From: a virus
Reading direction: 5' to 3' (one strand)
Length of the DNA: 26,274 nt
Virus record (IMG/VR): IMGVR_UViG_3300048033_000114
Span: 1 to 26,274 of that record
Part shown: positions 1 through 26,274 of the stretch, in pieces
Layout of the letters: every line of letters begins with the position of its first letter
How positions within the stretch are numbered: the first letter of the stretch is position 1
Position numbers and translations under genes: made by a program
The notes under the pieces: model-generated
What the model saw: the letters and a program-made list of their open reading frames with translations, nothing else
Told to the model about the DNA's origin: nothing
Databases searched by the model: none

Positions 1-1
1 C

Positions 2-133
2 TTTGCTCGTATGTGTAACCTACGCTGTAAGCCTGACACACAGGCAGAGACACGAGACGTAGCCAATCAGATTGATCACATGATGCTTAAACTATTTCCT
101 GTAGCGTGGGATGCACTTACAGATGATTCGTAA
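2..133 (+). CDS. thyX: C-terminal end of a flavin-dependent thymidylate synthase (ThyX), partial
   Basis: An open frame enters from the left edge and stops with TAA at 131-133, giving 43 residues. It reads FARMCNLRCKPDTQAETR, then about 25 residues ending ALTDDS. ThyX proteins end with an aromatic-x-x-x-x-R segment followed by AQxEIRxxA. Here the same spacing is LR....TQAETRDVA, and a Pro-Val segment follows near the end as in ThyX. The enzyme makes dTMP from dUMP using FAD, NADPH and methylene-tetrahydrofolate, which fits the reductase and MazG genes downstream. Only the C-terminus is visible, so the flavin and substrate motifs cannot be checked. The next gene starts inside this one, as in a compact phage operon. 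Confidence 0.62.
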   Translation, partial: FARMCNLRCKPDTQAETRDVANQIDHMMLKLFPVAWDALTDDS

Positions 134-296
134 TGTGTGGCGGATATGGGCTAAGTCGTTAGGCGAGAAGGTAGGAGATACTGACAGCCAGGCAGACGCA
201 ATAGCTATTGTGCGTACCTTTTGGTGGGTGGTCCATGTGGCCACCTGCTTTATGATCATCATACATAATGGAGCTAAACTAGGTTGGTGGATGTAA
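123..296 (+). CDS. Small single-pass membrane protein, unknown function
   Basis: A 57-residue ORF begins MIRNVWRIWAKSLGEK at 123, inside the last codons of thyX (11-nt overlap). An in-frame ATG at 111 is also possible, but 123 is preferred because MIRNVWRIWAK looks like a natural N-terminus. A basic, Trp-rich start and an acidic/polar stretch (about residues 17-26) precede one hydrophobic segment (about 32-48, with FWWVVHVATCFMIII). This predicts an inner-membrane protein with a short C-terminal tail (NGAKLGWWM). I do not recognise a characterised family. Small Trp-rich proteins like this are common in marine podovirus metabolic operons. No clear ribosome site is visible, so translational coupling to thyX is likely. 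Confidence 0.55.
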   Translation: MIRNVWRIWAKSLGEKVGDTDSQADAIAIVRTFWWVVHVATCFMIIIHNGAKLGWWM

Positions 297-423
297 TTAG
301 ACCCATGACTGAAGAAGAAAAACAGAGAGCTAAAGAGCGTGAAAGCGCAAATAGTGTATAAAAATACCACGAATACCAACCCCACACAATTGGAGGTGTT
401 TTACCTCAATAAAATAAGGTGAT

Positions 424-464
424 TGGTTGCGGGAGTGCGATTTGAACGCACGACCTTCAGGTTC
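424..464 (-). other. tRNA 3'-end fragment (initiator tRNA-fMet-like), candidate attP core
   Basis: On the minus strand this reads as the 3' part of a tRNA. It has the end of an anticodon loop and 3' stem (AACCTGA), a variable loop (AGGTC), a complete 5-bp T-stem and 7-nt loop (GTGCG TTCAAAT CGCAC), the 3' acceptor strand TCCCGCA, discriminator A and CCA. The AACCTGAAGGTCGT opening and CCCGCAACCA ending match bacterial initiator tRNA-fMet best. No 5' half (acceptor, D-arm, anticodon stem) can be found upstream on that strand, so it is not a working tRNA gene. A 3' tRNA fragment of about 40 nt in a phage is the usual form of an attP core for tRNA-targeted integration. No integrase is in the window. 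Confidence 0.6.
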
Positions 465-470
465 TGTATT

Positions 471-530
471 CCACTAATAAAAACAATGGCTTACAGTCTT
501 TAGTGGTTATAAAGCCCATAACTAAGTGGC
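471..530. promoter_or_regulatory. Inverted repeats and TAACTAA/GTGGC element upstream of the primase promoter
   Basis: CCACTAA (471-477) and TTAGTGG (500-506) form a 7-bp inverted repeat with a 22-nt spacer. It is followed by TTATAAA and then ATAACTAAGTGGC (518-530). The parts recur in other intergenic spaces of this window: TAACTAA near 1697, 5089 and 24458, and GTGGC/GCCAC near 1706 and 5059. The block lies directly upstream of the -35 box at 541, a usual place for an operator or activator site. The DNA-binding partner is unknown. The remainder of the 297-611 gap holds the tRNA fragment, the promoter, a leader hairpin and no convincing gene. Confidence 0.4.
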
Positions 531-540
531 GTAATATTTA

Positions 541-568
541 TTGACAAAGCTATTTATAACGGTAAAAT
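541..568 (+). promoter_or_regulatory. Sigma-70-type promoter for the replication operon
   Basis: TTGACA at 541-546 matches the -35 consensus fully. A 16-bp spacer precedes TAAAAT at 563-568 (5 of 6 to TATAAT). Transcription would start near 575 and read into the primase gene at 612. It suggests that host RNA polymerase transcribes this operon. No phage RNA polymerase is visible in the window. Confidence 0.65.
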
Positions 569-577
569 AGGGCTGTC

Positions 578-593
578 CCTGCCAAGGGGCAGG
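578..593 (+). promoter_or_regulatory. Leader-mRNA hairpin before the primase gene
   Basis: CCTGCC, loop AAGG, GGCAGG forms a perfect 6-bp GC-rich stem a few bases after the predicted transcription start. No U-run follows, so it is not a terminator. It may stabilise the 5' end or affect translation of the primase, whose ribosome site (AGAAGG, about 600-605) lies just downstream. Confidence 0.45.
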
Positions 594-611
594 TATACAG
601 AAGGCATACCA

Positions 612-1430
612 ATGAACTATTCATACAAAGAGCAGTTAGAGATCATCCAAGGTATCCACCTAAAGGATGGAGAACGTAAGACACTTAACTGCCCATTCTG
701 TAATGGTCGAAAGAAGTTCTCTATAGGTAAGTTGGATGGAAAGATCATGTGGAACTGTTATAAGGCGTCCTGTAATACCAAAGGCATATACTCTGGTCCT
801 AGATCCTCTGAAGAGATACGAGCGTATCTAAACAGCACCCAACCCAAGTCATTCCATAGCAAGGTTAACAGTCTCCCTCAGATAACTTCATCTGTAGAGC
901 ATCATCTACCTGCCTTACAGTATCTCGTAGATGTTAATGCCTATGATGCATACAAAGAAGGTCTAGTCTTTGTTAGATATGACCCACGAGAGGACAGGGT
1001 GGTATTCTACAACCGTAGTCAGACAGGTGCTGTGGGAAGGTCATTGGCTAACAAAACCCCTAAGTGGTTTACCTACGGAGAACTACCTTATGGTATAACA
1101 GTAGGTAAAGGATCTACTGTAGTGCTGGTAGAAGATGTAGCCAGTGCATGCTCAGTTTCACGTATCAAAGGGTACACAGGACTCGCTCTTTTAGGTACGA
1201 CACTTACTTATCCTATTAAGAAAACCCTTAGTAAATACCCTAGGGTTGTAATTATTCTTGACAATGATGCTAAAATAAAGGCATTGTCCATGATCAAACG
1301 TATTGGGCGAGGTGCAACAATGCGAATAACAACAAAAGATCCGAAGTGGTTAGAGCAAGATGAACTGCAGGCATTGTTAAAAGGAGAAGGGCGTATTGAA
1401 ACTAAAAACTCGTGGGGTGATCATTATTGA
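612..1430 (+). CDS. DNA primase (zinc-binding and TOPRIM domains), T7 gp4 primase-half type
   Basis: A 272-residue protein that would make RNA primers for lagging-strand synthesis. The N-terminus has a CPFC (C27, C30) and CYKASC (C49, C54) Zn-ribbon as in phage primases. The TOPRIM fold follows, with the glutamate motif VLVEDVASA (E174) and the acidic motif VIILDNDAK (D217, D219) that bind catalytic Mg2+. In T7, primase and helicase form one protein; here the primase stands alone and the helicase gene starts 314 nt later. ATG at 612 follows AGAAGG with 6-7 nt spacing and lies under the promoter at 541. The function is secure from the motifs. Confidence 0.88.
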   Translation: MNYSYKEQLEIIQGIHLKDGERKTLNCPFCNGRKKFSIGKLDGKIMWNCYKASCNTKGIYSGPRSSEEIRAYLNSTQPKSFHSKVNSLPQITSSVEHHLPALQYLVDVNAYDAYKEGLVFVRYDPREDRVVFYNRSQTGAVGRSLANKTPKWFTYGELPYGITVGKGSTVVLVEDVASACSVSRIKGYTGLALLGTTLTYPIKKTLSKYPRVVIILDNDAKIKALSMIKRIGRGATMRITTKDPKWLEQDELQALLKGEGRIETKNSWGDHY

Positions 1431-1605
1431 CTTTGAGGTCAACGGTGGTTTTAAAGAAGCTGGTGAACAACAAACCGCTTTAGAAGCAGCGATTGCAGAC
1501 TTTGTTAAGGACAACAGCTCCGTTGTCTTTCATCAAGTAGACATGAAAGAACGGCGTGGAGACAATCCACCCAACATAAGTAAGATGAAATTCAGGAACA
1601 GCTAA
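1396..1605 (+). CDS. Small hypothetical protein overlapping the primase 3' end
   Basis: A 69-residue ORF starts with TTG at 1396 after a strong ribosome site AAGGAGAAGG (1381-1390) and overlaps the primase by 35 nt. An in-frame GTG at 1414 is the alternative start. A hydrophobic beta-strand opening (GVIIIDFEVNGGF) precedes an amphipathic helix (about 25-38) and a basic end with ERRGDNPPNISKMKFR. No enzyme motif is recognised. Its position between primase and helicase, with its own strong ribosome site, suggests a replication accessory protein, which is inference. It is the last gene before the terminator at 1639. Confidence 0.65.
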   Translation: MKLKTRGVIIIDFEVNGGFKEAGEQQTALEAAIADFVKDNSSVVFHQVDMKERRGDNPPNISKMKFRNS

Positions 1606-1638
1606 AGCTCTGTTTTAAAAACATAAAGAAAAAAATAC

Positions 1639-1667
1639 GCCCTGATCCTTCGATTGGGGCTTTTTTT
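1639..1667 (+). terminator. Rho-independent terminator after the primase operon
   Basis: GCCCTGATC (1639-1647), loop CTTC and GATTGGGGC (1652-1660) form a 9-bp stem with two G-U pairs, followed directly by seven T (1661-1667). It separates primase plus the small ORF from the helicase-polymerase unit, implying that the latter has its own start signal. Confidence 0.85.
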
Positions 1668-1696
1668 ATGTCCGAATTATTGGTAGCCTTATGTCC

Positions 1697-1731
1697 TAAC
1701 TAAACGCCACAGATTAAGTGGCTTATAAAAT
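1697..1731 (+). promoter_or_regulatory. Candidate promoter/operator before the helicase gene
   Basis: After the terminator comes TAACTAA (1697-1703), then the palindrome GCCAC-N7-GTGGC (1706-1722), then TTATAAAAT (1723-1731), which holds a -10-like TATAAA. No good -35 box lies 16-18 nt upstream of it. Transcription must restart here or read through the terminator. The palindrome and TAACTAA recur before the ssDNA-binding protein gene (5059-5095), and the TAACTAA and GTGGC parts recur at 519-530, so this looks like a shared regulatory element. Confidence 0.42.
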
Positions 1732-1744
1732 GAGGACTAACTGA

Positions 1745-2962
1745 ATGACCAGAGCTTTGCTTAAATCCCTACTCAGCCACAGTTTCTACCAAGATAATCG
1801 CCCCCGATTAAGGGAATCGATCTTCTCTACAGATGATGCTGAAGCCTATCGGTTGATTGCCAAGGGCCACGATAAATACGAGCATGATCTGTCAGCACAA
1901 GACATTCTATCGTTATGGTCGTTGGACAACCCTGTAGCTACTTCTGCAGAGCGTGAGGACTTCATAGACGTACTAGAGGATATAAAGCTGCACGAACCTA
2001 TCTCACAAGACATAGCTAAAGATACCATTGAAGGTCTTTGGCAGCGTGAGATTGGACGGGATGTAGCTAACCTAGGCCTATACATCAACGAAGGTAATCT
2101 AGACGGCTGGGAGAAGCTGCAATCACTTATGCTGCGTGTGGATGAAGGGTTCATGCCAGACGACTTTGGTGACCCTACAACAGATGATCTATACCAGCTA
2201 CTTGCGGAAACCTCAGATGACGCACGTTGGAAATTTAATATCGAAACACTATCACGTAGAGTGTATGGTATCGGTCCTGCTGAATTTGGTATTGTGTTTG
2301 CTAGACCAGAAACAGGCAAGTCTGCCTTTGTCGTAAGTATATGCACAGGCCCAGGTGGTTTCTGTTCCCAAGGTGCTAAGGTTCTATACTTGGGTAATGA
2401 GGAAGCTACACGTCGTACAAAACTACGTGCTATACAAGCATGGACAGGTATGACTCGTGAGGAAATAGCCAATAATCCTGATGTAGCAGAGACACGATAC
2501 CTTGCTATACGTGACCGTCTAGTTATGAAAGATGCTCAAGAATGGGATATGGCTAAGGTTGATGCCTACTGTAAGAAGGTTAAGCCTGACGTGCTAATCA
2601 TTGACCAGTTGGACAAAACCAATATCTCTGGCACGTTTGGTGCTACCCATGAGAAATTGCGTGAGGTATATCGTCAGGCCCGTGAACTAGCCAAGAGACA
2701 TGAGTGCGCCTTACTGGGTGTATCACAAGCATCTGCAGAGGCTGAAGGGCGTACACGCCTAGACTTTAGTATGATGGATGGCAGTAAAACAGGTAAGGCA
2801 GCAGAGGCTGACTTGATCCTTGGTATTGGTAGACACTCAGGGGAAGATGATGATGGCCCTGATACCACTCGCTTTATCTCTGTAAGTAAGAACAAGCTAT
2901 CTGGCTGGCACGGAAATGTAATCTGCAACATCGAGCCAGAGGTATCTCGTTATGTTGAGTAA
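1745..2962 (+). CDS. Replicative DNA helicase (DnaB / T7 gp4 helicase-half type)
   Basis: A 405-residue RecA-fold hexameric helicase that would unwind DNA at the phage fork. The N-terminal ~170 residues are helical. The core has Walker A ARPETGKS (186-193), an NEE-containing strand (GNEEATRRT, about 217-225), Walker B VLIIDQLD (283-290), a sensor-like LLGVSQAS (323-330) and a basic SVSKNK segment near the end (379-384). ATG at 1745 follows TGAGGA with good spacing. The gene overlaps polA by 11 nt, giving a coupled helicase-polymerase unit. It ends with EVSRYVE, without the long acidic tail of T7 gp4. Confidence 0.87.
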   Translation: MTRALLKSLLSHSFYQDNRPRLRESIFSTDDAEAYRLIAKGHDKYEHDLSAQDILSLWSLDNPVATSAEREDFIDVLEDIKLHEPISQDIAKDTIEGLWQREIGRDVANLGLYINEGNLDGWEKLQSLMLRVDEGFMPDDFGDPTTDDLYQLLAETSDDARWKFNIETLSRRVYGIGPAEFGIVFARPETGKSAFVVSICTGPGGFCSQGAKVLYLGNEEATRRTKLRAIQAWTGMTREEIANNPDVAETRYLAIRDRLVMKDAQEWDMAKVDAYCKKVKPDVLIIDQLDKTNISGTFGATHEKLREVYRQARELAKRHECALLGVSQASAEAEGRTRLDFSMMDGSKTGKAAEADLILGIGRHSGEDDDGPDTTRFISVSKNKLSGWHGNVICNIEPEVSRYVE

Positions 2963-5057
2963 AGTGTTAGGTGTAGACCTAGAAACTACCGTAGATGACT
3001 TAGATGGTAAAATAGATAACAGCCCATTCAACCCTAAAAACAAATGTGTCTCTGCACACTTTGCATGGCTAGGTGGTGAGGTAAGCCACCTTGTATTTAA
3101 CCATAACGAGAAGGATGTACCTGACAGTACAGAGCTACTTCGCAAAGCAATTGCTGAAGCGGATGTGATCGTTGCACACAACGCTAAGTTTGATGTCCTT
3201 TGGCTACTTGAAATGGGGTTTGAGATTGATTGTGACGTGTATTGCACAATGATCGGAGAATACATTCTATCTAAGGGACAACGACAAGAGTTAGGTCTCA
3301 AGGCTACAGCCATACGCCGTGACGTTACTCGCAAGAAGTCCGACCTAGTGGATGATCTGTTTAAGAGTGGTACTGGTTTTGAAGCCATGCCCTTAGATAC
3401 TGTAATTGAGTATGCTGAAGCTGATGTCATTGCTTGCCTTGAAATATACGAGCAGCAGAAGGAAGAGTTTGCTCTAGAGTATAACGAAAGCCTAATTAGC
3501 GTATCTACCCTGATGAACGAAATGCTAATGTTCCTTGTGGAGATTGAGCGCAACGGCATTAAAGTAGATCTAGATGTGCTGTCAAAAATCAAGGAGCAGT
3601 TTCTAGAAGAACAGCAGACCTTAAAGAAGCGTCTTAGCGAAATTCTCGAAGATATCATGGGAGATACCCCAATCAACCTAAACTCTGGTGCAGATATGTC
3701 TAAGGCAGTGTATAGCCGCAAGGTTATTAACCGCCACCTACACCAGCAAGTATGGAATATTGGTGTTGGTCCTACTGGTAAGCCACTGTATCCGCCTCGT
3801 ATGAAACCTGCTGAGTTTGCACGTTCTGTTAGATCCACTACAGAGGTGGTTAACCGTACACATGCTATATGCTGCAATACCTGTGATGGGCGTGGTAAGG
3901 TACGCAAGATAAAGAAGGATGGTGTACCCTACAAAAACCTATCTAAGTGTGAAAGCTGTGACGGTTTAGGTGCTTTCTTTCAGGACACAGGTGTAGTGGC
4001 AGGTCTTAGACTTAACCCAGAGACACCTGCAGACGCATCTATCAATGGCTTTAAGACGGACAAGGTTACGTTGAAGCGTTTGATCAAGCAGGCACGTAGA
4101 AAGGGCAACCTCATAGCAGAGGAGTTCCTTACTAAGAGTAGCCGACTAAATGCAGTAAACACGTACCTAGATAGTTTCGTTAAAGGTATCGAAACATGGA
4201 CACGTTCTGATGGTATTCTACACAGTAACTTTAATCAGTGCATCACTGCTACTGGGCGTCTATCTTCGTCCAACCCTAACTTCCAAAACCAACCAAAGCG
4301 AGGCTTCCCTGTCCGTAAGGCTGCAGTATCTAGGTTTGAAAACGGAGAAATTTTGGAGGCGGATTATGCAGCGCTTGAGTGGCGTGTTGCGGCGGAACTA
4401 AGCCGTGATCCACAGGCTATTGAGGACATTGTATCAGGTAAGGATGCCCATAAGCAGACTGCGTGTATTATTAATCAATGTGAGCCTGAAGATGTTACCA
4501 AGGATATGAGGCAAGCGGCCAAGGCCTATTCGTTCGCACCCCTTTTTGGGGGTCAAGGAAATGGAGAAGCTGAACACGTCCGTAAGTACTTCTCTGAGTT
4601 CTTTGTGATATATAGCGGCCTTGGTGAGTGGCATAAGCGACTTATGGACGGTGTGTTAAAGAATGGAATTGTCCAAACACCGTCAGGTCGTCAATACTTC
4701 TGGCCCAATGCCCGTAGAATGCGCAACGGACGGATATCTAATGCTACTCAGGTGGTTAACTACCCCGTACAGGGCTTCAGTACAGGTTGTATAGTTCCCC
4801 TTGCCTGTATCCGAGCATATAGACTGTTCAAGAAGGCTAATCTGCGCTCTAAGCTAATCCTGACTGTACACGACTCTATCGTGATAGATTGTGCGCCTGG
4901 AGAACTTCCACCAATCAAAAAGATACTTGTTGAGGCTATGCAGGATGTGACTGAAGAGATCAAAAGTCGCTGGGGATATGAGTTCTGTATTCCCCTACCT
5001 ATTGAGATCAGCACAGGTAAAAATTGGCTGGACCAAGACGAAATTCCACTTGAATAA
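2952..5057 (+). CDS. polA: Family A DNA polymerase with 3'-5' exonuclease and a DnaJ-like zinc-ribbon insertion
   Basis: A 701-residue replicative polymerase. Exonuclease motifs: VDLET (D9, E11), AHNAKFD (N77, D81) and YAEAD (Y154, D158). Polymerase motif A is DYAALEWR (D471, E476), motif B RQAAKAYSFAPLFGG (R520, K524) and motif C TVHDS (H640, D641). Between the thumb segment INLNSG (241-246) and TDKVTLKRL (369-377) lies an insertion with two CxxCxGxG motifs (C308/C311 and C333/C336), as in the DnaJ central domain. T7 polymerase carries its thioredoxin-binding loop at about this place. I recall a partial DnaJ domain being reported in the HMO-2011 polymerase. Motif B has Phe at the E. coli Phe762 position (F528) and Phe at the usually invariant Tyr766 position (F532). 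Confidence 0.92.
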   Translation: MLSKVLGVDLETTVDDLDGKIDNSPFNPKNKCVSAHFAWLGGEVSHLVFNHNEKDVPDSTELLRKAIAEADVIVAHNAKFDVLWLLEMGFEIDCDVYCTMIGEYILSKGQRQELGLKATAIRRDVTRKKSDLVDDLFKSGTGFEAMPLDTVIEYAEADVIACLEIYEQQKEEFALEYNESLISVSTLMNEMLMFLVEIERNGIKVDLDVLSKIKEQFLEEQQTLKKRLSEILEDIMGDTPINLNSGADMSKAVYSRKVINRHLHQQVWNIGVGPTGKPLYPPRMKPAEFARSVRSTTEVVNRTHAICCNTCDGRGKVRKIKKDGVPYKNLSKCESCDGLGAFFQDTGVVAGLRLNPETPADASINGFKTDKVTLKRLIKQARRKGNLIAEEFLTKSSRLNAVNTYLDSFVKGIETWTRSDGILHSNFNQCITATGRLSSSNPNFQNQPKRGFPVRKAAVSRFENGEILEADYAALEWRVAAELSRDPQAIEDIVSGKDAHKQTACIINQCEPEDVTKDMRQAAKAYSFAPLFGGQGNGEAEHVRKYFSEFFVIYSGLGEWHKRLMDGVLKNGIVQTPSGRQYFWPNARRMRNGRISNATQVVNYPVQGFSTGCIVPLACIRAYRLFKKANLRSKLILTVHDSIVIDCAPGELPPIKKILVEAMQDVTEEIKSRWGYEFCIPLPIEISTGKNWLDQDEIPLE

Positions 5058-5058
5058 A

Positions 5059-5095
5059 GTGGCGCAACATGCCACACTATAATTCCCGTAACTAA
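5059..5095 (+). promoter_or_regulatory. Candidate internal promoter with palindromic operator before the SSB gene
   Basis: Immediately after the polA stop, GTGGC-N7-GCCAC (5059-5075) forms a 5-bp palindrome or hairpin. A perfect -10 box TATAAT (5078-5083) and then TAACTAA (5089-5095) follow. The only -35 candidate with 17-bp spacing is TAAAGT, which is weak, so an activator may be needed. A strong ribosome site AAAAGGA precedes the next ATG. Extra expression of a ssDNA-binding protein would be expected. Confidence 0.45.
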
Positions 5096-5107
5096 AAGGA
5101 TCATAAC

Positions 5108-5941
5108 ATGAGCGATCTACAATTAATCGAAGGTAAAAACATTGACGCACTAGCAGGAATGCTAGGTGCAGCAGTCAGTGGGGGCGGTGATACAAGCCGC
5201 ATGCCTGAATTAAAAATTAACAGCCAAGTAGAAGATGATGCAGGAAACTTACTTCCTCGTGGAGAGTTCTACATCAAAGGTATGGAGCAGCAGGTATACT
5301 CCTCTACTGTTAAATTTCGTCCACTTGCACACCACTATCAGTGGTTGCATTACGACCCTGAAGCTAACAAGCTGGTAAACAAAACCCGACTTGTTGCAAG
5401 TTTCCGTGAGGAAGCTCGTGATATCAAAGGTGGTATCAAGTGTGGGAAACCTTCCTACAAAGCAATGCAAGACCTGCCACAGGAAGAACGTGATAAATAC
5501 AAAGATATCACTCTTTTCCGACAGGTACGTGGACTTGTGTCGTATACAGGAAAGACTGTAAGCGGCGAGGAAGTTAAAATAAAAGACCAGCCTGTAATCT
5601 TGATGTTGAAAGGCTCAAACTATGCAGCTTTTGAAGACGATTACATCAAAACACTATCTCGTGGTCAGAACCTATTCGACTACTATGTAGAACTAACTAC
5701 AGAAAAACATAAGAACGGGTCTGTGACGTGGTACACTTTTGTCTACGGTAAAAAGGATGGTCCTCTATCTGTAGATCAGACTACTTACGATACTATGGTA
5801 CACATTGCCGAAATTATCTCGAAAGAGAATAAGAAGGTGGATGATGCCTACTTCAATGCCGCTCGTGAAGATGCGCTAGATGCTACAGCATTTGATGCTT
5901 TAGGTGATAGCCTTGACGACGACTTTGATGACGTAGCATGA
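5108..5941 (+). CDS. Probable single-stranded DNA-binding protein (T7 gp2.5-like role)
   Basis: A 277-residue protein placed right after the polymerase. It has a beta-rich centre (about residues 50-230) with many aromatic and basic residues and a strongly acidic C-terminal tail (GDSLDDDFDDVA). Phage and bacterial SSBs end in such acidic, Phe-containing tails, which contact polymerase and helicase. Size, tail and location fit a gp2.5-type or recombination-associated ssDNA-binding protein; the OB-fold itself cannot be proved by eye. It has its own ribosome site and a likely promoter at 5059. It overlaps the nuclease gene by ATGA, tying it to DNA processing. Confidence 0.6.
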   Translation: MSDLQLIEGKNIDALAGMLGAAVSGGGDTSRMPELKINSQVEDDAGNLLPRGEFYIKGMEQQVYSSTVKFRPLAHHYQWLHYDPEANKLVNKTRLVASFREEARDIKGGIKCGKPSYKAMQDLPQEERDKYKDITLFRQVRGLVSYTGKTVSGEEVKIKDQPVILMLKGSNYAAFEDDYIKTLSRGQNLFDYYVELTTEKHKNGSVTWYTFVYGKKDGPLSVDQTTYDTMVHIAEIISKENKKVDDAYFNAAREDALDATAFDALGDSLDDDFDDVA

Positions 5942-6804
5942 GCTTACAGGATCAAATACATGAGGTCTTAGACCGTCTGTCTAACAATGAAAGCCAGGAT
6001 CTGGACATTGAAGACAGTTGGATCGAAGAGGCAGGCGAGGCGTTTAAGGATGCGCTTCGTCGCCAATTCACTCGGAGAGAGGATGATTTCCGTCTCCGTA
6101 TGTCGAATATTGGCAGGCCTCTTTGCCAGCTTCAGATGGCTAAACAAGGTGCTAAACAAGAGCGCAAAGACTATAACTTCATTATGCGAATGCTGCACGG
6201 TGATGCGATTGAATGTATCATGGATGTGGTATTAAAGATTGCCAAAGCCAACATTACTGGTGGCAAATCTAAGGTAGAGTTTGACCTAGGTGGTAATATT
6301 ATCAAGGGTGAAGATGACGTTGAGATCGACAACAAGGTCTACGACATTAAATCAGCTTCGCCATTTGCCTTTGAGCATAAATGGAAGAAAGGTCTTACTG
6401 CCTTAAAAGAGAACGATGACTTTGGCTACGTTGGTCAATTGATTGGTTATTCTGATGGGCAGGATCTGGAAACAGGCGGATGGATTGTTGTTTGCAAAAG
6501 CTCAGGACAGGTAGTTGTAATGGATGCCACTTTCTCTGATGAAGAGAAATCAGGCATAAAAGCTGAATTAGAAATGAAGGCCAATGCAATCAAAGAAGAT
6601 TGGGCTTTTAAAAGATGCTTTGAACCCGTGGACGACTTCTTTAATCGGAAGTTCACAGGATCCAAAAAGCTACCTATGTCTTGTAACTTCTGTGACTATA
6701 AGCAGTCATGTTGGCCTAATGCTAAATTGCTCCCACAGCCCATGTCTAAGGCCAAGGAACCTAGAAAGAACTGGTATGTATCGTACCAAGGAAAGGATCT
6801 TTAG
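5938..6804 (+). CDS. PD-(D/E)XK exonuclease with Cas4/AddB-type Fe-S cysteines
   Basis: A 288-residue nuclease, probably resecting or degrading DNA for recombination or nucleotide recycling. It shows RMLHGDAIE (H87), GEDDVEID, the catalytic strand YDIKSAS (D136-x-K138) and the QLIGY motif (Q167, Y171) of RecB/Cas4-type nucleases. One Cys at 63 plus C249-x2-C252-x5-C258 matches the one-plus-three cysteine layout that binds a 4Fe-4S cluster in Cas4, AddB and Dna2. No CRISPR array or other cas gene is present, so a phage replication/recombination role fits. ATGA overlap with the SSB gene and 1-nt overlap with the next gene show a coupled unit. Confidence 0.75.
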   Translation: MSLQDQIHEVLDRLSNNESQDLDIEDSWIEEAGEAFKDALRRQFTRREDDFRLRMSNIGRPLCQLQMAKQGAKQERKDYNFIMRMLHGDAIECIMDVVLKIAKANITGGKSKVEFDLGGNIIKGEDDVEIDNKVYDIKSASPFAFEHKWKKGLTALKENDDFGYVGQLIGYSDGQDLETGGWIVVCKSSGQVVVMDATFSDEEKSGIKAELEMKANAIKEDWAFKRCFEPVDDFFNRKFTGSKKLPMSCNFCDYKQSCWPNAKLLPQPMSKAKEPRKNWYVSYQGKDL

Positions 6805-7154
6805 TGGCGATAAAAACGTCCTCTGCGAAAGCCAAGGGCAGGCGTCATCAGCAGTGGGTTAGAGATCAAATACTAGAACTGTTTCCCAAATTGGAACCAG
6901 ATGACGTTCGATCAACTAGTATGGGCGCAGGTGGAGAGGACGTACAACTCTCCCCTGCGGCTAGGAAACTCTTCCCCTACTCTGTGGAGTGTAAGGCATT
7001 TAAATCCTTCGCAATCTACAAGGTGATGGAGCAGGCGAAAGACAACTGCCCAAAGGGTGCTGAACCCCTATCCATAATAAAAGCAGACAGGCAGAAACCG
7101 CTGGCTGTCGTAGATGCAGAATTTTTCTTCAAACTTGTAGGGAAACAGAAATGA
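6804..7154 (+). CDS. Small PD-(D/E)XK-like nuclease, Holliday-junction-resolvase-like
   Basis: A 116-residue protein starting at GTG 6804, overlapping the preceding TAG by one base. A basic N-terminus (KAKGRRHQQWVRDQILE) precedes DVRSTSMGAGGEDVQLS and YSVECKAFKSFAIYKV. GEDV followed by SVECK resembles the D...ExK centre of small PD-(D/E)XK endonucleases (D44 or D51, E67-x-K69 by rough count). Phage resolvases of about this size process branched DNA before packaging, the T7 gp3 role, and the position after SSB and exonuclease matches that order. The specific activity is inference. ATGA overlap with the next gene. Confidence 0.55.
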   Translation: MAIKTSSAKAKGRRHQQWVRDQILELFPKLEPDDVRSTSMGAGGEDVQLSPAARKLFPYSVECKAFKSFAIYKVMEQAKDNCPKGAEPLSIIKADRQKPLAVVDAEFFFKLVGKQK

Positions 7155-7477
7155 AACCAGAAAATATACCCAAGGATAGCGTAGGGGTTGTGATTAGTCT
7201 TGATGAAGATGACACAGTAACGGTAGCTACGATATCCAACGTATCTCAAGACGTTCCCGAAGACATTGCACGGGTTCTAGTAGACGCTGCTAATGGTATC
7301 AGTGCCATTGTATCCTCTGGATTGGAGATGGTGTCTACTTACGGGGCAACCTTACGTGCCTTAAAGGAAGAGATGGAGCTAAATGATGGCGAGATCGTCT
7401 TCGAAGCTGAAGAAGAGCTAGAGAAAGCTATTTCTGAGAGCCGTGTCATTCAATTCGATAAGAACAGACTTAATTGA
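7151..7477 (+). CDS. Hypothetical protein
   Basis: A 108-residue acidic protein (pattern VGVVISLDEDDTVTVATIS, then a helix with a hydrophobic face, then ELNDGEIVFEAEEELEKAI). The opening suggests a small beta-hairpin domain and the rest two or three helices. There is no recognised motif, no cysteine and no signal peptide. ATGA overlap with the nuclease before it and 1-nt overlap with the DUF3310 gene after it show that it belongs to the DNA/nucleotide operon. Confidence 0.65.
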   Translation: MKPENIPKDSVGVVISLDEDDTVTVATISNVSQDVPEDIARVLVDAANGISAIVSSGLEMVSTYGATLRALKEEMELNDGEIVFEAEEELEKAISESRVIQFDKNRLN

Positions 7478-7701
7478 TGACAGATAACGTAAACAACCCC
7501 CCGCACTACAACAAAGGCAATCTCGAATGCATTGAGGCCATTTATGAAGCATTGGGACACGATGGATTTAAGTCCTACTGCCAAGGCAATGCTCTTAAAT
7601 ACCTCTGGCGTCACAAGTACAAAGCCAACCCCGTTGAAGATCTAAAAAAGGCTCAATGGTACATCAACAAACTTATACAGGCAGAAGAATATGAATCTTG
7701 A
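7477..7701 (+). CDS. DUF3310 family protein
   Basis: A 74-residue protein from ATG 7477 (TGATG overlap with the previous stop; a TTG one codon earlier is less likely). It has the family signature: NPPHYNKG at the start, ECIEAI, YCQGNALKYLWRHKYK, and a final helix PVEDLKKAQWYINKLI. DUF3310 proteins are common in phages and often annotated as nucleotide-kinase-like or of unknown function. Here it sits next to MazG and the reductase, supporting a link to nucleotide metabolism. Its 3' end overlaps the MazG gene by 11 nt. Confidence 0.8.
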   Translation: MTDNVNNPPHYNKGNLECIEAIYEALGHDGFKSYCQGNALKYLWRHKYKANPVEDLKKAQWYINKLIQAEEYES

Positions 7702-8017
7702 TGACTATCAAACCCAGGCAGGAAAGACTGCCATTTATGATGATGCAGATGCAGTAGTATACCCCCTACTAGGCCTGTCCTCCGAGGTAGGAGAACTACA
7801 GGGTAAATACAAGAAACTACTCCGAGATAGTAATGGTCTAATTACCCCCCAATTCCGTGAAGAAATGGCTGCAGAGCTAGGTGATGTGCTTTGGTATGTT
7901 GCTAATCTTGCAGGCGATTTGGGGTTCGAACTTGAATGGGTTGCCCAGCAAAATCTAGACAAATTGAACAGCAGAATGGCCCGTGGAGTTATCCAAGGCT
8001 CTGGCGACTATCGATAA
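7691..8017 (+). CDS. MazG-like nucleotide pyrophosphohydrolase
   Basis: A 108-residue all-alpha NTP-PPase. The family's metal-binding acidic motifs are visible: LSSEVGELQGKYKK (E32-x2-E35) and EEMAAELGDVLWY (E62-x2-D65). These enzymes hydrolyse NTPs or dNTPs to monophosphates. In marine phages MazG has been proposed to act on (p)ppGpp or to recycle host nucleotides for DNA synthesis. Here it directly precedes the ribonucleotide reductase (11-nt gap). It is short, with a single MazG domain instead of the tandem pair of E. coli MazG. Confidence 0.85.
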   Translation: MNLDDYQTQAGKTAIYDDADAVVYPLLGLSSEVGELQGKYKKLLRDSNGLITPQFREEMAAELGDVLWYVANLAGDLGFELEWVAQQNLDKLNSRMARGVIQGSGDYR

Positions 8018-8028
8018 GGGAGTAAGAC

Positions 8029-9978
8029 ATGAATAACTATTTACCTACTGACTACCAAGCATTCATTCACACCAGCCGTTATGCACGTTGGTTAGAAGAA
8101 GAAGGTCGTCGTGAAAACTGGGGTGAAACAGTTAGCCGATTTATTGATAATATCGTTGCTACTGTAGTACCAGACACATCCGTACAGAAAGAGATTTCTG
8201 ACGCTATCTTAGGCTTAGAAGTGATGCCTAGTATGCGATCTATGATGACAAGCGGTTTAGCCGCCTCACGAGACAATACGTGTATGTATAACTGCTCGTA
8301 TCTGGTCATTGATGATCCCAAGGCATTTGATGAAGCTATGTTCATCCTACTATGTGGTACAGGTGTAGGCTTTTCCTGTGAACGTCAGTACATTAGGAAC
8401 CTTCCTGAAGTACCTGATACTTTGTTTGATAGTGAAACGACTATCATGGTCAAAGACAGCAAGGAAGGGTGGGCAAAGGCGTTCCGTCTTCTTATTAGTA
8501 TGCTGTACGCAGGCGAGATCCCAACATGGGATGTAAGCAAGGTACGCCCTGCTGGTGCCCGTCTCAAGACATTTGGTGGACGTGCTTCTGGCCCAGCGCC
8601 TTTGATTGACCTGTTCAACTTCACTATTGATACCTTTAAGCAGGCCCACGGACGTAAGCTATCGTCTTACGAGTGTCACAGCATTATGTGTAAGATCGGG
8701 GAAGTAGTCGTCGTAGGCGGTGTACGTCGTAGTGCTATGATCAGCCTGTCCAACCTGTCAGATGATCGTATGCGTCACGCTAAGTCAGGACAGTGGTGGG
8801 AGACTGCACCACACATGGCATTGGCTAACAACTCTGTTGCCTATACCGAGAAACCAGATGCAATGTCATTCCTACGTGAATGGACTGCCTTGGCTGAAAG
8901 TGGATCTGGTGAACGTGGTATCTTCAATCGTGAAGCAGCAACTAAACAGGCCGCTAAGAATGGTCGTCGTGACCCTGCCCGTGAGTGGGGGACCAACCCA
9001 TGTTCGGAGATAATTTTAGCCGGGCCTCGCCTAGATAAGAACGGCAATCCAATTGCGGGTACAGGCGGACAATTTTGTAACCTAAGTGAAGTAGTTGTTC
9101 GTGCTACGGATAGCAAACAAGACCTCCTTCGCAAAGTACGTCTGGCTACCATTCTAGGGACCGTACAGTCCACATACACCAAGTTCCCTTACCTACGCAA
9201 AGTGTGGGCAAAGAACACGTCTGAAGAGCGTCTTTTGGGGGTGTCTCTTACAGGTATTATGGACAATACACTTACCAATGGTACTGAGGTTGATCTAGAC
9301 ATGCTTCTAGAGGAACTAAAACAGTGTGCTATCGATACCAATAAAGAATGGGCCGATAAACTAGGTATTGAAGTGTCTGCTGCTATCACTTGCGTCAAAC
9401 CAAGCGGCACGGTTTCACAGCTTACTAACAGTAGTTCGGGAATCCATGCACGTCATAGCCCTTACTACATTCGTACCGTGCGTGGAGACAACAAAGACCC
9501 TCTAACACAATTCATGAAGGATCAAGGCATCCCTAATGAACCAGAGGCTTTCAAGCCAGACCAGACTACCGTGTTTAGCTTCCCAGTTAAGGCACCAGAA
9601 GGTTCCGTAGTTACTGCCGACATGACAGCAATTGAGCAGCTACGCATGTGGTTGTCCTACCAGCGTTACTGGTGTGAACATAAGCCTTCAGTCACCGTAA
9701 ATGTGAAAGCAGACGAATGGATGGAAGTAGGTGCCTTTGTGTACGAACACTTCGATGAAATGAGCGGTGTATCATTCCTGCCTTACAACGAACATACCTA
9801 CCAGCAAGCTCCATATCAGGAGTGTGGTAAGTCTGAGTATGAAGCAATGCTATCGTTTATGCCTACGTCCATCAATTGGTCCAAGCTGGCAGAATATGAG
9901 GCAGAAGATAACACCTCTGGAAGTCAAACACTGGCATGTTCAGGTGATTCTTGCGAAATCGTAGACATCTCGGCGTAA
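8029..9978 (+). CDS. nrdJ: Class II (adenosylcobalamin-dependent) ribonucleotide reductase, monomeric RTPR type
   Basis: A 649-residue enzyme making deoxyribonucleotides. Key cysteines: the NTCMYNC region (C85, C89) for one redox partner; NPCSE (C325, thiyl-radical position; E327); QFCNLSE (C350, second redox partner); and the C-terminal pair CSGDSC (C637, C642), with the C-x4-C spacing of Lactobacillus-type RTPR. GVRRSAMISLS and CVKPSGTVSQL are further reductase motifs. The C-x4-C tail and absence of a partner NrdB/NrdF subunit identify class II, needing host B12. It is shorter than the ~740-residue bacterial enzyme. ATG 8029 follows AAGGGAG. Confidence 0.9.
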   Translation: MNNYLPTDYQAFIHTSRYARWLEEEGRRENWGETVSRFIDNIVATVVPDTSVQKEISDAILGLEVMPSMRSMMTSGLAASRDNTCMYNCSYLVIDDPKAFDEAMFILLCGTGVGFSCERQYIRNLPEVPDTLFDSETTIMVKDSKEGWAKAFRLLISMLYAGEIPTWDVSKVRPAGARLKTFGGRASGPAPLIDLFNFTIDTFKQAHGRKLSSYECHSIMCKIGEVVVVGGVRRSAMISLSNLSDDRMRHAKSGQWWETAPHMALANNSVAYTEKPDAMSFLREWTALAESGSGERGIFNREAATKQAAKNGRRDPAREWGTNPCSEIILAGPRLDKNGNPIAGTGGQFCNLSEVVVRATDSKQDLLRKVRLATILGTVQSTYTKFPYLRKVWAKNTSEERLLGVSLTGIMDNTLTNGTEVDLDMLLEELKQCAIDTNKEWADKLGIEVSAAITCVKPSGTVSQLTNSSSGIHARHSPYYIRTVRGDNKDPLTQFMKDQGIPNEPEAFKPDQTTVFSFPVKAPEGSVVTADMTAIEQLRMWLSYQRYWCEHKPSVTVNVKADEWMEVGAFVYEHFDEMSGVSFLPYNEHTYQQAPYQECGKSEYEAMLSFMPTSINWSKLAEYEAEDNTSGSQTLACSGDSCEIVDISA

Positions 9979-10160
9979 GTACTCCGTGTACTAAGGTCTG
10001 CCGCATCAAAGAAGATAAATGTATCGGGTGCGGCAGATCATTAGATCAAATCAGGATGTGGGCAGCATTAACTGAAGCAGAACGGGAGAAGATAATGAGG
10101 CAGCTACCATGCACGAAGCATATGAACGTGGATATGCAGATTTCTTCAAAGGTAACCTAG
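9951..10160 (+). CDS. DUF1289 family small cysteine-rich protein
   Basis: A 69-residue ORF from TTG 9951 (ribosome site AGGTGA at 9942-9947), overlapping the RNR end by 28 nt. The DUF1289 pattern is clear: STPCTKVC, then DKCIGCGRSLDQIRMWAALTEAEREKIM. The four cysteines (PC..VC and KC..C) probably bind a metal. Bacterial members are of unknown function. The last ~15 residues (CTKHMNVDMQISSKVT) lie where a second frame, the RMF-like ORF, is also open, so the tail may be poorly constrained. Confidence 0.7.
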   Translation: MRNRRHLGVSTPCTKVCRIKEDKCIGCGRSLDQIRMWAALTEAEREKIMRQLPCTKHMNVDMQISSKVT

Positions 10161-10288
10161 AAAGCACCTACAGGGGCATGCTCCGAAAGGAATGGGCTAG
10201 AGGGTTTAACACCGCTTACTTCGAAAACATGAAAGAGAAAGCATGTATAAAGAGTTCAACCAAGAAACATTTGAGAAATATGATGTAG
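10109..10288 (+). CDS. 59-residue protein resembling ribosome modulation factor (RMF)
   Basis: A short ORF starts at ATG 10109 with GAGG 8 nt upstream and stops at TAG 10286-10288. It reads MHEAYERGYADFFKG, then TYRGMLRKEWARGFNTAYFEN. The pattern RGY-x5-G ... Y ... W-x2-G-[FW]-x2-A resembles RMF, the small basic protein that dimerises and silences 70S ribosomes (E. coli RMF is 55 residues). It overlaps DUF1289 by 52 nt and the next gene by 46 nt. Similarity is by eye and partial, with differing spacings, so the function is tentative. The ORF itself is likely real because it fills the gap between two genes and has a ribosome site. Confidence 0.45.
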   Translation: MHEAYERGYADFFKGNLESTYRGMLRKEWARGFNTAYFENMKEKACIKSSTKKHLRNMM

Positions 10289-10662
10289 CCGCTAGGGAAA
10301 AGGCAAAACTATTTTGGCAATCCCAAGGCTACACATGTGAAGACAATGAGGACGAATATGATGTCGATCTTGTTGTTGAAAAGGACGGTAAACGCTTCTA
10401 CTGCGAGGTTGAAGTAAAGACCGTCTGGCACGGTAAGGAATTTGTTCATGAAACAATGCACATACCAATTCGTAAGGCAAAGTTCCTAAACAAACCCACA
10501 CGGTTCATGGTGTTTAACAACAGTATGACTAGGGCAGGAATTATAGGACGCAAAAGTGTTCTTGCCGCACCAACCAAACACGTCAGAAACGTGTCAATTA
10601 GTTTCGGGGAAAAGTTCTTTGATATCCCCGTTAAAAACGTAATCTTCGTCCCAATCCCATAG
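10243..10662 (+). CDS. PD-(D/E)XK nuclease-like protein
   Basis: A 139-residue protein. After a helix (EKYDVAAREKAKLFWQSQGY) comes DEYDVDLVVEKDGKRFYCEVEVKTVW: an acidic residue ending a strand (D42), a turn, and the ExK strand (E57-x-K59) typical of PD-(D/E)XK folds. Later basic/hydrophobic strands (IPIRKAKFL, TRFMVFNNS, GIIGRK) fit the rest of such a fold. It may nick or cut host or phage DNA, or bind DNA only. It has no close relative I can name. It begins inside the RMF-like ORF, and the next gene follows after 9 nt with AGGAGA. Confidence 0.55.
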   Translation: MYKEFNQETFEKYDVAAREKAKLFWQSQGYTCEDNEDEYDVDLVVEKDGKRFYCEVEVKTVWHGKEFVHETMHIPIRKAKFLNKPTRFMVFNNSMTRAGIIGRKSVLAAPTKHVRNVSISFGEKFFDIPVKNVIFVPIP

Positions 10663-10671
10663 GAGAAAACC

Positions 10672-10878
10672 ATGACAGAAGCAGTAGAAAAAACATTGGC
10701 CGATGCCAAGGAATCAGATCTAGAATCAGTAATGGTTATCGGCCTTACTAAGACAGGGGGTCTAAACATCCAATCCAGCCTCAATAACGTGGCACTAATG
10801 CACTGGATGTTAAACAAATCTATCTTTGATATTAATGTCTACGAGCGACAGCCGCCCGAAGAAAAAGCAGCAGAATAA
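10672..10878 (+). CDS. Small hypothetical protein
   Basis: A 68-residue protein with ribosome site AGGAGAAA before ATG 10672. The centre ESVMVIGLTKTGGLNIQSS suggests a short beta-hairpin, followed by a helix (VALMHWMLNKSIFDINVY) and a charged end. I have an impression of similar short proteins in marine phages and alphaproteobacteria but no function. It is the last gene before the terminator at 10884. Confidence 0.65.
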   Translation: MTEAVEKTLADAKESDLESVMVIGLTKTGGLNIQSSLNNVALMHWMLNKSIFDINVYERQPPEEKAAE

Positions 10879-10883
10879 CAATT

Positions 10884-10908
10884 GGGCTACCTTCGGGTGG
10901 CCCTTTTT
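10884..10908 (+). terminator. Rho-independent terminator with UUCG tetraloop
   Basis: GGGCTACC (10884-10891), loop TTCG, GGTGGCCC (10896-10903), then TTTTT. This is an 8-bp stem with one G-U pair closed by the extra-stable C(UUCG)G loop. It ends the operon from the polymerase/RNR side before phoH. An AT-rich TATAATATATG follows at 10911, a possible -10 region for phoH, but I see no good -35 box. Confidence 0.88.
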
Positions 10909-10952
10909 GTTATAATATATGTATAGCATCAGCTATATCCCCTTCCCAACAT

Positions 10953-11681
10953 ATGAGTATTATGAGCAAAAACGCTAGACGTTACACCCGCCGAAAGAAA
11001 CGTGAAGACGGACTTACTCCTACGCCTAAACACGTTAAAAGAATCGAACTGTGCGCTAAGACATACAACCAGCAAGCATATGCTAAGTCTCTACAGCAAG
11101 ACCCGTTAGTGTTTGTTGTAGGGTGTGCAGGTACAGGTAAGACCTATATGGCAGCGACGATGGCTGCAAAGATGTATTATGAAGGTAAGATATCTAATAT
11201 CGTAATCACACGGCCTAATGTGGCCGCAGGCGGTAAAGACATTGGATACTTCAAAGGAGATCTACACGAGAAGATGGCCCCTTGGGTAAGTCCTTTAATA
11301 GATGTATTTAAAAAGCACCTAGGTAAGGTAAAAGTAGAGGCAATGATTAATGATGGTATTATCCTCATTGAGCCGTTCTCTGTAATGCGAGGCAAGTCCT
11401 TTGATGATGCGTACATCATTTTAGATGAGGCACAGAACACCACCTATAGCGAGTTGAAGATGTTTTTGACCCGCATCGGGGAAGGAACGCACGTTGTAGT
11501 GAACGGAGATATTGCACAGTCTGACCTAGAAGCTAGATCTGGCCTCAAGCGAATTATTCATATCATCAAATCGCAGATGTTGTCTTTTCCTGTAATTGAA
11601 ATGACACAGGATGACATTGTTCGGTCAGACGTATGTGCTACGTGGATCAAGGCGTTTATTCGTCATGAGAAAGGGGATTAA
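10953..11681 (+). CDS. phoH: PhoH-like ATPase
   Basis: A 242-residue P-loop ATPase. Walker A is GCAGTGKT (57-64), preceded by FVVGCAG; Walker B is IILDEAQ (155-161); VVVNGDIAQSDL (181-192) and RSGLKRI are typical PhoH motifs. A basic N-terminus (RRYTRRKKRED) precedes the core. PhoH genes are frequent in marine phages and are linked to phosphate starvation by name only; related proteins act with RNA/RNase systems. ATG 10953 or 10962 could start it and neither has a good ribosome site. Its stop overlaps the next ATG by TAATG. Confidence 0.88.
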   Translation: MSIMSKNARRYTRRKKREDGLTPTPKHVKRIELCAKTYNQQAYAKSLQQDPLVFVVGCAGTGKTYMAATMAAKMYYEGKISNIVITRPNVAAGGKDIGYFKGDLHEKMAPWVSPLIDVFKKHLGKVKVEAMINDGIILIEPFSVMRGKSFDDAYIILDEAQNTTYSELKMFLTRIGEGTHVVVNGDIAQSDLEARSGLKRIIHIIKSQMLSFPVIEMTQDDIVRSDVCATWIKAFIRHEKGD

Positions 11682-11863
11682 TGGAACACTACATATCAGC
11701 AGTTTTATATTTAGTAGGCTCTCTGTTTATGACAATGCACTTTGAGCCTTCAGAAGAAACTCCACCTACACGGTATCTATTCTTTGTATTTTTCTGGCCG
11801 TTTATGACCCTATGGTTTCTGGTGTTAGACGTTCTAGGGTTTACCGAAGAAGAAGAGGAATAA
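11681..11863 (+). CDS. Small two-helix membrane protein
   Basis: A 60-residue protein coupled to phoH by a 1-nt overlap. Two hydrophobic stretches (about 5-19 ISAVLYLVGSLFMTM and 32-52 YLFFVFFWPFMTLWFLVLDVL) are separated by the polar EPSEETPPTR loop, and the end is acidic (TEEEEE). Two membrane passes with an acidic tail are seen in some holins, but it lies far from the lysis genes and on the other strand, so I leave the function open. Confidence 0.6.
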   Translation: MEHYISAVLYLVGSLFMTMHFEPSEETPPTRYLFFVFFWPFMTLWFLVLDVLGFTEEEEE

Positions 11864-11870
11864 AGCAAAT

Positions 11871-11902
11871 AAAAAAGCCCCCAAGTGTTGACCTGGAGGC
11901 TT
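11871..11902 (-). terminator. Terminator for the leftward structural operon
   Basis: Read on the minus strand, AAGCCTCCA, a 10-nt loop and TGGGGGCTT form a 9-position stem (one mismatch) followed by a T-rich run (TTTTTTATTT). It is oriented to stop transcripts coming from 26274 to 11991. It lies just past the stop of the plus-strand membrane protein gene. Confidence 0.75.
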
Positions 11903-11955
11903 CTAGATAGTAATTTGAGTTTGAGAGGGTTTGGTCGCCCTGTCAGTTAGTTATG

Positions 11956-11990
11956 AACCCCTGTGGCTTTGCGGCTGCAGGGGTTTTTCT
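11956..11990 (+). terminator. Terminator for the rightward operon
   Basis: AACCCCTG (11956-11963) pairs with CAGGGGTT (11978-11985), followed by TTTTTCTTT. It ends immediately before the stop codon of the leftward internal-virion gene (11991). With the minus terminator at 11871 this forms a crossed pair, each block being stopped only after passing the other's hairpin. Confidence 0.82.
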
Positions 11991-14900
11991 TTAGAAGCCT
12001 GGTGGCGCTGCAGGATTACCATCTTCATCAAAATAAAGAGTAGGTAGATCTACTTCAGGAAGCGCCTGCTCCATTTGGTTGTCTAGAGAAGATGGTAGAG
12101 GGGGTTCTTCATCCCCTATTTCCTCACTATTGATTAGAGCATTTGCAGGTGCTGTGCGTTTTGAGAATACTTCGTCTGTGGCCATGCCAGTAAAACTAGT
12201 ATCCTTAATACGTGCCAGTACTTCTTTCAGGGAAAGGGAAGACTTCTGTGCTATCTCTGGATTACGAGACATAGCATCTGCTAGAAGTTGTGGATCTTTA
12301 AACATGGCTATCATAGCCTCACGGGTACGTGCCTGTGGTCCAGCATCAACAATGTTTCTAGCCCATGCGGAGAAGATTGCAGCACTCTGTAGGCCTGAAT
12401 CATTGGGGCTACCAAAAAGGGTACCAGTAAACTCGTTAGCCTTAGCACCTACGTTTGCACCTACCATACGGGCCAGGTTGTTGATGACATTAGAGTTCTC
12501 TTCAATGATATCATCAATAAATTCAGGAGACTTTGAGCCTATCTGAACACGTAGACCCTGTTCTACAAAGGAACTGATACCACTAACTTGTTCTTCCGTC
12601 ATGACCCCCGTTTCTATCAGAATGTCTAGGGCCGTTTTGCCCTCATCTGTTAGGGGACGTGCAATGTTTTGGCTGAACTTAATAAAGTCAAAGTTACCTT
12701 TAGCATCAGTTGCGTCTTTCATAGACCAATCAACTACAGCATTCCGCAAACCAGAAACACTATCACCATCAGGGGCAAGTTTCGCCAAGTTCGTAAAATC
12801 TGCAGCAGGCGTATTACCAGAGAACACTTGACCTACAGTAGTAACCAAACTCTCATTCTCTGCAGCCTTGCCAATGTTTTCCATAACATCGTCTGCAACA
12901 ATTTGTGCATCTGCAGCAGTAATCATGTCTTGCTTTAGGTTGGGAAACCTAACAACCAAGTCAGGATTGTCTGCAATGAATTTATCAATGCGTTTTGGGT
13001 CGATTGCGCCTGTACTAGGATTACGAAGGCTGTCTACGCTACCACGAAGAAACTCCTCTTGAGCGTTGAACATAGCAGCAGAAGATGTAGCCTCTTCGCC
13101 TACCGCTGCAGCAGCCTCATCACCAAACCTCACAGCTTCATCTAGCTCACGAAGGTTGAGATTACCTGTGGCTTTTCCTCCACCGAGACCTCTTTCTAGT
13201 GTTAATTCAGGATTAATAGCATTACGACGAGTACTGTCGGTACGCAGTGCCTTTCGACCAAATCCTGCATTAAACCGTTCATTGAACTGTGCAGAATATG
13301 TTCTAGCCGTATCTACAGCATCTCCACCAAGATTTCCTAGATCGTCTAAAGCACCTTGTGCCATACCTTCTAGAACACTTGCAGCATTAGCGTCACCTGA
13401 AGCAGCAGCAGCAGATGCCTGTCGCAACATAAGGCTACGGAATCGAAGCATTTCACCTGATGTGATTACGTCAGCAGCTTCGCCAGAACGTGCCGCCATA
13501 AAATCTCTGACTTCTGCCGCTAGTGAAGGGTCTATGCCTTCTAATCCTTCTAAATCTACTGGCTCTTTTCGTAAGGCCGCAACGAAGTTACGAATGATAG
13601 TGTCTGTATCACCTGTACCAAACTTGCCGCCACGGTCTGCTAGAACCCGTTTGGACAGTGTTTCGTAGGCAGATAGAACTCCTGCACCACCCATCTCAAC
13701 ATTTTGAGGGATCTGTTCCCACAACGAGCTTTCTAGATTACGGGCATTTGTCTTGGCGTTAGAAAGTGCCTCAAACGCAGCCTTAGAAGCTCCTGCAGTA
13801 TCTTGATTGTCAAACTTACTTGCGGCTACGGCTGCAGCATCTTGGGCATTTGCAATTTGAACATTAAGAATATTGTTAAAATATCTTTTCTGTAATTCTG
13901 CACCCGCCAAGCGTGTTGTTTCTTCACCTGATCGTAGCATTGCTTCAGATAGGTTGCGTAGGTTTGCAAAGGCATCCGCAATAGAAGCATCTCGAACACC
14001 ACGGAATTCAGAACTTTTACTTGCTAGGTTACTTTCAAACCCTAGTAGAATGGGGTTACCTGTTAGCTGGCCTGCTGTAAGGGCTGCGCCCGAAGGATTA
14101 CCTGTAGCAATACCATTTTCAGGATCTGCTTTTGCCAGGCTTGTCTGGAGGGATTGCAATAGATCTTCAGCAGAAACGCCTACTGTATCCGCTACGCTAA
14201 GTAGTTCGGCAATAGCAGCGTCCTGAGACCCTTTCTCTCCACGGAAAATAGTGTTCCTTAGTTTAGAGAGTTGCTTGCCTCCAAAGCTCCCTGCACTCTT
14301 TCCGGCACGATACGTCATGCCTACTGGGTTAAGTACTGCTCCAATGAATTCGCCACCCATTTGTGCCCACTCATTATCTGGGCTTATAGCTTCTGCTATA
14401 CCTGCACCTTGTGCAGCACCAATAGTTGCTAGTACTTCTTCTGTAAGCAAGGCATTAGGGTTAGCTGCAGCACGAGCAATAATAGGATGTGATGCACCTA
14501 TACCCGCACGAGCAAGTCCAAATGGTGTCATCATTATAGCGGACTCGCCTACTACACGGCCCCCTTGAGCATATGGACGATACTCTGGACGGATCTCGTC
14601 GATATCATCAATGATAGGGTTACCACCAACTGCTTCAGTTACAACGCTCATTCCGTCCCGAATGTTTTCAGAACCCCCTACAGGATTGTCGGAATACCAC
14701 CAAGTATCATCTAACTCTGTACTTACGGGTTCATCCGCAAACTTGTTGTATACAGCACGTCCGCCTCGTTCTACTTGACCACCAGCCCAGTTAATTACAT
14801 CTACAGGCGCACCTAGAATATTAGATAGACCAAGGTTCGCACCTTGACCAAAGGCTTCTAGTTCGCTGTTAACATTAGCATATGGCTCCCCTGTGATGAG

Positions 14901-15221
14901 TATCTTCATAATTTCATCATCAGAAACCCCCGCCGCACGAGCATCTTCAAGACGGAAAGGTTGGTCATTAACACTAAGAACAGAAGCACCTTGGCTTATA
15001 AGAGTGTTTACTAGATTGGTGTCGGAAACACCTCTGTCTTTTTCAGCTTTTAGTAGTGCTGCATCGTAGGGAACTGCATTTACAGGTTCGGCCACTTCTG
15101 CCTGGTTTAAGGCAGCTTGCGTTTGGTTTTCTACACTGTCTACTACAGTCTCTTGTTCCCACCAGTTTTCACTAGTTTCTTCAGTGCCTACTACAGTCTC
15201 TTCTTCCCACCAATCGGCCAT
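11991..15221 (-). CDS. Large internal virion protein (probable DNA-ejection protein)
   Basis: A 1,076-residue protein. ATG 15221 (MADWWEEETVV) is chosen because AAGGAG lies just upstream; an upstream extension to 15314 overlaps the preceding gene and looks non-coding. The N-terminus repeats WWEEETVV and WWEQETVV. A Gly/Ala-rich, mildly hydrophobic region follows (about 190-330, e.g. AQGGRVVGESAIMMTPFG), then long Ala/Glu/Asn-rich helices. Size, composition and position at the end of the virion block fit T7 gp15/gp16-like ejectosome proteins of marine podoviruses. No lytic transglycosylase motif is seen. Role inferred from context. Confidence 0.6.
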   Translation of the reverse strand: MADWWEEETVVGTEETSENWWEQETVVDSVENQTQAALNQAEVAEPVNAVPYDAALLKAEKDRGVSDTNLVNTLISQGASVLSVNDQPFRLEDARAAGVSDDEIMKILITGEPYANVNSELEAFGQGANLGLSNILGAPVDVINWAGGQVERGGRAVYNKFADEPVSTELDDTWWYSDNPVGGSENIRDGMSVVTEAVGGNPIIDDIDEIRPEYRPYAQGGRVVGESAIMMTPFGLARAGIGASHPIIARAAANPNALLTEEVLATIGAAQGAGIAEAISPDNEWAQMGGEFIGAVLNPVGMTYRAGKSAGSFGGKQLSKLRNTIFRGEKGSQDAAIAELLSVADTVGVSAEDLLQSLQTSLAKADPENGIATGNPSGAALTAGQLTGNPILLGFESNLASKSSEFRGVRDASIADAFANLRNLSEAMLRSGEETTRLAGAELQKRYFNNILNVQIANAQDAAAVAASKFDNQDTAGASKAAFEALSNAKTNARNLESSLWEQIPQNVEMGGAGVLSAYETLSKRVLADRGGKFGTGDTDTIIRNFVAALRKEPVDLEGLEGIDPSLAAEVRDFMAARSGEAADVITSGEMLRFRSLMLRQASAAAASGDANAASVLEGMAQGALDDLGNLGGDAVDTARTYSAQFNERFNAGFGRKALRTDSTRRNAINPELTLERGLGGGKATGNLNLRELDEAVRFGDEAAAAVGEEATSSAAMFNAQEEFLRGSVDSLRNPSTGAIDPKRIDKFIADNPDLVVRFPNLKQDMITAADAQIVADDVMENIGKAAENESLVTTVGQVFSGNTPAADFTNLAKLAPDGDSVSGLRNAVVDWSMKDATDAKGNFDFIKFSQNIARPLTDEGKTALDILIETGVMTEEQVSGISSFVEQGLRVQIGSKSPEFIDDIIEENSNVINNLARMVGANVGAKANEFTGTLFGSPNDSGLQSAAIFSAWARNIVDAGPQARTREAMIAMFKDPQLLADAMSRNPEIAQKSSLSLKEVLARIKDTSFTGMATDEVFSKRTAPANALINSEEIGDEEPPLPSSLDNQMEQALPEVDLPTLYFDEDGNPAAPPGF

Positions 15222-15231
15222 GATTGTCTCC

Positions 15232-17814
15232 TTATCGTTTCTGACGCAAGACGCCGTTAGGGTCCGTGAAATATGCTTCTGATGGGATAGTAGCAGGGTC
15301 CGTTTCAGGACCAACTACATAGGGGTTTTCCTTTGTACCTTGTTTAAGTGTATCTTGTTCAGGGGTAGACGTAGGATTCTCTTCTACTACAGCTGCTGCT
15401 ACAGGTGCTTCTGATGTATTTCCAAGATAGTTACCACCAGAGGTTGGAACTTCATCTGCATTTGCTACCGCCGCAGACAACGCCTCATAGTACCCTAGTA
15501 GTCTTTCAACACGAGGTATACCTATTCGTGCCTTAGAAACATCTGCAGGCTGTACTCCTGCATCACCAGTAGCAATATAACGCATGTCGTTTAAATTGCC
15601 TTGCAAGAAGGTTATCATATTGAGGGTAGCTTCACTAACATCTTCGGCGGATTTACCAATACCGTATTGTGGTGCTAATGTTTCTAGGCGTTTTTTCAAG
15701 TAAACACTATCACGGTTTTCAGGAAGCGCCGCAGAAAGCGTTGTTTCTGTTAGTACTGCCAACATTCCAAAGATGCCCTGCGCTTCAGACGTTTCCTTAC
15801 TTGGCTTAGGAAGACCCAAGAAAGTTGTAGCGGTGTTTGCAGTACGTCTAAGAGCGCCAGCAAGACCCATAGGCTTATTTACATTTATTTCAGAAATTCG
15901 CTCTGCTAGTGCATCAACTTCTGTAAATAATGTTTCAATGTTTTCATCGGGAATTACCGCAAGTTTCGGTAAAGAAGTACTTGTTCCGATCCTCGTACCT
16001 GTAGATAGGTCATAATTATAGGTTTCACGGGTTATGGGATCAACTCGTGACTCAATCACACCCAAGGCAATCTTTTTCGCCATTTCAGGATCTACACTTA
16101 GATCATTAACAAGCATGTCGATCCTGTTATTTAAAGCAGCGTTAGTTCCTGCAGTTAGGCGCTCTTCTGCAATAGGTTTAGTTACAGTCATCCATCGACG
16201 TGCTTCTGTAATTTGTTCCTCAGAGTAGTTAGCACCATTGCCTAGACCTACTTCCCTAATAATCTCACTGTATTCAATGAAATCTGCATCGTAGTTGGCC
16301 TGTGTGTAAGTATCATTATCCGCTATACGAGTACCTTCTGACCATTCTCTCTCAAAAGAAATCATCATCTGACCACGATCAACAGCGGAGGCTTCTTGGT
16401 AATCTGTTCCACCCATACGAGAACGCAAGAATACGTCTTTTGCGTTAATAACCTTATCAGAAGTAACGCCATCTTCTTTTGCCTTCTGAAGACTGCGCAT
16501 GACTTCGAAAGTTTCCATGATACCTTCATTAATTAGACGTTCTCTATACTGCTCAAGATACTGGTCGAATTCCACTACAGACTTACCACGCAAGGTGTTT
16601 AGGTCCAGCCCTTCTGTTCTAGATTTTTGCGCCCTTTGAAGTTCTGCAACTTCTTCTGTTGCACCTTTTGCTTTAGCAGAATCAATTGCAAATTGCAGGC
16701 CATTGTCTGAAAGATTGTCTACCTCTCGTGGATCTTGCCACCACAGCCCATTTTTTTCTTTAATCTTTGCAAGTTCATACAAGTCATCAAACATTTCCAG
16801 ATTGCCTTGCTGTGCCATCTGTTCGCCGTAAACAACTTTAAAACGTGCAAATTCATCTACGTCGGCATCCATTAGACTATCAAATACGACTCCATTTTTT
16901 CGTCCAAGAGCAAAATCAAGGGATTTATATTCTTCTGATTCAGGATCTAGCCCGTTCATAGCTATTCCAATACCTATGGTGGACATATCGTCTAGCTTTT
17001 GAGGGTCTTTCCACCACAAAGCGTCTTCTTCTCGGCTTTTTGTAACAACGAGATACGCTTCTAGCTCTACCAACTCCTCTGGCTTGTACTTATCTTTGTT
17101 AAATTTGATCCAATCAGCAATATCGGTACTGCTCTGCCCAATAAAGGCGTTAAGATCTACTTCTTTTGGAATAGGTCCAAATAGGTTAACAGTCTCTTGG
17201 TCTGTGGCATCCACTGTAGATGTGCCTACATTCTCAACATCAGGCTTAACTGCAGTACCAGAGGCGTCTGTAGTAGTAGAGGCGTCTGTAGTAACCGTAC
17301 CACCTTCTGTAGGGGCAGGCATGAAGTTAGCCGTGACGTGTGTACCGACTTCTTTAGGAGTACTTGTGAAAGCTTCATTAGTCTGCGCATCTAGGCTAGG
17401 TGGAGTAGTAGTCTCCGTAACGCCTACACCTGGATAACCATCGGGGAACCGCTTCTCTAAATTAGCAATTAGTCCTGAAACACCTTCATTCGTAACACCT
17501 GCCAAAACCTGTGTACGAACTCCTGGCGGTGCTGTATTAGGGTCAGTGAACCCTAGGTGCATAAGAACATAGTCAGTCTGTTCTTGACGCTTTTTCTCTG
17601 CTTTATTAGCAGCACGAGATGCGGCAGCAGCAGCGGCAGCACGTTTAGCCTCGTCTTCACGCTTTTTGCGCTCTTCTGCCCGTTTCTCTTCTTGTATCTT
17701 TGTATAGGTAGGGACAAATACGTTAGCAAAACCTGTTGCAAGTTCTCCAAAAGGATCTTTCTTGGGTTTATACGCTCCTGCGTCTACTTTAGCCTGTGCA
17801 TCACGCCAACCCAT
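15232..17814 (-). CDS. Large structural / internal virion protein
   Basis: An 860-residue protein. ATG 17814 (MGWRDAQAKVDAG) follows AGGAGG and is preferred over TTG 17832. An N-terminal segment PFGELATGFANVFVPTYTK precedes a strongly charged Ala-rich coiled coil (about 40-80, with an AAAAAAA run), a Thr/Pro-rich low-complexity linker with TDAST repeats (about 160-205), and two copies of a module starting LWWKDPQKLDDMS and LWWQDPREVDNLS. Adjacent to the 1,076-residue protein (10-nt gap), it probably forms the inner core or ejection apparatus with it. It has no enzyme motif. It overlaps the upstream gene by 14 nt. Confidence 0.58.
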   Translation of the reverse strand: MGWRDAQAKVDAGAYKPKKDPFGELATGFANVFVPTYTKIQEEKRAEERKKREDEAKRAAAAAAASRAANKAEKKRQEQTDYVLMHLGFTDPNTAPPGVRTQVLAGVTNEGVSGLIANLEKRFPDGYPGVGVTETTTPPSLDAQTNEAFTSTPKEVGTHVTANFMPAPTEGGTVTTDASTTTDASGTAVKPDVENVGTSTVDATDQETVNLFGPIPKEVDLNAFIGQSSTDIADWIKFNKDKYKPEELVELEAYLVVTKSREEDALWWKDPQKLDDMSTIGIGIAMNGLDPESEEYKSLDFALGRKNGVVFDSLMDADVDEFARFKVVYGEQMAQQGNLEMFDDLYELAKIKEKNGLWWQDPREVDNLSDNGLQFAIDSAKAKGATEEVAELQRAQKSRTEGLDLNTLRGKSVVEFDQYLEQYRERLINEGIMETFEVMRSLQKAKEDGVTSDKVINAKDVFLRSRMGGTDYQEASAVDRGQMMISFEREWSEGTRIADNDTYTQANYDADFIEYSEIIREVGLGNGANYSEEQITEARRWMTVTKPIAEERLTAGTNAALNNRIDMLVNDLSVDPEMAKKIALGVIESRVDPITRETYNYDLSTGTRIGTSTSLPKLAVIPDENIETLFTEVDALAERISEINVNKPMGLAGALRRTANTATTFLGLPKPSKETSEAQGIFGMLAVLTETTLSAALPENRDSVYLKKRLETLAPQYGIGKSAEDVSEATLNMITFLQGNLNDMRYIATGDAGVQPADVSKARIGIPRVERLLGYYEALSAAVANADEVPTSGGNYLGNTSEAPVAAAVVEENPTSTPEQDTLKQGTKENPYVVGPETDPATIPSEAYFTDPNGVLRQKR
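17260..17295 (-). repeat. Two-copy 18-bp tandem repeat in a structural gene
   Basis: AGAGGCGTCTGTAGTAGT is followed by a copy with two end changes. It encodes the Thr/Asp/Ala/Ser linker (TTDAS TTTDAS) of the 860-residue protein and looks like a recent in-frame duplication. Confidence 0.7.
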
Positions 17815-18370
17815 CGGTTTCCTCCTCTTCAACTGTCAATCCAAGCATTGCAGCTTGTTCATCTTCAGGGGCTACACCCTGTTCTGGTACTTCAGCACCG
17901 CCCATAATACCGCCCATAGGAATGTCGGGGGAAGGCTGTGCTTCTGCATCTACCATAATGTCTTCGGGATCTTCTTTATCAATAATGCCCAAGGACCGCT
18001 TCAGTAACTCTGGAGTAACACGCAAACGATCACTTTCGTCTAGACCCATGTCGTACTTATAGCCTTCCATCTTAGCAATGATTTCAATGTACCGTGCCAT
18101 AGGGCCAGCAATTAAAACAGCAAGGTCGATAGGAAGCTTACCACGAGACACCGCCTGTAATAGTAGAGAAGAAACTACAGTAGGTACGTTGATATCAATT
18201 TGCAGTAGGGAATAAATAAGCTCAGATTGCTCGTCTTCCGACATCTTGGTGAGCATATAGTCCACCGCTTCATCGTACTCTACAATCTCTGGGGGACGGT
18301 GCCACGGGTACTTACGAGTATCTGCAAGTAGGTTGGCTCCTGGGATTGGACCCTTAAACTCAGGCGTCAT
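17801..18370 (-). CDS. Hypothetical virion-associated protein
   Basis: A 189-residue protein. A proline-rich start (MTPEFKGPIPGANL) precedes a helical region (EAVDYMLTKMSEDEQSEL, and a hydrophobic helix VVSSLLLQAVS/LAVLIAGPMARYIEIIA) and an acidic Gly/Pro/Met-rich tail. It sits between the two large virion genes and the S74 protein, so a structural or assembly role is likely. Its start overlaps the 66-residue gene by 11 nt and its end overlaps the 860-residue gene by 14 nt. I do not recognise a named family. Confidence 0.6.
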   Translation of the reverse strand: MTPEFKGPIPGANLLADTRKYPWHRPPEIVEYDEAVDYMLTKMSEDEQSELIYSLLQIDINVPTVVSSLLLQAVSRGKLPIDLAVLIAGPMARYIEIIAKMEGYKYDMGLDESDRLRVTPELLKRSLGIIDKEDPEDIMVDAEAQPSPDIPMGGIMGGAEVPEQGVAPEDEQAAMLGLTVEEEETDGLA

Positions 18371-18560
18371 CTAGTGGCTCCTCTTTCTTCTTAGACTTTT
18401 TAGAGGAACCCTTTTCTTCAACTAGTGAAGCTTCAAGTTCGTCAAAGTATTCAGGAGTGAACATGAGGCCTTCTTCTGCCTTCATCTCCATAAGGTTCTT
18501 AGGCATATTGCCTTCTGTGAAGGCCTTAATGGACTTCTTTACTGCGTCTTGAAAATTCAT
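18360..18560 (-). CDS. Small hypothetical protein
   Basis: A 66-residue protein (MNFQDAVKKSIKAFTEG, then LMFTPEYFDELEASLVEEK, then a Lys/Ser/Glu tail SSKKSKKKEEP). Probably helical and soluble. Overlaps at both ends (ATGA with the S74 gene, 11 nt with the next) show tight coupling in the structural operon. Function unknown. Confidence 0.62.
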   Translation of the reverse strand: MNFQDAVKKSIKAFTEGNMPKNLMEMKAEEGLMFTPEYFDELEASLVEEKGSSKKSKKKEEPLDDA

Positions 18561-20911
18561 TGTAGCTTCCCATAATTAACCATGAGATACCCGTCAGTAC
18601 CTTCTATAACGGCCTCTGGATGTGTCTTCTGAACTTCTTGAGCAAGAACACCAAATCCTGGAGTATCTGCCAGCCCCATTTCAAGAGCGGTCTCATTCCA
18701 ATCCCATGTGTAGACGTTAATACCATTAGGTGTGGTACTATGCGCTTGGATATTATCTTTTAGACGTACATCTGATTTAGTAATAAGCGCAGCACCAATT
18801 GAGCCAATCGCTCCCCATAAACCAGAGCTACCGCTACCACTGTTAGCCTGTGCCATGATTTCTGTTTTTAGAATTTCCATGTCACGGGTGGATTCGTTCT
18901 CAGTAGCAGTAAAGATATAGTCGAGCAGACTATCTACTCGGTCCCACATACGGTTCAATCCTTCTTGAGAAAGATCAAAGCTATTCTTCACGTCTAAGGC
19001 ATATGCATCATATAGCATTTCAGAGTTAGTAGTTGCAACCTCTTGCCGCCATGTAGCATTGAATTTATCGATGTTGTATTGCATTTCTGCATAGAACTTC
19101 TGACGACCATTTTCCATGTTTGCGTTAAACTCAGATGCATCGTTAATTTCACCAATATTGAACTTAGCCATGCTATTGGCCATTTCAGTGTTATGCATCT
19201 GTACGGTAGACGTTAGATTATCGTAGAACTTCTGGAAGTCATTCGTCTGCTCTGCACCAAACAAACGTGCTGCGTTTATGGCAGCTTGGTCGTTAAATAA
19301 GGCGTCTACCATTGCCTGAGTATTAATGATCTCGGCCTGTTGCGCATTGTCTAGGTTAGTCATATCCATCTCAAGGAACGCTTTAGCATTCTGGACGGCT
19401 GCTGCCTGACGTGCATCTAGGTTTGCTACCTCAAACTGTGCAAGGACGTTAGCCTTGTTGATAATTGCTTGTTGGCGGTTATCTAAGTTCTTAGTTGTAA
19501 TGGTCTGGAAGAAAGTAGCTTCTTTCTCCGCAATACCTAAAGTAGCTTCCATAATAGCGGTAGACATAGCTGCTGTAGCCGCACTACCTGATACACCTGA
19601 AAAGGCCATTGTACGGCCTACACTACGAGAAAGGGATTGTGCCCAAGGTGGGATTACAGGGTTTCCGTTACTGTCCTTAAATTCCTCGGAAATGATTTTC
19701 ATCTGACCAAGAATTGTAGACTTAGAATCCGTGTAGTTTCCCTCACCTAACTTATCGGCAAGTAACTTACCTGCCGCAGTAGATGTGTCGATAATAGTAG
19801 AGATATCTAGTGTGGCGTAGTCGTTTAGAGCTTCACCAGTGACGTTGGTAGTACCATCAGCATTTACACCTGTTGCAGCACCATTGATATCAATCTCAAT
19901 ATCGGAAGCATTAACTAGGTTCTCATCACGGATCTCACCTGAAACGGCATCTGCTGTAGCCTCTGGATTACCTGATATAAGATCTGCCGTAGTACTTGCA
20001 TCGTAGGTAGTAGCGGTTCCTGCAACGACATCATCTACAGTAGCAATAGTGTCCACAGTACCTGCAGTATATGCAGGGCTATCACCAAGGGCATAGTCTG
20101 GGCTACCTGAATCCATCCCAGTGCCTTCAGCATCAGGGTCGAGAAGAACCCCATTATTACTAACAAGGTCGGAAAGTGTCATACCACGGTCTGATAGATA
20201 GCCTACAGGGTCAGAAACCATGTTACTGATTTCTTGGTCAGAAGAGACTACACCTGCTGTCATAGCCATTTCTAGAATGGATTCAGCACTTAGCGGATTA
20301 TCTCCTGCTGCCTCTTCAGTCTGGTTAGCCTGCTGTAGTTGCTCTAACTGATCCGCAGCGTCATTATCTCCTGACGCACGTAACTGCTCGATACGGGCAT
20401 AATCCGTACCGTCCATTGGGTTACCACTATCATCAAGCATGACATTTCCATCGGCATCCTGTTTGATGTCGTAAGGAAGGCCTAAGAAGTTGTAGGAGTA
20501 GCTAGTACCATCTTTGCGGGTATATACCGCTCGGTTACCGTAATTTTCAGATTTGTCTTCTTTAGTATCAACCCCTGTTAGATAAAGGAAACCTTTACCA
20601 AAAAGAGTGTTGTTAAGAACTGCAGAGACCTTGCCTGCAGTACCCTTGATCTCAGTAGGTGTGGTATTTTTATTAGTATCACTAGCACTTGTAGTTTCGC
20701 TGTTCCCACCACCAGAATACAAAGCATTACCGTTGCCATCGTCACCATAGCCACCAGAAGAATTTACTGGAACTGTAGAGCCTTTATTATCACCTGAATC
20801 ATACTCCAGAGTGCCTCCAACGTAGGAAGCCCCGTCATTAGGAGTAAACGTGTTTGCAACGCTTTCAGAGAAGCTGTTACCGCCGCCAAATGTATCTGAC
20901 CAAAAGCCCAT
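18557..20911 (-). CDS. Structural protein with C-terminal S74-type intramolecular chaperone domain
   Basis: A 784-residue protein. The N-terminal part is Gly/Ser/Asp-rich beta-type sequence (about 1-360). A helical region (about 460-560) holds three ~23-residue repeats opening with NLDNRQQA, NLDARQAA and NLDNAQQA. The last 72 residues start SDVRLKDN and contain YTWDWN, GVLAQEV and HPEAV, the hallmarks of the S74 self-cleaving chaperone of phage fibres; the Ser-Lys dyad (S713, K718) is present. Such domains assist trimerisation and cut themselves off before Ser. This suggests a trimeric fibre or spike. The domain is shorter than usual (often about 100 or more residues). Start overlaps the o-spanin stop by 1 nt. 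Confidence 0.75.
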   Translation of the reverse strand: MGFWSDTFGGGNSFSESVANTFTPNDGASYVGGTLEYDSGDNKGSTVPVNSSGGYGDDGNGNALYSGGGNSETTSASDTNKNTTPTEIKGTAGKVSAVLNNTLFGKGFLYLTGVDTKEDKSENYGNRAVYTRKDGTSYSYNFLGLPYDIKQDADGNVMLDDSGNPMDGTDYARIEQLRASGDNDAADQLEQLQQANQTEEAAGDNPLSAESILEMAMTAGVVSSDQEISNMVSDPVGYLSDRGMTLSDLVSNNGVLLDPDAEGTGMDSGSPDYALGDSPAYTAGTVDTIATVDDVVAGTATTYDASTTADLISGNPEATADAVSGEIRDENLVNASDIEIDINGAATGVNADGTTNVTGEALNDYATLDISTIIDTSTAAGKLLADKLGEGNYTDSKSTILGQMKIISEEFKDSNGNPVIPPWAQSLSRSVGRTMAFSGVSGSAATAAMSTAIMEATLGIAEKEATFFQTITTKNLDNRQQAIINKANVLAQFEVANLDARQAAAVQNAKAFLEMDMTNLDNAQQAEIINTQAMVDALFNDQAAINAARLFGAEQTNDFQKFYDNLTSTVQMHNTEMANSMAKFNIGEINDASEFNANMENGRQKFYAEMQYNIDKFNATWRQEVATTNSEMLYDAYALDVKNSFDLSQEGLNRMWDRVDSLLDYIFTATENESTRDMEILKTEIMAQANSGSGSSGLWGAIGSIGAALITKSDVRLKDNIQAHSTTPNGINVYTWDWNETALEMGLADTPGFGVLAQEVQKTHPEAVIEGTDGYLMVNYGKLQ

Positions 20912-21159
20912 TATAGTTTTCCTCTTTCTTCTTCACAGCGGCGAATTCTGTCACGCAGCTTTGCATAATCTGTAATTGCCGTAGGAATTGCATATTGATC
21001 TTGTGCCAGAGCATCTAAGTCATCTGCTAGATCTTCATTGAATTCTTGGGAGTATGAAACGATAGGTGGGCAGTAGACTTCTACTTGCTTTCTATAGACC
21101 GTCTCGGCGCAGCCTGTCAGTGATATCACTGCGGCTAGTAGGATTAAAATCTTCCGCAT
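20911..21159 (-). CDS. Outer-membrane spanin lipoprotein (o-spanin, Rz1-like)
   Basis: An 82-residue protein from ATG 21159. MRKILILLAAVISLTGC is a lipoprotein signal with lipobox LTGC, so the mature form begins at Cys17. The rest includes VYCPPIVSYSQEFNEDLADDL and a C-terminal DYAKLRDRIRRCEEE, a pattern I associate with o-spanins of alphaproteobacterial phages. The frame stays open back to 21249, but that part lacks a signal sequence. The gene begins inside the i-spanin gene (68-nt overlap in another frame), as Rz/Rz1 pairs often do. It would disrupt the outer membrane in the last lysis step. Confidence 0.75.
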   Translation of the reverse strand: MRKILILLAAVISLTGCAETVYRKQVEVYCPPIVSYSQEFNEDLADDLDALAQDQYAIPTAITDYAKLRDRIRRCEEERGKL

Positions 21160-21334
21160 CTTCTGCCATCGCTTTGTAAAAGTCAGAGGCCTTTTTCTCA
21201 GCCTGTAAGTCGTCGGTAAGTACTGTATGCTGCGCAATCTTTTTCCCATCCTTACGTCCTAGGATATAAAGAAAAGGAAAAAGAAGACTAGCAGCAATCA
21301 GAAGGTAGGTTTTAAGTTTACTGAAAATAAACAT
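21092..21334 (-). CDS. Inner-membrane spanin (i-spanin, Rz-like)
   Basis: An 80-residue protein with an N-terminal membrane anchor (about 7-26, YLLIAASLLFPFLYILGR) and a charged, probably coiled-coil periplasmic part (LQAEKKASDFYKAMAEDAEDF). Location between endolysin (1-nt TGATG overlap) and the lipoprotein gene identifies it as the i-spanin. It is shorter than lambda Rz (about 150 residues), but compact spanins exist. Confidence 0.68.
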   Translation of the reverse strand: MFIFSKLKTYLLIAASLLFPFLYILGRKDGKKIAQHTVLTDDLQAEKKASDFYKAMAEDAEDFNPTSRSDITDRLRRDGL

Positions 21335-22065
21335 CAGTGAACGCCTTCTTTATGATCCTTAAATCGGGCATATGCTGCCAAGGCAATGCCTCCTACGGCA
21401 CATAGCAAGAAGATGGTTTTCATACTTTCACTGTAGGGAACAAGCGCCTCAATCTGTGGTGCAATCTCGCCCAACGCAGTAGCTGCACCTGCAATCCCTG
21501 CACCCGCCATTGTTTTACTTTTAGCTAAGGGCTTTTGTGCAGAGGCTGTTACTTTCTGTGGAGCAATAGCACCGCCATCATCTGACGGTAGTTTTGCATC
21601 TGCAGAGAACACAGCAGCTTCTGCTGCCCGTCTGCGAGTTAGACCTTTGAGTGCAGTCAGCTTTCCGTCTACACGAGCTTTGTTCCATCGCATGAATTGT
21701 TCAGGACATTCATCGTATAGACCTTTGTTTAACTTCTTTAGAAGCGTAGAACTACGGAAGTTCCCGCCTCCAAGATTAAACACAAAGGATACCAAGGCAT
21801 CGTATTGACCTTGTGTTAGAGGAACCTGAACGTACTGTTTAACGTAATGCTCGTGTTCCGTGATATCCTTGATAAGAAGATCTTCAGCTTCTTGCTTAGT
21901 GATTTTTAAACCAGAACGGATACCTTTGACTGAGCCATATCCAATTGTCCATTTTCCTGCAGGACACCGATATGATGTGACCGTACCGTCTGGTTGTACT
22001 TTGTGCAGGCCTTCGAACCGTTTAATAAGTTCTTTACCTTGGTTTGAGATTGATTGTGGGTGCAT
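21334..22065 (-). CDS. GH24 endolysin (T4-lysozyme/P21 type) with C-terminal membrane segment
   Basis: A 243-residue muramidase. KRFEG gives the catalytic Glu18; YRCPAGKWTIGYGS carries the Cys34 and Thr40 positions that replace or match the Asp/Thr of the E-D/C-T triad; QYDALVSFVFNLG and LTRRRAAEA are further GH24 motifs. After about residue 155 comes an Ala/Gly/Lys linker and a hydrophobic segment (about 217-234, TIFLLCAVGGIALAAYA) with a short charged tail. This C-terminal anchor is absent from T4 lysozyme. No separate holin is seen next to it. It starts the endolysin/spanin cassette. Confidence 0.88.
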   Translation of the reverse strand: MHPQSISNQGKELIKRFEGLHKVQPDGTVTSYRCPAGKWTIGYGSVKGIRSGLKITKQEAEDLLIKDITEHEHYVKQYVQVPLTQGQYDALVSFVFNLGGGNFRSSTLLKKLNKGLYDECPEQFMRWNKARVDGKLTALKGLTRRRAAEAAVFSADAKLPSDDGGAIAPQKVTASAQKPLAKSKTMAGAGIAGAATALGEIAPQIEALVPYSESMKTIFLLCAVGGIALAAYARFKDHKEGVH

Positions 22066-22068
22066 AGG

Positions 22069-24024
22069 TTACCTTGTTTGAGTAAACGGAGACATGAAGC
22101 CCCCTGTTGGTACAGATCCCTGAGACGCTGGGCTTAAATTACCCGTGCTTGCGTTAGCTCCTGTTTGCCGTTGTAGGCTCCCCAAATCGCTTAGAGAACG
22201 ATTGATGTTGATGACTTTGTTGCCAATTTCATTTCCTGTTACATCAAAGGATTTGAGAAGTAGGTTACCGTTAGCATCTACTGCACGGCTGATAGTATTG
22301 CCCTGCTCATCAATGGAGTTACGGATAAGTTCACCGTTTTGTCCAAATGCTGTAGATAGCTGCTTGAAGTTCTGGCGCATGCCCATATCCAAGTCACCTT
22401 GAGTAGCAGCGATACCCGCTAGATCTTTTGCTTGACTGATGGAGTTTGCATCCATGTTCTGGAAGCCACCCTCAAGTTTAGTCTGTAGATTACCTAGTTG
22501 ACCACTAAAGTCCGCAGACATGTTACCTTGATCAGTAGCCATGTTACCTAACTGAGTTGCAGTAGCGTCTTGATTAGCTTTCATGCTAGACATTAGGCCT
22601 TCGTTACCCGCCTGTAGCTGGCTCCCAATACTGGACATGATACCATCGGTGTTTTCTTTTAAAGTAGGAGCAATCCAATCCCTCAGCAGTTTGTTACCTG
22701 ACAAACTGGTATCCGCAATATTGGCATTGGTTGCGGCTAGACGGGATACTGTATCTGCCTGATAATTCTCTGCGTCAGTAAGCATCTGGTTAACATCCGT
22801 ACTAACCTGACCTACTTGCTGACCCGCCGCATCAAATTTAGTCTCTAGCATGACACCTTGGTCATCCATAGAACGAGTGATCGTATTGCCTTGCTCATCA
22901 ATGGAGTTCTTAATTAGCTCTCCGTTGTCTCCGAAGGCAGACGACAGGGATTCATATTGAGCCTTAGTATTGGCATCGATATTATCGCCTGTAGTTTGTA
23001 GCAAGTTCTTAACATTGCCCAAGCGAGTAGTCATGTTCTCTGCTTGCTGGTCTGCTGCAAGCGAGTTAGCACTGAAGCCACCTTCTACCGTTGTGCCTAG
23101 GGCTGCTAGGTCATTACCTGTAGCAGTAGCCACATCACCCAACTGTCCTGATAGGTTAGCCTGACCTTCTGCAGCCGCTTGTGCAAATGTACCCAAGTCA
23201 TCTCGCATAGCGTCAGAGGAGTTTGCGATCATTGTCTGCGTATCAGCACGGGTCTGGTTAGCCAAGGTAACGTCATCAGAATATCGATCTACATAGTTAT
23301 CAAATGTAGTCTTGTATTCATCCATGCCCTGCTGCAAGTTTCCTTGGTTTTCTAGCTGCTCGGTAGCATACGCATCTGCAGTATCTTGCATCGTATCTAG
23401 AGTAGTACCAAGATTACCTTGACCTTCTAGGACGTTAGCTTGCGTTGAAGTTAGCTCTGAGGAAGCATTACCAAAACCTTCAGCCAAAGCATCGCCTGTC
23501 TCACTAAACCCTGTATTAAGATTGCTGTTAGCAGCCTCAAATTGTGCTGTTCTATCCGCCTGTGCGTCAGCAAACCCTTGAGCCTGGTCAGTAAAACCCT
23601 GATCTACAGCACCTTGGATATTGGCTTGTCCTGCATCGACGCTATCAAAACGCCCACCCATAGTATCAAAGCCACCAGAAACATCACTAGATAGATTGCT
23701 CAAAGCGGTAGCATTACCGCTAATGCCTGTATTGTTAGCATTAACGCCTGTATTCACAGTATCAAACTGAGCATTCATACCTTGATTGTAGGTATCCATA
23801 AGATCAGAGAGATTAGTGAAGCCTGAAGTAAGGTTGGAACCAATACCAGCAACACTGGAGTCAATACCATCAAAACGGGTATCAAACTGATCATATCGAG
23901 CCGTAGCATCTGTACGAGCCTCTCCGATTTGATCACTAATACCTACTTGGTTATCTGCCAAGTCCTGGAACTGGTCGTCAGATAGACCACCATCTACTAC
24001 TGTTTCACCGCTGCCGCCGCCCAT
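22069..24024 (-). CDS. Long repetitive fibre-like structural protein
   Basis: A 651-residue protein, Gln/Asn/Asp/Thr/Gly-rich and Lys-poor, built of many short imperfect repeats (patterns such as GFDTMGGRFDSVD, QANIQGAVDQGF, NLGTTLDTMQ) with heptad-like spacing, suggesting a long parallel coiled-coil trimer. A ~50-residue module occurs twice (LSSAFGDNGELIKNSIDEQG and LSTAFGQNGELIRNSIDEQG, coded near 22810-22960 and 22220-22370). The N-terminus (MGGGSGETVVDGG) is Gly-rich. Likely a tail fibre shaft or fibre-linked virion protein. It starts 1 nt after the acyltransferase gene, making it a candidate partner or substrate (inference). Confidence 0.55.
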   Translation of the reverse strand: MGGGSGETVVDGGLSDDQFQDLADNQVGISDQIGEARTDATARYDQFDTRFDGIDSSVAGIGSNLTSGFTNLSDLMDTYNQGMNAQFDTVNTGVNANNTGISGNATALSNLSSDVSGGFDTMGGRFDSVDAGQANIQGAVDQGFTDQAQGFADAQADRTAQFEAANSNLNTGFSETGDALAEGFGNASSELTSTQANVLEGQGNLGTTLDTMQDTADAYATEQLENQGNLQQGMDEYKTTFDNYVDRYSDDVTLANQTRADTQTMIANSSDAMRDDLGTFAQAAAEGQANLSGQLGDVATATGNDLAALGTTVEGGFSANSLAADQQAENMTTRLGNVKNLLQTTGDNIDANTKAQYESLSSAFGDNGELIKNSIDEQGNTITRSMDDQGVMLETKFDAAGQQVGQVSTDVNQMLTDAENYQADTVSRLAATNANIADTSLSGNKLLRDWIAPTLKENTDGIMSSIGSQLQAGNEGLMSSMKANQDATATQLGNMATDQGNMSADFSGQLGNLQTKLEGGFQNMDANSISQAKDLAGIAATQGDLDMGMRQNFKQLSTAFGQNGELIRNSIDEQGNTISRAVDANGNLLLKSFDVTGNEIGNKVININRSLSDLGSLQRQTGANASTGNLSPASQGSVPTGGFMSPFTQTR

Positions 24025-24025
24025 A

Positions 24026-24448
24026 TTAGAACTCCTTAGTGTGTATTTTGTCTGGGGATTTAAACCGCCGCCAATTGGCAGGAACTCGTCGTCCTAATTC
24101 GGTTTGAGAATATTTCATCATGCCTCGCATGACTTTTGTTGTGTGACCAAACGGTGCTATGAAATCTATGCCCCAAAGCTGATATTGATCGTCTATAATG
24201 TCAGGTCGTGACCAGACCTTTTCATCTGGCATCCACCTCTCTGACAGGAAGTCTTCAGCCTCTTCCGTAGTAAACCAAGCCCAAGAAACAAACCCAATGG
24301 GTTGATCTCCGTCATAAAACAGTCGGGCTTTTTTATAGATTAAAGGGAAAAGGCAGTAGTTGTTAAACTCTACCAGAGTGTATAGCCTATGATCGTCGGA
24401 TTGATTGAACAGATATAGGCAATCTAGAACAGTGTTTCTGCTCTTCAT
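24026..24448 (-). CDS. Toxin-activating lysine acyltransferase (HlyC/RTX-acyltransferase family)
   Basis: A 140-residue protein that matches HlyC by eye through most of its length. The pattern LYLFNQSDDHRLYTL aligns with the HlyC region holding catalytic His23 (here H20); PIGFVSWAWF aligns with PVAYCSWANL; LWGIDFIAPFG aligns with WFIDWIAPFG, whose Asp92 is catalytic (here D95). HlyC moves a fatty acyl group from acyl-ACP to internal lysines of a pro-toxin. No RTX toxin (no GGxGxD repeats) is in the window, so the substrate is unknown. Neighbours are fibre genes, suggesting acylation of a virion protein or a host protein. HlyC is about 170 residues; this one lacks the C-terminal extension. AGGTGAG precedes ATG. 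Confidence 0.82.
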   Translation of the reverse strand: MKSRNTVLDCLYLFNQSDDHRLYTLVEFNNYCLFPLIYKKARLFYDGDQPIGFVSWAWFTTEEAEDFLSERWMPDEKVWSRPDIIDDQYQLWGIDFIAPFGHTTKVMRGMMKYSQTELGRRVPANWRRFKSPDKIHTKEF

Positions 24449-24454
24449 TGCTCA

Positions 24455-24510
24455 CCTAACTAAGTCTATGGGATAGAACCAGTATAACACTTAGTTAGGG
24501 GCTTTGGCAA
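24455..24510 (-). promoter_or_regulatory. Promoter and 11-bp inverted-repeat operator for the acyltransferase gene
   Basis: On the minus strand, TTGCCA (24505-24510) is a good -35 and TATACT (24481-24486) a good -10, with an 18-bp spacer. A perfect inverted repeat CCTAACTAAGT/ACTTAGTTAGG (24455-24465 and 24489-24499, 23-nt spacer) places one arm between the -35 and -10 boxes and the other at about +10 to +20. No U-run follows, so it is not a terminator. It fits a repressor operator, or possibly a leader hairpin. The downstream operon would include acyltransferase, fibre and lysis genes. Confidence 0.6.
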
Positions 24511-24515
24511 GTACT

Positions 24516-25043
24516 TTATGCTGCATCCACTACTGCTTGAGGTGTAGCATCTACGACAGCTTGTGCTTCTGCACGTTCTGCTACGTCAGTTGTAATTAGA
24601 GGGTTCTCAATGGTTTCCTCGGTAGGCTCTGCATCTGGGTCTTCAGAGTACACTGTGCGTGTGATTGTAGCCTCAACAGGATCAATGGCTGTGACTGTAA
24701 TGACATCAGCCATAACGTCTACCATTTCCATTGCGTCTTCATCCCAGACTTGTTCACCTGTAGCTTGGCTTTCGACTACCTCTGCACGACCATCAGCAAC
24801 GATGTATTGTGCTAGTCGGGCTGTAGCTACACGGTAGTCTGCAAGCTGTTGGTTGAACTGTTTTGTGTCTGCTGCTGTTTGTAGGTCAGCAGGGATGTCA
24901 CCGTCAAAGCTATCTGCGCCGTCAGCAATAATTGCGTCTAGGCACTCTTGGTAGTGGCGGTTCGCTGGGTCTAGGGGAATAGCCAGACCATCAATAACAA
25001 CGCTCTTTGCGCCAATGGGTGCTGTGTTAAAAGTATATGCCAT
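24516..25043 (-). CDS. Fibre-associated hypothetical protein
   Basis: A 175-residue acidic protein. MAYTFNTAPIGAKSVVIDGLAIPLDPANRHYQECLDAII is followed by a helical segment, and the second half is Ala/Val/Thr/Glu-rich with repeats around EAQAVVDATPQAVVDAA. The NRHYQECLDAI helix resembles the conserved NxxYQxxL motif of small tail-fibre-assembly or tail-chaperone proteins, but the match is weak. It follows the tail fibre gene by 2 nt, so a fibre role fits. Confidence 0.5.
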   Translation of the reverse strand: MAYTFNTAPIGAKSVVIDGLAIPLDPANRHYQECLDAIIADGADSFDGDIPADLQTAADTKQFNQQLADYRVATARLAQYIVADGRAEVVESQATGEQVWDEDAMEMVDVMADVITVTAIDPVEATITRTVYSEDPDAEPTEETIENPLITTDVAERAEAQAVVDATPQAVVDAA

Positions 25044-25045
25044 GT

Positions 25046-26206
25046 TTATAGCTCCGCATCAAATGAAATACCAGAGGTAGCGCCACCATCATATAATGAA
25101 CAAGCCTGGCCAACTACACCTCCGCTGAACCCAGATATATAAAGGCTTCCTTGTGTTTTACTTGAACGATTAGTGCTAATGGAAACACTATCATCCGTTG
25201 CAGTAGCAGGGCTGTAGAACTTTGTAGCATTGGTACCAAGAAGAGCAGCAGTTGGAACTGCTCTCATTGTTGTAGGGAAAACTACACCAGATAATGCTGC
25301 TATTCCTGTATTTTCCACAGTGCCTACCATGTAATTTGTCGTGTTGCCGTCGCTAGTCAGGACGAAGTAGTACCTTTGTGCAGCGGCCAGTTCTTCACCA
25401 TAGGATCGGTGTTCAAAAGGCGTGGCGACTTTGCCTACTTCAAGTTGGACGCCTGTGATCTGCCAGTAGTCACCAACTGTTGTTGAGTTGCTGCAACCCA
25501 CCGCACGGTTAGCTGCAACTTGAGCAGCCCACTCGCTCTGAGTTGTCCCAGAAGTGTAGTTACTACCAGCGATCATCCACCAAAACAATGTCACGTTGCC
25601 AGTAACGGCGTCTACTGTATCTGGTGGAATTACTAAGGACTTCTTTTCCCATACGTCTGCACTGTTGATGGTATAGGGCATAATAACAGTTTTGATTGGT
25701 CCGCCCTTGGTCATATCTACGGTGTAGCTGCCTGTGCGGTTTGACTTTATCCAAAAGGAAACGACCAGAGAAGTAGCTTTAGCAGTCCCAAAAGCCAAAT
25801 TCCTCATGTTTGTAAACTCAATGCGCTGCTCAAACGGGATTATGTAACCAGCCGTTGAGAGTGTTGCAGTAGTTTGAACCGTCGCTTTTAGAGAGAAAGG
25901 GAAACCTTCTTCTGTGGGACCACTTGCCTGTTCAATATCAAGATCAAACGTAGCGGCGTCATGCTCTTGATTCCATCTGTCAAGACAGTATTGCTGATCT
26001 GAGACAGTGGTAAAACTCGTCCCACGCTGCGCCACCTGCATGGCACCATTGATAATAACATTCCTGCGCCCAGCACCAATCAGATTAAACTGTTCCTGTG
26101 GTGTCTCAGCACGAAGCATAGCCTCGCCAGCTAGACCCGTAGGCTTGCGGAGGTCAGCCAACTCCTCCCGTACATTAATGGCTGGTTTTTCGATACGAAC
26201 TGTCAT
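25046..26206 (-). CDS. Tail fibre / receptor-binding protein with carbohydrate-binding-module-like domain
   Basis: A 386-residue protein. ATG 26206 (MTVRIEKPAINVREEL) follows AGGAG and is preferred over TTG 26224. After a helix (about 15-45), RNVIINGAMQVAQRGTSFT, YCLDRWNQ, the WQITGVQLEVGKVATPFEHR motif and SYGEELAAAQRYYF form the pattern common to the ends of many marine and podophage tail fibres, where the beta-sandwich between the DRW and GVQLEVG motifs resembles a CBM. The final ~90 residues are beta-rich and probably bind the host surface. First complete gene of the leftward block in the window. Confidence 0.75.
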   Translation of the reverse strand: MTVRIEKPAINVREELADLRKPTGLAGEAMLRAETPQEQFNLIGAGRRNVIINGAMQVAQRGTSFTTVSDQQYCLDRWNQEHDAATFDLDIEQASGPTEEGFPFSLKATVQTTATLSTAGYIIPFEQRIEFTNMRNLAFGTAKATSLVVSFWIKSNRTGSYTVDMTKGGPIKTVIMPYTINSADVWEKKSLVIPPDTVDAVTGNVTLFWWMIAGSNYTSGTTQSEWAAQVAANRAVGCSNSTTVGDYWQITGVQLEVGKVATPFEHRSYGEELAAAQRYYFVLTSDGNTTNYMVGTVENTGIAALSGVVFPTTMRAVPTAALLGTNATKFYSPATATDDSVSISTNRSSKTQGSLYISGFSGGVVGQACSLYDGGATSGISFDAEL

Positions 26207-26210
26207 TCTA

Positions 26211-26274
26211 TCACTCCTCGACAATCATGCCGTTAGAGGCGCTGATAGCAGCACCGACTGCGTTAGTTGTGTTG
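26211..26274 (-). CDS. C-terminal end of an upstream structural gene, partial
   Basis: An open frame enters from the right edge and ends with TGA (26211-26213). Only NTTNAVGAAISASNGMIVEE is visible. It lies 4 nt before the tail fibre start, so it is in the same operon. The sequence is too short to identify; position suggests a tail or fibre protein. Confidence 0.5.
   Translation of the reverse strand, partial: NTTNAVGAAISASNGMIVEE

Follow-up and report, generated by a model that had tools for sequence, protein, structure and literature searches.

Phages of the HMO-2011 type are among the dominant marine phages. The partial DnaJ domain in their family A DNA polymerase, an already known hallmark of the group, was described in earlier publications (PMC9038755, PMC6918029), and the annotation of the HMO-2011 record itself carries PF00684. 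A DnaJ-type motif was required in PMC9038755 for a metagenomic genome to be counted as HMO-2011-type, so that the universality of the motif in that study is partly a matter of definition. Neither "thumb" nor "thioredoxin" appears as a word in the text of PMC9038755, and no test of the role of this polymerase hallmark was described in the papers found. Among other family A enzymes, thumb insertions of T7 and human mitochondrial polymerases recruit processivity factors, and lysine-rich thumb insertions of plant organellar polymerases have been proposed to clamp DNA (PMC7699545). The present analysis adds to the published domain a model of a stalk and hairpin, an assignment to a particular thumb loop, a likeness to modules 2-3 of DnaJ, and a set of conserved basic residues with a conserved aromatic position.

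The DNA analysed here (the window) is a virus fragment of 26,274 bases that carries the following polymerase gene.

2952..5057, plus strand: PolA, a family A DNA polymerase of the HMO-2011 type with exonuclease and polymerase domains (701 aa; Pfam DNA_pol_A 6.6e-57, exo1 2e-8)

The exonuclease domain is of the 3'-5' type, and Foldseek assigned the model of the whole protein to the Pol I family. Upstream of PolA are a primase-like gene (612-1430) and then a DnaB-like helicase gene (1745-2962). PolA was 67% identical to the polymerase of CRP-235, 60% to that of CRP-3 and 38% to that of HMO-2011, the first two being the nearest isolates, and it clustered in a tree with known HMO-2011-type members, the helicase and primase genes adjoining. 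The partial DnaJ domain by which the type is recognised, with two CxxCxGxG motifs between the exonuclease and polymerase domains, was present, whereas capsid and TerL genes of the type were either unrecognised in the 26 kb fragment or absent from it. The relation to the HMO-2011 polymerase that the original prediction had pointed to was supported, the domain being a published one, and the window virus is placed by its sequence as a new uncultured HMO-2011-type member near CRP-235 and CRP-3. At the other end of the window, a 140-aa ORF (24026-24448, minus strand) had a Pfam match (E 4.8e-14) to HlyC-family acyltransferases; on one side of it is a gene resembling those for tail fibres and on the other are marine phage structural genes.

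Features of the PolA thumb were delineated as follows.

3570..3659, plus strand: thumb helix H (residues 207-236), from AF2/DSSP and alignment to E. coli Pol I
3675..3713, plus strand: N-x-x-S motif and helix H1 (residues 242-254), a landmark shared with T7 (N335-P-S-S) and E. coli (N579-L-S-S), from alignments and AF2
3714..4061, plus strand: whole thumb insertion (residues 255-370), in place of about 24 residues of E. coli Pol I (590-613), from alignments
3852..3872, plus strand: predicted stalk strand 1 (residues 301-307), with residue 302 basic in 99% of relatives, from AF2 and conservation
3873..3896, plus strand: first CxxCxGxG motif, CNTCDGRG (308-315; C308, C311, G313, G315), from sequence, with invariant cysteines
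3897..3947, plus strand: basic inter-motif hairpin (residues 316-332), with K319, K321, K322 and K332 mostly basic, G324 invariant and 327 aromatic, from conservation and charge
3948..3971, plus strand: second CxxCxGxG motif, CESCDGLG (333-340; C333, C336, G338, G340), from sequence and conservation
3972..3998, plus strand: predicted stalk strand 2 (residues 341-349), from AF2
4062..4199, plus strand: thumb helices after the insertion (residues 371-384 and 387-416), from AF2 and alignment

The two CxxCxGxG motifs had been predicted at C308/C311 and C333/C336, and this numbering was exact in the ORF translation, the cysteine codons lying at nt 3873-3875 (C308), 3882-3884 (C311), 3948-3950 (C333) and 3957-3959 (C336). 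Relatives were recruited by polymerase motifs without use of the cysteines, which avoids a circular estimate of conservation. All four cysteines were kept in 181 of 181 distinct thumbs by a strict count and in 201 of 201 readable thumbs by a profile-based count; rows without a Cys pair in the latter were incomplete contigs, sequences outside the search slice or outgroups, with 0 exceptions of the HMO type. The doubt whether the cysteines are conserved in homologues was thus answered by CxxC...CxxC in 201/201 distinct relatives. Among 200,000 shuffles of PolA, one CxxCxGxG occurred in 271 and two in 0, and this result, together with the four cysteines in 201/201 relatives, excludes a chance origin of the paired motifs. 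At the four cysteine codons TGT and TGC swapped freely among relatives, which indicates that the residue and not the DNA is conserved.

Conservation in the insertion extended beyond the cysteines. Thus, among 194 distinct insertion fragments, G313, G324, G340 and G351 were invariant, position 327 was always F, Y or W, and lysine or arginine occurred at position 302 in 99%, at 319 in 97%, at 321 in 96%, at 332 in 84% and at 322 in 81%. G338 was replaced by T, A or S in some relatives. The net charge of the stretch from motif to motif was positive in 179/181. The motif spacing was 25 residues except in a few relatives with a longer and more basic hairpin, where it was 37; at loci L005, L011, L013, L015, L016 and L022 the hairpin tip held 12 additional residues (spacing 37) and was rich in lysine and arginine. 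In favour of a metal that merely stabilises a long thumb insertion, with no contact role, the cysteines and glycines were the most conserved residues, other parts of the insertion varied and the hairpin was of variable length. However, the basic residues at 302, 319 and 321 and the aromatic residue at 327 were conserved nearly as well as the glycines and would be unneeded by a pure staple, and we regard this explanation as unlikely.

An AF2 model was built from 36 relatives for the protein alone, without metal or DNA, and had a mean pLDDT of 91.3, with values of 86-92 over the motif region (86 when the insertion was modelled alone). The order of elements in the model was a helix at 207-236, a helix at 246-254, a partly helical stretch, a strand at 301-307, the cysteine hairpin, a strand at 341-349 and helices at 371-384 and 387-416. 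The insertion is thus modelled as a two-stranded stalk with a DnaJ-type hairpin at its end. Its placement between thumb helices, as originally proposed, was based on alignment to E. coli Pol I and on the order of AF2 elements, which agreed. By local as well as profile alignment, I-N242-L-N-S of the window PolA corresponded to F578-N-L-S-S of E. coli Pol I, and the insertion covered residues 590-613 of the latter (LFEKQGIKPLKKTPGGAPSTSEEV), which is reportedly the segment deleted in the thumb truncation considered below.

The original prediction had equated the insertion with the site of the thioredoxin-binding segment of T7 DNA polymerase, residues 258-334. Alignment of T7 N335-P-S-S with E. 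coli N579-L-S-S scored 110, as opposed to a maximum of 42 for shuffles, and placed residues 258-334 before this landmark, whereas the insertion follows N242-L-N-S and therefore occupies the adjacent loop; a T7-equivalent site was ruled out by alignment. Since only MGDTPI lies between helix H and N242 in the window PolA, there is no room for a domain of the T7 type, and the insertion of about 76 residues between thumb helices H and H1 that marks that type was lacking. MAFFT and hhalign with T7 alone did put the T7 domain onto the insertion, a misplacement (hhalign probability 16%), for which reason the T7 mapping relies on the match between N335-P-S-S and E. coli and on the 258-334 boundaries. 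An analogue of the T7 domain that binds host thioredoxin would lie in the same region of the thumb tip, as the insertion does, but the different loop, the lack of a T7-type segment or of room for one, and the lack of any likeness to the T7 thioredoxin-binding segment in the alignment make this reading very unlikely, as is binding of the thioredoxin-like factor that had been suggested. None of the genes in the scanned part of the window was recognised as coding for thioredoxin, though one supplied by the host is conceivable.

The resemblance to DnaJ was evident from profile comparisons. Window PolA alone scored 20.3 bits against PF00684, under the Pfam cut-off of 32.7, over positions 13-56 of 65. 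Across members, PF00684 matched 36/36 (best 1.5e-6), Anti-TRAP (PF15777) 12/36 and BSD2 2/36. DnaJ and UvrA zinc modules came out on top in a Foldseek search with the insertion alone, all matches being non-significant (E 0.24-1.4). The insertion profile matched the cysteine domain of E. coli DnaJ (1exk) with an E value of 3.1e-5, the alignment falling on motifs two and three of that domain. In DnaJ these two CxxCxGxG motifs together make one zinc site, which helps DnaJ act with DnaK. The description as a DnaJ-like zinc ribbon was borne out to the extent that a DnaJ-like hairpin of zinc type is backed by the 1exk match and by PF00684 in 36/36. DnaJ (Hsp40) proper has a J domain with HPD and four CxxCxGxG motifs; HPD was absent from the whole PolA protein, and the motifs were two, not four. 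As judged from these features, the insertion is a hairpin of the DnaJ type that lacks a J domain and has no more than one metal site.

The four cysteines most likely bind one zinc. By themselves they leave the metal unspecified, and an iron-sulfur cluster or disulfides could be imagined in its stead, but CxxCxGxG pairs in DnaJ and Anti-TRAP bind zinc (PMC2896485) and the profile matches were to zinc proteins, so that such alternatives appear highly improbable. Recruitment of chaperones such as DnaK to the replisome of the phage, much as DnaJ takes part in the replication of lambda, was raised earlier (PMC9038755) and would suit the resemblance to DnaJ modules 2-3. However, HPD is missing, the cysteine domain is partial (about half, 13-56 of 65), and the same type of fold occurs in proteins without a J domain, e.g., Anti-TRAP and BSD2; the position at the thumb tip, adjoining the T7 thioredoxin site without coinciding with it, also argues against recruitment of chaperones. 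The suggestion that the insertion binds a host chaperone is consequently considered very unlikely.

The reading we prefer, with a probability of about 0.5, is that the insertion is a self-contained, metal-stabilised DNA grip at the thumb tip that raises processivity. Strands 301-307 and 341-349 would form a stalk, at the end of which the four cysteines would hold one metal, most likely zinc, with the basic hairpin (about 316-332) projecting between the cysteine pairs. The insertion stands where E. coli Pol I has residues 590-613, a loop at the tip that is in contact with duplex DNA, and the hairpin would probably grip the primer-template behind the active site, such that the enzyme would need neither a separate clamp nor thioredoxin to stay on DNA. 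A role in processivity would fit this site: E. coli Pol I with a truncated thumb, as described in PMC10061031 citing Minnick 1996, is active with loss of processivity and fidelity. Placement at the thumb tip also makes of the "partial DnaJ domain" something that can be tested directly on the enzyme. The motifs, their conservation and position, the conserved basic residues and the confinement to one group of phages come from the sequences, and the stalk and hairpin from the model, whereas zinc, DNA contact and processivity are inferred. Against a DNA grip, an acidic tail of some protein is an equally good ligand for the basic surface, and HMO-2011-type phages may have another, unrecognised processivity factor.

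The main rival to the DNA grip is a docking platform, for which the gene after PolA provides a candidate partner.

5108..5941, plus strand: gene after PolA (277 aa) with the acidic C-terminal tail DSLDDDFDDVA, a candidate partner and possibly an SSB, from tail charge and alignment

In this rival explanation, the basic hairpin would bind the acidic tail of a replication partner, for example the 5108-5941 protein or a primase/helicase, in the way that the T7 domain binds the T7 SSB tail. The 5108-5941 protein is conserved and so is its acidic tail, which has a mean net charge of -8.8 over 25 residues in 141 relatives. The tail of T7 SSB binds the thioredoxin-binding domain of T7 polymerase (PMC7699545), and a polymerase-SSB pair of a mobile element is predicted to meet at the thumb tip (PMC10061031). 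However, the 5108-5941 protein was not recognisable as an SSB, having no PDB match and no informative PHROG match, and SSB identity was set aside as unsupported by these searches; the window helicase lacked an acidic tail. Docking is viewed as less likely than a DNA grip, and the two may hold together. Also after PolA on the plus strand are a Cas4-type exonuclease-like gene (5938-6804, PHROG 4.3e-23) and a RusA-like resolvase gene (6804-7154, PHROG 7.8e-16).

In a survey of 50,697 phage records, the insertion was noted only in HMO-2011-type isolates (12 records). The closest polymerases without the zinc insertion were those of ICP2, VP41s3, MEP402, QDWS535, K437b, H4/4 and Aristophanes, which had other insertions at the same point and no cysteine pairs. 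Homology of the zinc hairpin to a K-G-x-x-x-G-x-x-K stretch in these zinc-less relatives was considered and dropped because L-INS-i and hhalign positioned the stretch differently. In a tree with the insertion columns the zinc-type group formed one side of a branch (support 96/87), and the same split appeared, with weak support (46), without these columns; a single origin of the zinc-type insertion is plausible from these sequence comparisons. The polymerase of MEP402, ICP2_2013_A_Haiti, QDWS535 and VP41s3 (L083, L084, L086 and L087) was split in two genes shortly after TGRLSSSxPNxQN, the halves being exonuclease-thumb and palm-fingers, with an extra ORF between them in some. Searches of genome bins yielded phage-type marine contigs and two ordinary Clostridia Pol I. 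HMO-type polymerases (L272, L273, L275, L276 and L278) were on contigs in Flavobacteriales, Neomarinimicrobiota and Rhodobiaceae bins, and because two such contigs were shared by a Flavobacteriales bin and a Neomarinimicrobiota bin, the contigs appear to be of phage origin and to have been sorted into bacterial bins.

Compared with known systems, the window PolA shows no essential difference from HMO-2011-type polymerases (HMO-2011, CRP-1/2/3, CRP-235, HTVC033P), with which it shares gene order, both CxxCxGxG motifs and the insertion site at identities of 34-67%. ICP2, MEP402, QDWS535, H4/4 and K437b likewise have a thumb insertion beyond the N-x-S landmark and the accompanying helix, but one without CxxC pairs, of other sequence and of varying length. 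With modules 2-3 of the E. coli DnaJ cysteine-rich domain the insertion shares two CxxCxGxG motifs and a hairpin between them, whereas it has two such motifs and not four, lacks a J domain and is built into a polymerase. Anti-TRAP, BSD2 and UvrA modules are also DnaJ-like zinc hairpins outside DnaJ, although these proteins are unrelated to PolA and the resemblance is limited to the hairpin. Plant organellar polymerases share a lysine-rich thumb insertion and a proposed DNA clamp but have no zinc motif and are unrelated in the sequence concerned. T7 DNA polymerase is comparable as a phage family A enzyme with a large thumb insertion, while its thioredoxin-binding domain precedes the N-x-x-S helix, lacks cysteine pairs and requires thioredoxin. 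A broader proposal, which we hold tentatively and at less than even confidence, is that HMO-2011-type phages evolved once, at the site of E. coli 590-613, a metal-organised and self-contained thumb-tip grip distinct from both the T7 thioredoxin domain and sliding clamps.

What the first reader, a model, noticed from the sequence alone, without database searches (positions are those of the whole stretch)
24026..24448. Phage-encoded HlyC-type lysine acyltransferase without a toxin
The 140-residue product keeps both catalytic residues of HlyC (His near position 20 and Asp95 in the IDFIAPFG motif). HlyC-family enzymes use acyl-ACP to fatty-acylate lysines of RTX toxins (established knowledge). There is no RTX protein here. 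The gene sits between a fibre-associated gene and a long fibre-like protein. This raises the possibility that the phage lipidates a virion protein, for example to help penetrate the outer membrane, or modifies a host protein. That would be a new use for this enzyme family. I cannot tell whether homologues in other marine phages have been annotated.
Basis: partly seen in the sequence, partly recalled or inferred. Interest (0 to 1): 0.85.

Follow-up and report, generated by a model that had tools for sequence, protein, structure and literature searches.

The report
Phage HlyC-type enzyme beside delivery protein
A marine phage carries a relative of the bacterial enzyme that fatty-acylates pore-forming toxins, and in about 190 related phage sequences the gene directly before a tail or DNA-delivery protein codes for it, which suggests (but does not prove) that these phages lipid-tag a part of their own injection machinery.

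Summary
Confirmed: minus-strand ORF 24448-24026 (140 aa) is a PF02794 (HlyC) protein, 52.8 bits against a cut-off of 25. Its AlphaFold model matches ApxC (TM 0.77), and it keeps His20 and Asp95. It is not an orphan observation: isolate phage CRP-235 (HMO-2011 type) has an 81% identical gene, and six SAR11 phages have distant ones, already annotated as (putative) RTX/toxin-activating (lysine-)acyltransferases. No phage paper describing a role turned up in the library searched.

New here: in several lineages with unrelated partner proteins (about 190 loci), the next gene is a tail-hub, ejection or coiled-coil protein beginning Met-Gly-(Gly/Ala/Ser/Arg), with four Met-Ser-Gly exceptions. The window's partner family has no conserved lysine. 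In one tail-hub family every HlyC+ member has this N-terminus and no HlyC-minus member does; the latter mostly read MG(F/I/L/W). The slot holds GNAT-like or NlpC/DUF6950-type proteins in HlyC-less phages.

Best explanation: a dedicated acyltransferase for the delivery protein encoded next door, paired as HlyC-HlyA and CdiC-CdiA are, the acceptor more likely the N-terminal amine than a lysine. Family shown; substrate, acceptor and purpose inferred. One record keeps an MGS partner without HlyC.

The parts
24026..24448 (-). HlyC-family (toxin-activating-acyltransferase-like) protein, 140 aa
   Evidence: PF02794 E=4.8e-14; AlphaFold2/Foldseek to ApxC TM 0.77; 81% identical to CRP-235 gp30
24389..24391 (-). 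codon of His20, predicted catalytic His (CAT)
   Evidence: sequence; aligned with ApxC His24; His in 13/13 HMO-type relatives, Tyr in 24/24 pelagiphage types
24164..24166 (-). codon of Asp95, predicted catalytic Asp (GAT) in IDFIAPFG
   Evidence: sequence; aligned with ApxC Asp; Asp 28 / Glu 9 of 37
22069..24024 (-). putative partner/substrate: 651-aa coiled-coil-like virion-region protein starting MGGGSGET
   Evidence: starts 1 nt after the HlyC stop; the same family follows HlyC in 27/27 relatives whose downstream end is present; no conserved Lys
24004..24024 (-). Met-Gly-Gly-Gly N-terminus of the partner, proposed acceptor region
   Evidence: M[G/S]GG conserved in 26 homologues; residue 3 Gly kept through synonymous codons GGC 12 / GGT 12
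24032..24037 (-). AAGGAG ribosome-binding-site-like sequence of the partner inside the last HlyC codons (K-E-F-stop)
   Evidence: read directly; same context in relatives; suggests translational coupling (inference)
21334..22065 (-). lysozyme-type endolysin, next gene in the cassette (context)
   Evidence: PF00959 E=2.7e-42
25046..26224 (-). tail-fibre-like protein upstream (context)
   Evidence: phrog_4492 tail fiber E=2.4e-50

Best explanation
The gene encodes an HlyC-family protein acyltransferase that has been recruited by several marine phage lineages to acylate, during virion assembly, the DNA-delivery or tail-tip protein encoded immediately downstream (here the 651-aa protein). By analogy with HlyC and CdiC it would take a fatty acyl group from host acyl-ACP and use Asp95 (with His20) to transfer it to an amine. 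Because the window's partner family has no conserved lysine but partners in every late-gene lineage start Met-Gly-small (or Met-Ser-Gly-Gly), the acceptor is more likely the N-terminal amine exposed after Met removal than a lysine side chain. The acyl chain would help the ejected or tip protein engage a host membrane. Shown: family, fold, catalytic residues, linkage, N-terminal pattern. Inferred: donor, substrate, acceptor, purpose.
For: Family and fold. Immediate adjacency and order enzyme-then-partner, as in hlyC-hlyA (established knowledge); in class IV CDI loci cdiC likewise lies before cdiA (PMC8510554). Seen in HMO-2011 type (27 loci), HTVC112P type (84), HTVC026P type (42), HTVC115P type (10) and a further 22 hub loci. 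Partners are unrelated in sequence yet all start MG[G/A/S/R], four MSG exceptions; elsewhere in two complete phages such a start is absent (0 of 113 other CDS; any MG start 5 of 115 in all). Upstream neighbours in the HMO type vary, the downstream one does not. In one tail-hub family HlyC+ members have the motif 114/114 and HlyC-minus 0/48 (one further row is a start-codon artefact); the state changes 5 times on the tree and nearly all independent pairings agree, none the other way. Later check on new loci: 5/5 HlyC genes in late position, about 50% identical to the HTVC103P enzyme, precede MGS or MGG partners. Related isolates CRP-235 and CRP-738 differ in both slot enzyme and partner N-terminus. 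The window partner lacks conserved Lys.
Against: No biochemical evidence; the donor and any acyl chain are unknown. Gly2 is mostly retained in HlyC-minus hub relatives (MGF, MGI, MGL, MGW), so only residue 3 tracks HlyC, and that class was defined after seeing the data; supported independent pairs are 3 (p=0.25), 5 on all branches. Record G002 has an MGSVFKRV partner and no HlyC at the syntenic site, although close relative L292 has one there. In HTVC103P-like phages the gene lies in the early region next to a small coiled-coil protein. In the 026P and 115P loci the start of the partner overlaps HlyC codons by 8-17 nt, which may by itself constrain Gly2; not so in the HMO, 112P and late 103P-like types. 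All 24 sampled pelagiphage-type enzymes lack the catalytic His.
Confidence: 0.5

Rival explanations
1. HlyC-like lysine acylation in the classical sense: the enzyme modifies an internal lysine of the neighbouring protein or of another virion protein (tail fibre, ejection protein).
For: All characterised members acylate lysines (HlyA K564/K690, CdiA K1467; PMC8510554). Partners of the HTVC115P type are lysine-rich near the N-terminus with GK motifs.
Against: No lysine column reaches 60% in the window's partner family and most members have no GK; the HTVC112P hub sequence has no lysine in its first 40 residues.
Confidence: 0.2
2. The enzyme acts on a host protein or host envelope component during infection (host takeover or superinfection exclusion); adjacency to the delivery gene reflects operon layout only.
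For: HTVC103P/104P and ten related contigs carry it in the early region beside ssDNA-binding protein and primase genes.
Against: In the other lineages it is fixed directly in front of a virion-region protein, the order is kept across unrelated partners, and the partner N-terminus co-varies with the enzyme.
Confidence: 0.17
3. It has lost acyltransferase activity and serves as an assembly chaperone for the downstream protein (a small acyltransferase-fold protein).
For: Catalytic His is Tyr in the pelagiphage types and Asp is Glu in the HTVC112P type; a slot before tail-tip proteins often holds accessory assembly factors (general knowledge).
Against: The window enzyme and all sampled HMO-type relatives keep His, most keep Asp; His-to-Ala variants of CdiC and ApxC retain activity (PMC8510554). 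In other phages the slot is filled by other likely enzymes (GNAT, NlpC/DUF6950-type), suggesting catalysis.
Confidence: 0.13

Closest known systems
RTX toxin-activating acyltransferases (HlyC, CyaC, ApxC; PF02794)
   Same: Fold, His/Asp dyad, gene directly upstream of the presumed substrate gene
   Different: Phage-borne, no RTX protein, shorter (140 aa), partner without conserved lysine; the pelagiphage branches lack the His
CdiC of class IV contact-dependent inhibition systems (PMC8510554)
   Same: HlyC-family enzyme with a non-RTX, envelope-engaging adjacent substrate; the lipid is proposed to anchor it in the target outer membrane; substrates of loci without cdiC lose the acceptor, comparable to the N-terminal shift seen here
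   Different: CdiC acylates Lys1467 of a secreted adhesin; here a virion-region protein and probably an N-terminal site
Annotated phage homologues: Roseobacter phage CRP-235 gp30; Pelagibacter phages HTVC026P, 103P, 104P, 111P, 112P, 115P
   Same: Same family; CRP-235 gp30 is 81% identical and in the same cassette
   Different: Annotation only; no function was found described in the papers searched
Eukaryotic-type N-myristoylation (N-myristoyltransferase, GNAT fold)
   Same: Proposed chemistry and Met-Gly-small N-terminus resemble it (analogy only, from general knowledge)
   Different: No homology tested; donor there is acyl-CoA, here presumed acyl-ACP

Membership tests
PF02794 HlyC / toxin-activating acyltransferases | Profile match above the curated cut-off | tested here: met
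   52.8 bits against 25
PF02794 HlyC / toxin-activating acyltransferases | ApxC fold | tested here: met
   AlphaFold2 pLDDT 87.6; Foldseek TM 0.77, E 1.5e-7
PF02794 HlyC / toxin-activating acyltransferases | Catalytic His/Asp dyad | tested here: met
   H20 and D95 aligned with ApxC; met in the window protein, His not kept in pelagiphage branches
RTX toxin operon (hlyC-hlyA type) | Adjacent RTX protoxin | tested here: not met
   Nine largest late ORFs without RTX Pfam hit; no RTX annotation in the 50 kb read of CRP-235
PF02794 HlyC / toxin-activating acyltransferases | Fatty acyl transfer from acyl-ACP to lysine | not testable with these tools
   Needs biochemistry; the neighbour has no conserved lysine
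CdiC (class IV CDI) | Between cdiB and cdiA in a CDI locus | tested here: not met
   Neighbours are phage tail-fibre, lysozyme and ejection-region genes
N-myristoyltransferase-like N-terminal acyltransferase | Acylates N-terminal Gly | not testable with these tools
   Only the co-variation of the partner N-terminus speaks for it

The most novel reading that the evidence does not exclude
Marine phages use an HlyC-family enzyme as an N-terminal (glycine) fatty-acyltransferase that lipidates a tail-tip or ejected virion protein; a bacterial-virus counterpart of N-myristoylation, with other acyltransferase-like or NlpC-type enzymes occupying the same slot in relatives.
Probability: 0.3. Interest if true: 0.88.

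Novelty: new variant of a known kind. Interest (0 to 1): 0.62.

Why it matters
If true, lipidation of a virion or ejected protein would be a new step in how tailed phages cross the Gram-negative envelope, in phages of very abundant marine bacteria (SAR11, roseobacters). It would extend HlyC enzymes beyond lysines and beyond toxins, and it gives a sharp, cheap test (the mass of one protein). Cultured carriers exist (CRP-235, HTVC026P, HTVC112P).

Tried and rejected
Alignment A1 was too diverse for a collection scan. The AlphaFold model of the alternative slot protein (CRP-212 type) was too poor to use (pLDDT 45.8), and hhalign found no relation between it and the HlyC alignment, so homology is not claimed; its GNAT-like nature rests on deposited annotations ('putative acyltransferase', CRP-738 and one more) and sub-threshold hits. 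'Gly2 depends on HlyC' was rejected: HlyC-minus hub proteins mostly keep Gly2 and HTVC202P has MGIG with no HlyC anywhere in its genome. The prediction that L281/L282 carry HlyC elsewhere failed within the available sequence. No relative of the window gene was confirmed in bacterial genomes. Literature searches found no phage study of such an enzyme; the paper describing CRP-235 does not mention it in its main text. A promoter-like match upstream is no better than shuffles.

Full report
What was checked. The ORF is on the minus strand, 24448 to 24026, 140 aa. It belongs to PF02794 HlyC (52.8 bits, cut-off 25); in PHROGs it falls in an unnamed family (phrog_20210), and no NCBIfam model matches. 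An AlphaFold2 model built on 37 viral homologues is good (pLDDT 87.6, pTM 0.83). Foldseek ranks three chains of ApxC (4whn) first and then GNAT enzymes at non-significant E; the first viral match is a phage protein itself named HlyC hemolysin acyltransferase. His20 and Asp95 align with the ApxC dyad.

What is already known. Isolate phage CRP-235 (described with the HMO-2011-type phages, PMC9038755) has an 81% identical gene annotated 'putative toxin-activating lysine-acyltransferase'; HTVC112P and five other SAR11 phages have distant relatives with similar names. A non-RTX substrate for this family is published: CdiC is reported to add 3-hydroxydecanoate to Lys1467 of CdiA, strengthening outer-membrane binding (PMC8510554). 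The searched library held no phage study of such an enzyme.

The partner. In the window the next gene starts one nucleotide after the stop, with its AAGGAG sequence inside the last HlyC codons. The same arrangement recurs in 27/27 HMO-2011-type relatives whose downstream end is present. HTVC112P-type (84 loci) and HTVC026P-type (42) siphophages carry the enzyme between the tail-protein-L gene and the tail-hub (J-like) gene, and HTVC115P-type podophages (10) before a basic amphipathic protein. The partners of the three groups are unrelated in sequence, yet all begin Met-Gly followed by Gly, Ala, Ser or Arg; four HMO-type members read Met-Ser-Gly-Gly. In CRP-235 and HTVC112P together 5 of 115 CDS start with MG, and only the two partners have the small third residue. 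In the HMO type the gene upstream of HlyC varies.

Which amine? In 26 window-type partners no lysine column reaches 60% occupancy, several have only 4 to 6 lysines, and most lack the Gly-Lys context of HlyA, whereas M[G/S]GG is conserved. Residue 3 keeps Gly through synonymous codons (HMO GGC 12/GGT 12; HTVC112P GGT 64/GGA 8). If the neighbour is the substrate, the N-terminal amine is the better candidate. This is inference.

Natural experiments. (1) A scan for relatives of the HTVC202P hub gave 22 HlyC+ loci, all MGG or MGS, and 58 hub loci without a detected HlyC (a few with little upstream sequence), reading MGF, MGI, MGL, MGW, MRF or MYN. On a tree of 163 distinct hub proteins the motif is present in 114/114 HlyC+ and 0/48 HlyC-minus; one further HlyC-minus row, L197, is a start-codon artefact (annotated start MKN). 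HlyC state changes five times; on supported branches there are three independent pairs, agreeing in 2.9 of 3 on average and never going the other way, so the sign test cannot reach significance. (2) In HMO-2011-type phages CRP-738, CRP-3 and CRP-212 the slot holds a different ~150-aa protein, one annotated 'putative acyltransferase', and the partner carries an extra N-terminal peptide ending ...SG[LM]I.F before the glycine run. (3) In HlyC-less phages with J-like hubs the slot holds DUF6950/NlpC-like proteins or GNAT-type acetyltransferases. (4) Loci fetched afterwards with the HTVC103P enzyme gave five late-region copies, all before MGS or MGG partners (5/5), and ten early-region copies before a small coiled-coil protein starting mostly MS[DEN]K or MTEK.

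Facts that do not fit neatly. Gly2 persists without HlyC in most hub relatives and in HTVC202P, whose genome has no HlyC. Contig G002 has the HTVC103P-type partner (MGSVFKRV) but no HlyC at the syntenic place, while L292, with the same neighbouring genes, has it: recent loss or polymorphism. In HTVC026P-type and HTVC115P-type loci the reading frames overlap by 8-17 nt, which may constrain codon 2; this cannot explain the HMO, HTVC112P and late HTVC103P-like loci, where coding overlap is absent or a single base. All pelagiphage-type enzymes sampled have Tyr for His20, and the HTVC112P type has Glu for Asp95; His-to-Ala variants of CdiC and ApxC retain activity (PMC8510554), so activity remains plausible.

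Mechanism, with status. HlyC-family protein: shown. Fold like ApxC: predicted with good confidence. Acyl donor acyl-ACP: from family knowledge. Substrate is the next gene's product: supported by linkage and co-variation. Acceptor is the N-terminus: suggested by the lack of conserved lysines and the N-terminal pattern. Purpose, membrane engagement during DNA delivery: inferred from CdiC, from the hydrophobic or amphipathic N-termini of pelagiphage partners, and from the bulky hydrophobic residue that appears at position 3 when HlyC is missing.

Verdict. The enzyme is a new variant of a known kind; the N-terminal acylation reading is the interesting, unproven part.

Noticed in passing
L170, L171, L172, L199, L183-L192 (CRP-738, CRP-3, CRP-212, CRP-7 and contigs): A different ~150-aa protein (motif GRKGW; annotated 'putative acyltransferase' in CRP-738) fills the slot, and its downstream partner starts with a conserved peptide (roughly ..MRYVH.R.SGLI.FGGGG), also on an otherwise different protein in CRP-7.
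   Followed up: partly
L178, L180, L181, L182, L197, L198: In HlyC-less siphophages the gene before the J-like hub encodes a DUF6950/NlpC-P60-like protein (tested by Pfam for the first four, annotated as DUF6950 in L197); whether it too modifies the hub is unknown.
   Followed up: no
L175 (HTVC033P) 5003-7117: At about the equivalent position HTVC033P has two annotated 2OG-Fe(II) oxygenases and a 'putative ferrochelatase', i.e. another set of possible modifying enzymes next to an ejection-region protein.
   Followed up: no
window 20911-21334, minus strand: Overlapping ORFs of 80 aa (N-terminal membrane segment) and 112 aa (contains a lipoprotein-like signal LLAAVISLTGCAE) just after the endolysin look like an embedded spanin pair (Rz/Rz1 type).
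   Followed up: no
L285 (G002:38000-42093) against L292 and L112: HlyC present or absent between the same early-region flanking genes in closely related HTVC103P-like phages.
   Followed up: partly
L017, L018, L020-L022, L029 and window 22069-24024: The partner protein varies in length from 491 to 1057 aa between relatives, with conserved ends and a variable middle.
   Followed up: no
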